A DNA stretch of 64,000 bases, from positions 1 to 64,000 of the forward strand of contig NZ_JAOWKZ010000002.1 in assembly GCF_025751495.1 (NCBI RefSeq). Direction: 5' to 3'. Under the pieces are notes generated by a model, which was not told where the DNA came from, did not search any database, and saw only the letters and a program-made list of their open reading frames with translations. This DNA is from Albidovulum litorale. Its GTDB lineage: Bacteria > Pseudomonadota > Alphaproteobacteria > Rhodobacterales > Rhodobacteraceae. The position numbers and the translations under genes were made by a program. This document shows positions 1 through 64,000 of the stretch, piece by piece; within the stretch, counting starts at the first letter, position 1, and each line of letters begins with the position of its first letter.

Positions 1-75
1 ATCAGCATCTTTCAATTCCATAGGCAAATTGAAGGTCTGATCATGATAGAACTCATCAAGCTTGTCACCTGCCAT
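1..75 (-). CDS. Possible 5' end of an unidentified gene, cut by the window edge
   Basis: From an ATG at position 75 the minus strand stays open for 25 codons to the window edge, beginning MAGDKLDEFYHDQTF. The peptide has no recognisable domain and no clear Shine-Dalgarno sequence precedes it. An open stretch this short could occur by chance, so this is only a candidate. If the element boundary proposed near 769-788 is real, this stretch would lie on the element side. Confidence 0.25.
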   Translation of the reverse strand, partial: MAGDKLDEFYHDQTFNLPMELKDAD

Positions 76-223
76 GCAAGGCAGAGAAGGGCCGTCACAC
101 AACGCGAGGATAATCGGGACTGAACAATCTTCCGAAAATTTTCTCAGATGTCGGCTTTGTCCCGCATAGGGGCCATTGAGCAGTTTTGGCCTAGCGTCCG
201 CTCCGAGCCCTGTGCGTACTGGG

Positions 224-442
224 CTAACCTTTGGTCTTCAACTCCAGAGCACTTTCGGTTGTCCAAACACCGTCAGCCCCGCCCCAATGCCCGCTCCTTA
301 CCTCGTGAACTCGGACAGACGTGTTGTCTTGCATCGTTTTGCCAGCCACTGTTCCGAAGGCTTTGGCCGTCTCACTTATCAGCTGCGCCTTTTCCTTTTC
401 GGAGAAGACGCCCTCCAAAACGTGAATGTCGATCAGAGGCAT
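224..442 (-). CDS. 4-oxalocrotonate tautomerase-like small protein
   Basis: The product is 72 aa, in the size range of tautomerase-superfamily subunits, and begins MPLIDIHVLEGVFSEKEK. Removal of Met exposes Pro at the N terminus, the catalytic base of this family. The ATG at 442 is chosen because it gives that N-terminal proline and has AAGGAG eight bases upstream; an upstream in-frame start would bury the proline. Members convert 2-hydroxymuconate-type enols or act on other enol/keto substrates, usually as cytoplasmic hexamers. The substrate cannot be told here because no catabolic operon surrounds it. The C-terminal half (HEVRSGHWGGADGVWTTES) is family-like. It stands alone beside a probable integration scar, so it may be accessory. 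Confidence 0.75.
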   Translation of the reverse strand: MPLIDIHVLEGVFSEKEKAQLISETAKAFGTVAGKTMQDNTSVRVHEVRSGHWGGADGVWTTESALELKTKG

Positions 443-701
443 GGGTTCCACTCCTTAGTCGGCATGTCGAGCCACCTTAACATGCAATGGGCGGTTCTGT
501 CCGCAGTCCAGACATTCACCGCCCCCACACCGCCCCACCTAGCCGCCCCTAGACGACCACTCCTCCTCACCATAGCCTCCCCCATCCAGACCACTCCGCC
601 GTCCACCAGCGGCCCAGAGAGTGGCCCTAGGTGGCAGTCTGGGACCAGTGGTAGCAGGGCAGCAGGGTGCAGCAGTAAAGCAAGCCCAGCGCCACCCAGA
701 A

Positions 702-720
702 TGCCCCAGATAGTGCCCCA
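702..720 (+). repeat. Direct repeats TGCCCCA, 12 bp apart (arm-type-like)
   Basis: TGCCCCA occurs at 702-708 and again at 714-720. Short direct repeats at this spacing, 50-70 bp from a tRNA 3' end, are the usual form of integrase arm-binding sites at the ends of integrative elements. No integrase gene is present in the window, so the function is inferred. Confidence 0.4.
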
Positions 721-768
721 GTTTTAGCGGTCTCTGGCGGTTCTCGATTTTTTCCAACGGTGGGGAGG

Positions 769-788
769 GAATCCTACCGCCCCAGCCA
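769..788 (+). other. tRNA 3'-end-like fragment (possible att core)
   Basis: The 20-mer GAATCCTACCGCCCCAGCCA has the form of a T-loop remainder, T-stem, acceptor strand (CGCCCCA), discriminator and encoded CCA. The bases upstream do not complete a tRNA: there is no TTC ahead of GAATCC and no anticodon arm. An isolated 3' end like this is what remains at the distal end of an element that integrated into a tRNA gene. By this reading element DNA lies to the left and original chromosome to the right. A chance match cannot be excluded. Confidence 0.4.
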
Positions 789-908
789 CCCAGTTCTGTA
801 AATCGAGACGGTGCGAGGTTGACCTCGGATAGTCGCGCGCTTTCAGCGACTTGCGTAGAGGGTGCGTTTGCGCAGACCGCCACGGCGCCACGAATGAGGG
901 CCTAAATG

Positions 909-934
909 GCCAGAAGTCTGCGTCTGGCTTTTTT
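909..934 (+). terminator. Rho-independent terminator
   Basis: GCCAGA (909-914) pairs with TCTGGC (923-928) around an 8-base loop and is followed by six T. It reads on the plus strand although no plus-strand gene precedes it. It could be the original terminator of the tRNA whose 3' end seems to lie at 769-788. Confidence 0.55.
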
Positions 935-979
935 ATGATACGAGGTGTGGGAGAGTGCGATCAGAGCGAGCCTCCGTTA

Positions 980-1546
980 CTAAACAGCCCAAGATGTCCG
1001 GAAAACTCTGACGACGGACACCCAATGCACATCGTTCCATGCCTCGATCCGACCAAGTTCGGGGGCGTCCAACTGGCGCCGCGATAGATCGGGACGCCAC
1101 TCCTCCCATTCCCTCACCGCCGGGTTGCGGCTGTCGAAGATGAACCGGCCAGAAGGGGCAAGGTGGCGGGCGATGGTGGCAAGGCATCGGGCGCGGTCTT
1201 CGGCGGTCAGGAAGACCTGAAAAGCATGGCCGGTCATCAGGATCAGGTCGTAGCAGCGCCCAAGATCAACCGACCGTGCATCGCCCTGCACCCAGTTGAC
1301 CCGCTCCGCCCCGGGTTTGGCCCTTGCGATATCGAGCATCGCCGCAGCCGGGTCGAGCGCGGTGACCTCTGCCCGCGTCTCCGCCCCGATGCGCACGGCC
1401 AGCGCCCCGGTCCCGCAGCCGAGATCAAGCACTGATCCGACGTCCCGCGCGAGGTTCAGACAACAGTCACGATCCGCGCCCCAGCCCACGTCGAGGTCAT
1501 AGAAGCGGGCCAATCGCGCATCGTGGTAAAGCGGGTCTTCAGCCAT
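980..1546 (-). CDS. Class I SAM-dependent methyltransferase, C terminus probably lost
   Basis: The Rossmann core is intact: motif I VLDLGCGTGALAVRIG near residues 38-53, the acidic strand-2 position in VTALDP, and later strands ending in GRFIFDSRNP. The start at 1546 (MAEDPLYHDARL) overlaps the end of the upstream peptidase gene by 8 bp; an earlier ATG would run far into that gene. Relatives usually continue for another 50-70 residues after the 'EAWNDV' segment. Here the frame ends 14 residues after EAWNDVH in an unrelated tail (WVSVVRVFRTSWAV), giving 188 aa. The 3' end therefore looks truncated or replaced near 1020-1030, and the enzyme may not work. The substrate is unknown. Confidence 0.7.
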   Translation of the reverse strand: MAEDPLYHDARLARFYDLDVGWGADRDCCLNLARDVGSVLDLGCGTGALAVRIGAETRAEVTALDPAAAMLDIARAKPGAERVNWVQGDARSVDLGRCYDLILMTGHAFQVFLTAEDRARCLATIARHLAPSGRFIFDSRNPAVREWEEWRPDLSRRQLDAPELGRIEAWNDVHWVSVVRVFRTSWAV

Positions 1547-2534
1547 TGCCGAAGCGCTTTTGCCAGGTCGGGACGCGGTCGCCCGGCCGTGCATTGGCCT
1601 CATAGATCGCACGGGCAATGGCGCGGGCAAGGCAGCAGGCGGCGGCGTGGCCGATCAGGAACGCATCGGCATGAGGATCGGTCAGGGGCCTCGCCCCGGT
1701 CGCGGCGGCGAAGACCAGATCACCGTCGAAAGGCGTATGGGCCGGTACGATGGCGCGGGCCAGCCCGTCATGGGCGGCAATGGCCATCCGCGTCGCCTGC
1801 GCCTTGTCGAGCGCCGCATCGGTCGCGACGATGGCGATGGTCGTGGCCTCGCCTTGTCGTTTCGACAGAGCCGGTTCCGCTGCCGGATCGTGCGCCACGG
1901 CAGGGCCTAAACCGCCGAACTCCGCACCGATTTCCGAAGGTGCCGCCCAAAAGTGAGGGCCGGTGCCTGCGGTCACCGAACCGATGGCGTTGACGGCTAC
2001 CAGTGCCCCCACGGTGATGCCGCTCTCCAGCACGGCCGACGCCGAACCAAGCCCGCCTTTCAGGTCATGGGTCGTGGCGCCGGTCCCGGCCCCTGCCGTG
2101 CCTATCCCGAACGTCACATCAGCCGCATCGAAGGCCGCGCGACCGAGCGCGCGATAGGGGTTCTCCGCCCAGCCTTTGTCGCCGCCGTTGAGAAGATCGA
2201 AAAGGATCGCCCCCGGCACGATGGGCACCTTTTGATCGCCGACAGCAAATCCCCGCCCCGCCGCGCGGAGCCCGTCGGCAACACCGGAACAGGCGTCGAG
2301 GCCAAAGGCCGAACCGCCCGACAGGACCAGCGCATCTACCTCGGCCACCAACCGGTCGGGCGCCAGAAGATCAGTCTCCCGCGTGCCCGGCGCGCCACCC
2401 ATGACATGGACCCCGGCGACGAAGGGGCGGTCGCCCACCAGAGCCGTCGCGCCCGAGCGCAGACGGTGATCCTCGGCATTGCCGACGTTCACGCCGGCGA
2501 CATCGGTGATCAGATTTCGCAGCCCCGGGCGCAT
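1539..2534 (-). CDS. P1 (S58/DmpA) family self-cleaving aminopeptidase
   Basis: The 331-aa product matches the S58 family, whose members self-cleave into two chains and expose an N-terminal Ser or Thr nucleophile; they act as aminopeptidases or beta-peptidases. The conserved N-terminal pattern (LITDVAGVNVG), the central SGGSAFGLDA and GTGATTHDLKGG motifs, and the second-chain start are all visible. The likely cleavage point is just before Thr231-Thr232 in GEATTIAIVATDA. The start codon shares ATGA with the stop of the upstream cupin gene and the end overlaps the methyltransferase start, so the three probably form one operon. Family length is normal. The substrate is not predictable. Confidence 0.88.
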   Translation of the reverse strand: MRPGLRNLITDVAGVNVGNAEDHRLRSGATALVGDRPFVAGVHVMGGAPGTRETDLLAPDRLVAEVDALVLSGGSAFGLDACSGVADGLRAAGRGFAVGDQKVPIVPGAILFDLLNGGDKGWAENPYRALGRAAFDAADVTFGIGTAGAGTGATTHDLKGGLGSASAVLESGITVGALVAVNAIGSVTAGTGPHFWAAPSEIGAEFGGLGPAVAHDPAAEPALSKRQGEATTIAIVATDAALDKAQATRMAIAAHDGLARAIVPAHTPFDGDLVFAAATGARPLTDPHADAFLIGHAAACCLARAIARAIYEANARPGDRVPTWQKRFGNG

Positions 2535-2887
2535 CAGATATGCGCCTTGGCCGCAGCCGTCGCCGCATCGCCGGTATTCGGCGTGCCCTGCGGTTCGATC
2601 AGCATGACCTTCGCCTCCTGCTCGGCGCGCGGCCGGTGCCGGACGCCTTTCGGCACTACGAACAATTCCCCCGCCTTAAGCACATGCGTGTCATCACCGA
2701 CATCCAGCATGACCTCGCCTTCGATGACCAGAAAGAAATCGTCGGTATAGGGATGGTCATGGAACGGGAACTCCCCCTGAAACTTCACAACCATGATGTC
2801 ATTGCCGTTGTATCCGGCCACAACCTTAGGGTCCCAGTGCGTGTCGAACATGGCGAGCTTCTCCGCAAGATTGACCACCCTCATCAA
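2534..2887 (-). CDS. Small single-domain cupin protein
   Basis: The 117-aa protein has the two cupin motifs. Motif 1 is FHDHPYTDDFFLVIEGEV (near residues 42-59), with His, His and a Glu as probable metal ligands. Motif 2 is LKAGELFVVPKGVRHRP, carrying the third His. It is first in the operon with the P1 peptidase (ATGA overlap at 2534-2537). Two Met codons open the frame, and either 2887 or 2884 may be used. Such proteins bind metal and act as isomerases, dioxygenases or small-molecule sensors; nothing here decides which. Confidence 0.8.
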   Translation of the reverse strand: MMRVVNLAEKLAMFDTHWDPKVVAGYNGNDIMVVKFQGEFPFHDHPYTDDFFLVIEGEVMLDVGDDTHVLKAGELFVVPKGVRHRPRAEQEAKVMLIEPQGTPNTGDAATAAAKAHI

Positions 2888-2906
2888 AGCCTCACTTTCT
2901 GTCCTG

Positions 2907-2945
2907 AAATACTCCGGGGGTCCGGGGGCAGCGCCCCCGGCTTCC
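2907..2945 (+). repeat. Dispersed GC-rich hairpin repeat, copy A
   Basis: AAATACTCCGGGGG is followed by the hairpin CCGGGGGCAGCGCCCCCGG and CTTCC. Related copies lie at 42478-42522 and 46543-46585 in the same orientation. This copy sits in the divergent gap 2888-3217 (330 bp) between the cupin and creatinase genes, so it is not acting there as an ordinary end-of-gene terminator. I see no further gene or known riboswitch in the remainder of that gap. Confidence 0.75.
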
Positions 2946-3217
2946 TTACAGTTAGCTCTTCAGGCGGATGATTTCATCTGCTTCGTCAAAGCCAAGTACC
3001 AGGACGGTGTCCAACAGGCGACACCAGCAAGGGTCGTTTTTGGACTAGCCCCCACGGCGTGCGATGCGCTAGACAGCGCCCGAGCCCGTGGCGATGGCGT
3101 CGCCGCAGGGGCAAGATGCCCCGCCGCTTGCGGAGAAATCCGCCGCAGTCCTGTACGCCGGGACCTTTCGGGGTTCCCGTGCCACTGGCCGGACCCCAAC
3201 ATGTGAGGTCTGAACGA

Positions 3218-4423
3218 ATGACGGAACGTCCCCAGCAATACCGGTTTCATCAGGGCACCAAGGTCCTGCCCTTCGCCGCGTCGGAATATGATCAGCGGCT
3301 TGGAGGGTTGCGCGCGATCATGGACGCCCAGGGCGTCGATGCGGTCGTGCTCACCTCGATGCACAACATCGCCTACTATTCGGGTTTCCTCTACTGCTCC
3401 TTCGGGCGGCCCTATGCCCTCGTCGTGACCGCGACCGAGGATGTGACGATCTCGGCGGGTATCGACGCGGCCCAGCCCTGGCGGCGCAGCCATGGCGACA
3501 ACATCACCTATACCGACTGGCAGCGCGACAACTACTGGCGCGCGATCCTGTCGGTGACCGGTGCCGGCAAGGTGATCGGCTATGAGGCGGATCACCTGAC
3601 GCTTCTTCAGTCCGACAAGCTCAAATCCTTCCTCTCGCCGTCGAAGACGGTCGACATCGCCCCCGCGACGATGAAGCAGCGCATGCACAAATCGGCCGCC
3701 GAAATTGCGCTGATCAAGCATGGCGCCAATGTCGCCGATGTCGGCGGCTATGCGATCCGCGACGCGGTCAAGGTCGGCGCGCGCGAGATCGACGTGGCCA
3801 TGGCGGGCCGTGATGCGATGGAAATGGAGATTGCGAAGCGCTTCCCCGATGCCGAATACCGCGACACCTGGGTCTGGTTCCAGTCGGGCATCAACACCGA
3901 CGGCGCCCACAACCCGGTCACCTCGCGCGAATGCCAGATCGGCGATATCCTCAGCCTCAACACCTTCCCGATGATCTCGGGCTACTACACCGCGCTCGAA
4001 CGCACGATGTTCGTGCGCGAGGTGGATGCGGCCTCCCTGAAGATCTGGGAAGCAAACGTCGCCGCCCATGAATACGGGATGAGCCTCCTGAAACCCGGCG
4101 TGTCCTGCGCCGAGGTCACCGCGAAGATCAACGACTTCTTCGAGGAACGCCAGCTTCTGCAATACCGCACCTTCGGCTACGGCCATTCCTTCGGTGTACT
4201 CAGCCACTACTATGGCCGCGAAGCCGGGCTGGAACTGCGCGAGGATATCGACACCGTGCTGGAACCCGGCATGGTGATCTCGATGGAACCCATGCTGACC
4301 ATTCCCGAAGGCCAGCCCGGCGCAGGCGGTTACCGTGAGCACGACATCCTCGTCATCACCGAGGGCGGTAACGAGGATATCACCAAATATCCCTATGGGC
4401 CTGACTTCAACGTCGTCGGCTGA
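3218..4423 (+). CDS. Creatinase (creatine amidinohydrolase)
   Basis: The 401-aa protein hydrolyses creatine to sarcosine and urea and belongs to the metal-independent branch of the M24 pita-bread fold. It is close to Pseudomonas creatinase (about 403 aa) along its whole length. Signature stretches include HNIAYYSGFLYCSFGRPYAL near residue 49, YTDWQRDNYW, FQSGINTDGAHNPVT with the catalytic His at 231, FGYGHSFG, and the C-terminal GAGGYREHDIL. The start is the ATG at 3218, which restores family length; the open frame further upstream is not homologous. It is cytoplasmic and ends in a strong terminator. A polyamine-type importer gene set begins 600 bp downstream, which suggests a local theme of organic-nitrogen use. 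Confidence 0.93.
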   Translation: MTERPQQYRFHQGTKVLPFAASEYDQRLGGLRAIMDAQGVDAVVLTSMHNIAYYSGFLYCSFGRPYALVVTATEDVTISAGIDAAQPWRRSHGDNITYTDWQRDNYWRAILSVTGAGKVIGYEADHLTLLQSDKLKSFLSPSKTVDIAPATMKQRMHKSAAEIALIKHGANVADVGGYAIRDAVKVGAREIDVAMAGRDAMEMEIAKRFPDAEYRDTWVWFQSGINTDGAHNPVTSRECQIGDILSLNTFPMISGYYTALERTMFVREVDAASLKIWEANVAAHEYGMSLLKPGVSCAEVTAKINDFFEERQLLQYRTFGYGHSFGVLSHYYGREAGLELREDIDTVLEPGMVISMEPMLTIPEGQPGAGGYREHDILVITEGGNEDITKYPYGPDFNVVG

Positions 4424-4435
4424 TCATTTCGGAAA

Positions 4436-4463
4436 GGCGCCGCGAAAGCGGCGTCTTTAATTT
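4436..4463 (+). terminator. Rho-independent terminator of creatinase
   Basis: An 8-bp GC-rich stem (GGCGCCGC paired with GCGGCGTC, one G-U pair) closes a GAAA tetraloop and is followed by a T-rich run. It begins 13 bp after the creatinase stop codon. Confidence 0.85.
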
Positions 4464-5026
4464 TCGCTATATCCGTGCAGTTGCTTTGAAGGCTCACATC
4501 ACGGAACATGCACGCGTTCCAACCGCTTCGATCATACTCGGCTTTCCCCCAACATGGTTAGGGACAGGACGCGCTGAGATGCTGTCCCTTGGAGTGGTGT
4601 AGCTGGCGCTCATCGTCACCGTGATGGTTGGCGCGGGCCTGCTTGATCGGGATGCCATTGTGGGCAGGCTGTCGTCTGGTTCAGGGATTCGTAATCTGAA
4701 AAACAATGAGTCTGGAGCCTGAGCCCAAACAGAGACCAAACCATTGCCTCCGTTACAAACGCCTCCAAAGCCCGAAAACCCGGACCACGGACACCTCTTA
4801 AGTACGGTAAGGTCAATGACTTCAGTCTGACGGAACACTGGCCGTGCGGCTTCGCCAGAACACGTTCGAGGTGCCGCTCGTCACTCGACCAACTGATGTT
4901 GTTTCTGATTTTCTTACTTGACCAAATGGCAACGGGCGCCATGACGCAAAGACACCCGTTCTAATAAATTTCTTGCTTATTCACGGCACCTTCGTCCATC
5001 GTGCTCGCAAGAATTGGGGGGAGCAG
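4464..5026. other. 560 bp gap with no convincing gene
   Basis: This stretch is less GC-rich than its neighbours. Open frames on both strands (for example a 114-codon minus-strand frame at 4494-4838) have no family resemblance, and the plus-strand frames are interrupted. It may hold decayed coding DNA and must carry the promoter of the importer operon, but no clear -35/-10 pair or operator can be picked out. Confidence 0.5.
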
Positions 5027-6094
5027 GTGCCGGCGGACGCGGTGATCGAGGCGCGCGCAGCGCGTAAAGTGTTTAGAACTGGCCAGCAAACGGTCGTGGC
5101 CCTGAACGATGTCTCAATTGCCATCCGCAAGGGTGAGTTTTTCACCTTGCTCGGACCGTCCGGCTGCGGGAAGACGACGCTCCTGAGATTAATCGCCGGG
5201 TTCGAGACACCGTCCTCCGGGCAAATCCTGCTCAATGGCAACGACATCACCGATGCGCCGCCGAACCTTCGGCCGGTAAATACCGTGTTTCAGAGCTATG
5301 CGCTGTTTCCGCATCTGACTGTGCGTCAGAACGTGGGTTTCGGTCTTCAGATGCAAGGCGTCGCCGCGTCCGAAATCACAGACAAGGTGAAGCGGGCACT
5401 ATCGCTCGTCCGTCTGGAAGACCTCGCCGACCGCAAACCGCAACAGCTTTCGGGCGGTCAGCAGCAGCGTGTGGCCCTTGCCCGTGCGCTTGCGCCATCA
5501 CCCGAGGTGCTGCTTCTGGACGAACCGCTTTCGGCGCTGGACCTCAAGCTGAGAAAGGAGATGCAGTCCGAACTCAAGCGGCTTCAGCACGAGCTTGGCA
5601 TCACATTCATCTTCGTCACCCACGATCAGGAAGAGGCGCTGACGATGTCCGACCGGATCGGTGTGATGAGCAAAGGTAGCCTGCTTCAGATCGGTGCGCC
5701 GCGGGAAATCTACAACCACCCGGTAAACCGTTTCGTCGCGGACTTCATCGGTGAAACGAACCTGATCCCCGCGGAGGTACGAAACGCCAAGGCGACGATC
5801 GTGCGCAACGTATCCATACCGGTCGATCCGGCATCCCCTGAAGGTGCGCACACGCTTGCAGTGCGGCCCGAACATGTCCGGATCGTTCCGGTCAGTGGGG
5901 ACGTTCCATTGACGGCGAAGGTCGGCGAGTCCGTGTATTTCGGCACTGACAGCCACATCCAACTACTCTTGGCAGATGGCACGGAGATCATCGCCCGTCA
6001 TCAGAACGAGGCGACCGGCGGCGAAGTGCCGCCGCCCGGCACAGAGGTAGGTGTGGCTTTCGCGCCCGGCGCGGTCCAGGTTCTCGAGGATTGA
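5027..6094 (+). CDS. potA: Polyamine-type ABC importer, ATP-binding subunit (PotA-like)
   Basis: This 355-aa ATPase powers uptake through the two permeases encoded downstream. Walker A is GPSGCGKTT (residues 43-51), the Q-loop falls in [15 protein letters not shown], the signature is LSGGQQQR (141-148), Walker B is VLLLDEP (161-167), and the switch His is in [10 protein letters not shown]. The region from about residue 235 is the TOBE-like regulatory domain of the PotA/PotG group. The GTG at 5027 is chosen for the GGGGGAG just upstream; a TTG at 4973 is possible but adds non-homologous residues. The permease gene follows after 4 bp. The substrate class (spermidine, putrescine or a related amine) is inferred from the family. 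Confidence 0.9.
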
Positions 6095-6098
6095 TGCC

Positions 6099-7007
6099 AT
6101 GAGTACGGGCGAAACGAAAGAAGCACGACGCGACGCCCGCAACACCTGGCTTCTGTCTGCGCCGGCGCTGATCATCCTGACGCTTGCAGCGGCAGGCCCG
6201 CTTTTGATCATGCTGGTCTATTCTTTCCTCGAACCCGGCAAATACGGCAATGTGGTATGGGAGTTCTCGACCGGCGCATGGGTCAGCACGGTCCTGACAC
6301 GCGACATCTTTGACGGTACCTACCATCTCGCCGACGCGCACCTGACGATCTTCTGGCGCTCGGTGAAGCTGTCGCTGATCACCACGATATTCACCTTTAT
6401 CGTCGGGTTCCCGACAGCCTGGTTCATCGCCACGCGATCGGCGCGGGCGCGTACCGCGCTTCTCTTCCTGATCACCATTCCGTTCTGGACCAACCTCTTG
6501 ATCCGGACCTTCGCGATCAATCAGATCATCCGCAACGAAGGCATGCTGAATACCTTCCTGCTGTATCTCGGTGTGATCGATGAACCGATCCTGATCATCT
6601 ATTCGGATTTCGCGGTCTTCCTTGGCATGACCTATGTTTACCTGCCACTTATGGTGCTGCCGCTCTTTGCCGCGATCGACCGGTTCGACATGCGGCTGAT
6701 CGAGGCCGCCTACGATCTTTACGCGTCAAGATTGCAGGTGCTACGCCGGGTCATCCTGCCGATCGTGAAGCCCGGCATCATCGCCGGTTCGATCCTGGTC
6801 TTTATCCCTGCGCTCGGGGCCTATGTGACGCCCCGTATCCTTGGCGGCGGCCGCAACATGATGATCGGTAACTTCATCGAGCTTCAGTTCGGGCAGGGCC
6901 GCAACTGGCCGCTTGGCGCCGCACTTTCCGTTCTGCTGCTCATGATCGTGGCGATTGCGCTCATGTTCTACGTCCGCGCCGCGAACAGGGATGCACCCCA
7001 TGGCTAG
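6099..7007 (+). CDS. potB: Polyamine-type ABC importer permease (PotB-like)
   Basis: The 302-aa inner-membrane protein has about six hydrophobic helices. It carries the EAA-type loop that docks on the ATPase, here EAAYDLYASRLQVLRRVILPIVKPGI. The start MSTGETKEARRD follows the potA stop by 4 bp, and the stop codon overlaps the next permease gene by 8 bp, so translation is probably coupled. Its length and the extended periplasmic loop after TM1 fit PotB/PotH proteins. Confidence 0.9.
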   Translation: MSTGETKEARRDARNTWLLSAPALIILTLAAAGPLLIMLVYSFLEPGKYGNVVWEFSTGAWVSTVLTRDIFDGTYHLADAHLTIFWRSVKLSLITTIFTFIVGFPTAWFIATRSARARTALLFLITIPFWTNLLIRTFAINQIIRNEGMLNTFLLYLGVIDEPILIIYSDFAVFLGMTYVYLPLMVLPLFAAIDRFDMRLIEAAYDLYASRLQVLRRVILPIVKPGIIAGSILVFIPALGAYVTPRILGGGRNMMIGNFIELQFGQGRNWPLGAALSVLLLMIVAIALMFYVRAANRDAPHG

Positions 7008-7803
7008 GCGCGACTTCTCCGCATCCCGTATTCCCGGCTTCGCCACGGTCGCGATACTGGTTTTCTGCGCGCTCTATGCTCCGATTGTCATACTCGTTGC
7101 CTATTCCTTCAACGTCGGCGACAGCATCGCGATCTGGGAGGGCTTTTCGTTCAGATGGTACCCGATCGCATGGAACAACGAACAGGTTCGTGAGGTGACG
7201 ATGCGTTCGCTGACCGTTGCGACGATTGCCGCGCTAATCGCGACGACCGTGGCGACATTGGCAGCCCTCGGCACGACGCGCCGTCGGAAAACCCGCGGGC
7301 AGACGTTCATCTACCTGATGATCAACCAACCGCTGATGGTGCCCGAGATCGTGACCGCCGTCGCGCTTCTGATTTTCTTTGCTTCGATCAAAGTTGCGAC
7401 CGGCTATCAGGGGCTCGCCTACCTCATCGCGGCGCATACGGCGTTCTGCATCCCGTTTGCCTACCTGCCCATCCGGGCGCGGCTTGAAGGAATGGACACG
7501 ACTCTTGAAACCGCCGCAGCCGACCTTTACGCGACGCATTGGCAGACATTCCGGTTCGTCACGCTGCCCCTTCTGATGCCGGGCATCATTGCCGGGCTGA
7601 TGCTGGCGTTCGTGACCTCGCTCGATGACGTCGTCATTACCCTCTTCGTGAAATCGGCAGGTCAGGATACCCTGCCGACCTACATGCTGGCAAAGATCCG
7701 GCGGTCGGTTTCGGCCGAGGTCAATGCGATCTCGACCCTGCTTCTGCTGCTGACCGTTGTTCTGTTGACGGCATTTTTCTTGCTCACGCGGAAACGGGAG
7801 TAA
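7000..7803 (+). CDS. potC: Polyamine-type ABC importer permease (PotC-like)
   Basis: The second membrane subunit is 267 aa with about six TM helices and the EAA loop ETAAADLYATHWQTFRFVTLP. The conserved FVTSLDDVVITLFV segment is typical of PotC/PotI. The start MARRDFSASR lies inside the end of potB (8-bp overlap). The binding-protein gene follows after 28 bp. Confidence 0.9.
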   Translation: MARRDFSASRIPGFATVAILVFCALYAPIVILVAYSFNVGDSIAIWEGFSFRWYPIAWNNEQVREVTMRSLTVATIAALIATTVATLAALGTTRRRKTRGQTFIYLMINQPLMVPEIVTAVALLIFFASIKVATGYQGLAYLIAAHTAFCIPFAYLPIRARLEGMDTTLETAAADLYATHWQTFRFVTLPLLMPGIIAGLMLAFVTSLDDVVITLFVKSAGQDTLPTYMLAKIRRSVSAEVNAISTLLLLLTVVLLTAFFLLTRKRE

Positions 7804-7831
7804 GACCAAGACCAACAAGGAGGAAAATATA

Positions 7832-8857
7832 ATGAAGAAAGTACTCTCTGCCGTCGGCATCCTGCTGGCCAGCACAACTTTGGCCTGCGCGGAAGGCGAG
7901 CTGCAGTTGTTCAACTGGGGGGACTATACCAGCCCGGACATGATCAAGAAGTTCGAGGAACAAACCGGTATCAAGGTAACGATCACCGACTACGACAGCA
8001 ACGACACCGCGCTGGCCAAGATTGAGGCGGGCGGTCACGGCTTCGACCTCGTCGTACCGTCCAACAGCTGGGTGCCGATTTTCATCGAGAAAGGGCTCGT
8101 CCAGGAACTCGATCTTTCGAAGATCCCGAACCATGCGAACATCGACCAGCAATGGCTGGAATCGCCCTATGATCCGGGTCGTAAGTATTCCGTTCCGTGG
8201 CAGTGGGGGTCAACCGGTGTCGCGGTGAACAAGACCGCCTATAGCGGCGACATCAACACATCGGCGATCTTCATGGACCCGCCCGAAGAGCTTGTCGGCA
8301 AGGTCAACGTGACGCCCGAGATGAACGACGTCATGTCGCTCGCCCTTTGGTATGTCGGCGGCGAGCCTTGCACCGAAGATACAGAAGTTCTGAAGAAAGC
8401 CCGCGATGCCCTTATGGAAGCCAAGCCGAAATGGCTTTCGATGGATTACGGCATGACCGAAAAGATGGCCGCGAATGACGTGGTGGCCTCGGTCTACTGG
8501 AATGGCGCGATCTTCCGGGCGCGTCTGCAGAACCCCGATGTCGTCTATGGCTACCCGAAGGAAGGTTATCCGCTTTGGATGGACCAAGTGATGCTGCTCT
8601 CTGACGCGCAGAACGTCGATGAGGCGCATCAGTTCCTGAACTTCATCGCAGATCCTGAAAACGCAGCGTTGATCTCGTCCTTTGCGCGTTACGCGAACGG
8701 TATCGCCGGTTCCGATGCTTTCATGCCCGAAGACATGAAGACGGCGCCTGAAATCGTCGTGGCGGACGATCTGAAGGCGGCCGGGCAGTTCCTTCCGACC
8801 TGTTCGCCCAAGGCGCAGGAATACTATGCGGCCATCTGGACCGAGCTGCAGAAGTAA
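7832..8857 (+). CDS. Periplasmic polyamine-type binding protein (PotD/PotF-like)
   Basis: The 341-aa protein has a signal peptide (MKKVLSAVGILLASTTLACA, cleavage near residue 20) and then the classic opening LQLFNWGDYTSPDMIKKFEE. Further family features are FDLVVPSNSWVPIFIEKG, YSVPWQWGSTGVAVNK and, near the end, the FLNFIADPENAA helix. It would capture the amine in the periplasm and deliver it to the permeases. An excellent Shine-Dalgarno sequence (AAGGAGG) precedes the ATG, as expected for the most abundant component of the system, and a strong terminator follows. Which amine it binds cannot be read from the sequence. Confidence 0.9.
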   Translation: MKKVLSAVGILLASTTLACAEGELQLFNWGDYTSPDMIKKFEEQTGIKVTITDYDSNDTALAKIEAGGHGFDLVVPSNSWVPIFIEKGLVQELDLSKIPNHANIDQQWLESPYDPGRKYSVPWQWGSTGVAVNKTAYSGDINTSAIFMDPPEELVGKVNVTPEMNDVMSLALWYVGGEPCTEDTEVLKKARDALMEAKPKWLSMDYGMTEKMAANDVVASVYWNGAIFRARLQNPDVVYGYPKEGYPLWMDQVMLLSDAQNVDEAHQFLNFIADPENAALISSFARYANGIAGSDAFMPEDMKTAPEIVVADDLKAAGQFLPTCSPKAQEYYAAIWTELQK

Positions 8858-8881
8858 ACGTCACGCGCAACTGAGCGGGAT

Positions 8882-8909
8882 AGCCGGGGGGTAATTCCCC
8901 CGGCTTTTT
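8882..8909 (+). terminator. Rho-independent terminator of the importer operon
   Basis: AGCCGGGGG (8882-8890) pairs with CCCCCGGCT (8897-8905) around a six-base loop, followed by a T run. It lies 25 bp after the binding-protein stop codon. Confidence 0.92.
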
Positions 8910-9026
8910 CATGATACCGGTATTGCTGAGATCGACCAAAAATCTGAACACTGGTCGCGGAAGATGTTCAAATTCGCAGCGGCAGAACTGAACCGTCGGG
9001 AAAAGTTGTAAAAGGCAAAGCGCCAG

Positions 9027-9707
9027 ATGTTGAAAACAGGTTTCCCCCAAGCCCGTAAACGCGTCTTAGACGGCACCCTTGTTCGACTGGAGCCGCTGTC
9101 AGCCACCGCCCACGCAGATGACCTTTTCGAAGCAGGTCATGTTCCCGATCGGGATCAGAAATACCGCTACCTGCCGGATGCCCCACCGGACGATCCCGCA
9201 ATCATTCGCGAATGGGCGGAACGGGTCGAGACCACCGAAGATCCGATGTTCTTCGCGGTCATCGACAAGGCAACGGGAAAGGCCGTCGGGCGGCAAGCCC
9301 TGATGCGGGTCGATGCGGTGCATGGTTCGGCTGAGATCGGTCACATCTACTGGGGTCCGGCCATGGCGCGCAGCGCCAAGGCGACCGAGGCACTGTACCT
9401 GTTCATGCGTCATGTATTTGAGGGTCTCGGCTATCGCCGGTTCGAATGGAAATGCGACAACGCCAATGAACCTTCGAAGATCGCGGCCAAGCGGTTTGGC
9501 TTCACCTTCGAGGGCCTGTTCCGACAGCATCTCATCATCAAGGGCCGGAACCGCGACACGGCGTGGTTCTCGATCATCGATCGTGAATGGCCTGCCCTGA
9601 AGCGGGCCTACCTAAGCTGGCTCGCCCCGGAGAACTTCGATGCGGACGGGCGGCAGAAGCGGTCTCTTTCCGAACTGACGGCGAAAGCCCTCTCCGAAAC
9701 CCGCTGA
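9027..9707 (+). CDS. GNAT acetyltransferase (RimJ/RimL-like)
   Basis: The 226-aa protein opens with a G-RVLDGTLVRLEPL-type strand and carries the core GNAT elements: the substrate-side strands (AVGRQALMRVD, SAEIGHIYWGP), a helix with paired Ala/Lys residues at the acetyl-CoA site (MARSAKATEALYLFMRHVF), and the C-terminal strand pattern NEPSKIAAKRFGFTFEGLFRQ. This resembles RimJ/RimL-type acetyltransferases of proteins or small molecules. The acceptor is unknown. It stands alone between the importer operon and a convergent operon on the minus strand. Confidence 0.85.
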   Translation: MLKTGFPQARKRVLDGTLVRLEPLSATAHADDLFEAGHVPDRDQKYRYLPDAPPDDPAIIREWAERVETTEDPMFFAVIDKATGKAVGRQALMRVDAVHGSAEIGHIYWGPAMARSAKATEALYLFMRHVFEGLGYRRFEWKCDNANEPSKIAAKRFGFTFEGLFRQHLIIKGRNRDTAWFSIIDREWPALKRAYLSWLAPENFDADGRQKRSLSELTAKALSETR

Positions 9708-9737
9708 GCAATTCCTCGCAATTCCGCTCTGTGTGTC

Positions 9738-10682
9738 CTATTCCCGCGCCGTCCTTATCGCATTCAGGACAGCAACGATCTCGCGATCGCGCTGGGCCGC
9801 CATCTCCTCAAAATGCCGACCAGCGGCGATTTCATTGCACCCGTCCACCATGCGATCGCGCAGGTCCTGCGTCAGTTCCGGCGCTTCCAGCCGGGTCCAG
9901 GGCCATTTCAGCGCCGGGCCGAACTGGTCAAGATTGGTGGCCATGCCGCCCTCGCCGCAGGCGACGTGGAAGGCCATGCACTGGCCCTGCACCGCCATAC
10001 GAGGGGCCGGACCGTTCATCAGGGCATTGTCGATATCTTCGGGTGTCGCCTCGCCATTTGCGACCATGTGCAGCGCCTCGCGCCATAGCGCCTCTTGCAG
10101 CCGCGTCGCGACGAAGCCGGGGATTTCCTTTTTCATGATCAGGGGCGCCTTGCCCGCGACCTCATAGAACTTTGCCGCCCATTGAACTGCCGCCGGATCG
10201 GTTCTCTTGCCACCGATGATCTCAACCAATGGCAGCAGATAGGGCGGGTTGAAGGGATGGCCGATGACGGTGCGTTCGGGCGTCGGGCAATCCTTCTGGA
10301 TATCCGTCATCATCAGGCCGGAGGTGGATGAGGCGATGACGCAATCCTTCGGCGCGACCTCCCCCAGTCGCTTGTAGAGCGCCTGTTTCAACTCAAGCCG
10401 CTCGGGCGCGCTTTCCTGAATGAACTGAGCGTTGCGGACGGCTGCGTCCAGATCGGTGGTCACCGTCAGCCGGTCACGCGATGCGCCTTCGACCAGACCC
10501 AAAGCCTCTAGGCTGATCCAGCCGGTGTCGATCACGGCCATGAGCGCGGCACGCTCGGCCTCGGAATGGATATAGGCGGTGACGTCATAACCGCGCGCAA
10601 GGAAATGCGCGGCCCAGCCGCCGCCGATGGGCCCGGCGCCGAGCGTGGTAACGCGGGTCACAATGGAAGGATCGGGATACAT
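9738..10682 (-). CDS. 3-hydroxyacyl-CoA dehydrogenase family enzyme (carnitine dehydrogenase-like)
   Basis: The 314-aa NAD-dependent enzyme has the N-terminal dinucleotide-binding motif GAGPIGGGWAAHFLARG (residues 15-31) and the family core ASSTSGL and IGHPFNPPYLLPLVEI, whose His is the catalytic base. The C-terminal helical domain follows (GFVATRLQEALWREAL). These features fit L-carnitine dehydrogenase and 3-hydroxybutyryl-CoA dehydrogenase relatives. It is the last of three genes; its ATG directly follows the stop of the CaiD-like gene. That pairing favours oxidation of carnitine or a 3-hydroxyacyl-CoA. The exact substrate is an inference. Confidence 0.83.
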   Translation of the reverse strand: MYPDPSIVTRVTTLGAGPIGGGWAAHFLARGYDVTAYIHSEAERAALMAVIDTGWISLEALGLVEGASRDRLTVTTDLDAAVRNAQFIQESAPERLELKQALYKRLGEVAPKDCVIASSTSGLMMTDIQKDCPTPERTVIGHPFNPPYLLPLVEIIGGKRTDPAAVQWAAKFYEVAGKAPLIMKKEIPGFVATRLQEALWREALHMVANGEATPEDIDNALMNGPAPRMAVQGQCMAFHVACGEGGMATNLDQFGPALKWPWTRLEAPELTQDLRDRMVDGCNEIAAGRHFEEMAAQRDREIVAVLNAIRTARE

Positions 10683-11480
10683 CTATTTCCCCTTGAAAAC
10701 GGGATCGCGCCGTTCGACGAAGGCCGCCACGCCTTCCTTCGCGTCCTCTGAGGTCAGCATCTTGCGGTAGGTCGGCAGCTCGCCTTCCCGCATATGGGCG
10801 AAGGCCGCTTCAAGCGGCTTGCACTCGATCTCGCGCTGCACCTCTTTGACGGACTGCATTGCCAAGGGTGCGGACCATGCGATCTGGTCGGCCCATGCGC
10901 GGGCAGCGTCCATCAACTGGTCCTTCGGCACGACCTTGTTGATCAGCCCGTAATGCGCGGCCTCACTGGCCTTCATCCTGCGGCCCAGCAGGAACATCTC
11001 CATCGCGATATTGTGGGGGATGCGGCGGGGCAGGCGTTGCAGGGCACCGGCATCGGGGACGATGCCAAGGGGCATTTCGGGCAAGCCAAACTCGACATGC
11101 TCGGCGGCGATGATCAGGTCGCAGGCGAGCGCGATCTCAAACCCCCCGCCGATGGCAAGACCGTTCAGCGCGCAGATCACGGGCTTGTTCAGCGTCCAGT
11201 TCTCGGTCAGCCCGGCAAAGCCGCCGTCGCCGTAATCCTCCTCCCACCAGTTATCCAGCTCCATCTCGCCCTTGTTCAGCGCCTTCAGGTCCCAGCCTGC
11301 GGAAAAGATCTTTTCCCCCGCCCCGGTCAGGATCGCGCACCAAAGGTCAGGATCGTCGCGCAGTTCGGCAAAGGCCCGGCCCATATCGCGGCTCATCTCG
11401 ATATCGATGGCATTGACCTTGGGCTTGTTCAGCGTGACTTCCAGCACCCGCCCCCTGCGGGTGGTTTCAACATGAGACAT
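10683..11480 (-). CDS. Enoyl-CoA hydratase/isomerase family protein (CaiD-like)
   Basis: The 265-aa crotonase-fold protein has the oxyanion-hole segments GEKIFSAGWDLKAL and ALNGLAIGGGFEIALACDLIIAA, and the acidic catalytic helix FGLPEMPLGIVPDAG. The pattern SAGWDLK, the GMELDNWWE-like insertion and overall length are closest to carnitinyl-CoA dehydratase (CaiD) among crotonases. It lies between a luciferase-like monooxygenase gene (9 bp upstream) and a carnitine-dehydrogenase-like gene with no gap. Conversion of a carnitine- or crotonobetaine-type CoA ester is plausible. No CaiB or CaiC partner is visible nearby, so the pathway is incomplete here. Confidence 0.85.
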   Translation of the reverse strand: MSHVETTRRGRVLEVTLNKPKVNAIDIEMSRDMGRAFAELRDDPDLWCAILTGAGEKIFSAGWDLKALNKGEMELDNWWEEDYGDGGFAGLTENWTLNKPVICALNGLAIGGGFEIALACDLIIAAEHVEFGLPEMPLGIVPDAGALQRLPRRIPHNIAMEMFLLGRRMKASEAAHYGLINKVVPKDQLMDAARAWADQIAWSAPLAMQSVKEVQREIECKPLEAAFAHMREGELPTYRKMLTSEDAKEGVAAFVERRDPVFKGK

Positions 11481-11489
11481 GGGGTTTCC

Positions 11490-12524
11490 TTACGAGAATG
11501 CGGGGATGACTTCGTTGATGAACAGCTCCAGCGAGCGCTTCTGTTCCGGCAGGCCGAGGCCGAGGCTGGCATAGTAGATGAACTCATCCACGCCGATCGC
11601 CTCATATTGCTTCAGCTTGGCGATGACCTCGTCCGGCGTGCCGAACATCAGGTTGTCGTGCAGCATCTTCGGATCGTATTCGGCGCGGTTGCCGAGGTCT
11701 TCGAAGGGGATCTGTTTCGGGAACCCGTCCTTCACGTCGCCGAGATTCTTGAAGAGGTTCTCGAACTGGCCAAGCTGACGCTGGGCGGCTCGGACCGGGA
11801 CCATCCAGTCCTCTTTCCGGTCATAGAGCGCGGTGTGGCGCATCATCGCCATGACCGGGCGTCTGGCGCCGGGATGGGCCGCCATCGCCTCGTTCAGGCG
11901 GCCCATATAGGTCTCGGCCTCATCCATGCCGCGGGTCAGGGGCCAGGACATGATGTTGCAGCCTTCGCGCACGGCGTAGTCATAGGTGATCGGCGCGCGG
12001 GCGGCGACCCAGACCGGCACCTCCTTCTGCACCGGTTTCGGCACGGCGGTGGCGGTCGGGAAGGACCAGAATTCGCCGTTGTGTTCGTAGTCACCTTTCC
12101 AGAGTTCTCGGACGCAGGGCAGCATCTCCTGCATGTAACGCCAGGCGTCCGACTGCTTCAGCCCAGGCGCCATGCGGTCGAATTCGCGCTGATACGCGCC
12201 CGAGCCGATGCCGAATTCCAGCCGCCCGCCCGAGATGAGATCGAGGAACCCGGCCTCACCCGCCAGCTTGATCGGATGCCAGTAGGCGGCCACGGCCACG
12301 GCCGTGCCAAGGCGGATGCGGTCGGTGTTCTCAGCCCACCAGGCGAGGATCGAGAACGGGTTCGGCGCGATGGTCATTTCCAGCGCGTGGTGTTCCGCCG
12401 CCCAGACGATGTTGAAGCCGCCCCCGTCGGCCATCTGCACCATCTCCAGCGTGTGGCGCGCCACGTCCTTCATGTCGAGCGATGCGTCCATCCGCTCCAT
12501 ATTGATCGCCAACTGGAATTTCAT
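11490..12524 (-). CDS. LLM-class (luciferase-like) flavin-dependent monooxygenase
   Basis: The 344-aa TIM-barrel protein begins MKFQLAINMERMD with a GGGAGGGA-like Shine-Dalgarno sequence upstream. Family landmarks are FNIVWAAEHHALEM, the F420/FMN-binding region RIRLGTAVAVAAYWHPIKLAGE, and SGGRLEFGIGSGAYQREF, followed later by GTPDEVIAKLKQYEAIGVDEF. Such enzymes oxygenate small organics using reduced flavin. It is the first gene of an operon with a CaiD-like hydratase and a dehydrogenase. A flavin reductase family gene exists 39 kb away (52002-52586) but is not linked. Substrate unknown. Confidence 0.88.
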   Translation of the reverse strand: MKFQLAINMERMDASLDMKDVARHTLEMVQMADGGGFNIVWAAEHHALEMTIAPNPFSILAWWAENTDRIRLGTAVAVAAYWHPIKLAGEAGFLDLISGGRLEFGIGSGAYQREFDRMAPGLKQSDAWRYMQEMLPCVRELWKGDYEHNGEFWSFPTATAVPKPVQKEVPVWVAARAPITYDYAVREGCNIMSWPLTRGMDEAETYMGRLNEAMAAHPGARRPVMAMMRHTALYDRKEDWMVPVRAAQRQLGQFENLFKNLGDVKDGFPKQIPFEDLGNRAEYDPKMLHDNLMFGTPDEVIAKLKQYEAIGVDEFIYYASLGLGLPEQKRSLELFINEVIPAFS

Positions 12525-12724
12525 CCCGTCCCTCCCCGGATCGTCCACACCTCCAATGTTCGCCGCTTCAGGGGCAGCAGCTGTCGAAAATTCGACGCCG
12601 CAAGCGGTTTTTCGTCAAAGCATCTGTTGAAGGGCGAGGCCAATGTTACGGTCGACTGACTGGTGTTCAAAGCGAACCGACCACTTGACGCGGATTAGGC
12701 GGATAAGTAGGTCGCGAACCGCAC

Positions 12725-13408
12725 TCAGCCCATGGTCGGCAGACCACCCCGTTCATCCGCACGGCGCGCGTCGCGGCGGCCGACCCAGATGGCAAGCGCC
12801 ACCCAACTGGCGATATAAAGCGCACCGATCACCAGAACCGCCTCACCCGGCACCAGCGGCCCGATCCGGGCACGGTGGATGAAATTTTCGAGCGATGAGA
12901 CCGGGAAAGGATGCACGATCAGCTTGCCGATGTAAGCCATCGCCTGAATAAGCAGGATCCACAGGTAGTTGTGCCTGACCCGCCGCGCGATGGCGACCAT
13001 GAAGGTCACATGATAACGCGGCGCGTAATAGTCATCGGCCAGAACATCGGGCCAGTCATCCTCAGTGTGCAGGTCTCCATCGCGCAGCATGGCGACGTAG
13101 AAGAACCGCTCCATCCAGCGTGATCTTGCTCGGAAGACGTTGAAATAGCGGTAGCGCCGGGCCTCCAGCGCCAGAAAGAGCATGATCAGGACACCGACCA
13201 GCAATAGGGGAACCGGTGAGGCCGTTGGCGCGGAAAAGGTGATCGACAAGGCCACTCCCAAGGTAACGACCGACCAGTTCGTCGTCGTATCCAGCCGCGT
13301 TCGCCAGACGGTCGAACGATAGACCTCGGCCCGGTAAAGATGGGCAAGTGCACCGATTTCGGCGGCGGAGAATTCTTCGGACTTCCGTGCCTGACGTTTT
13401 TCGGACAT
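12725..13408 (-). CDS. DUF2270 membrane protein
   Basis: The 227-aa protein starts at MSEKRQARKSEEF, chosen because a GGGGGAG precedes it and upstream residues are not conserved in character. It shows the DUF2270 pattern: ALAHLYRAEVYRSTVWRTRLDTTTNW, two adjacent TM segments, ALEARRYRYFNVFRARSRWME, then YYAPRYHVTFMVAIARRVRHNYLWIL and two more TM segments near the C terminus. It is predicted to span the inner membrane four times. The function is unknown. It may be cotranscribed with the arylsulfotransferase-like gene 87 bp upstream. Confidence 0.85.
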   Translation of the reverse strand: MSEKRQARKSEEFSAAEIGALAHLYRAEVYRSTVWRTRLDTTTNWSVVTLGVALSITFSAPTASPVPLLLVGVLIMLFLALEARRYRYFNVFRARSRWMERFFYVAMLRDGDLHTEDDWPDVLADDYYAPRYHVTFMVAIARRVRHNYLWILLIQAMAYIGKLIVHPFPVSSLENFIHRARIGPLVPGEAVLVIGALYIASWVALAIWVGRRDARRADERGGLPTMG

Positions 13409-13495
13409 GGTCGCGCTCCCCCTCGCGACACCCGCGCTGGCTGCCGCGGTTTTTCCTCGTTCATTTGAGCGCCGGAGGGCCCTAACCGGCAAGGG

Positions 13496-14791
13496 TTAAT
13501 TGCAAGATTTTCCTGCAAAATCGCCGTAATCTGCAGGATAGCGGCCGATATCGAGGACCCAGCCCACATTCTCCGCATCCCAGCCGTTGACATAAGACCA
13601 GACAACATCGCCCGCAGGGGTCACTTCGAATGCCCGCCCGGCATCGGTTTCGGCGATCAGAAGGTTGCCATTCGCCAGGCGCTGAAACTTGCCACGATAG
13701 GGCGTGTAGAACGTGTTCTGCGCGTCGCCGCGGTACAGCGTTCTGTGCGTTCCGTCCGCCGGGTCGATGGCAAGGATGCGGCTGCCACCATGGACGCCGG
13801 GATAGCCGTCGGGAGCGTTGATCGACGAAAGCGGTCGATTATCCAATACGGAGATGGTGCCGTCAGGTTCGAAATTGGGGTCGTGCTGGCCAATAGTCGG
13901 ACCCGCCGAAATCCACTTGATCTCATGCGTGGACCCGTCGAGGACCCAAAGTTGTTTGAGATTACGCAAGGACACGAGGATGTCGCCCGCGTTGAACGTC
14001 GGAAAAGCAGACGCGATCGCAGCGCTCAGAACCTCGATATCGTTCAGATGCACGACGTCATCCTTCAGCCGGTACATGTCCTGGATCAGGCCGATCCTGT
14101 CGGACTTTTCAATCGCTTCGACGAGGTCAATTTCGGACAGTTTGGCCCCGGTTTCCGGGTCGAAGGAGGCAATGCGGTCGACACGGAATATGACATTAGC
14201 CAAAGTGGGTTTGTCGTACTCAACGACCCCGGTCGGGGCCCAGAGTACACCGCTCTCATCGGCGAAGATGGAATGATGTGTCCGGTCTTCGTTCATCCAC
14301 TTTACGCGCCCGCAGGCGTCGAACCGGACCATACCGCGGCCGTCCAGATTGGCGACAACATCTCCGTCAGGGAAAAGCAACGCACCGTGAATCAGCGCGT
14401 GGTAGCGGTGCTCCATTTTCTCGGGCGCGATCTTGAAGAAGTCGATGGGCCAATCGTAAAGTAACTGCCCGTCCGCCCCAAACAGCCTAAACCCGAGACG
14501 CTGGCCGAAAAGACCGGAGATAAATGTGACGCCCGGCTCCATCCTGGCAGGATCCGCGATGGTGACCCCGTCCTCGGGATACCAGCGTCGGCTGAGATGC
14601 TGATCAGGCCGTGATTTAAAAGCAGCGACGGCAAGTGACTTGATCTGCCCGGTGGAGTCGATCACGTTTTTAAGTTGTTTTGCTGGTGGCAACGACTGGA
14701 CGCCCAGAAACAAGCCTAACATGAACAACAGGAATGCAACCCCGACCACTCCGATGATCCTTGTGAAGCCCCGTCCTTTTTCCAGTTTCAT
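13496..14791 (-). CDS. Arylsulfotransferase-family periplasmic protein
   Basis: The 431-aa protein has an N-terminal membrane anchor (IIGVVGVAFLLFMLGLFLGV, residues 12-31) and a large periplasmic beta-propeller-like part. Family features are RYHALIHGALLFPDGDVVANL, the paired His in EDRTHHSIFADESG and VVHLNDIEV, and GQHDPNFEPDGTISVLDN. These His positions resemble the catalytic region of the PAPS-independent arylsulfotransferase family. Many environmental members have no known substrate, so sulfotransfer is only a family-level expectation. It is divergent from ccoG, from which it is separated by the FNR-type box. Confidence 0.78.
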   Translation of the reverse strand: MKLEKGRGFTRIIGVVGVAFLLFMLGLFLGVQSLPPAKQLKNVIDSTGQIKSLAVAAFKSRPDQHLSRRWYPEDGVTIADPARMEPGVTFISGLFGQRLGFRLFGADGQLLYDWPIDFFKIAPEKMEHRYHALIHGALLFPDGDVVANLDGRGMVRFDACGRVKWMNEDRTHHSIFADESGVLWAPTGVVEYDKPTLANVIFRVDRIASFDPETGAKLSEIDLVEAIEKSDRIGLIQDMYRLKDDVVHLNDIEVLSAAIASAFPTFNAGDILVSLRNLKQLWVLDGSTHEIKWISAGPTIGQHDPNFEPDGTISVLDNRPLSSINAPDGYPGVHGGSRILAIDPADGTHRTLYRGDAQNTFYTPYRGKFQRLANGNLLIAETDAGRAFEVTPAGDVVWSYVNGWDAENVGWVLDIGRYPADYGDFAGKSCN

Positions 14792-14941
14792 AAGCCGCTC
14801 ACGAATTCACTTCCCGACAGGACATAGACCGGAGCGCCGCCGATTCAAACCAAATTGGGCATCGAATAGGAATGACGCCGTCAATTCGGGGCAAATTCGC
14901 GCGGATTGACGCGTTTGCTGCTCCGCCGACCACAACGACAC

Positions 14942-14955
14942 TTGATCTGGGTCAA
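14942..14955 (+). promoter_or_regulatory. FNR/FnrL-type box upstream of ccoG
   Basis: TTGATCTGGGTCAA is a near-perfect dyad of the form TTGAT-N4-GTCAA, the standard FnrL/FixK-type site of this group. It lies 59 bp before the ccoG start codon, in the intergenic region shared with the divergent arylsulfotransferase-like gene. Low-oxygen activation of ccoGHIS is the obvious inference, since these genes mature the high-affinity cbb3 oxidase. Confidence 0.85.
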
Positions 14956-15013
14956 GGTTGGGGCGAGCCTGCCCTGCAATAAGCGGCGCGCGAACAGTCG
15001 GATATTCACGATC

Positions 15014-16441
15014 ATGAATGAGATTCAGGACCCGCCGAAGCTCTATGCCGCGCGTGAACCGGTCTTTCCCCGCCGGGTTAGCGGACCATTTCGCAATCTG
15101 AAATGGTGGATCATGGCCGTTACCCTCGGCATCTACTACCTGACGCCATGGATTCGCTGGGACCGGGGTCCAAACCTGCCTGACCAGGCCGTGCTGGTCG
15201 ACATGGCCAACCGGCGATTCTTCTTCTTCATGATCGAGATCTGGCCAGACGAGTTCTATTTCATCGCCGGTTTGCTGATCATGGCGGGGCTCGGCCTTTT
15301 CCTCTTCACCTCGGCGCTCGGCCGGGTCTGGTGCGGCTATGCCTGCCCGCAGACCGTCTGGACCGACCTCTACATCCTTGTCGAACGCTGGGTGGAGGGC
15401 GACCGCAACGCGCGTGTGCGCCTCTGGAATGCTAAGTGGGATGTCCGCAAGTGGCGGCTCAGGCTGACGAAGTGGTTCATCTGGCTTCTGATCGGCCTCG
15501 CGACCGGCGGAGCTTGGATTTTTTATTTCACCGACGCGCCGACCCTTGCGGTCGATCTGGTGACCGGCAACGCCCATCCCATCGCCTACACGACGATGGC
15601 GATCCTGACCTTCACCACCTTTTTCTTCGGCGGCTTCGCCCGCGAACAGATCTGCATATATGCCTGTCCATGGCCGCGCATTCAGGCCGCGATGATGGAC
15701 GAGGATACGCTGGTCGTCGCCTATCGCGACTGGCGGGGAGAACCGCGCGGCAAGCTGAAGGCGGCTGAGGCCGACGCCCAGCAGGGCGATTGCATCGACT
15801 GCATGGCCTGCGTCAATGTCTGCCCGATGGGCATCGACATCCGCGAGGGCCAGCAACTGGAATGCATCACCTGTGCGCTGTGCATCGACGCCTGCGACGA
15901 GGTGATGGACCGCATCGGCAAGCCGCGCGGCCTGATCGGCTACATGGCTTTGAAGGACGAGACTGCCGAACGCGCGGGCGGGCATCCGAAGAATGTCTGG
16001 AAGCACATCTTCCGCCCCCGGACGATCCTTTACACGACGCTCTGGTCGCTCGTGGGCGTCGCGATGATCGTCGCGCTTTTCATCCGCTCGCCCATCGACG
16101 TGAACGTCACGCCCGAACGCAACCCGCTTTTCGTCACGCTCTCGGACGGATCGATCCGCAACACCTATACCCTGCGGTTGCGCAACAAGCATCCTGACGA
16201 CCGGCCATTCCGGATCTCGATCAGTTCGGACGCGCGTCTGAAGCTGGCGCTGGAAGGGAGCGAGACACTGGAGGTGATCGTGCCGGCCGATGCAACGCTC
16301 ACCCAGCGGCTATACATAACGGCACCGGCAGGCACGTCGGGCGCGACAACGGAACGTAGCGACATCCGGCTCTGGATCAGCGATACTGTCGGCAACGACA
16401 GGGTTTCTGCCGATACGGTCTTCAACGGAAAGGGCCAGTGA
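15014..16441 (+). CDS. ccoG: Cbb3 oxidase accessory protein CcoG (4Fe-4S)
   Basis: CcoG is an inner-membrane protein with two ferredoxin-type clusters, implicated in supplying reduced copper for cbb3 oxidase assembly. The 475-aa product has TM helices at LKWWIMAVTLGIYYLTP, FYFIAGLLIMAGLGLFLF, the WFIWLLIGLATGG region and IVALFIRS. The motifs WCGYACPQTVWTDLY and YACPWPRIQAAMMD are typical of the family. The clusters are CIDCMACVNVCPMGIDI and CITCALCIDACDEVM. The C-terminal part is an Ig-like periplasmic domain. The start MNEIQDPPKLYAAREP at 15014 fits the family; upstream in-frame sequence contains the FNR box and must be non-coding. ccoH follows after 1 bp. Confidence 0.94.
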   Translation: MNEIQDPPKLYAAREPVFPRRVSGPFRNLKWWIMAVTLGIYYLTPWIRWDRGPNLPDQAVLVDMANRRFFFFMIEIWPDEFYFIAGLLIMAGLGLFLFTSALGRVWCGYACPQTVWTDLYILVERWVEGDRNARVRLWNAKWDVRKWRLRLTKWFIWLLIGLATGGAWIFYFTDAPTLAVDLVTGNAHPIAYTTMAILTFTTFFFGGFAREQICIYACPWPRIQAAMMDEDTLVVAYRDWRGEPRGKLKAAEADAQQGDCIDCMACVNVCPMGIDIREGQQLECITCALCIDACDEVMDRIGKPRGLIGYMALKDETAERAGGHPKNVWKHIFRPRTILYTTLWSLVGVAMIVALFIRSPIDVNVTPERNPLFVTLSDGSIRNTYTLRLRNKHPDDRPFRISISSDARLKLALEGSETLEVIVPADATLTQRLYITAPAGTSGATTERSDIRLWISDTVGNDRVSADTVFNGKGQ

Positions 16442-16442
16442 G

Positions 16443-16898
16443 ATGAAGAGCGAACTGACGGGCCGCAAGGTTCTCGCAATCACTGTTTCGGCCTTTGCCG
16501 TGATCATCGGCGTCAATGTGGTCATGGCGGTTCAGGCGGTCCGGACCTTTCCCGGACTTGAGGTCAAGAACTCCTATGTCGCGTCGCAGATATTCGATGC
16601 CGAACGCGCCGCACAAGAGGCCTTGGGCTGGACCCTGACCGAGAACTACGAGGGCGGCGAACTGCGCCTGTCCTTCCGCGATACGGCCGGTTTGCCGGTG
16701 AAGGTGGAGAAACTGTCTGCCACGATCGGGCGTACGACGGAGGCGGCCAGTGATCTGGTGCCAGTTTTCGCATGGCAAAACGGCGACTATGTCACCGCCG
16801 CCGATCTGGGCCCCGGTAAGTGGATGATCCTTCTCGAAGCCTTTGCCGCCGACGGAACCCGGTTCCATCAGCGCCTTGACCTTTTCGTGGCAGGCTGA
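16443..16898 (+). CDS. ccoH: Cbb3 oxidase assembly protein CcoH/FixH
   Basis: The 151-aa protein has a single N-terminal TM helix (VLAITVSAFAVIIGVNVVMAVQAV) and a periplasmic FixH domain. The segment FPGLEVKNSYVASQIFDAE and the C-terminal GKWMILLEAFAADGTRFHQRLDLFV are typical. It assists insertion or stabilisation of the CcoP/CcoN subunits. The stop codon overlaps the ccoI start (TGATG), which indicates translational coupling. Confidence 0.92.
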   Translation: MKSELTGRKVLAITVSAFAVIIGVNVVMAVQAVRTFPGLEVKNSYVASQIFDAERAAQEALGWTLTENYEGGELRLSFRDTAGLPVKVEKLSATIGRTTEAASDLVPVFAWQNGDYVTAADLGPGKWMILLEAFAADGTRFHQRLDLFVAG

Positions 16899-19081
16899 TG
16901 TCAGCGGGCGCGCCATCGGTATCGGCCTGCCCCGCCTGTGTCGCGGCGCCTGCGGCTGAGGCGGTAGCCGAACGCCGGGCCGCGAAGGAGGCGGGGCTTG
17001 TCCTGTCGCTGCCGACCGCCCATTGCGCCGTCTGCATTTCCGATGTCGAGCGCACGCTCTCCACGATCCCGGGGGTACGCTCCGCGCGGGTGAACCTTAC
17101 ACAGAAACGCGTCTCGGTCGCTGCCGCCCCCGGCGTGACGGCGGACACGATGATCGCGGCGCTGAAGACCATCGGCTATCCGGCGCATGAGCTTGACCCG
17201 GGCCTGCTGTCGACGACAGAAACCGACCGCGCCGGGCGCGATCTGCTGATGCGGCTCGGCGTCGCCGGCTTCGCGATGATGAACATCATGCTTCTGTCCG
17301 TGGCCGTCTGGTCAGGGGCCGAGGCCGCGACGCGTGATCTCTTCCACTGGATATCGGCGGCCATCGCGCTGCCGGTTCTGGCCTTTTCCGGTCAGCCCTT
17401 CTTCGCGTCGGCCTTTGCATCCCTGAAGGCGCGCAGGCTGGGGATGGATGTGCCGATCTCACTCGCGCTGATCCTTGCCTCCTCGATTTCGCTCTACGAA
17501 ACCTTCGCGGGTGGCCATCACGCGTATTTCGACGCCGCCGTCTCGCTTTGTTTCTTCCTGCTCGCAGGCCGCTATCTCGATTACCGTTCACGCGCCGCAG
17601 CACGGTCGGCAGCCGAGGAATTGGCCGCACTCGAAGTGCCGCGTGCGGTCCGGATCGCGGGCGGGGTGGAAACGACCGTGCCCATCGCCGAACTGTCGGT
17701 CGGTGATCTGGTGCGGGTGAAACCCGGCGCGCGAATGCCCGTAGACGGCATCGTGACCGAGGGCGCGTCCGAGATCGACCGCTCGCTGCTAACAGGGGAA
17801 ACTCTGCCCGTTCGCGCGGGTGAGGGTAGCGCGGTCAGTGCCGGTGAGGTCAACCTGACGGGTCCCCTGACCTTGCGGGTAACCGCTGCGGGGCGGGACA
17901 CGTCGCTCCACCGGATGGCGGATCTGGTCGCCGTCGCCGAAAGTGCGAAGACCCGCTACACTTCGCTCGCCGACCGGATGGCCCGCGCCTATTCGCCGGT
18001 CGTGCATATCATGGCCCTCGCGGCCTTCTCGACCTGGCTCTACCTGACCGGCGATCTGCGCCTTGCGGTCAACATCGCTGCGGCAGTGCTTATCATTACC
18101 TGCCCCTGTGCGCTCGCCCTCGCGGTACCTGCGGTTGTGACCTCGGCCTCGGGCAAGCTTTTTCGCAAGGGACTCCTGATCAAGGACGGCACCGCGCTGG
18201 AACGTCTGGCCGAGGTGGATACGGTCGTCTTCGACAAGACCGGCACGCTGACCATGGGCACGCCCGAACCCATCGACCTCGCCGCCCGTCCCCGTGCCGA
18301 TCTGGAAACCGCCGCCGCGCTCGCCGCCGCCTCCGCCCATCCGCTGGCCGGGGCCCTGAGCCGGACACTTGGCGAAATGGGGATCACCCCTGCTGCGGTC
18401 ACCGACATCCGCGAGGTTCCGGGCTACGGGATCGAAGGGCGGCTGAACGGGAAGATCGTCCGGCTCGGCCGTGCCGAATGGGTGGGCGCGAAAGCCGCCG
18501 AAGGCACCGCGACCTATCTCGCCACAGGCACCGGCCCCGCCCGCGCCTTCACCTTCACTGACCGCCCCCGCCCCGGCGCGGCAGAGGCCATCGCCGCCCT
18601 AAAGGCGGCGGGCAAGCGGGTGATCCTGCTTTCGGGGGATACCGAGGTGCCAGTCGCGCGCCTCGGGCGCGACCTTGGCATCGACGAGTGGCGGTCCAGC
18701 CAGCGCCCCGAAGAGAAAGCGGCGCGTGTCGCGTCGCTGCACGAGGAGGGCGCGCGGGTTTTGATGGTAGGCGACGGATTGAACGACACCGCCGCCCTCG
18801 CCTCGGCACATGTCTCGATCTCGCCCGCGACGGCGCTGGACGCCGCGCGCGTGGCGTCGGACATCGTGCTGCTGGGGCAGGACCTTTCGCCCCTGTCGGA
18901 CGCGATCCGCATCGCCGGTCAGACCCGGACCCGGATCAAGCAGAACTTCGCCCTGTCGCTTGCCTATAACGCCATCGCCGTGCCGGTCGCACTTCTGGGT
19001 TTCGCCACGCCCTTGATCGCGGCACTCGCAATGTCCACATCCTCGATCACCGTGTCGCTCAACGCGCTCAGGCTGAAGTAG
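16898..19081 (+). CDS. ccoI: Copper-translocating P-type ATPase CcoI/FixI
   Basis: This 727-aa P1B ATPase delivers copper for the cbb3 oxidase. The order of elements is an N-terminal Cys cluster CPAC (11-14), a heavy-metal domain with HCAVC (42-46), eight TM helices, the A-domain motif LLTGE (297-301), the ion-binding CPC (402-404), the phosphorylation motif DKTGT (446-450), an HP locus (SAHPL) and the hinge GDGLND near residue 625. All catalytic residues are present. The first metal-binding motif is CAVC instead of the commoner CxxC with Gly or Ser. It is the third gene of ccoGHIS. Confidence 0.94.
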   Translation: MSAGAPSVSACPACVAAPAAEAVAERRAAKEAGLVLSLPTAHCAVCISDVERTLSTIPGVRSARVNLTQKRVSVAAAPGVTADTMIAALKTIGYPAHELDPGLLSTTETDRAGRDLLMRLGVAGFAMMNIMLLSVAVWSGAEAATRDLFHWISAAIALPVLAFSGQPFFASAFASLKARRLGMDVPISLALILASSISLYETFAGGHHAYFDAAVSLCFFLLAGRYLDYRSRAAARSAAEELAALEVPRAVRIAGGVETTVPIAELSVGDLVRVKPGARMPVDGIVTEGASEIDRSLLTGETLPVRAGEGSAVSAGEVNLTGPLTLRVTAAGRDTSLHRMADLVAVAESAKTRYTSLADRMARAYSPVVHIMALAAFSTWLYLTGDLRLAVNIAAAVLIITCPCALALAVPAVVTSASGKLFRKGLLIKDGTALERLAEVDTVVFDKTGTLTMGTPEPIDLAARPRADLETAAALAAASAHPLAGALSRTLGEMGITPAAVTDIREVPGYGIEGRLNGKIVRLGRAEWVGAKAAEGTATYLATGTGPARAFTFTDRPRPGAAEAIAALKAAGKRVILLSGDTEVPVARLGRDLGIDEWRSSQRPEEKAARVASLHEEGARVLMVGDGLNDTAALASAHVSISPATALDAARVASDIVLLGQDLSPLSDAIRIAGQTRTRIKQNFALSLAYNAIAVPVALLGFATPLIAALAMSTSSITVSLNALRLK

Positions 19082-19090
19082 GACCCATAG

Positions 19091-19249
19091 ATGGAAATGC
19101 TCGCGCTCCTGATCCCGGTCTCGCTGTTTCTCGGCGGGGTTGGGCTGGTTGCCTTCCTCTGGACGCTAAGACACCGGCAATATGACGACCCGGATGGCGA
19201 CGCGCATCGCATCCTCGGCGACGACTGGGACGACCACCCCAAGCCTTGA
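19091..19249 (+). CDS. ccoS: Cbb3 oxidase maturation protein CcoS
   Basis: A 52-aa single-TM protein (MEMLALLIPVSLFLGGVGLV followed by AFLWTLRHRQYDDPDGDAHR) ends in the acidic tail ILGDDWDDHPKP. This is the standard form of CcoS/FixS: one helix, then an Arg/His-Tyr-Asp-Asp-Pro-like segment. It begins 9 bp after the ccoI stop and completes the ccoGHIS operon. CcoS is needed for cofactor insertion into the cbb3 catalytic subunit. The gene ends 6 bp before the convergent carboxypeptidase gene. Confidence 0.93.
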   Translation: MEMLALLIPVSLFLGGVGLVAFLWTLRHRQYDDPDGDAHRILGDDWDDHPKP

Positions 19250-19255
19250 TCCTTC

Positions 19256-21139
19256 TCAGGGACCGACCACCGTGCATTCGGTCTGCCGCGCCTGCAACCG
19301 GCGGCAGGCGAGCGCAGCCATTTCCTCGGTCATGCCGACGAAATTGGCGTCATACCCACCACGGCGGGCGACCACCTTGCGCAGGCTTTCCTCAAGCGTG
19401 TTGGTCTCGATCAGCGCGGTCTGGAGCAGCTGGCGCTCGGCATTATAGCGCGACGAGAAATGGCCGACATTGATCGACCACTGACGCCCGCCTGAGGTGG
19501 AGACACGGGTGACAACCTCCAGCGGCTCCTCGGTCTCCGGCTCTTCCGCCGCAAGCGAGGCGAGCACGACCTGTTCGGGTTGCGGTTCGGTCGATTGTGC
19601 CGTGCCGTTCTCTGAAACAGTTGGCTGCAGCAAGGTCGGCTCAGCCGCTTCTGCGGCCGGGACCGCCTCGACGAGCACAGTTTCGGTCGCAGGGACGGGT
19701 TCAGCCTCGACGGTCGGAGCGGGTTCCGCTTCGGTCAGGGGTGCGGCGGCCACAGCCATGGCGAGGGCCATGGCGATCGCGTCATCATCCTCGGCAGGCG
19801 TGGCCTCAGCCTCAGGCGCAGACGCAACGGTCGGATCGACAGCGGCCAGGGTTTCGGGCTGCGGTTTGGTCGACTGCACAAAGGCCGGTTCGGCGGGCTC
19901 CTGCGCAGCGGCCAGTTCGGTTTCGGCCTCAGCCTCGGTGCCGGCAGCAACCTCAACCGCCGCTGTCGCCGCATCCGTTTCCGTCGGCACAGCCTCAGCC
20001 AAGGCCTCGGGCTTCGGTTCAGGCCGCGCCGCAGCGGTCGAGGCCGGTTGTACCTCGGCAACAACCGTTTCGATCGCGCCCTGCATTGCGATCAGAACGT
20101 CTTCCGGTGCCGGGGCTGCGGCGGGCGTCGGGCGCGGCTTCGGGCGCGGGCTGACTTTCACGGCGGTGTTCAGGCGGATGACCTTGCCCGCCGGCATCGT
20201 CGTCGAGCCGGTCACCGCCTCTGCCAGAATGCGCGCGGCCTCATCGTCCTTCTCCTCGACCTCGGCGACATAGACGGGACGCGCGGGTTTCTGCACGGCG
20301 ACCCGGTTCGGCGCCTTGCCGAAACCGAGATCCATAAGCTCGGCCACCCGGGCGTTGCGCGTCGCGGTGGACTTGCCGCCGAAAACCGTGGCGATGATGC
20401 GCTTGTTGCCGCGCTGCGCCGAGGCGGTCAGGTTAAAACCAGCCGCCGCCGTATATCCGGTCTTGATCCCGTCCGCGCCCTTGTAGGCTGCGAGGAACCG
20501 GCGGTTGGTATGCGCAACACGCGCCACCCCGGCATCAGCCGTCGTGCGGGAGAAGAGGTTATAATACTGTGGGAAGTCGTAGAAGACGTGGCGCCCGAGC
20601 GTCGTCATGTCGCGTGCGGTCGACAAGTGCCCCTTGGCGGTCAGGCCGTTCGCGTTGACGAAGGTGGTCCGAGTCATGCCCAGTGCCTTGGCCGTCCGGT
20701 TCATGCGCTTGGCGAAAGCAGGCTCCGACCCTTCAATCGCCTCGCCGATCGCAGTCGCGGCATCGTTCGCCGATTTGATCGCAGCAGCCCGGATCAGGTA
20801 GCGCAGCGCAATGGTCTGACCGGGGCGCAGCCCCAGCTTCGACGGCGGCTGCGAAGCGGCATGTTTGGAGATCGTGACCTTGCTGTCGAGTGTGATTTCA
20901 CCCCGCTCGATCGCCTCGAAGGCAATGTAAAGCGTCATCATCTTGGTCAGCGAGGCCGGATGCAACCGCGTGTCGGCGTTGTCCTGATGCAGGACCTCGC
21001 CCGTCCGGGCGTCGATGACGAAATCGGCATAGGGTGCCGCGATGGCAAGCACCGGTGCGAATACGCAGACGAGTGCGAACGCGACAGCTATCAGAGTGCG
21101 ATGGACGCACTGCCCCGGACAAGCAACCACCTGTCTCAC
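19256..21139 (-). CDS. D-alanyl-D-alanine carboxypeptidase with C-terminal SPOR domain
   Basis: The 627-aa exported enzyme trims peptidoglycan stem peptides. After a signal sequence (about residues 13-35) the serine-DD-peptidase motifs are SLTK (63-66), SAN (123-125) and KTG (226-228), all intact. Residues from about 330 to 545 form a long Ala/Pro/Glu/Thr-rich linker with repeated segments such as STKPQPETL and STEPQPEQV. The end (RQWSINVGHFSSRYNAERQL to the terminal ARQTECTVVGP) is a SPOR domain that binds denuded glycan at the division site. Relatives without the SPOR domain are about 390 aa. It is therefore likely septum-targeted. Confidence 0.93.
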   Translation of the reverse strand: MRQVVACPGQCVHRTLIAVAFALVCVFAPVLAIAAPYADFVIDARTGEVLHQDNADTRLHPASLTKMMTLYIAFEAIERGEITLDSKVTISKHAASQPPSKLGLRPGQTIALRYLIRAAAIKSANDAATAIGEAIEGSEPAFAKRMNRTAKALGMTRTTFVNANGLTAKGHLSTARDMTTLGRHVFYDFPQYYNLFSRTTADAGVARVAHTNRRFLAAYKGADGIKTGYTAAAGFNLTASAQRGNKRIIATVFGGKSTATRNARVAELMDLGFGKAPNRVAVQKPARPVYVAEVEEKDDEAARILAEAVTGSTTMPAGKVIRLNTAVKVSPRPKPRPTPAAAPAPEDVLIAMQGAIETVVAEVQPASTAAARPEPKPEALAEAVPTETDAATAAVEVAAGTEAEAETELAAAQEPAEPAFVQSTKPQPETLAAVDPTVASAPEAEATPAEDDDAIAMALAMAVAAAPLTEAEPAPTVEAEPVPATETVLVEAVPAAEAAEPTLLQPTVSENGTAQSTEPQPEQVVLASLAAEEPETEEPLEVVTRVSTSGGRQWSINVGHFSSRYNAERQLLQTALIETNTLEESLRKVVARRGGYDANFVGMTEEMAALACRRLQARQTECTVVGP

Positions 21140-21313
21140 CTTTATCCTGCCTCACGCCCCGGTCATTGGTGCCGGAACTTCTTTGATTTGCTCGACGATA
21201 ACATAGGCAGATCAATGCGAAAACACTCTTAATTCAACATCTTTGCCGATTGTGTCCTTGATCGATGTCGCCCTGGCTTAGATGAAACCCGCCTGCGCAT
21301 ATATGGTAGCGCG

Positions 21314-22033
21314 TCAACCGTCGGCCACAAAATCTTCCTCAATTCTGGCCACAAGCGCCTGAAGCTTTCCCAGATCGGACAGAGTGCGAAACCGCTCCTC
21401 GCCCTCCGGGGGCGCCTCATGTTCCAGCGCCCAGGTCAGATCATGGGGGACATGAACGCCCCATCCGCCGATCCGCAGAACCGGCAGAACGTCCGATTTC
21501 AGCGAATTGCCCACCATCATCGCGGCGTCCGGCGAAACACCGTGGCGGTGGAAGAGAGAGGAGTAGACCGGGTCCGTCTTGTCCGACACGATCTCCACCC
21601 CGTGGAACAGGTCACCCAGCCCTGATTGCGCCAGCTTGCGCTCCTGATCGAGCAGATCACCCTTGGTGATCAGCAATAACCGGTAGTCGTGCCGCAAAGC
21701 CTCCACCGCCTCACCCGCATGGGGCAGAAGTTCGATCGGATGGGCGAGCATCTCCTGCCCCGCCGCGATCAGTTCGCGGATCACGGTGGCCGGTACGCGG
21801 TCTTCGGTTACCTCGATGGCGGTCTCAATCATCGACAGGACGAAGCCCTTAATGCCGAACCCATAATGGCCAAGATTGCGCCGCTCAGCCGCCAGGAGCC
21901 GCTCATGCAGATGATCGCGCGGCGCATAATCGGCGAGAAGTTCGGCAAACCTTTCCTGCGTGAGCTGGAAAAACCGCTCGTTATGCCAGAGCGTATCGTC
22001 GGCATCGAAGCCTATAGTGGTGAGTCTGGGCAT
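21314..22033 (-). CDS. HAD-superfamily hydrolase
   Basis: The 239-aa protein starts MPRLTTIGFDADDTLWHNERFF; DADDT contains the nucleophile Asp and the acid/base Asp. Motif II is LLLITKGD, the motif III Lys lies in DLLDQERKLAQSGL, and motif IV is VSDKTDPVY followed by MMVGNSLKSDVLP. A helical cap lies between motifs I and II. Family members are phosphatases or dehalogenase-type enzymes of the YjjG/PynA kind, but the substrate is unknown. The ATG at 22033 is preferred over an upstream in-frame start because of its GGAGA Shine-Dalgarno sequence. It is divergent from clpS. Confidence 0.88.
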   Translation of the reverse strand: MPRLTTIGFDADDTLWHNERFFQLTQERFAELLADYAPRDHLHERLLAAERRNLGHYGFGIKGFVLSMIETAIEVTEDRVPATVIRELIAAGQEMLAHPIELLPHAGEAVEALRHDYRLLLITKGDLLDQERKLAQSGLGDLFHGVEIVSDKTDPVYSSLFHRHGVSPDAAMMVGNSLKSDVLPVLRIGGWGVHVPHDLTWALEHEAPPEGEERFRTLSDLGKLQALVARIEEDFVADG

Positions 22034-22184
22034 GGTCGTCTCCGCAGCGCCAGTCTGACGCGTTGGGGCAATCGCTTCAATCCGCGACATTGCTACCCTT
22101 TTCTCAAACGCCTGAGGGATTATATTGGTGATCTGAACCCACTGCGCCCGATTCCGGTTGCCGTGCCTGAAGGAGTTTTATCGC

Positions 22185-22526
22185 TTGCCCTTGCGCCCCA
22201 TCCTCATGTCGGACCGCAAAGACGGCGATTCTCCGGATGCGGCGATCATCACCAAGACACGTCCGAAGACGCAGCGCCCGCCGCTCTACAAGGTCATGCT
22301 GCTGAACGACGACTACACGCCGATGGAATTCGTCGTCCATGTGCTGGAGCGTTTCTTCGGCATGAACCACAGTCAGGCTTTCGAAATCATGCTGACGGTG
22401 CACAAGAAGGGTCTGGCGGTTGTCGGCGTTTTCTCGTTCGAGGTGGCCGAGACCAAGGTGGCGCAGGTGATGGACTTTTCCCGCAGGCACCAGCATCCGC
22501 TGCAATGCACGATGGAAAAGGAATAG
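22185..22526 (+). CDS. clpS: ATP-dependent Clp protease adaptor ClpS
   Basis: ClpS binds the N-domain of ClpA and delivers N-degron substrates. The conserved core is complete: [29 protein letters not shown], then [20 protein letters not shown] and the end of the fold [10 protein letters not shown]. The pocket Asp pair (NDD) and the MEF segment are present. The start is uncertain. A TTG at 22185 has AAGGAG nine bases upstream and is used here, giving 113 aa. An ATG at 22206 ([11 protein letters not shown]) gives a typical 106-aa product but lacks a good Shine-Dalgarno sequence. Confidence 0.92.
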
Positions 22527-22547
22527 GGCGGCGCGCCCGGTGCCCAG

Positions 22548-23552
22548 ATGAGCCATCCGAGACTTTCTCTCGCGCTTGAGGGCGCAGAACCGTTGCCCGC
22601 ATCCCGCTGGCTGGTGGTCGGGCCGGTGGCCGATACGGATCTGTCCGCCCTGCCCCCGAACACCATCGTGGCCGTACAGGGGTTCCGCCCCGATCACGAT
22701 GCTCTGGCGGCGCGGGGGATCCGGGTCGTTCCCGATTTCGGGTCGGCCGGGGACAGCTTCGATGCCGCGCTGGTGTGCCTGCCCCGGTCGCGGATGGCGG
22801 GACGGGCATGGATTGCGTCGGCAGCGGACCGTGTGACCCCTGGTGGCACGATCTGGGTGGATGGGCAAAAGACCGACGGCGTCGAGTCGATGCTGAAGGA
22901 CGTGCGCGCAAGGGTGCCGGTAACGTCGTCCCTGTCGAAAGCGCATGGCCGGATATTTTCCTTTGCCGCCGGTCCGGAATTTGCCGACTGGGCGGCGGAG
23001 GATCAGCACCCCGCCCCCGGCTTTATCACCCGGCCGGGCGTCTTTTCGGCCGAAAAGATCGACCCCGGCTCGGCGCTGCTTGCAGCCGCCCTGCCCGCCG
23101 GGCTGAAAGGCCGCGTCGCAGATCTCGGCGCGGGCTGGGGCTGGCTTTCGACGCAAGTTCTGTCGCATCCGGGCGTGACGGAACTCCATCTGATCGAGGC
23201 CGACCATGCCGCGCTCGACTGCGCCCGGGCCAATATCAGCGACCCCCGTGCGCGGTTTCACTGGGCGGACGCGACCCGGTTCCACCCCGAGGCACGCTTT
23301 GACGCGGTGGTGATGAACCCGCCCTTCCATACCGGGCGCGCGGCCGAACCCGCACTTGGCGTGGCTTTCATCGCGGCGGCGTCAGAAATGCTGGTGCCGT
23401 CCGGGCGGCTCTTCATGGTCGCCAACCGGCACTTGCCCTATGAGGCTGTACTCTCGTCGCATTTCCGCGATGTCTCGGAAATCGGCGGCGATGGCGCATT
23501 CAAACTCTTCAGTGCCGCCCGCCCGGTGCAGGTGCCTCGCCCGCGCCGCTGA
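22548..23552 (+). CDS. RsmC-like class I SAM methyltransferase (16S rRNA G1207 type)
   Basis: The 334-aa protein has two Rossmann-type halves, as in RsmC. The N-terminal half lacks a clear SAM site. The C-terminal half has the SAM motif VADLGAGWGWLS and the catalytic NPPF (VVMNPPFHTGR), typical of exocyclic amine methylation of guanine. The conserved FSAEKIDPGSALLAAALP linker and the C-terminal LFMVANRHLPYE also fit. It follows clpS after 21 bp. Activity on 16S rRNA G1207 is a family-level inference. Confidence 0.86.
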   Translation: MSHPRLSLALEGAEPLPASRWLVVGPVADTDLSALPPNTIVAVQGFRPDHDALAARGIRVVPDFGSAGDSFDAALVCLPRSRMAGRAWIASAADRVTPGGTIWVDGQKTDGVESMLKDVRARVPVTSSLSKAHGRIFSFAAGPEFADWAAEDQHPAPGFITRPGVFSAEKIDPGSALLAAALPAGLKGRVADLGAGWGWLSTQVLSHPGVTELHLIEADHAALDCARANISDPRARFHWADATRFHPEARFDAVVMNPPFHTGRAAEPALGVAFIAAASEMLVPSGRLFMVANRHLPYEAVLSSHFRDVSEIGGDGAFKLFSAARPVQVPRPRR

Positions 23553-23594
23553 AATCCTCTAACCTGCGCCAACAGAATCAAACCCGGACCGCTC

Positions 23595-24404
23595 ATGTCC
23601 CTTTCCATTTCAGGCAAGACCGCCATCGTCACAGGCGCCGCGCGGGGCGTCGGCCTCGCCATTGCCCGTCATTTCGTCGATCTCGGCGCCAAAGTCATGT
23701 TCGCCGATGCCGACGAGGCAAGGCTTGCCGAAGAAGTCGGCGCCGCGGCGGCGGAAGAGGGCAATGTGCGCTGCTTCGGCGGCGATCTGAGCCAGAAACT
23801 CACGCTCGCAAACCTGCTTTCGGCGACAATCGATGCGTTCGAACGGATCGACATCCTCGTCAATGCCAGCCGGGGCGTCGTCACCTCGGACCCGCTCAAC
23901 CCCGATGACGAGGCGCTCGAGGCGATGCTTGCGCAGAACCTCGTGACCTCGCTCAAGCTCAGCCAGATGACCGCGAAGCGGATGATCGCGCAGGCCGAAA
24001 AGGAAGGGCGCGAAGAGGGGCCGGTCGGCTCCATCATCAATATCTCGACCCTTGCCGCCCGACGTACGCAGCCCGAGCTTCTGGCCTATTCGGTATCGGC
24101 CGCCGCCCTCGATCAGGCGACGCGGTCGCTTGCGGTGGCGCTTGCGCCGGAACGTATCCGGGTGAACGGCATCGCGCTGGCCAGCGTCATGAGCGCGAGC
24201 CTGCAGGCGAGCCTCAAGGACAATCCGGACTGGCGCGGCACGATCACCGACGCGACACCGATGCGCCGAATTGCACCGCCCTCGGAACTGGCCGAAGTCG
24301 CGCAGTTCCTCGCCTCGGACGGGGCGGGTTTCGTCACCGGCCAGATCCTGACAGTCGACGGCGGCCGCAGTCTTATCGACCCGGCACCGGTTCCCGCCTA
24401 CTGA
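23595..24404 (+). CDS. SDR-family protein lacking the catalytic lysine
   Basis: The 269-aa protein has a classical SDR fold: the NAD(P)-binding TGAARGVG (13-20), the strand IDILVNAS (85-92) and a Ser in SIINISTLA (151). The catalytic Tyr165 is in AYSVSAAALD, but the Lys expected four residues later (YxxxK) is Ala169 (codon 24099-24101). The usual NNAG is NASRG. The C-terminal GFVTGQILTVDGG is intact, so the fold should bind nucleotide. I recall Rhodobacteraceae relatives with YSVST at this place, so the loss is probably a family trait and not decay. Catalysis may be absent or unusual. It lies 42 bp after the RsmC-like gene. Confidence 0.88.
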   Translation: MSLSISGKTAIVTGAARGVGLAIARHFVDLGAKVMFADADEARLAEEVGAAAAEEGNVRCFGGDLSQKLTLANLLSATIDAFERIDILVNASRGVVTSDPLNPDDEALEAMLAQNLVTSLKLSQMTAKRMIAQAEKEGREEGPVGSIINISTLAARRTQPELLAYSVSAAALDQATRSLAVALAPERIRVNGIALASVMSASLQASLKDNPDWRGTITDATPMRRIAPPSELAEVAQFLASDGAGFVTGQILTVDGGRSLIDPAPVPAY

Positions 24405-24406
24405 TC

Positions 24407-24796
24407 CTATTCGGGGTATTTGGCCCGGCAGGCGGCAATTTCAGCCTGCGCGCTTTTTACAAGGGCGGCGCGACGGCTCTTCAGACCTTCAAGCTTGCGG
24501 GTTTCGACCTCCGGGTCGATCGCAACGGGGCGCTTGACCGTGTCGAAAACCGGTTCAAGGCACATCCGGCGATGGGGTATCTGACCGATGAAATCGTCGC
24601 AGCGTTGCCAGACATGGCGAACGACTTCCCGCTCCTCATAGGCGTAGCCACGGGCCAGATTGGCTTCCGTTTCGGCAATGAGCTGGTCGAGGGTGCGGAC
24701 TTCCTGCGTGGCCCGGCGGATGCATTGTTCCTGCGGCGTGCCGCAGGCAGCGAGTGCCGCCAGCAGGAAAAGTGGGATCAATCTCGGTATCGGCAT
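24407..24796 (-). CDS. Small lipoprotein, paralogue of the next gene
   Basis: The 129-aa product has a lipoprotein signal with lipobox LAAC (Cys18). The mature part contains [30 protein letters not shown], then a Cys-containing middle ([18 protein letters not shown]), and a helical end [20 protein letters not shown]. The same layout occurs in the adjacent upstream lipoprotein gene 12 bp away, so the two arose by tandem duplication. An outer-membrane or periplasmic location is likely. No known function. Confidence 0.82.
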
Positions 24797-24808
24797 CGGT
24801 TCCTCGGG

Positions 24809-25186
24809 TCAGCTTTTTCCACAGGAGGCGAGAAGCGCATTGATCCGGGCACGCAACGCATCCCGACGGGCTTCAAGTGATCTCAGTTTCCTCTGCTCGG
24901 CGGCACTGTCAATGGCCACCGCCCGGCTGCGCGTCCCGGGATCGGTACAGAAGCTCACCCCGACATGGGACTGACGTCCACCCAGGCAGAAGTTCACATT
25001 CGCGCCGCTGTCCTGACGTTCCATTGTATAGCCCCGGTCGATCCGGGCCCGGGTTTCGGCGATCAGCTCCTCGACCGTGCGCAATTCCCGCTGCTCGGGT
25101 CCCGCGCATTTCGTCACGGGGTCAGTCTCGCAGGCGGTCAGCGCAAGGGACATCAAGACAAAGGCGGTTCGTGGACTTGGCGGCAT
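24809..25186 (-). CDS. Small lipoprotein, paralogue of the previous gene
   Basis: The 125-aa product starts MPPSPRTAFVLMSLALTACETD, with lipobox LTAC. The mature sequence EQRELRTVEELIAETRARIDRGYTMER parallels the neighbour's [25 protein letters not shown]. The end EQRKLRSLEARRDALRARI parallels its [12 protein letters not shown] helix, and two Cys lie in similar places. The start at 25186 is supported by GGGAG upstream. The pair is transcribed together, divergently from hemF. Function unknown. Confidence 0.82.
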   Translation of the reverse strand: MPPSPRTAFVLMSLALTACETDPVTKCAGPEQRELRTVEELIAETRARIDRGYTMERQDSGANVNFCLGGRQSHVGVSFCTDPGTRSRAVAIDSAAEQRKLRSLEARRDALRARINALLASCGKS

Positions 25187-25326
25187 TGGGCAACTCCCGG
25201 TAATGGCTACACGTCTGACAATACGCCACATTTCAACCCCGGCCAAATCACGAAACAACCGGGCCGATCTGGCGGGGAATACGGAAAGATGCTAGGCGGG
25301 ATCGGGTAAAAAGAGGTGCGATCGGA

Positions 25327-26217
25327 ATGACCCGGCAATTCGAACCACAGAAGGCACGGGCAGCGGCCTGGTTCCGTGCGCTGCGCGACGAGATCCTTGC
25401 CGCGTTCATGGCCATCGAGGACGCGCATTCTGCCGGGCCTGCCTCCGACCTCGCGCCCGGACGGTTCGAACGCACGCAAACTCAACGCAAGTCTACCCAT
25501 GGGGAAGATGCGGGCGGCGGCTGCATGAATGTCATGCGCGGGGGGCGGGTCTTCGAGAAGGTCGGCGTCAATGTCTCGGTCGTGCACGGAAATCTCGGTG
25601 CCCGGGCGCAATCGGCGATGGCCGCGCGCGGTGTGCCGGGGATGGAAACCGATCCGCGCTTCTGGGCCTCGGGCATCAGCCTTGTCGCCCATATGCGCAA
25701 CCCCAATGTCCCGGCCGTTCATATGAATACCCGCATGTTCTGGACGCCGCACGCCTGGTGGTTCGGCGGCGGGGCCGATCTCAATCCCTGCATCGAATAT
25801 GAAGACGACACGAGCCATTTTCACGCGGCGCTGGCCGCGGCCTGTGACGCACATGATCCGAGCTATTACGGCCGCTTCAAATCCTGGGCGGACGAGTATT
25901 TCTTCGTGCCACACCGGGGCCGTGCGCGCGGGGTCGGTGGCATTTTCTTCGACGATCTGAACACCGGCAATTGGGAGGCCGATTTCGCCTTCGTCCAGTC
26001 GGTCGGAAAGGCGTTCCTGCCCGCCTTCCTGCCACTGGTCGAACGCAGGCGCAAAACACCGTGGAGCGACGAAGATCGCGACACCCAGCTTGTCCATCGC
26101 GGACTTTATGCCGAATACAACCTTGTCTACGACCGGGGCACCAAGTTCGGGCTGGAGACCGGGCACGACGCCAATGCGGTGCTGATGAGCCTACCTCCGC
26201 TCGCGAAATGGGTCTGA
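25327..26217 (+). CDS. hemF: Oxygen-dependent coproporphyrinogen III oxidase HemF
   Basis: The 296-aa enzyme decarboxylates coproporphyrinogen III to protoporphyrinogen IX using O2. Family stretches are all present: GGGCMNVMRGGRVFEKVGVN, VPAVHMNTRMFW, WWFGGGADLNPCIEYEDD, GGIFFDDLNTGNWEADFAF and the C-terminal RGLYAEYNLVYDRGTKFGL. Length is standard. The gene is divergent from the lipoprotein pair and is followed by a LysE-family gene after 7 bp. Confidence 0.96.
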   Translation: MTRQFEPQKARAAAWFRALRDEILAAFMAIEDAHSAGPASDLAPGRFERTQTQRKSTHGEDAGGGCMNVMRGGRVFEKVGVNVSVVHGNLGARAQSAMAARGVPGMETDPRFWASGISLVAHMRNPNVPAVHMNTRMFWTPHAWWFGGGADLNPCIEYEDDTSHFHAALAAACDAHDPSYYGRFKSWADEYFFVPHRGRARGVGGIFFDDLNTGNWEADFAFVQSVGKAFLPAFLPLVERRRKTPWSDEDRDTQLVHRGLYAEYNLVYDRGTKFGLETGHDANAVLMSLPPLAKWV

Positions 26218-26224
26218 GCAGGCG

Positions 26225-26860
26225 ATGGATGGCCTTGCCCTTGAAACGCTGGCGGCCTTCATCCTGACATCGGCGGTGATCGAACTGACACCGGGGCCGA
26301 ACATGGCCTGGCTTGCCATCGTGGCCGCGACGGAAGGGCGGCGGCCGGGTTTTGCTGCAGTGGCGGGCGTGGCGCTGGGCCTTGCAGTCGTGGGCCTCGC
26401 GGCGGCCCTTGGCGTCGCGGCGGCAGTGACTGCCTCTCCCTTCCTGTACGAGACATTGCGCTGGGGAGGGGTTCTCTACCTTCTCTGGCTTGCATGGGAT
26501 GGCTGGCGGGACGGCGGCGACGGGGTCGACAAGATGCCCTTTGGCGCGCGCATGCTGCGCTATTTCCGGCGGGGTCTGATCACCAATCTTCTGAACCCCA
26601 AGGCGGCCGTCTTTTATATCGCGGTCCTGCCCGCATTTACCGATCCAGCGGGCAAGGTATTGACGGAAACGATAACTCTCTCAATGGCTTACGTGGCCGT
26701 CGCGACCGTCATCCACGCAGCAATCGTGACCCTGGCCGGGCTCGCCCGCCATATCCTCGACGACCCGCGCCGCAGCCGGATCGTGCGGCGGGTTTTGTCG
26801 GCGCTCCTGGCACTCATCGCGCTCTGGTTCGCCTGGGCGACAGGACGGACGGCGCTGTGA
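26225..26860 (+). CDS. LysE/RhtB-family amino-acid exporter
   Basis: The 211-aa inner-membrane protein has about six TM helices. Signature features of the family are TPGPNMAWLAIVAATEGRRPGFAAVAGVALG near the N terminus and RRGLITNLLNPKAAVFYIAVLPAF in the middle. Members export amino acids such as lysine, threonine or homoserine lactones; the substrate here is unknown. It starts 7 bp after hemF and is probably cotranscribed, though no functional link is evident. Confidence 0.9.
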   Translation: MDGLALETLAAFILTSAVIELTPGPNMAWLAIVAATEGRRPGFAAVAGVALGLAVVGLAAALGVAAAVTASPFLYETLRWGGVLYLLWLAWDGWRDGGDGVDKMPFGARMLRYFRRGLITNLLNPKAAVFYIAVLPAFTDPAGKVLTETITLSMAYVAVATVIHAAIVTLAGLARHILDDPRRSRIVRRVLSALLALIALWFAWATGRTAL

Positions 26861-26931
26861 CGGACAAGGGGCCGCATTGTGCAGCGCGGCCCATGGCGCT
26901 ATGAGGCGGACGCAAGCGGACGGAGAACGGA

Positions 26932-27222
26932 ATGAAAGCGGCGGATTGCACGACGATGGAAGAGGTGAGGGCCGAGATCGACCGGGTCGATGCGGCGCTT
27001 GTCGCGCTTCTGGCCGAACGCACCACCTATATCGACCGCGCATCTGACCTAAAGCCCGCGCTCGGCCTTCCCGCCCGGATCGAGGACCGGGTCGAAGAGG
27101 TCGTCGCGAAAGTCCGTGACCGGGCCGAGGCGGAAGGATTCGATCCCGCTTTGGCCGAGGCGCTCTGGCGGCGGCTCATCGACTGGTCGATTGCCCGCGA
27201 AGAGGACGTAATCGGGCGCTGA
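26932..27222 (+). CDS. Chorismate mutase (AroQ fold)
   Basis: The 96-aa monofunctional mutase converts chorismate to prephenate. The helix pattern is MEEVRAEIDRVDAALVALLAERTTYIDRASDLKP. The active-site Arg and Lys positions fall in EEVRAEID (Arg) and the RASDLKP segment, and the last helix LAEALWRRLIDWSIAREE carries the remaining residues. The size and an Ile-Asp-Arg rather than a second domain indicate a stand-alone AroQ/PchB-type enzyme. A CGGAGAACGG Shine-Dalgarno sequence precedes the ATG. It is convergent with the glycerate kinase gene (3 bp apart). Confidence 0.88.
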   Translation: MKAADCTTMEEVRAEIDRVDAALVALLAERTTYIDRASDLKPALGLPARIEDRVEEVVAKVRDRAEAEGFDPALAEALWRRLIDWSIAREEDVIGR

Positions 27223-27225
27223 GCC

Positions 27226-28473
27226 CTACTTCAGCATCAGGATCTGGACATCGGCGACATTGGTGCCCGTGGCGCCGGTGATAAGCAGGTCGCCTGCGGC
27301 CTTTAGAGCCGCATGGCTGTCGTTGTTGGCCAAAAGCGCCTCTGGGTCCTGCCCGGCGGCGCGGATGCGCCCCGCCGTCCCGGCATCGACGATGCCGCCC
27401 GCCACATCGGTCGGCCCGTCGCGGCCATCGGTACCGCCCGAGAGGAAAACCCAGTCGCGGCCGAGATCGGGCATCGCAATCGCGACGCGCAAGCTGAGTT
27501 CCTGATTGCGTCCGCCGAGGCCGTTGCCTTTTAGGACAACAGTGGTTTCGCCGCCGAAGATCAGGCAGGCGGGGCGGTCCCTTGGCGCGGTTCGGGCGGT
27601 GTGGATCACCGCTTCAGCGGCCTCGGCGACATCGCCTGTGAGGTGGTCGCTGACGATCCGGGCACCGGTTCCGGCAGCTGTCGCAACAGCATCAAGGCTT
27701 TTGCGGTTCGAGCCGATCAGGATGTTTTTTGCTTTTGGCAGAGGGCGTTGCGGTTTCTCGGCATCCAGATGTGCGCGGACAGTGGCAGGCAACCGGTCCC
27801 ATATACCGCGTTCGGTCAGCAGGGCCCTCGCATCCTCGACGGTACCGATTGGCGCGACGGTCGGGCCCGAGGCGATGACCCGCAGGTCGTCGCCGATCAC
27901 GTCCGACAGGATATAGGCGGTGACCGGTGCAGGGGCAGCATGGCGCAGGAATCCGCCGCCCTTCAGCCGGGAAAGCTGCTGGCGGATCAGGTTGACCTCC
28001 GTGATCTCGAAGCCGTGGGCGAGGAGCAGGCGGTTGACCTCGGCCTTGTCGGCGAGCGTCAGCCCCTCCGCCGGGGCAGGGAGAAGCGCCGAGCCGCCGC
28101 CGGAGATAAGGGCGATGACCCGATCGGCTTTCGTCGTGTTTGTGAGACGGCTGATGACCTCCGCCGCCGCCTTTGCGCCGTTCTCGTCCGGCACTGGATG
28201 GCCCGAGGCCATGACCGTCGCGCCGGGCAGGTCACAGGCATTTTCATAATTTGTGATCACGAGCGCGTCGTGGGCGTCATCGCCCAACTGACGCAGCAGT
28301 TCCGTCGCCATCGGGACGGCAGCTTTCCCAATAGAAACAACATGATATACCCCACCCGGATCGGGGCGGGGCAAGGGATTTTCGGTCAGCGCCGCGCGAA
28401 GGGCAAGGGCCGGATCGGCCGCCCGGCAGGCGGTCTGGAACAGCTCTTTCGCCCTCTCGCGCAACGCGGACAT
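27226..28473 (-). CDS. gckA: Glycerate 2-kinase (GckA/TtuD, MOFRL family)
   Basis: The 415-aa enzyme phosphorylates D-glycerate to 2-phosphoglycerate, which leads to PEP in the serine cycle. The family pattern is complete: VVSIGKAAVPMA, TVMASGHPVPDENG, ALISGGGSALLPAP, VNLIRQQLSRLKGGGF, YILSDVIGDDLRVIASGPT, and the C-terminal MOFRL domain with GGETTVVLKGNGLGGRNQELSL and LSGGTDGRDGPTDVAGG. It starts 3 bp after the malyl-CoA lyase gene, so the two form an operon. Their place beside the other serine-cycle genes supports the assignment over a role in tartrate or hydroxypyruvate use. Confidence 0.93.
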   Translation of the reverse strand: MSALRERAKELFQTACRAADPALALRAALTENPLPRPDPGGVYHVVSIGKAAVPMATELLRQLGDDAHDALVITNYENACDLPGATVMASGHPVPDENGAKAAAEVISRLTNTTKADRVIALISGGGSALLPAPAEGLTLADKAEVNRLLLAHGFEITEVNLIRQQLSRLKGGGFLRHAAPAPVTAYILSDVIGDDLRVIASGPTVAPIGTVEDARALLTERGIWDRLPATVRAHLDAEKPQRPLPKAKNILIGSNRKSLDAVATAAGTGARIVSDHLTGDVAEAAEAVIHTARTAPRDRPACLIFGGETTVVLKGNGLGGRNQELSLRVAIAMPDLGRDWVFLSGGTDGRDGPTDVAGGIVDAGTAGRIRAAGQDPEALLANNDSHAALKAAGDLLITGATGTNVADVQILMLK

Positions 28474-28476
28474 GGC

Positions 28477-29454
28477 TCAGGCACCCGCGATCTGCTTGGC
28501 CTTCTGGACCAGCACTTCAGCCTGACGGATCGAGGCATAGTCGATCAGGCGACCGTCAAGCGACACGGCACCCTTGCCGGCTGCAGCGGCCTCTTCCATC
28601 GCCTTGAGGATACGCTGCGCCTTGGTGACCTCGGCCTCCGACGGGCTCATCACCTCATTGGCGAGCGCGATCTGGCTCGGGTGGATCGCCCATTTGCCCT
28701 CGCAGCCCAGAACCGCGGCGCGTTTCGCGGCGGCCTTGTAGCCGTCCGGGTCCTGGAAATCGCCGAACGGACCGTCGATCGGACGCAAGCCATTGGCGCG
28801 GGCGGCGACGACCATGCGGGCCAGCGCATAGTGCCACATATCACCCCAGTGAACCGCACGGCTGCCATCCTCAAGCGGGTCGGTCAGGACCGAGTAGTCC
28901 GGATTCACGCCGCCGATGATCGTCGTGCGCGCACGGGTGGAGGCGGCATAGTCGGCGACGCCGAAATGCAGGCTCTCGTTCCGCTTCGACGCACCGGCAA
29001 TCTCGGTCACGTTTTGCATGCCCAAAGCGGTCTCGATGATGTGTTCGAATCCGATCCGTTTCTTCAGGCCTTTCGCATCCTCGATCTGGGTCACCATCAT
29101 GTCGGCGGCATAGACATCGGCGGCGGTTCCGACCTTCGGAATCATGATCAGGTCGAGCCGTTCGCCGGCCTGTTCCACGACATCAACCACGTCACGATAC
29201 ATGTAATGCGTGTCCAAACCGTTGATTCGGACGGACATGGTTTTCTTGCCCCAATCGACCTCATTCAGGGCCTTGATGATGTTCTTTCGGGCCTGCGCCT
29301 TGTCGTCCGGTGCGACCGCGTCCTCGAGGTCGAGGAAGATCACGTCGACATCAGATTGTGCAGCTTTTTCAAACATTTGCGGGGCGCTGCCGGGGACGGC
29401 CAGTTCGCTGCGGTTGAGCCGCGCGGGGGCCTGTTCGATGACATGGAAGCTCAT
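28477..29454 (-). CDS. mcl: L-malyl-CoA / beta-methylmalyl-CoA lyase
   Basis: The 325-aa CitE-like TIM-barrel enzyme cleaves malyl-CoA to acetyl-CoA and glyoxylate, and in many Rhodobacteraceae also acts on beta-methylmalyl-CoA. Diagnostic stretches are RSELAVPGSAPQMFEKAAQS, DVIFLDLEDAVAPDDKAQAR (metal-binding acidic residues), LDLIMIPKVGTAADVY, FGVADYAASTRARTT and EGKWAIHPSQIALAN. The start MSFHVIEQAP at 29454 is supported by AAGGAC upstream. It is first in the operon with glycerate kinase. In the serine cycle it takes the product of malate thiokinase, encoded on the opposite strand 2.3 kb away. Confidence 0.94.
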   Translation of the reverse strand: MSFHVIEQAPARLNRSELAVPGSAPQMFEKAAQSDVDVIFLDLEDAVAPDDKAQARKNIIKALNEVDWGKKTMSVRINGLDTHYMYRDVVDVVEQAGERLDLIMIPKVGTAADVYAADMMVTQIEDAKGLKKRIGFEHIIETALGMQNVTEIAGASKRNESLHFGVADYAASTRARTTIIGGVNPDYSVLTDPLEDGSRAVHWGDMWHYALARMVVAARANGLRPIDGPFGDFQDPDGYKAAAKRAAVLGCEGKWAIHPSQIALANEVMSPSEAEVTKAQRILKAMEEAAAAGKGAVSLDGRLIDYASIRQAEVLVQKAKQIAGA

Positions 29455-29646
29455 GGGGAAAGTCCTTGGTCGGGTTGCCGTTGGGTAACGGGCGCCATTC
29501 AAGGACGGAAAAATCTTCGCCTGTCAAGAAAGATTCTTGCGCGACAGAATGACGCTGAGCAATGTCCAGAAAGCCATTTTCGGCGGTCGGCAAAGCGTCG
29601 GCGCATTGTCAGCAAAACGTATGGCAAGCGTCTGGCAGGTGCCCGG

Positions 29647-30300
29647 TCAGCGCGGCCCGGCGCGCTCGCCGGGCAGGCGCGACGAGTAGTAAAACGCGAT
29701 CGCCTGGGCCCGGTTCGTGACCCCGAGTTTTTCGAAAAGGTTCGACAGGTGGAACTTCACCGTGTTGGCCGAAATCTCAAAATCCCGGGCTAGGTCCTTG
29801 TTGGTCAGACCCTGCGACAACGCCTCCAGCAGCGCGCGTTCGCGGCGGGTCAGGCTGTGGATCGGGTCGGCCTGCAATTCGCGGATGTCGAGGAAGGGAA
29901 ACACCATCTGGCCCTGCGCCACGGCAAGGCAGGTTTCGAGAAGCTTCTCAACCGGCGTGTTGCGGCCCACGAACCCGGCCGCGCCCGAAAGCATCGCCTG
30001 CCGCGCCGTTTCGCCCTTGGGGTCATCGCCGTAAACCACGAAGCGCGGCGCATTGGCCTGTTCGCGCAGAACCTCGATCAGTTTCTGCCCGCCAAGTGCC
30101 GGGACATTCCAGTCGACGACGCCGATCCTGACCGGCACCCGCATCACCATGCCGAGAAACCCCTCGGCCGTGGCGGATGTCGCCACCAGCGAGAATCGGG
30201 GGTCACGGTCGAAAAGCTCTGACATGGCCGAAAGCACCAGCGGATTGCCATCTGCGAGCGAGACCGAGATCGGCTTGGCGGAAGGATCAAGGTTTTGCAT
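29647..30300 (-). CDS. Orphan LuxR/NarL-type regulator with a degenerate receiver domain
   Basis: The 217-aa protein has a receiver-like domain (about 10-125) and a LuxR-type HTH (about 148-205: LTRRERALLEALSQGLTNKD, then ISANTVKFHLSNLFEKLGV). Asp63 in VVDWNVP is at the phosphorylation position. The acidic pair is reduced to one Asp (SLADGNP), the conserved Thr/Ser after strand 4 is absent (FVVYGDDP), and the conserved Lys appears as Arg112 (FVGRNTP). No histidine kinase gene adjoins it. It faces the serine-cycle operon across a 210-bp region rich in inverted repeats and is likely the local regulator. Phosphorylation-independent control is an inference. Confidence 0.87.
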   Translation of the reverse strand: MQNLDPSAKPISVSLADGNPLVLSAMSELFDRDPRFSLVATSATAEGFLGMVMRVPVRIGVVDWNVPALGGQKLIEVLREQANAPRFVVYGDDPKGETARQAMLSGAAGFVGRNTPVEKLLETCLAVAQGQMVFPFLDIRELQADPIHSLTRRERALLEALSQGLTNKDLARDFEISANTVKFHLSNLFEKLGVTNRAQAIAFYYSSRLPGERAGPR

Positions 30301-30316
30301 TCATTGGCCTTTTTCG

Positions 30317-30394
30317 AAAAACCTACCCATTAAGGTTGGTCTAATTTTGGTATACCTCAGTATTCATACCGCTTTGGGTAGGTTTTTTCCAACC
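30317..30394. promoter_or_regulatory. Nested inverted repeats in the divergent serine-cycle promoter region
   Basis: AAAAACCTACCCA at 30317-30329 and TGGGTAGGTTTTT at 30375-30387 form a perfect 13-bp inverted repeat with arms 45 bp apart. Inside it lie GGTTGG (30334-30339), mirrored by CCAACC (30389-30394), and the 8-bp palindrome GGTATACC (30349-30356). A related ATACCCAAAA follows at 30402-30411. The region is markedly AT-richer than its surroundings and separates the regulator gene from the aminotransferase gene. It is most simply read as the operator region of both transcripts. A stem-loop of the whole structure is less likely given the 45-bp spacing. Confidence 0.65.
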
Positions 30395-30510
30395 AAACTG
30401 GATACCCAAAAGCAGGAGTAACGCAGGTTGTGACGCCACGGCAAGCCCGATTATCTGAATCCTGACACCGGAGCGATCCGGAGAAGGCAGATTTTGTGGA
30501 GGCCCGCCCG

Positions 30511-31758
30511 ATGAATGATACGACGATCTTCCCGCAGCTCGACATTCCCGAGACGCTTGCCGCGGGCCCCGGCCCCGGCAATACCGACCCGCGGGTTCTG
30601 GCGCGCTTTGCCCAGACCGGCCTTGCCGACCACATGCAGGCCGACGTGCTGCGCGGCATGGTCGAGTGCAAGGAGATGCTGCGGCAGGTCTGGGGCACGA
30701 AGAACACTTACACCTACGGCGTCGGCGGCACCGGCTTTTCCGGCCTCGACTGCATGCTGGGCGCGATCCTGCCGGGCGACACGGTGGTGGCTTTCGTCAA
30801 CGGCACCTTTTCCGGCATCGACGGGCTGACGATCCGCATGAAGGCGGCGACCCGTGAGGAGCTGGCCGCGAACGCAATGGACCCGCAGGCCGCGTCGGTG
30901 ACGATCGTCAATGTTCCCCACGGCCAGTCGGTGACGGGCGAGATCGTCGAGAAGGCGCTCAGCCAGCACAAACCGAAATGGGCCTTCATGGCGCATTGGG
31001 AAACCGGTTCGGGCCGGATCAACGACCTGCAAGGGTTCTCGGATGCCTGCGAGCGGCATGGTGCGATGGGGCTCGTGGACGCGGTCTCTTCCCTCGGGAT
31101 CGCCGACTTTTCCATCGACGCCTATCCGGGCGTGGTCGGCTGGGCGTCCTGCCCGCAGAAGGGTGTGCTCTGCCTGCCGCTGACCTATGCTCCGGTCAGC
31201 TTCACCGATGCCTACATCGCCCATGTGCGCGCCAATGGCTGCGCCTCCTACGTGCACAACCCGGTGCTGGAAGCGCGCCACTGGGGCATCATGGACGGCA
31301 AGGACGTACCGGCGGGCGCCTATCACCGCACCCATTCGGGCTATGCCGTCGCGGCTTTCCATGAAGCTTTGCGCATCACGCTTCAGCATGGCCGCGCCCA
31401 GAAGGCCCGCGACTATGCGTTCCACGAGAAGGCGCTCCGCGATGCCGTCACCGCGATGGGCTGCGACGTGACCTCGAACATGACCAGCCTTGTCGTCCTG
31501 AACCTGCCTGCCTCGCTTGCGGGTCGCGAAAAGGAACTGGTGCAGGGCTGCCGCGCCAAGGGCTTCGGCATCTGGCCGACACTGTCGGAGCCGGTTCAGG
31601 TCCGCATCGGCATCCTGAACCAACTTTCGGAACGCGCCATCACCGATATCGTCATGCGTTTCGCCGTGGCGATGAAGGAGATGGGTGCCGAGATCGACAT
31701 GGGCGCAGTGCAGGCAGGGCTGGACAGGCACTATCAAGCCGCGATGGCGGCTGAGTAA
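30511..31758 (+). CDS. sgaA: Serine-glyoxylate aminotransferase
   Basis: The 415-aa class V PLP enzyme converts serine and glyoxylate to hydroxypyruvate and glycine, an early step of the serine cycle. It opens [14 protein letters not shown], has the cofactor-contact stretches [15 protein letters not shown] and [10 protein letters not shown], and the Schiff-base Lys217 in [11 protein letters not shown]. The C-terminal [10 protein letters not shown] and VQVRIGIL are family-like. The start MNDTTIFPQ at 30511 is preferred; an in-frame start five codons earlier is possible. Alanine-glyoxylate aminotransferase activity cannot be excluded from sequence, but the operon with mtkAB, hprA and ppc supports the serine role. 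Confidence 0.9.
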
Positions 31759-31792
31759 TTACGGAATAGTCACGGGCGGAGGAGGCTCGCGA

Positions 31793-32989
31793 ATGGACAT
31801 TCATGAATACCAGGCCAAGGAAATCCTTGGACGTTTCGGGGTAACGGTGCCCGATGGCGGGTTGGCCTACAGCCCCGAACAGGCGGCCTATCGCGCCCGT
31901 GAGCTTGGCGGCAACCGCTGGATCGTCAAGGCGCAGGTTCATGCTGGTGGCCGGGGCAAGGCCGGCGGCGTGAAACTCTGCGACAGCGAGGGCGAAATCC
32001 TCGATGCCGCTGACGAGATGTTCGGCAAGAAGCTGGTGACGCATCAGACCGGGCCCGAGGGCAAGGGCGTCTACCGCGTCTATGTCGAGGCGGCGGTGCC
32101 GTTCGAGCAGGAGATCTATCTGGGCTTCGTTCTCGACCGCACCTCGCAGCGGGTGATGATCGTCGCGTCCTCGGAAGGCGGGATGGAGATCGAGGAAATC
32201 TCGGCAGAAAAGCCCGAGTCGATCGTGCGTTCGACCGTCGAACCGGCCGTCGGCCTGCAGGAATTCCAGGCACGCGAGATCGCGTTTGCGCTTGGCATTC
32301 CGGCCAAGCTGACCCAGCAGATGGTGCGCACCCTTCAGGGCTGCTACCGCGCCTTTACCGAGCTTGACGCGACGATGGTCGAGATCAACCCCTTGGTGAT
32401 CACATCGGACGACCGCATCCTTGCACTCGATGCCAAGATGACCTTCGACGGCAATGCTCTGTTCCGTCACCCGCATGTTGCGGAACTGCGCGACAAGAGC
32501 CAGGAAGACCCGCGCGAGGCGCGCGCGGCCGACCGGGGGCTGAACTATATCGGTCTGACCGGCAATATCGGCTGTATCGTCAATGGCGCCGGTCTGGCCA
32601 TGGCGACGATGGACACGATCAAGCTGGCGGGTGGTGAGCCTGCAAACTTCCTCGACATCGGTGGCGGTGCGACGCCCGAGCGGGTGGCGAAGGCGTTCAA
32701 GCTCGTTCTGTCGGACGCGAATGTGCAGGCGGTTCTGGTCAACATCTTCGCCGGTATCAACCGCTGCGACTGGGTGGCCGAGGGTGTCGTCCAGGCGCTG
32801 ACCGCGAACCCGGTCGATGTCCCGGTCATCGTCCGCCTTGCGGGCACCAATGTGGAAGAGGGTCAGAAGATCCTCGCCCAGTCCGGTCTGCCGATCATCC
32901 GCGCCACCACGCTGATGGAAGCCGCCGAACGCGCCGTGACCGCGTGGCAGAACGACAAGACCCAGAACTCCAAGCTGAGGGCCGTCTGA
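31793..32989 (+). CDS. mtkA: Malate-CoA ligase (malate thiokinase) beta subunit
   Basis: The 398-aa subunit carries the ATP-grasp domain and the C-terminal CoA-ligase flavodoxin-like domain of the SucC/MtkA family. It begins [17 protein letters not shown], with [18 protein letters not shown] (nucleotide binding), [22 protein letters not shown], and [15 protein letters not shown] plus [16 protein letters not shown] in the C-terminal half. With MtkB it makes malyl-CoA from malate, CoA and ATP. Succinyl-CoA synthetase is the main alternative, but the adjoining serine-cycle genes and the malyl-CoA lyase gene favour MtkA. GGAGGAGG precedes the start. The stop overlaps mtkB by 1 bp. Confidence 0.92.
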
Positions 32990-33882
32990 TGAGCATCTAT
33001 CTCGACCGCGACAGCCGCGTCATCGTCCAGGGCATCACCGGGCGCCTCGCGAGCTTTCACACCAAGGAAATGATCGAATACGGCACCAATGTCGTCGGTG
33101 GCGTCGTGCCAGGCAAGGGTGGCGAGACCGCCCATGGCGTGCCTGTCTTCAACACGGTGAAAGAGGCCGTGGAAGCGACCGGGGCGAATACCAGCCTCGT
33201 TTTCGTGCCGCCCCCCTTTGCGGCGGACAGCATCATGGAAGCGGCCGATGGCGGCATCCGCTATGCGGTCTGCGTGACCGACGGTATCCCGGCGCAGGAC
33301 ATGATCCGCGTGAAGCGCTACATGTACCGCTACCCGAAAGAGCGCCGCATGGTCCTGACGGGGCCGAACTGCGCGGGCACGATCAGCCCGGGCAAGGCGC
33401 TCTGCGGCATCATGCCGGGCCATATCTACCTGCCCGGCCATGTCGGCATCGTGGGCCGTTCGGGCACGCTGGGCTACGAGGCTGCCCAGCAGCTGAAGGA
33501 TCGCGGCATCGGTGTCTCGACCTCGGTCGGCATCGGCGGCGACCCGATCAACGGCTCGTCCTTCCGCGATATCCTGGAGCAGTTCGAGGCCGATCCCGAC
33601 ACCCATGTGATCTGCATGATCGGCGAGATCGGCGGGCCGCAGGAGGCAGAAGCGGCAGAATACATCCAGAACCACATGACCAAGCCGGTCATCGCCTATA
33701 TCGCGGGTCTGACCGCACCCAAGGGCCGCACGATGGGCCATGCCGGTGCGATCATCTCGGCCTTTGGCGAAAGCGCCTCTGAAAAGGTGGAGATTCTGAC
33801 GGCGGCGGGTGTAACCGTGGCAGAGCATCCCTCGATCATCGGCGAGACGATCGCCAAGGTGATGAAGAAAGAAGCGGCCTGA
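32989..33882 (+). CDS. mtkB: Malate-CoA ligase (malate thiokinase) alpha subunit
   Basis: The 297-aa SucD-like subunit has the CoA-binding Rossmann domain (SRVIVQGITGRLASFHTKEM) and the conserved GPNCAGTISPGKALCGIMPG and GRSGTLGYEAAQQL. The phosphohistidine is His251 in TMGHAGAIIS. The phrase DPINGSSFRDILEQFEADP is common to the family. TGATG at 32987-32991 couples it to mtkA. The hydroxypyruvate reductase gene follows after 12 bp. Confidence 0.92.
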   Translation: MSIYLDRDSRVIVQGITGRLASFHTKEMIEYGTNVVGGVVPGKGGETAHGVPVFNTVKEAVEATGANTSLVFVPPPFAADSIMEAADGGIRYAVCVTDGIPAQDMIRVKRYMYRYPKERRMVLTGPNCAGTISPGKALCGIMPGHIYLPGHVGIVGRSGTLGYEAAQQLKDRGIGVSTSVGIGGDPINGSSFRDILEQFEADPDTHVICMIGEIGGPQEAEAAEYIQNHMTKPVIAYIAGLTAPKGRTMGHAGAIISAFGESASEKVEILTAAGVTVAEHPSIIGETIAKVMKKEAA

Positions 33883-33894
33883 GGAGGCTTCCAG

Positions 33895-34866
33895 ATGACG
33901 AAACCCAGAGTGCTTGTCACGCGGCGCTGGCCCGAAGCGGTCGAAGCAAAGATGGCCGAGGTCTTTGACCTGACCATCAATCGCGACGACCGGCCTCTGG
34001 GGCCGGATGACATAAGGGCGGCGATGGCCGATTACGACGCGGTTCTGCCGACCGTGACCGACCGTCTGCCCGCCCCGGTCTTCGATCTGCCCAAGACCCG
34101 GACCCGCATCCTTGCCAATTATGGTGTGGGCTTTGCCCATATCGACACCGAGGCCGCGAAATCGCACGGCATCGCGGTAACCAACACGCCCGACGTGCTG
34201 TCGGAATGCACCGCCGATATTGCCATGACGCTGATGCTGATGGTGGCGCGGCGGGCGGGCGAAGGTGAACGTGAGCTGCGCGAGGGGCGCTGGACCGGCT
34301 GGCGGCCCACGCATCTCATCGGCACCAAGGTTTCGGGCGCGACGCTCGGGATCATCGGCTTTGGCCGCATCGGTCAGGCGATGGCGCAGCGCGCCCATCA
34401 CGGCTTCGGCATGAAGATCCTCGTCCAGAACCGGTCCAAGGTCGCACCGGAAATCCTCGCCCGCTACAATGCGGTGCAGGTCGACACGGTCGAGGACCTC
34501 TTGCCACAGTGCGATTTCGTCTCACTTCACTGCCCCGGCGGTGCTGCGAACCGGCACCTGATCAATGCGCGCAGGCTGGACCTGATGAAGCCGACGGCCT
34601 TCCTGATCAACACCGCGCGCGGTGAGGTCGTGGCCGAACATGCGCTGGCACAGGCATTGTGGTTCGGCACGATCGGTGGCGCGGGACTTGATGTCTTTGA
34701 ACGCGAGCCGCTCATTCATCCCGACCTCAAGGATGCCGACAACCTCGTCATGTTGCCGCATCTGGGGTCCGCCACGCGCGAGACGCGCGAGGGGATGGGA
34801 ATGCGCGTGCTGCAGAACCTCCGGGACTTCTTCGAAGGCCGGGAGCCGCAGGACCGGGTGGCCTGA
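33895..34866 (+). CDS. hprA: D-2-hydroxyacid dehydrogenase, hydroxypyruvate reductase
   Basis: The 323-aa NAD(P)H enzyme reduces hydroxypyruvate to D-glycerate in the serine cycle, and relatives also reduce glyoxylate. The dinucleotide motif is GFGRIG (155-160). The catalytic triad is Arg242 (INTARGEVV), Glu271 (DVFEREP) and His289 (LPHLGSAT). NYGVGFAHIDTEAAKSHGI in the substrate domain is typical of glyoxylate/hydroxypyruvate reductases. AGGAGG lies 6-8 bases upstream of the ATG. It sits between mtkB and ppc; ppc starts 3 bp later. Confidence 0.92.
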   Translation: MTKPRVLVTRRWPEAVEAKMAEVFDLTINRDDRPLGPDDIRAAMADYDAVLPTVTDRLPAPVFDLPKTRTRILANYGVGFAHIDTEAAKSHGIAVTNTPDVLSECTADIAMTLMLMVARRAGEGERELREGRWTGWRPTHLIGTKVSGATLGIIGFGRIGQAMAQRAHHGFGMKILVQNRSKVAPEILARYNAVQVDTVEDLLPQCDFVSLHCPGGAANRHLINARRLDLMKPTAFLINTARGEVVAEHALAQALWFGTIGGAGLDVFEREPLIHPDLKDADNLVMLPHLGSATRETREGMGMRVLQNLRDFFEGREPQDRVA

Positions 34867-34869
34867 GCG

Positions 34870-37536
34870 ATGGGCGCCGCACCGGACCTGCATCGGGCAG
34901 AAGACGGGCGCGGCGGGCCGGATTACGCGGCAGAGCTGCGCCGTGAACTCGGGGCGCTGTGGCGGAATGTGATCCGCCGCCGCGCGCCACAGATCGCCGA
35001 CCTGATCGACACGGGCGAAGCGCCGCTTCCCATGGGCGAGGACAGTATTCCCTGCCTTCAGGCGATCAATATCTGGTTCCAGCTGCTGAAGATCATCGAC
35101 GAGAATGCCGCCATGCGCGACCGCCGCCAGACCGAGGCGCGCGACGGTGCGGCCGCGGTCGAGGGCAGTTTCGCCAAGGTACTGGCCGAAAACGCGACGG
35201 GTCTGAATGCCGCGAGTTTCACCGCGCTCGCCTACCGCCTGTCGGTCGGCCCGACGCTGACGGCCCATCCAACCGAGGCGAAACGGGTCACGGTTCTGGA
35301 AATCCACCGGCGCATCTACCGGCTGTTGGTGGCGCTTGAAACCCAGCGCTGGACCCCGCGCGAGCGCGAGGACCTGCTGTTAGATATCGAGGGCGAAATC
35401 GACCTTCTGTGGATGACGGGCGAATTGCGCCGCGAGCGGCCGAGCCTGAAGGACGAGATCGAATGGGGGCTGCAGTTCTTCCGCGACAGCGTCTATGACG
35501 CGGTGCCACAACTTTTCGAACGTTTCGCGACCGCCAAGGAAAGCCATTTCGGCAAGGCGGGCGAGGTAAAGCCCTGCATCCGTTTTCATTCATGGATCGG
35601 CGGCGACCGCGACGGCAATCCGAATGTGACGACGGACATGACGCGTCTGGCTGTCGGGCAGGCGCGGAAGGCTGTGCTGGAGCGCTATCTTGTCGGGCTG
35701 GGCGCGGCGGCGGCACGGATCAGCATCAGTTCGCTGATCGTGAAGATCCCACCCGCGACCGAGGCCCGCATCCGCGCGATCATCGCGCGGGGGGCATCGC
35801 CCGAAGCCTCGGAAAAGCGCAATCCCGGCGAGATCTTCCGTCAGGCCCTGACCGCCATGGCGGACCGTATCCGGGCAACCCTGTCGACTGCGCCGGGCGC
35901 CTACCGGGCGGCCACGGATTTCGTCGCCGATCTGGCCACGGTCGAGGCGGCGCTGATCGAGATTGGCGCGGCGCGGGCGGCGGAACGGCATGTGCGCCCG
36001 ATCCGCTGGCAGGCCGAGGCCTTCGGCTTCCGCACCATGACGCTCGACATCCGCCAGAACTCGACGGTGACGACCGCCGTTCTGGCCGAGATCTGGGGGC
36101 TGAGCGGCCCGGCGCCGGATTATGGCAGTGCCGACTGGTCGGCGCGGCTGCGGCGCGAGATTGCCCTGCCCGACCTTGCATGGCCCGACCGCGCGCGTCT
36201 CAGCGCCAATGCCAATGAGTTGCTGAACCTCCTCGGGCTCATGCGCGAGATCCGGCATGGCGACGACCCTGATGCGGTGGGCCCGTTCATCCTGTCGATG
36301 ACAAGGTCCAGCGACGACATCCTCGGCGTCTACCTGCTGGCCCGTTATGCCGGATTCGGAGCTGAAAAGATCGACCTCGCCGTGGTGCCGCTTTTCGAGA
36401 CGATCGACGACCTGCGCGCAGCCCCTGCGGTCTTTGACGACCTCCTTTCGGTGCCGGTCGCCCGCCGGTCGCTCCGCAGCAATGCGGGGACGGTCGAGGT
36501 CATGCTCGGCTATTCCGACAGCAACAAGGATGGCGGTTTCGTCTGTTCCACATGGGAATTGGAAAAGGCGCAACGGCGGATATCCCAGACGCTGGCGCGG
36601 CATGATCTGCAACCGGTCTTCTTCCATGGCCGTGGCGGATCGGTCAGCCGGGGCGGGGCGCCCACCGAACGTGCAATTGCCGCCCAGCCCTTCGGCACCA
36701 TCAATGGCCGCCTGCGGCTGACCGAACAGGGTGAGGTCGTGTCGTCGAAATATGCCAATCGCGGCACCGCGCTCAATCAACTGGAGCTTCTGGCCGCCTC
36801 GGTCCTGTCGCATTCGCTGGCCACGGTGAAACCGGTTCCGAACCCCGAACATGACGACGCGCTGGAGGCGCTGGCGGGCATGTCCCAGGCGGCGTATTCG
36901 AACCTGCTGCACCGGCCGGAATTCATGCAGTATTTCCTGCAGGCGAGCCCGGTCGAGGAACTGGCGATGCTGCGCATCGGCTCGCGCCCCGCGCGGCGGT
37001 TCGGCGCGGGCGGGCTTTCGGACCTTCGCGCTATTCCCTGGGTCTTTGCCTGGTCGCAGAACCGGCATCTTCTGACCGGCTGGTACGGGTTCGGCAGTGC
37101 CATCGCCTCGTTCCGGCAGGTGCGCGCGGGCGAGGGCGACCGGCTTCTGGCCGAGATGTTCACGCGCCACAAGCTCTTCCGGCTGATCGTGGACGAGGTG
37201 GAGAAGTCGCTGTTGCTGACGGATATGGAGGTCGCGGCGCGTTACGCGTCACTGGTCGAGAACGACGCAGTCCGCGACGCGATATTTGGCACGGTCGGGG
37301 CGGAATACGACCGGTCCATCGCCGCGATCCGGTTCCTGACCGGCAGCAAGGAGGTCGGTGCACGGTTCCCGATGATGCTCGGCAGGTTCGAACGGGTCCG
37401 GCCGCAGCTGGACCGGATCAACCGGATGCAGGTGGCATTGCTGGGCGAGGCACGGTCAGGTCATGCCGCGCGAACGACGGTGCCCCTGATGCAATCGATG
37501 AACTGCATCGCCGCCGGTCTCGGCTGGACCGGCTGA
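34870..37536 (+). CDS. ppc: Phosphoenolpyruvate carboxylase
   Basis: The 888-aa enzyme carboxylates PEP to oxaloacetate and supplies the CO2-fixing step of the serine cycle. The catalytic stretches are TAHPTEAKR (His133) and FHSWIGGDRDGNPNVTTDMT. Later ones are VMLGYSDSNKDGGF, FHGRGGSVSRGGAPTERAI, TEQGEVVSSKYAN, RAIPWVFAWSQNRHLLTGWYGFGSA and the terminal MNCIAAGLGWTG. Length is normal for bacterial PEPC. It is last in the sgaA-mtkA-mtkB-hprA-ppc operon, and no terminator is evident before the convergent DUF1523 gene 11 bp away. Confidence 0.96.
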   Translation: MGAAPDLHRAEDGRGGPDYAAELRRELGALWRNVIRRRAPQIADLIDTGEAPLPMGEDSIPCLQAINIWFQLLKIIDENAAMRDRRQTEARDGAAAVEGSFAKVLAENATGLNAASFTALAYRLSVGPTLTAHPTEAKRVTVLEIHRRIYRLLVALETQRWTPREREDLLLDIEGEIDLLWMTGELRRERPSLKDEIEWGLQFFRDSVYDAVPQLFERFATAKESHFGKAGEVKPCIRFHSWIGGDRDGNPNVTTDMTRLAVGQARKAVLERYLVGLGAAAARISISSLIVKIPPATEARIRAIIARGASPEASEKRNPGEIFRQALTAMADRIRATLSTAPGAYRAATDFVADLATVEAALIEIGAARAAERHVRPIRWQAEAFGFRTMTLDIRQNSTVTTAVLAEIWGLSGPAPDYGSADWSARLRREIALPDLAWPDRARLSANANELLNLLGLMREIRHGDDPDAVGPFILSMTRSSDDILGVYLLARYAGFGAEKIDLAVVPLFETIDDLRAAPAVFDDLLSVPVARRSLRSNAGTVEVMLGYSDSNKDGGFVCSTWELEKAQRRISQTLARHDLQPVFFHGRGGSVSRGGAPTERAIAAQPFGTINGRLRLTEQGEVVSSKYANRGTALNQLELLAASVLSHSLATVKPVPNPEHDDALEALAGMSQAAYSNLLHRPEFMQYFLQASPVEELAMLRIGSRPARRFGAGGLSDLRAIPWVFAWSQNRHLLTGWYGFGSAIASFRQVRAGEGDRLLAEMFTRHKLFRLIVDEVEKSLLLTDMEVAARYASLVENDAVRDAIFGTVGAEYDRSIAAIRFLTGSKEVGARFPMMLGRFERVRPQLDRINRMQVALLGEARSGHAARTTVPLMQSMNCIAAGLGWTG

Positions 37537-37547
37537 CCGGCTGCCGG

Positions 37548-38222
37548 TCAAGGGCGCGGCTTGCCCTTCCACGTCCCAAGCCAGGCCCTGAACCGGCCCC
37601 AGACGCCCCGCGCGCGTCCGGCGGCGGCGTCGGCGCGATCCTCCACCCCGTCCCAGGCCTCGCCCATGTCTTCCAGCACCGGGTCGATGGAGCGTTCGCG
37701 GAACTGCAGCCACATGCGGCGCAGAACCAGCAGGATCACGGCAAGGAACACGAAGAAGAAGATGTTGAACCACGGGATGATCGTCGCATCCGGCCCGTCG
37801 ACCGGCTTGATCGAGATCGCGTTCGGGAAGGCCGAGAAATAGACGATCCGCCAGCCGTAATGCGTGACCGAGACCCATTGCGGCGCGGCGGCGGTGGATT
37901 TCAGGTCCTCCGCCTCGGTCTGCAGGTTGGCGGTGTCGAACTTGAAATAGGGCGGCCAGGACCAGCTTGTATCCTCGTTGCGGTAGACCATCGGCTTGCC
38001 GTTGGCCTTGACCGTCTGGATGAACTGCACATCGCGGTTCACGAGCGTGCCGGACTGGTCATCCGGGCTCGACCAGAAGATCCGGGTCCAGTCGTTCAGG
38101 TCCTGCCGTTCCTGATAGGTGTTCACCACCCGCACGATGTCATGCTGCGGCAGCGTGTAGTGGAAGAACCCGATCACGGTCAGCGCCAGAAGCGTCAGGA
38201 TCGTCCATTTCGCGTATTTCAT
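37548..38222 (-). CDS. DUF1523 family membrane protein
   Basis: The 224-aa protein has an N-terminal TM helix (WTILTLLALTVIGFFHY) and a second one near residue 165 (FNIFFFVFLAVILLVL), with a periplasmic domain between them. DUF1523-like stretches are FHYTLPQHDIVRVVNTYQER, NRDVQFIQTVKANGKPMVYRNEDTSW and YGWRIVYFSAFPNAISIKP. The Arg-rich C-terminal tail is cytoplasmic. The start ATG at 38222 has GGGAG upstream. It is the last gene of an eight-gene minus-strand operon with an AAA+ ATPase. Role unknown. Confidence 0.85.
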   Translation of the reverse strand: MKYAKWTILTLLALTVIGFFHYTLPQHDIVRVVNTYQERQDLNDWTRIFWSSPDDQSGTLVNRDVQFIQTVKANGKPMVYRNEDTSWSWPPYFKFDTANLQTEAEDLKSTAAAPQWVSVTHYGWRIVYFSAFPNAISIKPVDGPDATIIPWFNIFFFVFLAVILLVLRRMWLQFRERSIDPVLEDMGEAWDGVEDRADAAAGRARGVWGRFRAWLGTWKGKPRP

Positions 38223-38239
38223 AACCGCCACTCCCGGGC

Positions 38240-38509
38240 TCAGTTCGTCAGATAGATCAGCACCAGCACGGCCAGTGTGGGCACCACGTAGACCAGCCAG
38301 ATCAGCTTGGCCCGCAGGCTTTTCTCATACGTCTTCATGCCTGCCTCGATATATGCATCGCGGGCGTCGGATTCACCCCCGCCGCGCTCGGCGTCCCATT
38401 CCTTTTCCAGCCGCTCGCGTTCCACCGACCGGGAATAGATCGACAGAAGCACATACATGATCGTCATGGCGATGAAACCAAAGACGGCAAGGCGGACAAA
38501 GGCGATCAT
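38240..38509 (-). CDS. Small two-TM membrane protein of the AAA operon
   Basis: The 89-aa product has TM helices at both ends (MIAFVRLAVFGFIAMTIMYV and KLIWLVYVVPTLAVLVLIYL) and a charged cytoplasmic middle (SRSVERERLEKEWDAERGGG). The ATG overlaps the stop of the DUF6638-like gene (ATGA at 38506-38509), so translation is coupled. No characterised family is recognised. Confidence 0.8.
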   Translation of the reverse strand: MIAFVRLAVFGFIAMTIMYVLLSIYSRSVERERLEKEWDAERGGGESDARDAYIEAGMKTYEKSLRAKLIWLVYVVPTLAVLVLIYLTN

Positions 38510-39891
38510 CTGCGGTCCTTCCTGACAGACCCCCAGGGGCCGACGGCATCGACGATATCCGTTTTGCGGCTGGTCCGTCGACTCCACGGTCCGGCTTCAA
38601 CCACCACCCCGGTATCGGCCATGCCCGGCTCGGGCCCGAAAAGGTCACGCCGCGCGCCGGCCTTGTCGATCTGGTATTCGCGTTCGAGGTAGTCAGCCAC
38701 GAACTGCTTCTTTGCCTCGGGCCAGGAGCGGTAGAGGTCGTAGAATAGCTCCTTGTGGCAGATATAAAGCTGGCGCACGTCTAAGGGCGAAAGCTCTGCC
38801 AGAAGCATGTTTACCAGATCGCGGTCGGCATGGGGCTTGGCGCGGAGAGTGTAGAAATAGGCCGGATGCATCGCGGTGATGCGCGGGAAGCGACCGCCGG
38901 TTTCGACCCATCTGAGCAGTTCGGCGAGCCCCCGGAACTCTTCGGGCAGCCGCGACCCCATGCTGGCCGCCGCCTGCCGCAGATCGCGGCGCGATCCGTG
39001 GCCGATATCGAGGCCGAGCTCCGCCGCTGCCGCAACCACGATGAAATCCATCTTCTGGCGCAGGATCGCGGCGGCGTCAGTGCCGCGCGCCTCGTGGATC
39101 GGCTCCACGAGGTCGTTGATGTCGAGAAGCTTCGCCACCTGATTGCGGTCGGAAAGGTCGAAGACATAGGTGATCGGCAACGCGCCCAGTTTCTCCTTCG
39201 GCCCGACCGAAAGGGCTGCCGGATGCTCCACATCGCGGAAGATATAAAGCCCGCCGAAATGCGCGGTCCAGAAATTGCCCTGATCGAAGCTGGTGGCCTT
39301 CAGCGATACCGGGTTGCGCGTCACATCGCCGGTCTTTTCGGCAAGCTGGATCATCTCGCCGATCAGCACGTCATCCCACCAGCCGTCCTCCTCACTCCGG
39401 AAGCGTTCGATGAGGCCCGATAGCTTCTGCCCCTCGGCCACATGGTTGCCGGTCGTATCGGCGACGACAGTGATGCGGCGGATGTCGAACAGTCGCTTCG
39501 GCTCATCGAGGTCGTAGACGGTATTCTCCAACTCCCCCGCCACGGCGTCGCGGGCGGTCAGGGTGAACAACTGCGCCTCGTTCTCCTCGATGAAGCGCGA
39601 GAGGATGCCGCGCGAGGTGGAGAATTTCGCGTTGAGAAGGGGCGCAGTCTTCTGGTCGGTGGTCAGAAGGATGAACTGCCGGTTGCAACCATTGGCGTTA
39701 AGATAGAGGTGGTCGCCCAATTCGTCGCCCACCTCGGGGGAATAGCCGGAGATGTCGATATGGAAATCGGCAAGCTTCGTCTCCTTCCCCGTCAGCGCCT
39801 TCAGCGCGCGGTTATAGCGCTCGACCAGCGCCGGGCTCTCGACGGGCACGAGATTGCCGAACATCAGGCCCTTTTCGATGAGGCGTTTCAT
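38506..39891 (-). CDS. DUF6638-like conserved protein
   Basis: The 461-aa soluble protein opens MKRLIEKGLMFGNLVPVESPALVERYNRAL. It has no signal or TM segment and no enzymatic motif that I recognise. I associate the sequence with DUF6638, a family seen in Rhodobacteraceae beside AAA ATPases; the number is from memory. Distinctive parts are ADFHIDISGYSPEVGDELGDHLYLN, KFSTSRGILSRFIEENEAQLF and QLYICHKELFYDLYRSWPEAKKQF. The start overlaps the upstream gene's stop (ATGA). It may be a client or adaptor of the AAA+ ATPase encoded upstream. Confidence 0.72.
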   Translation of the reverse strand: MKRLIEKGLMFGNLVPVESPALVERYNRALKALTGKETKLADFHIDISGYSPEVGDELGDHLYLNANGCNRQFILLTTDQKTAPLLNAKFSTSRGILSRFIEENEAQLFTLTARDAVAGELENTVYDLDEPKRLFDIRRITVVADTTGNHVAEGQKLSGLIERFRSEEDGWWDDVLIGEMIQLAEKTGDVTRNPVSLKATSFDQGNFWTAHFGGLYIFRDVEHPAALSVGPKEKLGALPITYVFDLSDRNQVAKLLDINDLVEPIHEARGTDAAAILRQKMDFIVVAAAAELGLDIGHGSRRDLRQAAASMGSRLPEEFRGLAELLRWVETGGRFPRITAMHPAYFYTLRAKPHADRDLVNMLLAELSPLDVRQLYICHKELFYDLYRSWPEAKKQFVADYLEREYQIDKAGARRDLFGPEPGMADTGVVVEAGPWSRRTSRKTDIVDAVGPWGSVRKDRR

Positions 39892-40505
39892 GTGCTGCGC
39901 CCAAGTTTGTCGCGCAGATAATCTTCAACCGCGCTAAGATGATGAGAGAAATCCTTTCTGAATTCATCGTCCTCACTCAAAAGATCGTAGAGGATATCTC
40001 GTTTCTTCTTCAGGATTTCTCGATAGGAATTTTGGAGGTCAGCATTGTTCCGAAAATGGGCGTCGAGGTGAAGCATAATATAAACAAATAGCTCGTGCTC
40101 CAAATCTCGTAATGGTTTGACAAGATTTGATAGGTCTTCCCCCCATACCGCGTCAGCCTCAATTAGTAGCGCATCAAGTGCGTTCTTGGCATTTGAATGC
40201 CGTTCCCACCGCCTAGCATATGCAACAATCACACCTTGTTTTCTTTTTTGATCTTCGTTTAGGTGTTGGGCATCCTCTTCTTCAAGGCGCATCTCATCAT
40301 TTCGCATGGCAGGATGCCGGACCGAATAGAGCGAGTCTCGATACCTGTACAACGCAACTAGGGTCTTGCGCGCCAGTTCATGGTCGGCCTGCCAGATGCT
40401 TTGGTTCTTCCAAGCGTTCAAGCCAACATACGCGGCGATCGCACCCGCCGCAGCTGAGATGGCCATCATCCAATTTGCGAGCGCACTCCAAGCCTCCGGG
40501 CTCAT
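39888..40505 (-). CDS. Single-TM protein of unknown function, AT-rich insert in the AAA operon
   Basis: The 205-aa product starts MSPEAWSALANWMMAISAAA, with one N-terminal TM segment (about 11-30), and then a long, highly charged helical domain (for example RRWERHSNAKNALDALLIEADAVW and YREILKKKRDILYDLLSEDDEFRKDF). It resembles small DUF4760-like phage or accessory proteins in layout, but no family is certain. The DNA is clearly AT-richer than both neighbours, and rare-looking codons (ATA, TTA, AGA) appear. Its ends overlap the flanking genes exactly (TGATG and ATGA). This looks like a later addition fitted into the operon. Confidence 0.72.
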   Translation of the reverse strand: MSPEAWSALANWMMAISAAAGAIAAYVGLNAWKNQSIWQADHELARKTLVALYRYRDSLYSVRHPAMRNDEMRLEEEDAQHLNEDQKRKQGVIVAYARRWERHSNAKNALDALLIEADAVWGEDLSNLVKPLRDLEHELFVYIMLHLDAHFRNNADLQNSYREILKKKRDILYDLLSEDDEFRKDFSHHLSAVEDYLRDKLGRST

Positions 40506-42445
40506 CACCCCTTCCCCTCCAGATACCGCCTTTTGGCCTCCTCCATCCGGCCCATCTCGCGCACCGCGTTTTCGATGGCGACCTCGTCGGACTTGTCGGC
40601 ATAGCGGAATTCCGAATCCGCGTAGCGGTTGATCTCCTGCACCACCATCTCGACCGTGATCGGCCTCCTGAGTTCGGAAATCATCGCCTTCTTCTCGTCG
40701 TAGGGCTTGAAGAGGAAGAGGTCCGGCTCCTCCATCCACTCATCGGGCAGTTCGAAATCCATCGCCCGGACCTTCACCGCATCGGTAATGTTTTTGATCG
40801 CGCGACCGGTAAACCGCTCATCCGCCTCCTGAATGGCCTTGAGGTAGGAGCCGAGCTTGGCGATCGTATCGAGCGCCCCGATCCGCCCTTCGACCTCATT
40901 CCACACCGCCTTCAGCCCATCCTCATGCGGCACCGAATGGCCGTCGAAACTGGCGGCAACCGCCTTCTTGATCTCCTGCGCGGCGTAAAGCTCATGCTCC
41001 CCCATCGGGATCGCATGGTTCTTTCCGAGGAGGAGCGCGAGGATGTCGATGTAATCCTCGCGCGTTTGCGGCCCGTCGACCAGAAACCGCGCCCCGGCGC
41101 GCTGGCGCAGGGCGTCGTCGACATTCTCGGGGTAGTTCGAAAACATGCCAAAGGTGCAGTTGCCGCGCACGACGGTATTGGCGCCGGCAAAGGCCTCCAT
41201 CAGCACCGCCGTGATCTCCTGCTGCCCCGCGCTCGACTGGCGGTCGCCGCGTTTGCCCGCAACCTGATCGATGTCATCGACAGTTCCGAAGCCGATCACG
41301 GCGGGGTCCATCACCCCGTTGATGAAGGCCTTGGCGTTCTGGCCCGACTTGCCCTGATAGCTGTCGACATTGTCGATGGAGAGGTTCGCGTAGCGGAACG
41401 GGTAGTTCGCGACCTTGCAGTAATCATTCAGAAGCCCCGCCATCATCTGAATGAGCGTCGTCTTGCCCGTACCCGGCTTGCCATCCCCCATGAAAGTGAA
41501 GATGAAGCCGCCCATCTCGGCGAAGGGGTTCAGCTTGCGGCTGAAATCATAGGCCATCAGCATCTTGGCCAGCCTGAGGGCCTGATACTTGGCGATATGG
41601 TTGCCGACGACCTCATGCGGCTTCTTGAAGGTCATGACGAGGGTGGAGCCCCGCGCCTTGCGCGCCGGTTCAAAGCCCGAGATCGGGAAATCGTCCGCCT
41701 CGACCCGGTAATTGGCGCCGGTAAAAGCCTCCAGCCGCGGGGCGGAGGCGGCGCGCAGCTTGACCTTCTGCATCAGCTGTTCGGCATAGGCGAGGATGGT
41801 GGCGATCAGCGTCGCCTCATCCTTGGCAAAGACTGCGATGTCCTGATCCAGTTCCCAGAGCGCACCGTGCAGCGCAAGCTGGGCGTTGTCGGTCAGGACC
41901 TCCTCCACCGCGCCGATCTCCACCGAAACCTCGCTGGCCTTCTCGGCCAGAAGAAACGCCGTCGCGTTGGCGAAGACCGACAGCACGACCAATGCCTCGG
42001 CGGCCAGAAGCTCGGTGAATTCATTCGCCCGCGATGCGGGCATCCGGTTTTCCAGATTGGCCTTCTTCAACTCGATGAGGCCAGTCTGACCCGAAAACGC
42101 CTCCCCCATCGCAAGCGCGACTGACAGGGACCGGCGAAGCGCATGGGCCGCCGCGGCCTGCAGGGGGGATGTCAGCGGATCGTCGTCATCGGTCGTCGCC
42201 ATCCGGTCAATCAGCCGCACGCCCTCCGTCCGCGCCATTGACCGGGTCACGAGGCCGGGCGTCGTTGACCGGAACCGCCGCTGCATCGCCGCCACATCGG
42301 GGGATTTCTCCGGCCCCGTCACCGTCAGCTTCGGCTGCGCCAGACGCGGGGCATGATCGACGCCCATCAGCATCTCGGTCGCCGCCATGTAATGCGCCCG
42401 GATCTCTTCTTCCTTCAGTTCCATCTCATTCTGCGGCGCGCTCAT
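40505..42445 (-). CDS. AAA+ ATPase with a large N-terminal domain
   Basis: The 646-aa protein has about 310 N-terminal residues without a known motif, then an AAA+ module. Walker A is GDGKPGTGKTT (320-330). The Walker B position reads VIGFGTVDDIDQ (383-394), with Asp where many AAA proteins have Glu. Sensor 1 is probably Asn437 in GMFSNYPENVDD, and arginine-finger candidates are Arg447, Arg449 and Arg453. It lacks TM segments. The gene lies centrally in the operon, after the conserved DUF gene and the hairpin repeat copy B. A remodelling ATPase acting on the coiled-coil and membrane partners is inferred. Neither MoxR nor classical TelA-associated ATPases match exactly. Confidence 0.85.
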   Translation of the reverse strand: MSAPQNEMELKEEEIRAHYMAATEMLMGVDHAPRLAQPKLTVTGPEKSPDVAAMQRRFRSTTPGLVTRSMARTEGVRLIDRMATTDDDDPLTSPLQAAAAHALRRSLSVALAMGEAFSGQTGLIELKKANLENRMPASRANEFTELLAAEALVVLSVFANATAFLLAEKASEVSVEIGAVEEVLTDNAQLALHGALWELDQDIAVFAKDEATLIATILAYAEQLMQKVKLRAASAPRLEAFTGANYRVEADDFPISGFEPARKARGSTLVMTFKKPHEVVGNHIAKYQALRLAKMLMAYDFSRKLNPFAEMGGFIFTFMGDGKPGTGKTTLIQMMAGLLNDYCKVANYPFRYANLSIDNVDSYQGKSGQNAKAFINGVMDPAVIGFGTVDDIDQVAGKRGDRQSSAGQQEITAVLMEAFAGANTVVRGNCTFGMFSNYPENVDDALRQRAGARFLVDGPQTREDYIDILALLLGKNHAIPMGEHELYAAQEIKKAVAASFDGHSVPHEDGLKAVWNEVEGRIGALDTIAKLGSYLKAIQEADERFTGRAIKNITDAVKVRAMDFELPDEWMEEPDLFLFKPYDEKKAMISELRRPITVEMVVQEINRYADSEFRYADKSDEVAIENAVREMGRMEEAKRRYLEGKG

Positions 42446-42477
42446 CGAATTCCCTCACTGCTCATCTTCTTCTGTTC

Positions 42478-42522
42478 AAAAATACCTCCCGGGGGTGCGG
42501 GGGCAGGCAGCCCCCGCTTCCG
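42478..42522 (+). repeat. Dispersed GC-rich hairpin repeat, copy B
   Basis: AAAAATACCTCCCGGGGG is followed by TGCGGGGGCAGGCAGCCCCCGC and TTCC, the same layout as copy A with a few changes. It lies in the 79-bp gap between the AAA+ ATPase start and the end of the preceding gene, inside what otherwise looks like one operon, so it may act as an internal attenuator or mRNA-processing hairpin. Confidence 0.75.
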
Positions 42523-42524
42523 GC

Positions 42525-43652
42525 CTATCCGTAAACGAGCACCCTGCCCTCCTTGCCGACGACGAACTTCCGCACGTCGCGGAACCCGGCGGGGTCCTTC
42601 TCGGCCAGAACCTGAAACGGCCGTTGCGGCAGGATCAGCGACCGCGTCACCCGCGTCGCCCCGGTCTCCACCCCGCGGCCCGAGAACGGATCAAGTTTGA
42701 AAACCTCGCGTTCGATATCGCTGAACCAGCCCTTCTCGACCTCGACCCGCTCGCTTTCCAGCTCTTCCAGGGTCCAGGCGAGCGCCCAGTCCTCGCCCTT
42801 GGGCGATTTCGCCTCGTCCAGCACCTCGCGGATCGGCCCGGTTTGCAGAGTGAAGGCCGAGGAATACATCGGCCCCAGATGCAGGCGGCGCAGCCGCTTC
42901 GGGTGCAGGTCGTCGAAATCGGTATCGAAGCCCTTGGCGATGGTGATCAGCTTCAGCCCCCCCACCGACTGCGCCATCAGATGGGCCTGCGCGGCGGGCC
43001 AGCGGCGTTCGTCGAGGGGCAGCGCCTTGCGGCCCGAATCAACCACCTCCATCAGATAGATCACCGGCACATTCAGCTGGCTGTCATAGACACCCCAATG
43101 CACGAGGTACCCGCGCCGCCCGCCTGAGACATCGGCGATCCACTGGGCCTGCGGATGCATCTGGGGGAAATAGAGCCCGCCCTTCTGCAAGGCCTCATAA
43201 TAAAGCCGCTGCGACATCGCATATTGCAGCCGAGTCGGCACCACGCGCTCGCCGACGATCTGGCGCACCATCTCGTCCTTCAACTGTGCCGGCGATGGCA
43301 TGCCTTCCAGATGCCGCGCCGCCTGCGCGGTATCGTTGGCCATCGTGACCAGTTCCTGAAAAATCGGGAAGCCGCTTTCATGCAGGTCGATGGTCAGATG
43401 CTTCTGCCCGATCCCGTCGAGCCGGCCCGAGACGAGGTATTTCAGGCTGAGCGCCTTGAACGTCGCGGCAATGGCGCGGACGTAACCCTCCAGCACATCG
43501 CTGTCCATGGCAGAGAAGGCGCGATCCTTCTCCATCTCCTCCGCGACCCCGGTCAGCCGCCGCGTGATCCCCTCGAACTTCGCGAAATAGCGCCGCGCGG
43601 CAAGGTCGTCGTCGAGCGCCTTGTGGTCGGTGGTCAGGTCAAGGTCGGGCAT
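42525..43652 (-). CDS. Conserved protein of unknown function in the AAA operon
   Basis: The 375-aa soluble protein starts MPDLDLTTDHKALDDDLAAR. An N-terminal helical part (RYFAKFEGITRRLTGVAEEM) is followed by a mixed alpha/beta domain with YLVHWGVYDSQLNVPVIYLMEVVDSG and LKLITIAKGFDTDFDDLHPKRLRRLHLGP. No catalytic or nucleotide motif is recognised. The start at 43652 restores a sensible N terminus and overlaps the preceding small membrane-protein gene by 14 bp. The gene order next to the AAA+ ATPase suggests a functional partner. Confidence 0.75.
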   Translation of the reverse strand: MPDLDLTTDHKALDDDLAARRYFAKFEGITRRLTGVAEEMEKDRAFSAMDSDVLEGYVRAIAATFKALSLKYLVSGRLDGIGQKHLTIDLHESGFPIFQELVTMANDTAQAARHLEGMPSPAQLKDEMVRQIVGERVVPTRLQYAMSQRLYYEALQKGGLYFPQMHPQAQWIADVSGGRRGYLVHWGVYDSQLNVPVIYLMEVVDSGRKALPLDERRWPAAQAHLMAQSVGGLKLITIAKGFDTDFDDLHPKRLRRLHLGPMYSSAFTLQTGPIREVLDEAKSPKGEDWALAWTLEELESERVEVEKGWFSDIEREVFKLDPFSGRGVETGATRVTRSLILPQRPFQVLAEKDPAGFRDVRKFVVGKEGRVLVYG

Positions 43653-43992
43653 CGCGGTCGTTGCCTTCGTGGTCGATGTGAAGCCACCAACGCCAGAATC
43701 CGGCAAACGGCGTTCGTAGGATGATGTCGGCCGGGAGTCGTCCATCAAGAGTTGGGAGTTCCGAATGCCTGAGAGCGTGCAGCCAAAGTGAACGCATCAG
43801 CGTGCGCGCGACCGTTCCAAAGGCGAGCGCGATCCAAGCGACAGACATTCCAGCCATCGAGAGCGACCGAAAGACAAGTTGCTCGTTCGTTTCAGTGCGT
43901 GCGAAGCCGGTAAGGAGGAAATCCGGCAACATGAGGGTCGCGCCGAACATACCTGCCGTGATCGAAAGGATAATTTGACCCCGATAGGTCAT
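43639..43992 (-). CDS. Small membrane protein of the AAA operon
   Basis: The 117-aa product has two to three hydrophobic helices (IILSITAGMFGATLMLPDFL and SLSMAGMSVAWIALAFGTVA), with a hydrophilic C-terminal part containing FAGFWRWWLHIDHEGND. No family is recognised. Its DNA is AT-richer than the flanking genes. It starts 2 bp after the coiled-coil gene and overlaps the next gene by 14 bp. Like the insert at 39888-40505 it may be a variable passenger in the operon. Confidence 0.7.
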   Translation of the reverse strand: MTYRGQIILSITAGMFGATLMLPDFLLTGFARTETNEQLVFRSLSMAGMSVAWIALAFGTVARTLMRSLWLHALRHSELPTLDGRLPADIILRTPFAGFWRWWLHIDHEGNDRDARP

Positions 43993-43994
43993 CC

Positions 43995-45071
43995 TTACCC
44001 ACCATACAGGTTCTTGTCGTGCTTCTCGACGATCTGCTGGAACCGCCGGGCGAAGCGTTCGTCGGCCTTGGCCTTCTGCTCCAGCACCTTGCGGGCAAAG
44101 ACCATCTGGTCCTCGTGCGCCTCCATCATCTCGGCCATGCGGGTGTTGGTCGCGACGCCGATCCCGGCCATGGCCGCCTGCGCCTCCTGATCGGTCTTGA
44201 CCCCGATCTCGTTGATCTTGTGGGCCACGTCCTGCTGCTGCGCGGTCTTCAAGCTCTTGGTCAACGCATCATAAAGTACCACCCGCTGCTTGGTGTCCGT
44301 CTGCAGCTTGTTGATCAGCACCATCTGGGTCGCCGCCTGATTTTGCAGGCTGTCCACCCAGGTCTTGCCCTTCTCGATATAGCGCTCCAGCGTCTGGGAT
44401 TTGGCGAGCTTCACCTGCTCATCCTGCACCATCGCGTTGTAGCGCTTGTTCAACTCGGCAAGCTGGCTTTCCAGCTGCGTGCGCTTTGCCGCGTCCTGTT
44501 CGACGCTGATCGCGTTTTCGATCTTGATGATCTCGGGGTCGAGCTTCTGGATATCGGCACGGAGCGTTTCCAACTCGCCCACCGTCACCTCGCGGTCCGA
44601 AAGCGTCTCGGTCAGGTTGGCCTCGACCTTGTCCTTGTGCTGATTGAGGATGTTGAGCTGACCTTCCAAGAGTTTCACGATCACGTCGGACTTGCCGATC
44701 AGGTCCTGCAACTTGTCGTCGATGGAGGCACCGCGCAGGCGTTCCTGCCGCATCGATTCGGATTTGCCCTTGGAGAAGATGCCGATGAAGCTTTCCAGCC
44801 CCGTCTTGTTGCGCATCTCATCGAAATCCTTGGAAAAGCCCGCCGTGACATCGTCGAGCCCCATGATCAGTTCGGCGATGTTCGCGTTCATGATCTCGGC
44901 ATGGGCATGGACGTCATCGAGCGTTGCATTCTCGATGTCGATCGACACGTCGTCGCCGGTCTTGAGCTTCTGCCGCGCAGTTTCGATCCGGCTTGTCAGT
45001 TCCGAGATTTTGGCCTGCGCCGCGGAAACCTGTTTCTGGCTTTCAAGAATCTGGGCATCGAAATCGGACAT
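43995..45071 (-). CDS. Coiled-coil protein, TelA/PspA-like, first gene of the AAA operon
   Basis: The 358-aa protein is almost wholly helical, with heptad-like stretches (ILESQKQVSAAQAKISELTS, SDREVTVGELETLRADIQKL). It has no signal peptide. The middle (GKSDVIVKLLEGQLNILNQHKDKVEANL) and later KGKTWVDSLQNQAATQMVLINKL resemble the helical bundles of toxic-anion-resistance (TelA) and PspA-type membrane-stress proteins. The likeness is in architecture and is not proven homology. The end RFARRFQQIVEKHDKNLYGG is basic. It opens the minus-strand operon that includes the AAA+ ATPase and is divergent from the M20 gene. Confidence 0.78.
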   Translation of the reverse strand: MSDFDAQILESQKQVSAAQAKISELTSRIETARQKLKTGDDVSIDIENATLDDVHAHAEIMNANIAELIMGLDDVTAGFSKDFDEMRNKTGLESFIGIFSKGKSESMRQERLRGASIDDKLQDLIGKSDVIVKLLEGQLNILNQHKDKVEANLTETLSDREVTVGELETLRADIQKLDPEIIKIENAISVEQDAAKRTQLESQLAELNKRYNAMVQDEQVKLAKSQTLERYIEKGKTWVDSLQNQAATQMVLINKLQTDTKQRVVLYDALTKSLKTAQQQDVAHKINEIGVKTDQEAQAAMAGIGVATNTRMAEMMEAHEDQMVFARKVLEQKAKADERFARRFQQIVEKHDKNLYGG

Positions 45072-45242
45072 GGGCGCTCCCTGATGTTAAACCTATTTAC
45101 AATGATGGGGATGCACGGGTCGTTTGTCATCCCCCCGGTTGTCGAAATCGTTATCGCAAAATCCAAACGCGGCGTCATCCTGCAATCTCTGCCCGCCGGA
45201 TTGTCGTTGCGGCATGGGGGACAGCGGGGCTAGCCTTGCGCC

Positions 45243-46529
45243 ATGCCTGCCGATCTGACCGCCCGCCTGTTCGCCGAGATCGCCGCCCGCCGCGGTGATC
45301 TGGTCCGGCTGACGCAGGACTTGATCCGCATCCCGACGGTCAACCCGCCGGGGCGGAATTATCTGGAGATCTGCGAATACCTCGCCGAGAGGCTGGGCCG
45401 CGCGGGTTTCAGGGTGGACCTGGTCCGCGCCGAGGGGGCGCTTGGCGATGCGCCCGCGCATCCCCGCTGGAACCTCGTCGCAAGGGCCGAGGGCGGCGGC
45501 GCGGGGGACTGCGTGCATTTCAATTCGCATCACGACGTGGTCGAGGCAGGCCATGGCTGGACCCGCGATCCCTTTGGGGCGGAAGTTGAGGGCGACCGCA
45601 TTTACGGGCGGGGGGCCTGCGACATGAAGGGGGGCTTGGCCGCGTCGATCATCGCGGCCGAAGCCTTCATCGCGGCCTGTCCCAACTATCGCGGCGCGAT
45701 AGAGATCAGCGCCACGGCGGATGAGGAATCTGGAGGCTTTGGTGGCGTCGCCTACCTTGCCGAACAGGGCTGGTTCGCGCCGGAGCGCGTGCAGCACGTC
45801 ATCATCCCCGAGCCTCTGCACAAGGACCGCATCTGCCTTGGCCATCGCGGCGTCTGGTGGGCCGAGATCGAGACGAAGGGGCGGATCGCCCATGGCTCCA
45901 TGCCCTTTCTCGGCGATTGCGCGGTGCGTCACATGGGGGCGGTGCTGGCCGAGATGGAGGCGGCGCTCTTCCCGCTTCTGGCCACGAAGCGCACCGAGAT
46001 GCCGGTCATTCCGGATGGCGCCCGGCAACCCTCGCTGAACATCAACGCGGTGCATGGCGGTGCGGCGGAACAGGACGAGGACTATACCGGCCTTCCCACC
46101 GCTTGCGTCCCCGACCGCTGCCGCATCACCATCGACCGGCGGTTTCTGATCGAAGAGGATCTGGCCGAGGTGAAGCGGGAGGTGACAGCGCTGATGGAGC
46201 GGGTGAAGGACGTGCGCCCGTCCTTCGACTACGAGATCCGCGACCTGTTCGAAGTTCAGCCGGTGATGACGGAACGGGACGCGCCGGTTGTCAGCACGAC
46301 GGCAGCGGCGATCAAACGGGTGCTTGGGCGGCAAGCCAACTACGTCGTCTCGCCGGGCACCTATGACCAGAAGCATATCGACCGGATCGGGCGGCTGAAG
46401 AACTGCATCGCCTACGGGCCGGGCATCCTGGACCTTGCGCACCAGCCCGACGAATGGGTCGGCATTCAGGACATGGAAGACAGCGCGAAGGTGATGGCGC
46501 TCGTCCTCACCGAACTCCTTACCCCCTGA
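45243..46529 (+). CDS. M20-family deacylase (ArgE/DapE type)
   Basis: The 428-aa di-zinc amidohydrolase has the family metal motifs: HFNSHHDVVEAG (first His and Asp), RGACDMKGGLAA (bridging Asp), ATADEESGGFGG (catalytic Glu and the next Glu ligand) and the final His ligand in PGILDLAHQPDEW. The lid domain lies between (AHGSMPFLGDCAVRHMG). Acetylornithine deacetylase, succinyl-diaminopimelate desuccinylase and other acyl-amino-acid hydrolases share this pattern, so the substrate is left open. It stands alone. Confidence 0.9.
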   Translation: MPADLTARLFAEIAARRGDLVRLTQDLIRIPTVNPPGRNYLEICEYLAERLGRAGFRVDLVRAEGALGDAPAHPRWNLVARAEGGGAGDCVHFNSHHDVVEAGHGWTRDPFGAEVEGDRIYGRGACDMKGGLAASIIAAEAFIAACPNYRGAIEISATADEESGGFGGVAYLAEQGWFAPERVQHVIIPEPLHKDRICLGHRGVWWAEIETKGRIAHGSMPFLGDCAVRHMGAVLAEMEAALFPLLATKRTEMPVIPDGARQPSLNINAVHGGAAEQDEDYTGLPTACVPDRCRITIDRRFLIEEDLAEVKREVTALMERVKDVRPSFDYEIRDLFEVQPVMTERDAPVVSTTAAAIKRVLGRQANYVVSPGTYDQKHIDRIGRLKNCIAYGPGILDLAHQPDEWVGIQDMEDSAKVMALVLTELLTP

Positions 46530-46542
46530 CTTCTTCTTGGCC

Positions 46543-46585
46543 AAAGTACTCCGGGGGGTTCGGGGGGCAGAGCCCCCCGCCCAAT
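46543..46585 (+). repeat. Dispersed GC-rich hairpin repeat, copy C
   Basis: AAAGTACTCCGGGGGG is followed by TTCGGGGGGCAGAGCCCCCCG, the same layout as copies A and B. A second small dyad (CCGGGCCGCAAGGCCCGG, 46586-46603) follows at once. It lies between the convergent ends of the M20 and panC genes, where it could serve as a bidirectional terminator. Confidence 0.78.
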
Positions 46586-46609
46586 CCGGGCCGCAAGGCC
46601 CGGAACCCC

Positions 46610-47449
46610 TCACACCGCGATATTGTCGATCAAACGCACCTCACCCAGAGCCGCCGCCGCCAGAAGCCGCGCCGGACGGTCCAGTGAGGTGGCCGTCTGA
46701 AGTGTTTCAGCGTCGCGCAGGTCGAGATACTCGACTGAAGCGAACCCGGCCGCCAGGATCGCCTCCCGCGCTGCACCAAGCGCTGCATCGGGTGCCGTCC
46801 CGCCCCGGATCGCCGCAGCCGCTGCCTGCATTTCCCGGTGAAGCGCCGGGGCGACGGCCCGCTCTGCCGCCGTCAGCCGCACATTGCGCGAGGACATGGC
46901 AAGCCCGTCGTCCTCGCGGATCGTCGGGCAGGGAATGATCCGGGTCGGGATGTTCAGGTCGCGCACCAGCCTTTGCACGACCTGCACCTGCTGCCAGTCC
47001 TTTTCGCCGAAGAACGCCCGCCCGGCCTGCGTCATGCCGAAAAGCTTGGTCACGACCGTCGCCACGCCGTCGAAATGGCCGGGGCGAAAGGCTCCCTCCA
47101 TCGGTTCGGACACGCCCGAGACCGTGACCTTGGAGGCGAACCCGTCGGGATAGACCTCCTCCGGGCCGGGCGCGAAGAGCACATCGACCCCGTCCGCCTC
47201 CAGGAGCGCCAGATCGTGCGCCTCATCACGCGGGTATTTCTTCAGGTCTTCGGGATTGTTGAACTGCATCGGGTTGACGAAGATCGTCACGATCACCCGG
47301 TCGGATTGCTTGCGCGCTTCGCGGGCGAGGCTGAGATGCCCGTCATGCAGTGCTCCCATCGTCGGCACAACACCCACCAGCGCGCCCGCGCGTTTCCAGC
47401 CCGCCACCTTCTCGCGCAGAGCCTCTGCGCTCCGGATCACCTCGGTCAT
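46610..47449 (-). CDS. panC: Pantothenate synthetase PanC
   Basis: The 279-aa enzyme joins pantoate and beta-alanine using ATP. The HIGH-like motif is [11 protein letters not shown], with further family stretches [72 protein letters not shown] and the C-terminal [10 protein letters not shown]. The start overlaps the panB stop (ATGA at 47446-47449). Length is normal. Confidence 0.96.
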
Positions 47450-48273
47450 TTACCGGGGACCTTTTCACCAAAGACATGTTCGGGTGCCGGGAAGGTCCGC
47501 GCCCGGACCTCGGCGGCATAGGCGGCGATGGCACGGTCGGCTTCTTCGCCGAGTTCCGCGTAGCGTTTCACGAATTTCGGCCGGAAAGACGTGAAAAGCC
47601 CCAGCATGTCATCGACGACCAGAACCTGCCCGTCACAGTCGACCGAGGCGCCAATGCCAATCGTCGGAATGTCGATCGCGTTCGTGATCTCACGCGCCAG
47701 CGCATCGGGCACCTTTTCCAGCACGACCGAAAACGCCCCGGCACGCGCGACCGCCTCGGCATCGCGGCGGATACGCGCCGCATCCTCGCCGCGCCCCTGT
47801 ACGCGATACCCGCCAAGCGTGTTCACCGCCTGTGGGGTCAGCCCGATATGGGCCATGACCGGAATGCCGCGCGCGGTGAGGAAGGCGATGGTTTCCTCCA
47901 TATGCACGCCGCCCTCAAGCTTGACCGCCGCCGCCCCGGTTTCCACCATCAGCCGCGCGGCGTTGCGGAAGGCCTGCTCAGGCCCTTCCTCATAGGAGCC
48001 AAAGGGCATGTCGATGACGAGCATGGATTTCGCGGTTCCGCGCGCAACGGCCTGACCATGCAGGATCATCATCTCCATCGTGACACCCAGCGTCGAGGGC
48101 AGGCCGTGTACCACCATGCCGAGGCTGTCGCCGACCAGGACGATATCGCAATGCGGATCGACGAGCCGGGCTACCGGCGTCGTATAGGCGGTCAGGACCA
48201 CCAGCGGCGTGCCCCCCTTCCGTGCCCTTATATCGGGAGGAACCGGCCGCTTCACTTCACCCGTCGCACTCAT
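47446..48273 (-). CDS. panB: 3-methyl-2-oxobutanoate hydroxymethyltransferase PanB
   Basis: The 275-aa enzyme makes ketopantoate from alpha-ketoisovalerate using methylene-tetrahydrofolate. It contains [30 protein letters not shown] (metal-binding Asp), [56 protein letters not shown] and [20 protein letters not shown]. The start [10 protein letters not shown] at 48273 has AAGGAGG upstream; the open frame extends further, but those residues are not homologous. It forms an operon with panC. Confidence 0.96.
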
Positions 48274-48451
48274 ACCGCCCTCCTTCGCAGTCGCAGAAAA
48301 AGGATAGCCGCAACGCAGCATCATTTCCAGCTTCGAGTTCGCGCTACTATACGCCGCCCGTCGGGCGGGTCCAGCAAAGGCTTGTGCCCCATTGCCTTTG
48401 AAACGGGCAGAGGGCAAATCTTGCGACCGTGCCCCAACAGGAAAGACAACC

Positions 48452-48793
48452 ATGCCCGACTTCCTCCGCCTGACCCCCGACGCCGCCAAGGCGGAACACG
48501 ATGCCCCCGCGCCAGAGAAACTGATTTCAGGCGATCCCCGGTTCACCACCTGGAATGCGGAGGAAATCGACGGGCTTTACTGCGGCATCTGGGAAGCGAC
48601 GCCGGGAAAGTGGCGCATCTCATATGACGAGTGGGAGTATTGCCGCATCCTCAAGGGCCGTTCGGTGATTACATCGGACGACGGCACGGAATATCCTCTG
48701 GCTGCCGGTGACAGCTTCATCCTGCGTCCGGGCTTTTCCGGCACATGGGAAGTGATCGAGACGACACGGAAGGATTACGTGATCCGGCTTTAG
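48452..48793 (+). CDS. Cupin-fold protein (DUF861 / ureidoglycine aminohydrolase-like)
   Basis: The 113-aa protein starts [17 protein letters not shown]. The segment [26 protein letters not shown] followed by [19 protein letters not shown] is the cupin_3 pattern. Most proteins of this small type have no known activity, and a full (S)-ureidoglycine aminohydrolase has two cupin domains. It is divergent from panB and convergent with the L,D-transpeptidase gene (4-bp overlap at the ends). Confidence 0.82.
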
Positions 48794-49566
48794 CCCGCGC
48801 TGTCCTCCAGCGCGCCATAGATGGTCTCGGGCGAGACGATCTTTGGCGGCAGTTCCATGCCACGATTGGCCATCGCCTCTCCCTCGATCCGCACTGAGTC
48901 CTCATAGGTGCGGATCACCACGCGGGTACCGAGAGGGACGCGGTCATAAAGGTCGATGATGTCCTGATTGAAGAGGCGGATGCAGCCTGCCGAACCGGAA
49001 TTGCCGATCGATCCGAGATCGTTGGTGCCGTGGATCCGGTAAAACGTGTCGCGTGAGCCGGAATAGAGATAGAGCCCGCGGGCACCGAGGGGGCTGGCGA
49101 GCCCGCCCGGAATGCCATTGGCGAAGGGGCCATAGACCTCGGGCTCACGCCGCAGCATGTTCGCCGTGGGCTGCCAGCCCGGCCATTCCTCCTTGCGGCG
49201 GATTGTGGTGGTGCTGCGCAGCGTCTTGCCCGCGCGCCCGACGGCGATCGGATAGCGCCAGGCGCTGCCGTCTTCGTTCACGAAGAAAAGGAACTTCGCG
49301 AAGGGGTCGATCTCGATCACCCCGGGCGCCTGATCGCCAGTATAGGCGACGAGCGACCGGCGGTTGACGCCTTCGAGATATTCGGAAGGCACACCAGGCA
49401 GCAGGTATTCTCCATCCGCTACCGGGCCATAGCCTTCGACGAAATTCGACTGGGCGACATCGGCGCCGACCTCTTCAAAAACTTCACCCGACCGGGCGCA
49501 GCCCGTGAGTGCGCCGGCTGCGGCCAAAGCGGCAAAACCCCGCCGCGTCATCGTAATCCCGCCCAT
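48790..49566 (-). CDS. L,D-transpeptidase (YkuD) lipoprotein-like
   Basis: The 258-aa exported protein carries a YkuD domain that makes 3-3 peptidoglycan cross-links or anchors proteins to peptidoglycan. The catalytic motif is HGTNDLGSIGNSGSAGCIRLFNQD, with His and Cys in place. The N terminus (MTRRGFAALAAAGALTGC) has an Arg pair and a lipobox-like LTGC, so it may be a lipoprotein, possibly exported by Tat. The ATG at 49566 is used for its GGAGG; the ATG at 49551 is an alternative. The middle (PFAKFLFFVNEDGSAWRYPIAVGRAG) is typical of the family. Confidence 0.92.
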   Translation of the reverse strand: MGGITMTRRGFAALAAAGALTGCARSGEVFEEVGADVAQSNFVEGYGPVADGEYLLPGVPSEYLEGVNRRSLVAYTGDQAPGVIEIDPFAKFLFFVNEDGSAWRYPIAVGRAGKTLRSTTTIRRKEEWPGWQPTANMLRREPEVYGPFANGIPGGLASPLGARGLYLYSGSRDTFYRIHGTNDLGSIGNSGSAGCIRLFNQDIIDLYDRVPLGTRVVIRTYEDSVRIEGEAMANRGMELPPKIVSPETIYGALEDSAG

Positions 49567-50011
49567 GTGCCGCCTCCCCGGACTGTTCGCGTGCCTATCG
49601 AGTAGCAGCGCCTGCACGTTCTGCCAACGCCGATACCGCTCACATGATCGATGTGTTGCGATTCCGCCGCCAAGGCGGGAGTTATTCCGGAATACGAACT
49701 GTGATTGTCTGGAACGCGCCCTAAACGACCGTCCCGATAGGCAGACATCCTGCCAGGGTCGATATTCCGCCAATGCGCTTTGTAGAATGGGTCGTCTGTG
49801 AATCGTCTGCCCCCGCGATCTACAGACTAGCCATATCAAGTGTCGGCAACAAAGGCAGGTTTGTCCGGCAGACCGTGCGTTCGATCACCTCCGGTTTTAC
49901 ACACGCGGCGAAGGGCCGGTAAGCGGGGCAGCGATCGCAGCATCGTGAAGATGGGACAAAGGTCCGGAAAACGACTATAGCGCAGCACTTAAACCAACGC
50001 CCCCGCCGCGG
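49567..50011. other. 445 bp gap without a recognisable gene
   Basis: Frames on both strands are interrupted or of low quality. I see no terminator, riboswitch or repeat. The promoter of the L,D-transpeptidase gene should lie at the left end. Confidence 0.5.
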
Positions 50012-50497
50012 TCACATCGTATCAAGGCGAAACTTCAGGAACCGCTCGCCCTCATAGTCCACGTCGCCCAGCGCCCGCGCGCCCAGCCGCGCCAGCGCGC
50101 CGAGCTTGCGGCGCGAGGGCGGCAGCAGGAAGGTCACGTAAGAAATGCGGGCATCGGCCCGCGCGAAGTCCAGCGCCTGTTTCGCGATCCGCATCCCGAG
50201 GCCGAAATTCTCAGGGCGCAGCACCAGCCCGAAATCCCACTCTTCACCCTCTTTCTGGAACCCGCCCCAGCCGACATAGGTCCCATCCGCCAGAAACGCC
50301 CAATGGCCCAAGCCGTCGCGCTGCCAGCAGGCTTCCTTGGTAGCCACGAACGCGTCCAGCCGGTCGCGATCCCAGGTGAAGGTCAGGAGCGGCATATGCT
50401 CGGCCATGCGCGGATCGGACATATGCGCGATGATCTCCTCCGGCGCGATCTCGGGCAGCCGCGCAAAGGTGATCCTGGTATCTTCGGAATGTGCCAT
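50012..50497 (-). CDS. GNAT acetyltransferase
   Basis: The 161-aa protein has a GNAT layout: an N-terminal strand (TRITFARLPEIAPEEI), HWAFLADGTYVGWGGFQ, the beta4-beta5 region WDFGLVLRPENFGLGMRIAKQAL (acetyl-CoA site, here GLGMR), and a C-terminal strand-helix-strand ending GERFLKFRLDTM. Two Met codons start the frame, and 50497 (MAHSED) is used. Substrate unknown. No operon partner is apparent. Confidence 0.8.
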   Translation of the reverse strand: MAHSEDTRITFARLPEIAPEEIIAHMSDPRMAEHMPLLTFTWDRDRLDAFVATKEACWQRDGLGHWAFLADGTYVGWGGFQKEGEEWDFGLVLRPENFGLGMRIAKQALDFARADARISYVTFLLPPSRRKLGALARLGARALGDVDYEGERFLKFRLDTM

Positions 50498-50597
50498 CAA
50501 GACGTGCCGGTTCGGGTTCAGTCCCGCATATCGGGGGCACCCCGTCGCGGGTCAAGCGCAACCCGCCCAATTGCACATCACATGCCGGTGTGGCCCG

Positions 50598-51401
50598 TCA
50601 CTCTTCCAGCCCAAGCCGGATCAGGCTTTGCCGGAACTCGACCTCCACCGTTTCATCGCCATACCGTCCGGCCAACCGCTTCAACCCGAAGCGAACATGC
50701 GCCATGTCGCGGTAATAGGAGAGGAAAGCGAGGTTGATGCCCGCCCCCGCAGCCGAACCCAGAACCGGCACCGACTGGCTGGCAAGCTTGCGGCCAAGGA
50801 CGATGGCCAAAGCCGGGGCCACTTGCTGGATCATCGCCTGCAAGGTCGCGCCGTTGACGGCCAGCCTTGTGCCGAGGAACGAGGTATCGACCCCGTCATC
50901 GCCCGCCAAATGCCCGCCCGCCCCGAAGATCTCCAGACAGATGAGCCGCGTCTCTTCCGCGCCCGGATCGAAGCCGTACTGACCCGCAACCTTCTGCATC
51001 GCCCCGAAAAACACCGCGACCGTCGCGGGCAATTCCACCATGGCCGAGCCGATGCCGCCAAACCCGCCCAGCGCGCCACCCGTCGCGGCGGCAACCCGGT
51101 GACCCCAATCGCCGGTCTCGGGCACGGAAGGATGCGAACCGACCTTGCCCGCCGCCCAGTAAGCGCCTTCCAGAATTTCCGCCGTGCCCGTCTGGATCAG
51201 CCGCTTGACGCTTGTGGGCAGGCCCGAAAACCGTGTCTCGACCTTGCCTCCAATGGTGTTCATCACCCGCATCACCGGCCCGTTGGCGCGTTTAAGGCGC
51301 AGGGCCAAAGCCGACAGCTCCACAAGGGCGTCGGGGGGCAGGGTCAGGACCGGCACGCCGTCCAAAACCGCCGGAACCGGAAGGTTCGTTTCGTTTTCCA
51401 T
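50598..51401 (-). CDS. EcsC family protein
   Basis: The 267-aa protein matches EcsC-family features: an amphipathic helical N terminus (LSALALRLKRANGPVMRVMN), GGALGGFGGIGSAMVELPATVAVFFGAMQ, and a C-terminal part with AGAGINLAFLSYYRDMAHVRFGLKRLA. Gly/Ala-rich helices suggest membrane association. EcsC was first noted beside an ABC transporter in Bacillus; its biochemical role is unknown. The gene lies 31 bp after a GNAT gene on the same strand and may be cotranscribed with it. Confidence 0.85.
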   Translation of the reverse strand: MENETNLPVPAVLDGVPVLTLPPDALVELSALALRLKRANGPVMRVMNTIGGKVETRFSGLPTSVKRLIQTGTAEILEGAYWAAGKVGSHPSVPETGDWGHRVAAATGGALGGFGGIGSAMVELPATVAVFFGAMQKVAGQYGFDPGAEETRLICLEIFGAGGHLAGDDGVDTSFLGTRLAVNGATLQAMIQQVAPALAIVLGRKLASQSVPVLGSAAGAGINLAFLSYYRDMAHVRFGLKRLAGRYGDETVEVEFRQSLIRLGLEE

Positions 51402-51432
51402 GTCTTATAGATATGAAGCGGCAGGCCGCGCT

Positions 51433-51921
51433 TCAATCCACCGCCCTTGTAACCGCACCCGAAACGCCGTCCCAGGCGCCGGGCCGCAGCGCGAGGCCCA
51501 GCACGCGGTCGGGGTTCGTTGGCGGCGGCATCTCCACCCCCTCAAGCTTGCGGAACCCGAACTTGCGGTAATAGGGATAGTCGCCGACCAGAAGCACACG
51601 CTCCCATCCCAGACGCGCCGCCTCGGCAAGGCTCTCATGCATCAGGATCCCACCCAGCCCTTCGCCCTGCCGGGTCGGGTGCACCGCGATGGGACCGAGA
51701 AGCAGAACCTTCTGCCCGCCGACCAGCACCGGCCAGTACCGGATCACGGCGGCAAGCGTTCCATCCGGGTCGCGCAGGGTCAGGCACAGTTCGGCGACCT
51801 TCGGCACACCATCGCGCAACCGGTAAGAGGACAGGGCCGTCCGCCCCGGCGCAAAGCAGAGGTCATAAAGCGCCTCGACCTCCCACCAGTCGGCCTCCGT
51901 CTCCTCCTCAAGCCTGTACAA
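51433..51921 (-). CDS. GNAT acetyltransferase (YhbS-like)
   Basis: The 162-aa protein has the full GNAT core: an N-terminal strand-helix (EEETEADWWEVEALYDLCF), VLLLGPIAVHPTRQGEGLGGILMHESLAEA with the acetyl-CoA pyrophosphate loop RQGEGLG, then RVLLVGDYPYYRKFGFRKL. The phrase GDYPYYRKFGF is characteristic of the YhbS-type (COG3153) group. It is upstream of the EcsC gene on the same strand. Substrate unknown. Confidence 0.87.
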   Translation of the reverse strand: MYRLEEETEADWWEVEALYDLCFAPGRTALSSYRLRDGVPKVAELCLTLRDPDGTLAAVIRYWPVLVGGQKVLLLGPIAVHPTRQGEGLGGILMHESLAEAARLGWERVLLVGDYPYYRKFGFRKLEGVEMPPPTNPDRVLGLALRPGAWDGVSGAVTRAVD

Positions 51922-52001
51922 GGGCGCGTCTCTCCTCGAATCCGCTGGAATTCGCCCCTAACATGCGGGCAGGATCGGTTCAAACCTGAATGAGAGGCGC
52001 G

Positions 52002-52586
52002 ATGTTCTACCGACCGGAAGACGGCCACGGCCTGCCGCACAATCCCTTCAACGCGATCATCACGCCGCGCCCCATCGGCTGGATCTCCTCGCGCGGCGCA
52101 AGCGGAGACAACCTCGCCCCCTATTCCTTTTTCAATGGCATCGCCTACACCCCGCCGCAGGTCATGTTCGCCTCCACGGGTCGCAAGGACAGCCTCAGGA
52201 ATATCGAGGAAACCCGCGTCTTCGCCGTCAATATCGTCGAATATGCCGCGCGCGAGGCGATGAACCTCACCTCGGGCGCTTATCCCCCCGGCACCGACGA
52301 ATTCACGCTGGCGGGCGTCGAGCGCACCGAGTGCGAAACCATCCCCTGCCCGCGCGTGAAGAACGCCCCGGCCGTACTCGAATGCCGGGTGACAGAGATC
52401 GTCCGGCTTCTGGGCAAGGACAACCACCTGATCATCGGCGAAGTCACAGGCATCCACCTGCGCGACGATTGTGTCGTGAACGGCCGCTTCGACGTGACAA
52501 GGTTCCATCCCCTCGCCCGCGGCGGCTATCGCGACTATTCGGTGGTGACAGAGGTTTTCGAGATGGTCCGGCCGGGGCAGGAATAA
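52002..52586 (+). CDS. Flavin reductase-like FMN-binding protein
   Basis: The 194-aa protein starts MFYRPEDGHGLPHNPFNAIITPRPIGWISS. The segments FNAIITPRPIGW, NLAPYSFFNGIAYTPPQVMF, DSLRNIEETRVFAVNIVE and FHPLARGGYRDYSVV belong to the flavin reductase/FMN-binding split-barrel family. Members reduce flavin with NAD(P)H or bind FMN in other roles. ATG 52002 is chosen for its GAGAGG upstream; an in-frame ATG at 51990 is possible. It is divergent from the GNAT gene. Confidence 0.87.
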   Translation: MFYRPEDGHGLPHNPFNAIITPRPIGWISSRGASGDNLAPYSFFNGIAYTPPQVMFASTGRKDSLRNIEETRVFAVNIVEYAAREAMNLTSGAYPPGTDEFTLAGVERTECETIPCPRVKNAPAVLECRVTEIVRLLGKDNHLIIGEVTGIHLRDDCVVNGRFDVTRFHPLARGGYRDYSVVTEVFEMVRPGQE

Positions 52587-52737
52587 AACTCTGCCGAGGT
52601 GATGCATTCCAACGCCCTGCAACTCCGAAGGGGATCACCAAACTGCAGAAGCGAAAAGATGGCTCGCCTCACACGCACCGCAATCAACCGGCCTGGGGGG
52701 AAACGCGCCTGCCATCCCGGACCTGCCTTTTTCACAG

Positions 52738-53670
52738 CTAATGGAGTTCCAGATCCAGCAGTTCTGACGCCTCGGCAAGAAACACCAGACGCTCATCCAG
52801 CATCCAGTCACGGAAGCTCCGCATGGCGGGCGTCAGCGACCGGCCGGCGGACCAGACGAGGGTGTAGGGATAGGAATAGTGCGTGAAAAGACGCGGGCCC
52901 AGAGGGGCAATCAGGCGTCCGGCGCGCATCTCGGCAAAGCTTGAAACCAGCCCGCAGAGAACGAGCCCCTGCCCCGACAGGGCGGCGCGGACACCCGCAA
53001 CCCGGTTGGGCGGGTCACGGTCATCACGCCTGATCCCGTGGCGCTCAAGAAGCTCGGCCCATCCCACGATCGCGGGATCCCCCGCCGTTGGCGAATACCG
53101 GTAAAGCGGGATACCCGTCAGGTCGCGGGTCGTCTCACTGAGCCCGTGATCCCTTGCGAATTCCGGCGTGCAAAGCGGCATGAACCCGCCATCGAACAGA
53201 TGTTCACACCTCAACTCAGCCGTGATGGACGGAGAAACCCGGACCGCCATGTCGGCCTCTCCCCGCACAAGGTCGACGAACTTGTCGCCAAGATCGAATG
53301 TCACCTCCACCTGCGGACTGCGATCATAGAATGCGGGCATACGTTCGGTCAGCCAGTCCTCGTGAAACCACTTGAACGTCGCCAGCCGCAGTTTCTCGGC
53401 CCGCCGCACGGCGCCAAGCTGGTCCACCGCATCTCCGATCTGACCAAACCCGACGGTAAGTTGCGCCGCAACCTGACGCGCCGCCTCGGTCGGCACGACG
53501 CCGGACGGGTGCCGGTCAAAGAGCTTGACGCCAAGATAGTCCTCAAGTCCCCGGATCTGCTGGCCGATCGCCGCGACGGTCACGCCAAGCTCTTCTCCGG
53601 CAGCCGAGAAACTGCCCTTCCTCAGGGTCGCTTCCAATGCGCGCAAACCGTTGAGATGCGAGAGTTTCAT
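52738..53670 (-). CDS. LysR-type transcriptional regulator
   Basis: The 310-aa protein has an N-terminal winged HTH (LNGLRALEATLRKGSFSAAG, then AAIGQQIRGLEDYLGVKLFDR) and a periplasmic-binding-protein-like effector domain, as in GcvA-type LysR proteins (PTEAARQVAAQL, then RLATFKWFHEDWLTERMPAF). The start at 53670 gives the normal N terminus. It is divergent from the DUF4242 gene 100 bp away, so it probably regulates the DUF4242 and secreted-protein pair, and itself. Inducer unknown. Confidence 0.91.
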   Translation of the reverse strand: MKLSHLNGLRALEATLRKGSFSAAGEELGVTVAAIGQQIRGLEDYLGVKLFDRHPSGVVPTEAARQVAAQLTVGFGQIGDAVDQLGAVRRAEKLRLATFKWFHEDWLTERMPAFYDRSPQVEVTFDLGDKFVDLVRGEADMAVRVSPSITAELRCEHLFDGGFMPLCTPEFARDHGLSETTRDLTGIPLYRYSPTAGDPAIVGWAELLERHGIRRDDRDPPNRVAGVRAALSGQGLVLCGLVSSFAEMRAGRLIAPLGPRLFTHYSYPYTLVWSAGRSLTPAMRSFRDWMLDERLVFLAEASELLDLELH

Positions 53671-53770
53671 ACGCGCAATATAGCTCAGCTTTATACCTTT
53701 GTGGAAAATCTGAGGTGAACCCAAACCGTCCTTCGCCGATCCTTCAATCATCCACTGAAGGAGAATGAAA

Positions 53771-54049
53771 ATGACCCTGAAACGTTACGTCATAGAACGC
53801 GACATCGTCGGCGTCGGTGCGATGAGCGGCGATGAATTGTCGGCAGCGTCCAGAACCTCGAACGACGCCCTGGCAAAACTCACGCCCCGCGTTCAGTGGA
53901 GCCATTCCTACGTGACCGGCGACAAGACGTTCTGCATCTATTTCGCCGAGGACGAGGACGCGATCCGGGACCATGCCAGGATCAGCGGCTTTCCCGCCAC
54001 GACCATAACCGAGGTCCAGACCATCATCGACCCTGCAACCGCGGTCTGA
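53771..54049 (+). CDS. DUF4242 (SCO4226-type) small protein
   Basis: The 92-aa ferredoxin-like protein reads MTLKRYVIERDIVGVGAMSG, then LTPRVQWSHSYVTGDKTFCIYFAEDEDAIRDHARISGFPA. This is the DUF4242 pattern, whose Streptomyces member SCO4226 binds nickel. It likely dimerises; metal binding here is unproven. GAAGGAG precedes the start, and an ATG six bases upstream is possible. It is followed after 22 bp by a secreted-protein gene and faces a LysR regulator. Confidence 0.85.
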   Translation: MTLKRYVIERDIVGVGAMSGDELSAASRTSNDALAKLTPRVQWSHSYVTGDKTFCIYFAEDEDAIRDHARISGFPATTITEVQTIIDPATAV

Positions 54050-54071
54050 CCCGCAAATTCAGGAGAACATC

Positions 54072-54563
54072 ATGAAACGCATTTCGAGCACGGTGCCTGT
54101 CACCGTTGCGGCGGGACTTTGCCTTGCCAATGCCGCCCTCGCCGAAAGCATCGTCGACCGGGTTCGCGCTGCAACAGACCGGTTCACGGATATCAGCGTT
54201 GCCAAGGCCGAAGGCTATGCGCCGATTCCCTGTGCAAGCGGTGACGGCGGCGGCACGATGGGTATCCACTATGTCAACATGGGATATCTGACCGGGGACG
54301 ACAACGCGCTCGACATCGCCAGGCCCGAGGCCGTCATGTACGAACCGCAGGCTGACGGCAGCCTGGTTCTGGTCGGTGTGGAATACATCACCTTCGTCGG
54401 GCCAGCTTCAATCGAAGGGCATCTGATGCACTTTCGCGGCGCGCCCAACCGCTACGGCCTCGACCCGTTTTACGAGCTCCATGTCTGGACCCACCGCGAA
54501 AACCCGGCAGGCCAGTTCGCGGACATGAACGGGAACGTGTCCTGCCGGTTCGCCGGTCGTTGA
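54072..54563 (+). CDS. Secreted protein of unknown function
   Basis: The 163-aa product has a signal peptide (MKRISSTVPVTVAAGLCLAN to ALA, cleavage near residue 24). The mature part contains YAPIPCASGDGGGTMGIHYVNMGY, then PEAVMYEPQADGSLVLVGVEYI and FYELHVWTHRENPAGQFADMNGNVSC. Two Cys (in IPCAS and NVSCR) could form a disulfide, and several His could bind metal. I have seen related short secreted proteins but know no function. It is in an operon with the DUF4242 gene. Confidence 0.8.
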   Translation: MKRISSTVPVTVAAGLCLANAALAESIVDRVRAATDRFTDISVAKAEGYAPIPCASGDGGGTMGIHYVNMGYLTGDDNALDIARPEAVMYEPQADGSLVLVGVEYITFVGPASIEGHLMHFRGAPNRYGLDPFYELHVWTHRENPAGQFADMNGNVSCRFAGR

Positions 54564-54632
54564 CCCGCCCCGCCAACGATCCCCCGCCTGCTCTCCGGCA
54601 GGCCGGGGACCCTTACACAAGGCATAATAAGC

Positions 54633-55754
54633 TCAGTTTGTCGCACCCGCCCCAGGCACATTCTCCTGCCAGATCGCTTCGACAACGCTTACGTTCATCA
54701 CATGCTCGTCATTCTGATCGACGATCACCCTGACCGCATCGCCATAGATTTCCTTCGCGACCCCGGCGAAATGGCTTGCCGCAGGGTCCATGAAGCAGCA
54801 GTTGTCGCGATCATTGAAGACAAAGTATTGCACCCTCTCTTCGGCCGTCTCGCCACGCCGGCTTCCCAGATGGTATAATTGCCAATAGTCGAACGCGTCA
54901 TAGATCGACGCCGCGACCTCTTCGTAGTCGGCATGGAATGCTTCGGAGGTGCGATACACATTCGGCAGACTGCCCGCATAGACGATCGAATAGTCGATCT
55001 CGGGGAACAGCGCAGCCATCCAGACCGTGTACCAGCCACCTCCGGAAATCCCCATGACCGAGACATTCTCGTAATCGTCGATAATGGACTGAATCGTGTA
55101 GTAGTGCGGAGACAGGAACAGGGTCAGGAAATCGTAGGCGGGAAGAGTAACGTCGTGAAACACCATATAACTGCCGTGACGGTGCGCCTCGCGCCAGTCC
55201 ATGCGCGTCACCTGACCCGGATAGCGTCCACTCGGGAATTCCACCGGCCCTGTATTCTGCCCGAGTCCGACCATCGACATCGACAGGAAATCACATCCCT
55301 GCTCTACCGCTTTCGTTAGCAGGGTGTTGTGATAGTCCATGTCGAACGGACCGGCTCCGTGTCCCTGAATGTAAATTCGCAGGCAGGATGCACCCCCGGC
55401 CGCCTTTGAAAGCAGCGATTTCGTCGTCAGACCGTATAGCTGTGCGGAAATTTGTCGTGATCCGTCACCCATATCTTCGCTGGTCACCTTGACCCTGTCT
55501 GAAGGCAGAATGACCCTCGATCGAAGATCATTTCGCGTCGCCTCGATGTCAGCCGACATTGCGTCAAGCGCTGTCGCAATCGCATCGGTGTTAAGCGTGA
55601 AACCCGCCATCTTCGGAACGGGTTTTTCATGGAACAGACGATACAGGTCCCGCACTTGGTCGATGGGTGGCAGCCTCCAGTACCCTGTGGCAATTCCGTA
55701 GGAAAACGATGCCGCGCACAATGCGAGAACCAGAATGACATTCTTGATTTTCAT
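54633..55754 (-). CDS. Membrane-anchored alpha/beta hydrolase
   Basis: The 373-aa protein has an N-terminal signal or anchor (NVILVLALCAASFSYGIAT). The nucleophile elbow is VSVMGISGGGWYTVWMAAL, a GxSxG motif. The early strand LRIYIQGHGAGPFD carries the oxyanion-like HG, and the catalytic His is probably in VDQNDEHVMNVSVVEA. A periplasmic location is likely. The substrate is unknown; the fold is shared by esterases, acyltransferases and peptidases. Base composition is somewhat AT-richer than in housekeeping genes nearby, and a 700-bp gene-poor stretch lies upstream. Confidence 0.8.
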   Translation of the reverse strand: MKIKNVILVLALCAASFSYGIATGYWRLPPIDQVRDLYRLFHEKPVPKMAGFTLNTDAIATALDAMSADIEATRNDLRSRVILPSDRVKVTSEDMGDGSRQISAQLYGLTTKSLLSKAAGGASCLRIYIQGHGAGPFDMDYHNTLLTKAVEQGCDFLSMSMVGLGQNTGPVEFPSGRYPGQVTRMDWREAHRHGSYMVFHDVTLPAYDFLTLFLSPHYYTIQSIIDDYENVSVMGISGGGWYTVWMAALFPEIDYSIVYAGSLPNVYRTSEAFHADYEEVAASIYDAFDYWQLYHLGSRRGETAEERVQYFVFNDRDNCCFMDPAASHFAGVAKEIYGDAVRVIVDQNDEHVMNVSVVEAIWQENVPGAGATN

Positions 55755-56465
55755 GCGTTTAACCCAAGAAGATTGCTTAAAGGCACGTGCAGGGAACTGC
55801 CGCTATTGGCTTTGTCGCGCCGTGCAGACGCTCCGCGGCAAAAAGCCTGAACTGACGAAACCCGAGAGACGCTGCGGTTATTGGAGGCTTTCACCATTAT
55901 CAGCTCCACGAAAGATTCTACTGGCGCCACCGATGGGCCCGCACGGCCGACCGTAGAGTTGTGCGGCGCGACACCTTTAATCCTTTTGAATTGGTATGCT
56001 TTTGACAGTGATGCCTGACATCATGACCCTGTTTGCCTGCAGTCAATCTTACACTTCAATTCACGATCTGTCCGGCAGTATGAGATTGACCCGGAAGGAC
56101 AGAGAGAGACCGAACTCCACTTTGAGTGCGCTCATCAGAGTTGTCAAATTAGCATCGCCGCTGATTGGGGTGTTGTCTCGTGGTAATCAGGTTTTGACTG
56201 TCGTTGTCTTATGATTGTTGACCAAACACCGTTCGCAAGCATGCATACAGCGTCGAGTTGTCTACCGACGGGAGGTTCTGCCGATAGCGTCTGATTTTCA
56301 TATTCGTGCGCTGGGTGGCATAAATAGTGCATCCTGGCTGTGACGCCATTTGCTCGATCCCTCCATCAACGACTTGCCATACGATTTGCCGACAGAAAGC
56401 CGACGCTTCGCCGACGCTGTTTCCCGTGCTAGGAGGGGGGCGTTTCGGACGCTCCGGGAGGGCAC
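55755..56465. other. 711 bp gap with no intact gene; one possible antitoxin relic
   Basis: This stretch is AT-richer than average. No intact gene, tRNA or strong terminator is seen. A minus-strand frame of 41 codons at 56061-56186, closed by stops on both sides, reads RDNTPISGDANLTTLMSALK and then VEFGLSLSFRV. It resembles the end of XRE-type antitoxin proteins and may be a decayed fragment. The right end must hold the apt promoter. Confidence 0.45.
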
Positions 56466-56999
56466 ATGAAGAAGACCGTCAAGGATTATATCCGCACCAT
56501 CGCCGACTTCCCGCATGAGGGGATCATGTTCCGCGATGTGACCACGCTTTTCGCCGATGCGCGTGGCTTCCGGATGGCGATCGACCAGCTTTTGCACCCC
56601 TATGCGGGCGAGGAAATCGACAAGGTCGTGGGGCTGGAGGCGCGGGGCTTCATCCTTGGCGGCGCGATTGCGCACCAGCTTTCGGTGGGGTTCGTGCCCA
56701 TCCGCAAGAAGGGCAAGCTGCCGGGCGCCGTGATCAGCCAGGCCTACAAGCTCGAATATGGCGAAGCGGTGATGGAGGTACATGACGATGCCCTGATGGC
56801 GGGCGAAAAAGTGTTGATTGTCGATGACTTGCTGGCCACGGGTGGAACCTGCGAGGCGGGGATCAAGCTTTGCGAAAGGCTCGGCGCCGAGGTCATCGGC
56901 TGCGCCTTCGTCATCGACCTGCCCGATCTCGGGGGGCGCAAACTGCTCGAAAAGCTCGGCATGAACGTGCATGTTCTTTGTGAATTCGAAGGGGCGTGA
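56466..56999 (+). CDS. apt: Adenine phosphoribosyltransferase
   Basis: The 177-aa enzyme salvages adenine to AMP with PRPP. The PRPP-binding motif is [13 protein letters not shown] (near residues 117-129). Also present are [34 protein letters not shown] (adenine site) and [10 protein letters not shown] with the flexible loop. GGGAGGG is just upstream of the ATG. Length is normal. Confidence 0.96.
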
Positions 57000-57000
57000 G

Positions 57001-57021
57001 ACCTTAACCATTCGGTAAGGT
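57001..57021 (+). terminator. Weak hairpin after apt
   Basis: ACCTTA (57001-57006) pairs with TAAGGT (57016-57021), followed by a short T run. It directly follows the apt stop and could be a weak terminator. The same bases contain TTAA-N7-GTAA, one base off the CtrA full site, but no promoter would be served here. Confidence 0.4.
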
Positions 57022-57130
57022 TTGTCCGAATAGATTGGCGGTATCCGGTTCGCACCTGCAGAGGCTTGCAGCTCATGTAACCGCCGTTCGCTCTGGGCCC
57101 CGCCGGTTCTCCGCCGGTGGGGCTTCGGTG

Positions 57131-58531
57131 TCAGAGGACGGCACCCGGGTTCATGATTCCGATTGGATCGAGCGCCACCTTGATCGCCCGCATCGCAGCC
57201 AGCTTTGCCGGGTCGCCATAACGCACCAGATCGTCCCGCTTGAGCCGTCCGACCCCGTGTTCAGCGCTGATGGAGCCGCCGTGGTCGTGCACAAGATTAT
57301 GCACGGCGCGCTGGATTTCCCCTGCCTTTTCAATGTGATCGACCGCCCGTCCACCCTTTGGCGGAAAGACGTTGTAATGCAGATTGCCGTCGCCGAGATG
57401 GCCGAAGCAGTTGATCCGGAAGGGGCCGAGCCGCTCCACCCTAGGCCCCGCCACGCGCAGAAATGCCGCGATCTCGGACAACGGCAGCGAGATGTCGTGC
57501 GAGGCGATGGCGCCGATCCGGCGGTTACCCTCCGGCAGGGCCTCACGCAGATCCCAGAGTGTGGCCGCCTGCGCGGCGCTCGATGCGATGATCCCGTCGG
57601 TGACGAGGTCTCCGGCTGCCTCATAGGCTCCTGCGAGAACCATTTCGGGATCGAGGCCAGGGGGAAGGCCGATCTCTGCCAGAACCGACCATTCCGGGCG
57701 GTCAGCGAAGGGCTGGCGTTGCTCGGGCACCACCTCATCGAGGAACAAAAGGCCCTGCCGGTGGATCAGTTCGAAACTGGTGACATTGCCCCCCGTCGCC
57801 TCCTGGATCAGCGACAGCAGCGACAAAGCCGCCTCGGGTCCGGTGACGACGAACATGGCCGTGCCGGTGGCAGCAGGCTTCGGGAAAAGCCGCAGTGTAG
57901 CGGCAGTGATGATGCCAAGCGTGCCTTCAGAGCCGATCAGCAGGTCCTTTAGATCATAGCCGGTGTTGTCCTTCCTGAGCCGCTTCAGCCCGTTCAGCAC
58001 GGACCCGTCGGGCAAAACCGCCTCCACACCAAGGCACAACTCACGTGCATTGCCATAGCGCAAAACCGCCGTGCCCCCGGCATTGGTAGCCAGATTGCCG
58101 CCGATCCGGGCGGTGCCTTCGGAGGCGAGCGACAAGGGAAAGAGCCGCCCTGCCCCCTCCGCCGCCGCCTGCACCTCGGCCAGGGTCATGCCCGCCTCGG
58201 CGATCATCAGCCCTTCCTCGGGCCAGATGCCACGCAGCGCGTTCATACGCTCCAGAGACAGGATCAAAGGTTCCGGGCCTTCCGGCATCACCTGCCCCAG
58301 GACAAGCCCGGTGCCACCGCCCCAGGGCAGGATACCGACCCGCGCCTCGACGCAGGCGCGGACGATCGCGACGGCCTCGGTGGTCGACCGCGGTCTCGCC
58401 ACGAGCGCCTCGGCCGTCATCGCCCTACGTCGCGGTTCCTCCAGATAGCGCGGCTCTGCCGCCGTTACCGTGTCCTCGGGCAACAGGGTGGCGAGCCTCT
58501 TGGCGAAACTTGCATCGGCGGGGTTCAGCAT
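57131..58531 (-). CDS. FAD-linked 2-hydroxyacid oxidase (GlcD/D-2-hydroxyglutarate dehydrogenase type)
   Basis: The 466-aa flavoenzyme has the PCMH-type FAD domain (VARPRSTTEAVAIVRACVEA, PWGGGTGLVLGQV, GGNLATNAGGTAVLRYG, DLKDLLIGSEGTLGIITAAT) and the C-terminal oxidase domain (HDISLPLSEIAAFL, NCFGHLGDGNLHYNVFPP, and SAEHGVGRLKRDDLVRYGD). The metal-binding His residues of this family are present. Substrates include glycolate, D-lactate and D-2-hydroxyglutarate; the sequence does not decide. No GlcE or GlcF partner follows, which favours a single-chain enzyme. Confidence 0.9.
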   Translation of the reverse strand: MLNPADASFAKRLATLLPEDTVTAAEPRYLEEPRRRAMTAEALVARPRSTTEAVAIVRACVEARVGILPWGGGTGLVLGQVMPEGPEPLILSLERMNALRGIWPEEGLMIAEAGMTLAEVQAAAEGAGRLFPLSLASEGTARIGGNLATNAGGTAVLRYGNARELCLGVEAVLPDGSVLNGLKRLRKDNTGYDLKDLLIGSEGTLGIITAATLRLFPKPAATGTAMFVVTGPEAALSLLSLIQEATGGNVTSFELIHRQGLLFLDEVVPEQRQPFADRPEWSVLAEIGLPPGLDPEMVLAGAYEAAGDLVTDGIIASSAAQAATLWDLREALPEGNRRIGAIASHDISLPLSEIAAFLRVAGPRVERLGPFRINCFGHLGDGNLHYNVFPPKGGRAVDHIEKAGEIQRAVHNLVHDHGGSISAEHGVGRLKRDDLVRYGDPAKLAAMRAIKVALDPIGIMNPGAVL

Positions 58532-58569
58532 GGGCCCGATGAAGCATGCAAGCGGCGCGACGGCAAGAG

Positions 58570-59382
58570 TTATTCCAGCAGCCGTGGCATCAGGACGATG
58601 ACGGTGGGTCGCGACGGCAGGCTGGTCAGTGACACCTCCAGCGACGTGTCCTCGCGGATGTCCACGAGGAACTCGTCCTTCATGCCGGCAAGGAAGGCCG
58701 ACAGCGTGCCCGCACCGAACCAGTGCATCGGCAGCACGATAGAGGAGCGGAGCCGTTTTACCACCGCGATCATGGTCGGCAGGTCCAGCGTCATGCCGCC
58801 ATCGACCGGCACCATCACGACATCGAGACGGCCAAGAGCCGCGTATTGCTGCGGCGTCGGTTCGTGGTGCAGATGTCCGAGATGGCCGATGCAGAGCCCC
58901 GCCACCTCGAAGACGAAGATCGAGTTGCCGGCGGCTTCGACCTGACCGCCGGGGCGGCGGATGTCGGTCGGCACGTTCCTTACCAGCATCTCGCCAAGGT
59001 CAAGATGATGCTCCGCCGGTTCCCCGGTCCAGTCCCAGCCTTGCAGGACATTCGGGATGCGTTCATCTGGCATGGACGTCCAGTGTGAGGAATGCGCGTG
59101 GTTCATGGTCACGACATCCGGCACCACATCGGCGGGACCGAGCATATCGGTATAGTCGGTCGCGACCGACAGCCCGCCATAGGTCTCGATGAAATAGGTC
59201 GAATGGCCGACATAGGACAGGCGCACCGTCTCGGATGGCAGGGGATCACCCCACCCGGCGCGCCACACCATGTCAGGCGCGGCATCCGCGATGGCGATGC
59301 AATGGCTGGGCGTTCGTGTCTGCGCGGCGGCAACCGACGCAAGCGAAAAGGCAAGGCAGGCGGTCAAGATACGGGCGATCAC
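58570..59382 (-). CDS. Secreted MBL-fold hydrolase-like protein with an altered HxHxDH motif
   Basis: The 270-aa protein starts at a GTG (59382) with GGAGGAG six bases upstream; this removes five residues from the longest frame and gives a clean signal peptide (MIARILTACLAFSLASVAAA). The MBL region has RLSYVGHSTYFIETYGG and VTMNHAHSSHWTS, where His95, His97 and His100 are kept but the usual Asp before the last His is Ser99. Further His residues (CIGHLGHLHHEP and VLPMHWFG) fit the UlaG-like branch. Loss of the Asp ligand suggests one metal ion or a changed activity. It lies 38 bp after the FAD-oxidase start, on the same strand, so the two are probably cotranscribed. Confidence 0.82.
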   Translation of the reverse strand: MIARILTACLAFSLASVAAAQTRTPSHCIAIADAAPDMVWRAGWGDPLPSETVRLSYVGHSTYFIETYGGLSVATDYTDMLGPADVVPDVVTMNHAHSSHWTSMPDERIPNVLQGWDWTGEPAEHHLDLGEMLVRNVPTDIRRPGGQVEAAGNSIFVFEVAGLCIGHLGHLHHEPTPQQYAALGRLDVVMVPVDGGMTLDLPTMIAVVKRLRSSIVLPMHWFGAGTLSAFLAGMKDEFLVDIREDTSLEVSLTSLPSRPTVIVLMPRLLE

Positions 59383-59632
59383 GGGCGGCTCCTCCACGCG
59401 CAGTTTAAACCAAGTTCAGTCTAACCCTAGCGAAAACCGATATCGGTAACGCCTCCGTGTTGGCTGGACCTCGTGAGAGCCTCAGAAGGATTAAATACAT
59501 TTCAATGCTTTAAGCATGAATGGTCGAGATCTGGGCAAAACTGCCCATGCCGCGTTTGCGGGCATCCTGCATCCTTGGACGCATCCGCATTGCAGCGGGC
59601 CAAACCCGGCACACCGAGGAAAGGACATTCCG

Positions 59633-59821
59633 ATGACCGTATTTCCGACCAAGCTTCTGCTCGCAGCTCTCATGATCACCGCATTCGGCGTAACCCCCGC
59701 CGCCTCCCAATTCGGCGGCCCCGTATTGCCGCGCCTGACATTCCCCGATCCCGCCCCGACGGACGGCCAGGAAACCGACGCAGACTGCCCTGCACAGCAG
59801 ACTTGCCCGACCAAGACCTGA
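59633..59821 (+). CDS. Small secreted Pro/Cys-containing protein
   Basis: The 62-aa product has a signal peptide (MTVFPTKLLLAALMITAFGV to AAS, cleavage near residue 25). The short mature part is rich in Pro, Thr and Asp and contains two Cys (DADCPAQQTCPTKT). AGGAAAGGA precedes the ATG. No family is recognised. It is convergent with the LuxR-type regulator gene 21 bp away. The 250 bp upstream holds no other gene. Confidence 0.6.
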   Translation: MTVFPTKLLLAALMITAFGVTPAASQFGGPVLPRLTFPDPAPTDGQETDADCPAQQTCPTKT

Positions 59822-59842
59822 GCGTTGATACGGCGTTCTCGC

Positions 59843-61069
59843 TCACCCCGGCAGACGCGGCGTCGGTTCATCCTTTGACGGTTCGGCATCGAACATCGCC
59901 CCTACGGTCTGGAACACCGACAGGGCCTCGCCCAGCGCCCGGTTCGACGTGACACCTACCTTGTCATGCACCGCCTGAATCTGGTTGCGGATCGTCTTTT
60001 CCGCCCGCCCGGTCTTCTCGGCGATCTGCTGCGGGCTCTGGCCCGACGCCAGCGCGCTGCAAATTTCCGCCTCGCGTGGAGTCAGTTCGAAAACATTGCG
60101 CAACAGCTCGGTGCTGATCGTGGCGTCGGCAGGGGCGCCCACGAAGACCGCAAAAAGGCTCTGCCGGTCATAGAGATCCCGATCCGTTGGCGTGCCACGC
60201 GTCATCGCGGGATGAAATGGCGCAATGCACAGCGCGATACGCCCCTCGCCTGCATCGAACCGCATTCCGCGCGGGGACATGTCCTCTCCGGTTTCGCGCA
60301 AGTGTCGGCGAAACGCCGCAAGGTCGCGGTCATTGGCAAAATGCACCCGGCTGCCCGCATCCAGCCGGACAATGCGTCCCCGTTCCAGCAGGCGCTGGCC
60401 GGAGGCATTCGCCATCTGCAAGCGCCCCTCGCCATCGGTGATCATCATCGGCAGAGCTATGGCGTCGATGAATCCGGCATAGGTTTCCGCCGCCTCCTTG
60501 GCGAGGTTCAGCGCCCGGGCCAGCCGCGCCGCGCGCACAGCATGCGGCGCCAGCAGCTTCAGGATACGCTGTAGGCGCGCGTTATCTTTCGGCCTCGGGT
60601 CGCGTTCGTTTTCGGCAATCACGAAGGCCGCCCGGCGACCGTCCGACATCGAATAGTTGATCGCAGTCCAGTGGCCCAGTCCGAGCGGCTCCAGTTGTTG
60701 CTTGTAGGCGGCAAAGTCGCGGAACTCTTCTTCGGAATAAAGTGCGCGCGAATAGACGATCTCGCCCAAAGTCTGTTTCTGGCGCGCCAGCATGACAAGG
60801 ATCATGTCCTTCTCGTAATGCTCAGGGTCGCGGGCAAGACGCGCAAGCATGGTCTGAACGTCCTGCAACTCATCCGCCGTCGCACCCTCGGTAATGTAGC
60901 TGTCGAGAAGATGGTCCATGTCGAAGGACATGACAGCCGCGACATGGCCGGGGCACAATTCGGGAATGCGCGCCATCAGGCTTTGCCACTGCGCGCCCTC
61001 GAACGCGGAATCGTAGACCAGCCCGATCAGTGCACTGAGGTCGTCGAGTTCAAGATCCCTTTCGGACAT
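59843..61069 (-). CDS. LuxR-type transcriptional regulator with an N-terminal sensory region
   Basis: The 408-aa protein has a C-terminal LuxR HTH (LTPREAEICSALASGQSPQQ, then IAEKTGRAEKTIRNQIQAVHDKVGV). It is preceded by a PAS-like segment (FIDAIALPMMITDGEGRLQMANASGQRLL) and an N-terminal alpha/beta sensory region (EGAQWQSLMARIPELCPGHVAAVMSFD). There is no receiver domain. This architecture is common in alphaproteobacterial one-component LuxR regulators of unknown ligand. The start MSERDLELDD at 61069 is chosen over an earlier ATG whose residues look non-coding. Confidence 0.86.
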   Translation of the reverse strand: MSERDLELDDLSALIGLVYDSAFEGAQWQSLMARIPELCPGHVAAVMSFDMDHLLDSYITEGATADELQDVQTMLARLARDPEHYEKDMILVMLARQKQTLGEIVYSRALYSEEEFRDFAAYKQQLEPLGLGHWTAINYSMSDGRRAAFVIAENERDPRPKDNARLQRILKLLAPHAVRAARLARALNLAKEAAETYAGFIDAIALPMMITDGEGRLQMANASGQRLLERGRIVRLDAGSRVHFANDRDLAAFRRHLRETGEDMSPRGMRFDAGEGRIALCIAPFHPAMTRGTPTDRDLYDRQSLFAVFVGAPADATISTELLRNVFELTPREAEICSALASGQSPQQIAEKTGRAEKTIRNQIQAVHDKVGVTSNRALGEALSVFQTVGAMFDAEPSKDEPTPRLPG

Positions 61070-61195
61070 GACGCTGTCACCCCACCCGGTATCATCGTAG
61101 CAACCGACGCGACGCAGTGTCAAAACCAGCTCGGAACGGTGGGAGCACTCAGACGGCGGCTGACATATCAAGTTGGCCGCGTGGCGCGAGTCGCC

Positions 61196-61780
61196 CTACC
61201 CGATCTCGGTGCGCCCGCGGCGGTCGCTGCGCAGATTGGCGTAAAGGACATGGTTGCGCCAGCGACCGTTGATCTGAAGATAGCTCTGCGCGACGCCTTC
61301 GTATTTGTAGCCGCACTTTTCCAGAACAGCGCGGGACGCGGCGTTTTCGGGCAGGCAGGCGCTTTCCAGCCGCGACAGGTCGAGCGTGGTGAAGCAGTAA
61401 TGGATAACCGCACGCAACGCCTCGGCCATGTAGCCCTTCCGCGCATGGGGCGCACCGATCCAGTAGCCGATTGTCGCCGCCTGTGCCGGGCCTCGGCGGA
61501 TATTGTCGACCGTCACCGCGCCCAAAAGCGCGTCGTCATCGCGCCGGATCAGAAAGAGCGGTACCGCCGTACCGCCGCCCTCGGCGCGCTGCGCCCAGTA
61601 GACACGATTGGTGAAGGCTTTGCGGGTCAGGTGATCGGCGGCCCAGACCGGTTCCCAGGGGCTCAGGAACTCGCGGCTCCGGTCCCTCAGCGACGACCAG
61701 TCGCGATAGTCACCATGCTGCGGCAGGCGCAGCGTCATGCGCTCGGTCTCGATCCGGACACGGCGCCGTCTGAGCAGCAT
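61196..61780 (-). CDS. GNAT acetyltransferase (RimJ-like)
   Basis: The 194-aa protein begins with a basic stretch (MLLRRRRVRIETERMTLRLP). RimJ/RimL features are RDRSREFLSPWEPVW, GAVTVDNIRRGPAQAATIGYWIG, the acetyl-CoA loop APHARKGYMAEALRAVIHYCF, RLESACLPENAASRAVLEKCGY and KYEGVAQSYLQINGRWRNHVLYA. N-terminal acetylation of ribosomal proteins is the family reference, but the target here is open. The start overlaps the M16 peptidase stop by 1 bp (TGATG). Confidence 0.9.
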   Translation of the reverse strand: MLLRRRRVRIETERMTLRLPQHGDYRDWSSLRDRSREFLSPWEPVWAADHLTRKAFTNRVYWAQRAEGGGTAVPLFLIRRDDDALLGAVTVDNIRRGPAQAATIGYWIGAPHARKGYMAEALRAVIHYCFTTLDLSRLESACLPENAASRAVLEKCGYKYEGVAQSYLQINGRWRNHVLYANLRSDRRGRTEIG

Positions 61781-63042
61781 CAGGCCGCGAGCCTGTCGCG
61801 CAAGGCCCCGAGCGAGGGCGCGTTTTCGACCGGCCCGTAGAGCGCCAGCGCCGTCTGGGCCCGGCCTGCAAGTCCACCGGCAAAGGTGCGGATGCCCGCA
61901 CGGGTGACAGCGTCGATCTCCGCCGCAGTCTCGGCGACGTCCTGCACCCGGCCCCAGATCGCCAGATGCCGGGCCATGCGCTCGGCACGCGCCGAGGGGC
62001 TTTCGAGACCCATCAGAAGTCCCGCCTTCATCTGGGCGCGTGCGCGGGCAAGTTCCGCCTCGCTCATATCCTCGGCCGCGCGCTTCAATTCGTCCATCGT
62101 CAGGGTGCAAAGATCGCCGATCTCCTCGGCCGAGGTGCCGGCATAGATCGTGATCATGCCGGTATCTTCATAGGCACCGGCCTGCGCATAGATCGAATAA
62201 CAGAGCCCCCGCTCCTCGCGGATCTTCTGGAACAGGCGCGAGGACATTCCGCCGCCGAGCGCCGTCGCATAAACCTGTCCGGTGAAAAAATCGGCGTCGG
62301 TGACGGAAGGCGCCTCGAAGCCCATCGCGAAATGGACCTGTTCCAGATCCTTGACCTCGCGCCGCTCCCCCCCGGCCCAGGTGGCCCGCTGAAGGGGTCG
62401 CGCGCCGACGGGTTTCAGGCCGCCGAAGATGCCCTCTGCCGCTTTCACGATGGCGTCGTGATCGACCGCCCCCGCCGCCGAGAGGATCATCTGATCCGGC
62501 CCATAATGTTCGCCAACAAAGCCCGTCAGATCGCTGCGCCCGAAGCTCGACACCCGCTCGGCCGGGCCAAGGATCGTGCGGCCCAAGGCCTGATCCGGAA
62601 AGGCCGCTTCCTGCAACCAGTCGAAGATGATGTCGTCGGGCGTATCGAGCGCCTGCCCAATCTCCTGCAGGATCACATGACGCTCGGTCTCGATCTCTTT
62701 CTCGTCAAAGACCGGGTTCAACACGATGTCGGAAATGACGTCCAAAGCCAGCGGCACGTCGGCCTCCAGCACCCGGGCGTAATAGGCGGTCATCTCGCGG
62801 CTTGTATAGGCGTTGATATAGCCGCCCACATCCTCGATTTCCTCGGCGATCTGAAGGGCGGTGCGCCGCGCCGTGCCCTTGAACGCCATGTGCTCAAGGA
62901 AATGCGCAATGCCGTTCTGTTCCAGCCGCTCGTGCCGCCCGCCCGCCGTCAGCCAGACACCGATGGAGGCCGAGGCAAGGCCGGGCATCCGTTCGGTCGC
63001 GATGCGCAACCCGTTCGGCACGGTGGTCAGTCTGATCGTCAA
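61780..63042 (-). CDS. M16-family zinc metallopeptidase
   Basis: The 420-aa processing-peptidase-like protein carries the inverted zinc motif HFLEH (residues 47-51), with the third ligand Glu in the downstream EIETERHVILQEIGQ helix. NGIAHFLEHMAFKGTARRTALQIAEEIEDVGGYINAYTSREMTAYY is the family hallmark. The C-terminal half (GGGMSSRLFQKIREERGLCYSIYAQ) is the second, inactive repeat. No signal peptide is apparent. It overlaps thrC upstream (ATGA) and the GNAT gene downstream, a gene order common in Rhodobacteraceae. Confidence 0.94.
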   Translation of the reverse strand: MTIRLTTVPNGLRIATERMPGLASASIGVWLTAGGRHERLEQNGIAHFLEHMAFKGTARRTALQIAEEIEDVGGYINAYTSREMTAYYARVLEADVPLALDVISDIVLNPVFDEKEIETERHVILQEIGQALDTPDDIIFDWLQEAAFPDQALGRTILGPAERVSSFGRSDLTGFVGEHYGPDQMILSAAGAVDHDAIVKAAEGIFGGLKPVGARPLQRATWAGGERREVKDLEQVHFAMGFEAPSVTDADFFTGQVYATALGGGMSSRLFQKIREERGLCYSIYAQAGAYEDTGMITIYAGTSAEEIGDLCTLTMDELKRAAEDMSEAELARARAQMKAGLLMGLESPSARAERMARHLAIWGRVQDVAETAAEIDAVTRAGIRTFAGGLAGRAQTALALYGPVENAPSLGALRDRLAA

Positions 63043-64000
63043 GCCTTCCGCCTTTCATGGACCAGCGCCTCAAGGGCTGCCAGGTCATTCGGCACAGATG
63101 TAACACGTTCGGGGCGGGAGAAAAGATCACCCATGCGTTCGGGCAGGCCCGGGCGCTGACCCGTGGCTTTTTCGACCGCATCAGGGAATTTCGCCGGATG
63201 CGCGGTGGCGAGCGTGATCATCGGCACGTTCCGATCACGGTTCACATCCGCAACGGCGACACCCACCGCCGTGTGCGGGCAGAGCAGTTCACCCGTCGCC
63301 TTGTGCATGGCCGTGATGGTGGCGAGCGTCTCTTCCTCCGACACCCGGCCCGAGGCGAAGAGATCGCGCAAAGCCTGAATCGCGCCCTGGCTGACGGTGA
63401 AGCCGCCCGTCTCCTTCATCTCGGCCATGAGGGCCGACACCGCCTTGCCGTCGCGCCCGTAGGCGTCGAACAGCGCGCGTTCGAAGTTGGAGGATATCTG
63501 GATATCCATCGAGGGCGAAATCGAGGGTTTGACCCCGTCCATCTGATACCGCCCGCGTGTCAGGCAGCGGTGCAGGATGTCGTTCTGGTTCGTCGCGATC
63601 ACCAGGTTGTCGATGGGCAGGCCCATGCGTTTGGCGATGTAGCCCGCGAAGATGTCGCCGAAATTGCCGGTGGGAACAGTGAAGCTGACCGTACGATCCG
63701 GCGCGCCCAGCGACACGGCGGAGGTGAAGTAATAGACGACCTGCGCCAGCACTCGCGCCCAATTGATCGAGTTCACACCGGCCAGCCCCACCGCATCGCG
63801 GAACTCGAAATGGTTGAACATGTCCTTCAGCCGAGCCTGGCAATCGTCGAAATCGCCCTTGAGGGCCAGCGCGTGCACATTGGCCTCAGACGGCGTCGTC
63901 ATCTGACGGCGCTGCACCTCGGACACTCGGCCCTCGGGGAAGAGGATGAAGACATCAACGTTGTCCAATCCCCGGAACGCCTCGATCGCCGCCGATCCGG
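63039..64000 (-). CDS. thrC: Threonine synthase, C-terminal part (cut by the window edge)
   Basis: The frame stays open to position 64000, so the N-terminal third, including the PLP lysine, lies outside the window. The visible 320 residues begin GSAAIEAFRGLDNVDVFILF and continue with PEGRVSEVQRRQMTT, FRDAVGLAGVNSINWARVLAQVVYYF, FTVPTGNFGDIFAGYIAKRMG and QNDILHRCLTRGRY, all typical of the longer bacterial/fungal threonine synthase class. The enzyme converts O-phosphohomoserine to threonine. The stop overlaps the M16 start (ATGA). Confidence 0.96.
   Translation of the reverse strand, partial: GSAAIEAFRGLDNVDVFILFPEGRVSEVQRRQMTTPSEANVHALALKGDFDDCQARLKDMFNHFEFRDAVGLAGVNSINWARVLAQVVYYFTSAVSLGAPDRTVSFTVPTGNFGDIFAGYIAKRMGLPIDNLVIATNQNDILHRCLTRGRYQMDGVKPSISPSMDIQISSNFERALFDAYGRDGKAVSALMAEMKETGGFTVSQGAIQALRDLFASGRVSEEETLATITAMHKATGELLCPHTAVGVAVADVNRDRNVPMITLATAHPAKFPDAVEKATGQRPGLPERMGDLFSRPERVTSVPNDLAALEALVHERRKA

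Follow-up and report, generated by a model that had tools for sequence, protein, structure and literature searches.

Eight closely packed open reading frames, all on the minus strand, occupy positions 37548-45071 of the window, i. e. of the whole 64,000-nucleotide stretch of Albidovulum litorale DNA that was analysed. The preliminary description had called eight genes here, and all of them proved to be open at these coordinates. In the direction of transcription they are named A to H. Gene A (43995-45071), the first gene of the operon, encodes a soluble, helical or coiled-coil protein of 358 residues. It is followed by B (43639-43992), which encodes a small membrane protein of 117 residues; C (42525-43652), a soluble protein of 375 residues; D (40505-42445), a classical AAA ATPase of 646 residues; E (39888-40505), an AT-rich gene for 205 residues; F (38506-39891), a DUF6638 protein of 461 residues with a disordered C-terminus of about 40 residues; G (38240-38509), a protein of 89 residues with two transmembrane segments; and H (37548-38231), a DUF1523 protein in which two transmembrane segments flank a soluble domain of about 120 residues. 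In Pfam, A, B, C and G had no family above the cut-off, and searches of NCBIfam and PADLOC added only weak matches to the Pfam results. The GC content of E is 0.49 and its GC3 0.51; GC3 of A, C, D, F and H lies between 0.81 and 0.89.

The overlaps and short gaps expected from the preliminary description were found at most junctions. A and B are separated by 2 nt, B and C overlap by 14 nt, D and E overlap in TGATG, E and F as well as F and G in ATGA, and G and H lie 8 nt apart. Here the start of C was taken as its conserved ATG at 43652, the TTG reading frame reaching to 43748 being an over-extension; E starts with the ATG at 40505, F at 39891 and G with the ATG at 38509. Tight packing does not hold for C and D, which are 79 nt apart and form the sole loose junction of the operon.

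A bipartite promoter-like element, ATGACA-N17-CATCAT on the minus strand (45102-45130), is located 30 nt before gene A. Its position is conserved: the mean score over 74 loci was 15.1 bits, compared with 8.7-9.3 bits in shuffled sequences, and the copy in the window is one of two sigma-70-type sites in a simple scan. The -10 part resembles CYTATNT, the alphaproteobacterial heat-shock form. In R. sphaeroides, the TTG in the -35 element is critical for both RpoHI and RpoHII (PMC3441632). The -35 part of the element reads T-G/T-T/G and TTG is not conserved; thus an RpoH promoter was rejected although the -10 part fits. In Ruegeria-type loci (e. g. L058, L079 and L082), an inverted repeat, GGGGATGTAA-N7-TTACATTCCCC or near it, overlaps the promoter element upstream of A. 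It is present in part of the family and is a possible operator.

Conserved core and its distribution

When genome contigs were scanned for the AAA protein, 80 loci were obtained, nearly all of them from Rhodobacteraceae. Nearly all of these 80 other loci have A, C, D, F, G and H in collinear order, which far exceeds chance. B and E do not share this collinearity and lie outside the conserved unit; most related genomes carry different genes, or none, at their positions. Hence the eight-gene operon of the preliminary description is a real conserved module, but one of six core genes, four of them ancient, into which the passengers B and E are set.

The four ancient genes extend beyond the family. 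The order A-C-D-F is kept in Rhodobacteraceae, on pSymB of Sinorhizobium meliloti and in Vibrio parahaemolyticus. Identity to the window proteins is 43% for A, 30% for C, 52% for D and 29% for F in Sinorhizobium, and 37%, 29%, 42% and 27%, respectively, in Vibrio. In the window the module is flanked by ppc and M20/panC; its neighbours are others in Rhizobiaceae (fhs) and in Vibrio (mfd). Of 398 genomes of the phylum, 26 contained DUF6638, and an independent search of this set for D returned the identical 26. A, C, D and F diverge in a correlated manner (Mantel r 0.80-0.95, reached in 0 of 200 permutations); within one family, part of this correlation goes back to the species tree.

The membrane proteins follow the lineage. 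In Rhizobiaceae, the membrane protein DUF2333 stands after F (L112, L142), at the place that G and H have in Rhodobacteraceae. The Vibrio form has neither G and H nor DUF2333, so the membrane part of the module is not universal. Within the family, the AAA protein is present in 45 of 100 genomes, which makes the module common but dispensable.

One genome from outside the Alphaproteobacteria (G050, locus L108) contains A, C, D, F, G and H. The nearest loci are the Leisingera-type loci L089-L093, to which its A and D are about 80% identical. A complete operon at this level of identity indicates a recent horizontal transfer of the six genes as a unit. In this copy D and F are joined by ATGA, without a passenger in the slot. 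A single TGA lies in its DUF6638 frame, near the end of the match.

Together, A-C-D-F form a four-component machine that was passed on as a unit by descent and, at least once, by transfer; it is completed by the membrane proteins G and H in Rhodobacteraceae and by DUF2333 in Rhizobiaceae. Co-occurrence in other genomes had been set beforehand as the point on which the proposed module could fail, and the genes do co-occur. The conserved module, in which an AAA+ ATPase is combined with a coiled-coil partner and membrane proteins, is thereby supported, and no characterised system matches it. It is a co-inherited, deep AAA machine whose function is undescribed and which is found in roughly half the Rhodobacteraceae genera that were sampled, in several Rhizobiaceae and in some Vibrio. 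It gives DUF6638 a fixed gene context, and it is open to genetic tests in common laboratory strains.

The AAA ATPase and its partner proteins

D matched the Pfam family AAA with an E-value of 7.5e-12 (residues 322-455). The helical N-terminal part of 310 residues had no Pfam match, in agreement with the novel N-terminal part that had been proposed for this AAA+ ATPase. The motifs of the core are Walker A (322-329), the pore loop SYQG (362-365), the DD of Walker B (390-391) and arginines at 447, 449 and 453. The stretch from S362 to S367 (Ser-Tyr-Gln-Gly-Lys-Ser) and D390-D391 are invariant in all 38 homologues, including those of Rhizobiaceae, and are kept in Vibrio. With phmmer, D found the ATPase of the i-AAA protease (2e-5) and Vps4 (6e-5), and also Rpt subunits and katanin; the regions aligned were Walker A, the pore loop, Walker B, sensor 1 and the arginine region. 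Judged by sequence, i-AAA, Vps4 and katanin are the nearest solved relatives of D.

With these relatives D has in common Walker A, the aromatic-x-Gly pore loop, the sensor-1 region and the tandem arginines, i. e. the classical AAA core, aromatic pore loop and arginine fingers of the Vps4 type. In contrast to them, it has no protease, MIT or Vps4_C domain in Pfam, and its N-terminal part of 310 residues is unrelated to theirs. A further difference concerns residue 391 (window 41273-41275), where the catalytic Glu of Walker B is replaced by Asp in every aligned homologue, from the window through Rhizobiaceae to Vibrio. A fixed Asp at this position is unusual for an otherwise canonical AAA ATPase. 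As Vps4 has Glu there, the exchange suggests that hydrolysis might be slow, regulated or otherwise altered.

Gene A was aligned with 39 homologues. Its AF2 single-chain model is all helix and weak (pLDDT 68), and a Foldseek search with this low-confidence model gave only generic coiled coils, none of them at E ≤ 0.001. The preliminary description had taken A for a TelA/PspA-like coiled coil, a designation we had to abandon. A matches neither PF05816 (TelA) nor PspA_IM30 or Snf7 in Pfam, and profile-profile comparison with hhalign gave a probability of 0.1% for TelA and 7% for PspA. In 53 of 61 genomes of the family, TelA proper (PF05816) has a gene of its own, separate from A; the genome of the window (G000) lacks it.

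No relative of C was found in Pfam or among PDB sequences, and the profiles of C and F are unrelated. F and H are plain members of the families to which they had been assigned, both above the gathering score: F of DUF6638 (PF20343; 1e-221, 737 bits) and H of DUF1523 (PF07509; 6e-73, 244 bits). The function of neither family is known. We found no paper naming DUF6638, and those naming DUF1523 or DUF2333 concern, by their titles, other subjects. The AF2 single-chain model of F is confident (pLDDT 86, pTM 0.81), but it has no counterpart among solved structures: neither the PDB nor the viral BFVD contained a match at E ≤ 0.001. Judging from this model, the fold of F is probably new or else strongly diverged.

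Exchangeable genes in two slots

Counted over full open reading frames, inserts of more than 150 bp are concentrated at two junctions of the core. They were present between D and F at 75 of 83 loci and between A and C at 37 of 78. At the other junctions they were found at 8 of 80 loci (C to D), 1 of 77 (F to G) and 0 of 68 (G to H). The inserted genes are fitted to the operon. Their longest reading frames lie on the operon strand in 65 of 74 cases between D and F and in 32 of 34 between A and C, their start is often no more than 15 nt past the upstream stop, and many loci show the junction pattern D-TGATG-passenger-ATGA-F. Their GC content is mostly below that of the preceding gene (58 of 74 between D and F, 27 of 34 between A and C). 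Turnover is fast: among the 63 locus pairs with an AAA identity of at least 95%, just 2 had homologous D-F passengers.

What is swapped comprises small membrane proteins, nucleases and toxin-antitoxin genes. The A-C slot holds small membrane proteins, mostly unrelated to one another and with one to three transmembrane segments; such a segment was predicted in 31 of 34. In the D-F slot, small membrane proteins occur beside soluble ones. Among the latter are Mrr and DUF559 nucleases, a PIN/DUF433 pair and DUF2971 and DUF4145-like proteins; putative abortive-infection-like membrane proteins are also found in this slot. The passenger families are specific for their slot, with 234 hits from D-F passengers to other D-F passengers and none between the two slots.

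Of the two passengers of the window, B has only weakly similar relatives, one in L031 (phmmer 3e-5) and perhaps another in L034. In a genome-wide search, E was found in 2 of 61 genomes of the family, in both directly after the AAA gene. Of two further families present in five genomes each, A8 stands right after the AAA gene in three genomes and in a fourth in an operon copy without a detected AAA gene, and A7 lies in the slot in two. B and E are thus exchangeable passengers that use the transcription and translation of the operon, and their swapping shows which genes to exclude from a functional model.

Some individual passengers may be recorded here. Genes for DUF559 (Vsr-like) endonucleases occur in the D-F slot at L028:5115-5567, L112:7937-8404 and L142:10079-10483, i. 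e. in a Rhodobacteraceae MAG (L028) and independently in Rhizobiaceae. On S. meliloti pSymB, the same slot also contains an IS4-type element. In the A-C slot, the passengers of L044, L083 and L100 are small, unrelated membrane proteins with Gly/Asp-rich tails such as GGFGGGDS and GGYGGGDGSGS.

Possible roles of the module

Our preferred interpretation, which we put forward tentatively, is that D works at the inner membrane, where it remodels either A or a client that A and C present to it, with C and F as adaptors and G and H as the anchor. Beyond an AAA unfoldase, we infer the individual steps. As a protease-free AAA ring, D would grip a protein with its Tyr-Gln-Gly pore loop and then thread or remodel it. 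The likeliest substrate would be the coiled-coil protein A or an assembly of it; alternatively, the client could be a protein presented by A and C. C and F might serve as adaptors or regulators, and G and H would hold the complex to the inner membrane, with DUF2333 as the anchor in Rhizobiaceae. Such a machine could build and take apart a coiled-coil structure or a membrane complex in the manner of Vps4 and ESCRT-III, with unrelated partners. An envelope-stress or membrane-remodelling role, as the preliminary description suggested, would be linked to the membrane by G and H and by DUF2333, which occupies the same place in Rhizobiaceae.

A less probable, yet possible explanation is that the core serves as a dedicated chaperone of assembly, with a MoxR-like role, which inserts or matures one specific inner-membrane complex and for which A is a scaffold rather than a substrate. 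This role would suit an AAA protein that lacks a protease, the adaptor-like character of C and F, and the change of membrane partner between lineages (DUF1523 or DUF2333). However, no common client gene adjoins the operon, the flanks of which differ as described above.

The remodelling reading, in which A is the substrate of D, can be carried further. The module would then be a bacterial counterpart of ESCRT-III/Vps4 that evolved independently, with A as a non-homologous coiled-coil polymer at the inner membrane, D as the threading AAA protein, the adaptor folds of C and DUF6638 as new ones, a spread from Alpha- to Gammaproteobacteria and variable membrane effectors plugged in per lineage. In this extended form we consider it doubtful.

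The content of the D-F slot invites another interpretation, namely that the operon is a chassis for conflict or anti-phage functions whose slots take up interchangeable effectors. The nucleases, the PIN/DUF433 pair and the DUF2971, DUF4145-like and putative abortive-infection-like proteins, the fast turnover among loci with nearly identical AAA proteins, and passenger families that are slot-specific and genome-wide mostly stand after this AAA gene are all consistent with it. However, such variability is at least matched by the nuo operon. In 15 genomes of the family, inserts of more than 150 bp were found at 71 of 171 junction instances of nuo, compared with 22 of 75 in the studied operon of the same genomes; the dcw cluster was lower, with 5 of 75 at five clean junctions (two others were unusable, owing to a missed gene or to a pair that crosses the operon end). 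With nuo as the control, the idea that variable slots are peculiar to the studied operon was rejected. Since nuo is equally variable, the uptake of small genes is a habit of the family and not a mark of this system, and the passengers argue only weakly for a defence role. Slot specificity, too, can arise by homologous recombination between the conserved flanks, and the transferred copy in G050 has no D-F passenger. In PADLOC, PHROGs and a phage collection, the AAA core alone gave matches, and these were weak; among them is the similarity of D to TRIP13 (6e-5), which is confined to the AAA core, and no PADLOC match of the core proteins was convincing. We therefore regard a defence chassis as improbable.

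That this alphaproteobacterium has a genuine ESCRT-III/Vps4 or Psp system in the module is very unlikely and disfavoured here. The AAA core of D does align with Vps4 and katanin, and the arrangement recalls the PspA/Snf7-AAA neighbourhoods for which ATP-dependent membrane remodelling has been proposed (Ravi et al., PMC11237479): there, as in our operon, a coiled-coil gene lies beside the gene of an AAA ATPase together with membrane proteins. Yet beyond the AAA core, Pfam gave no match up to E=1 to a domain of the Vps4/ESCRT-III system; MIT, Vps4_C, Snf7 and PspA_IM30 are missing. By profile A is neither PspA nor Snf7, and Foldseek with its low-confidence model gave no match at E ≤ 0.001. C, DUF6638 and this gene set are not mentioned in those parts of PMC11237479 considered here. 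Finally, apart from the similar length of the coiled-coil proteins, nothing favours a tellurite-resistance (TelA) operon, an assignment that the profile of A and the separate location of TelA proper leave with next to no probability.

Small extra open reading frames inside nuo operons occur in Rhodobacteraceae and Paracoccus. In the nuo operons compared here (L187-L201), inserts variable in presence and absence were found at 6 of 12 junctions. Like the studied operon, they carry variable small reading frames between conserved genes; the two operons differ in their passengers, with no clear common family and two weak hits. Exchangeable small genes inside operons may be a family-wide and little-studied habit.
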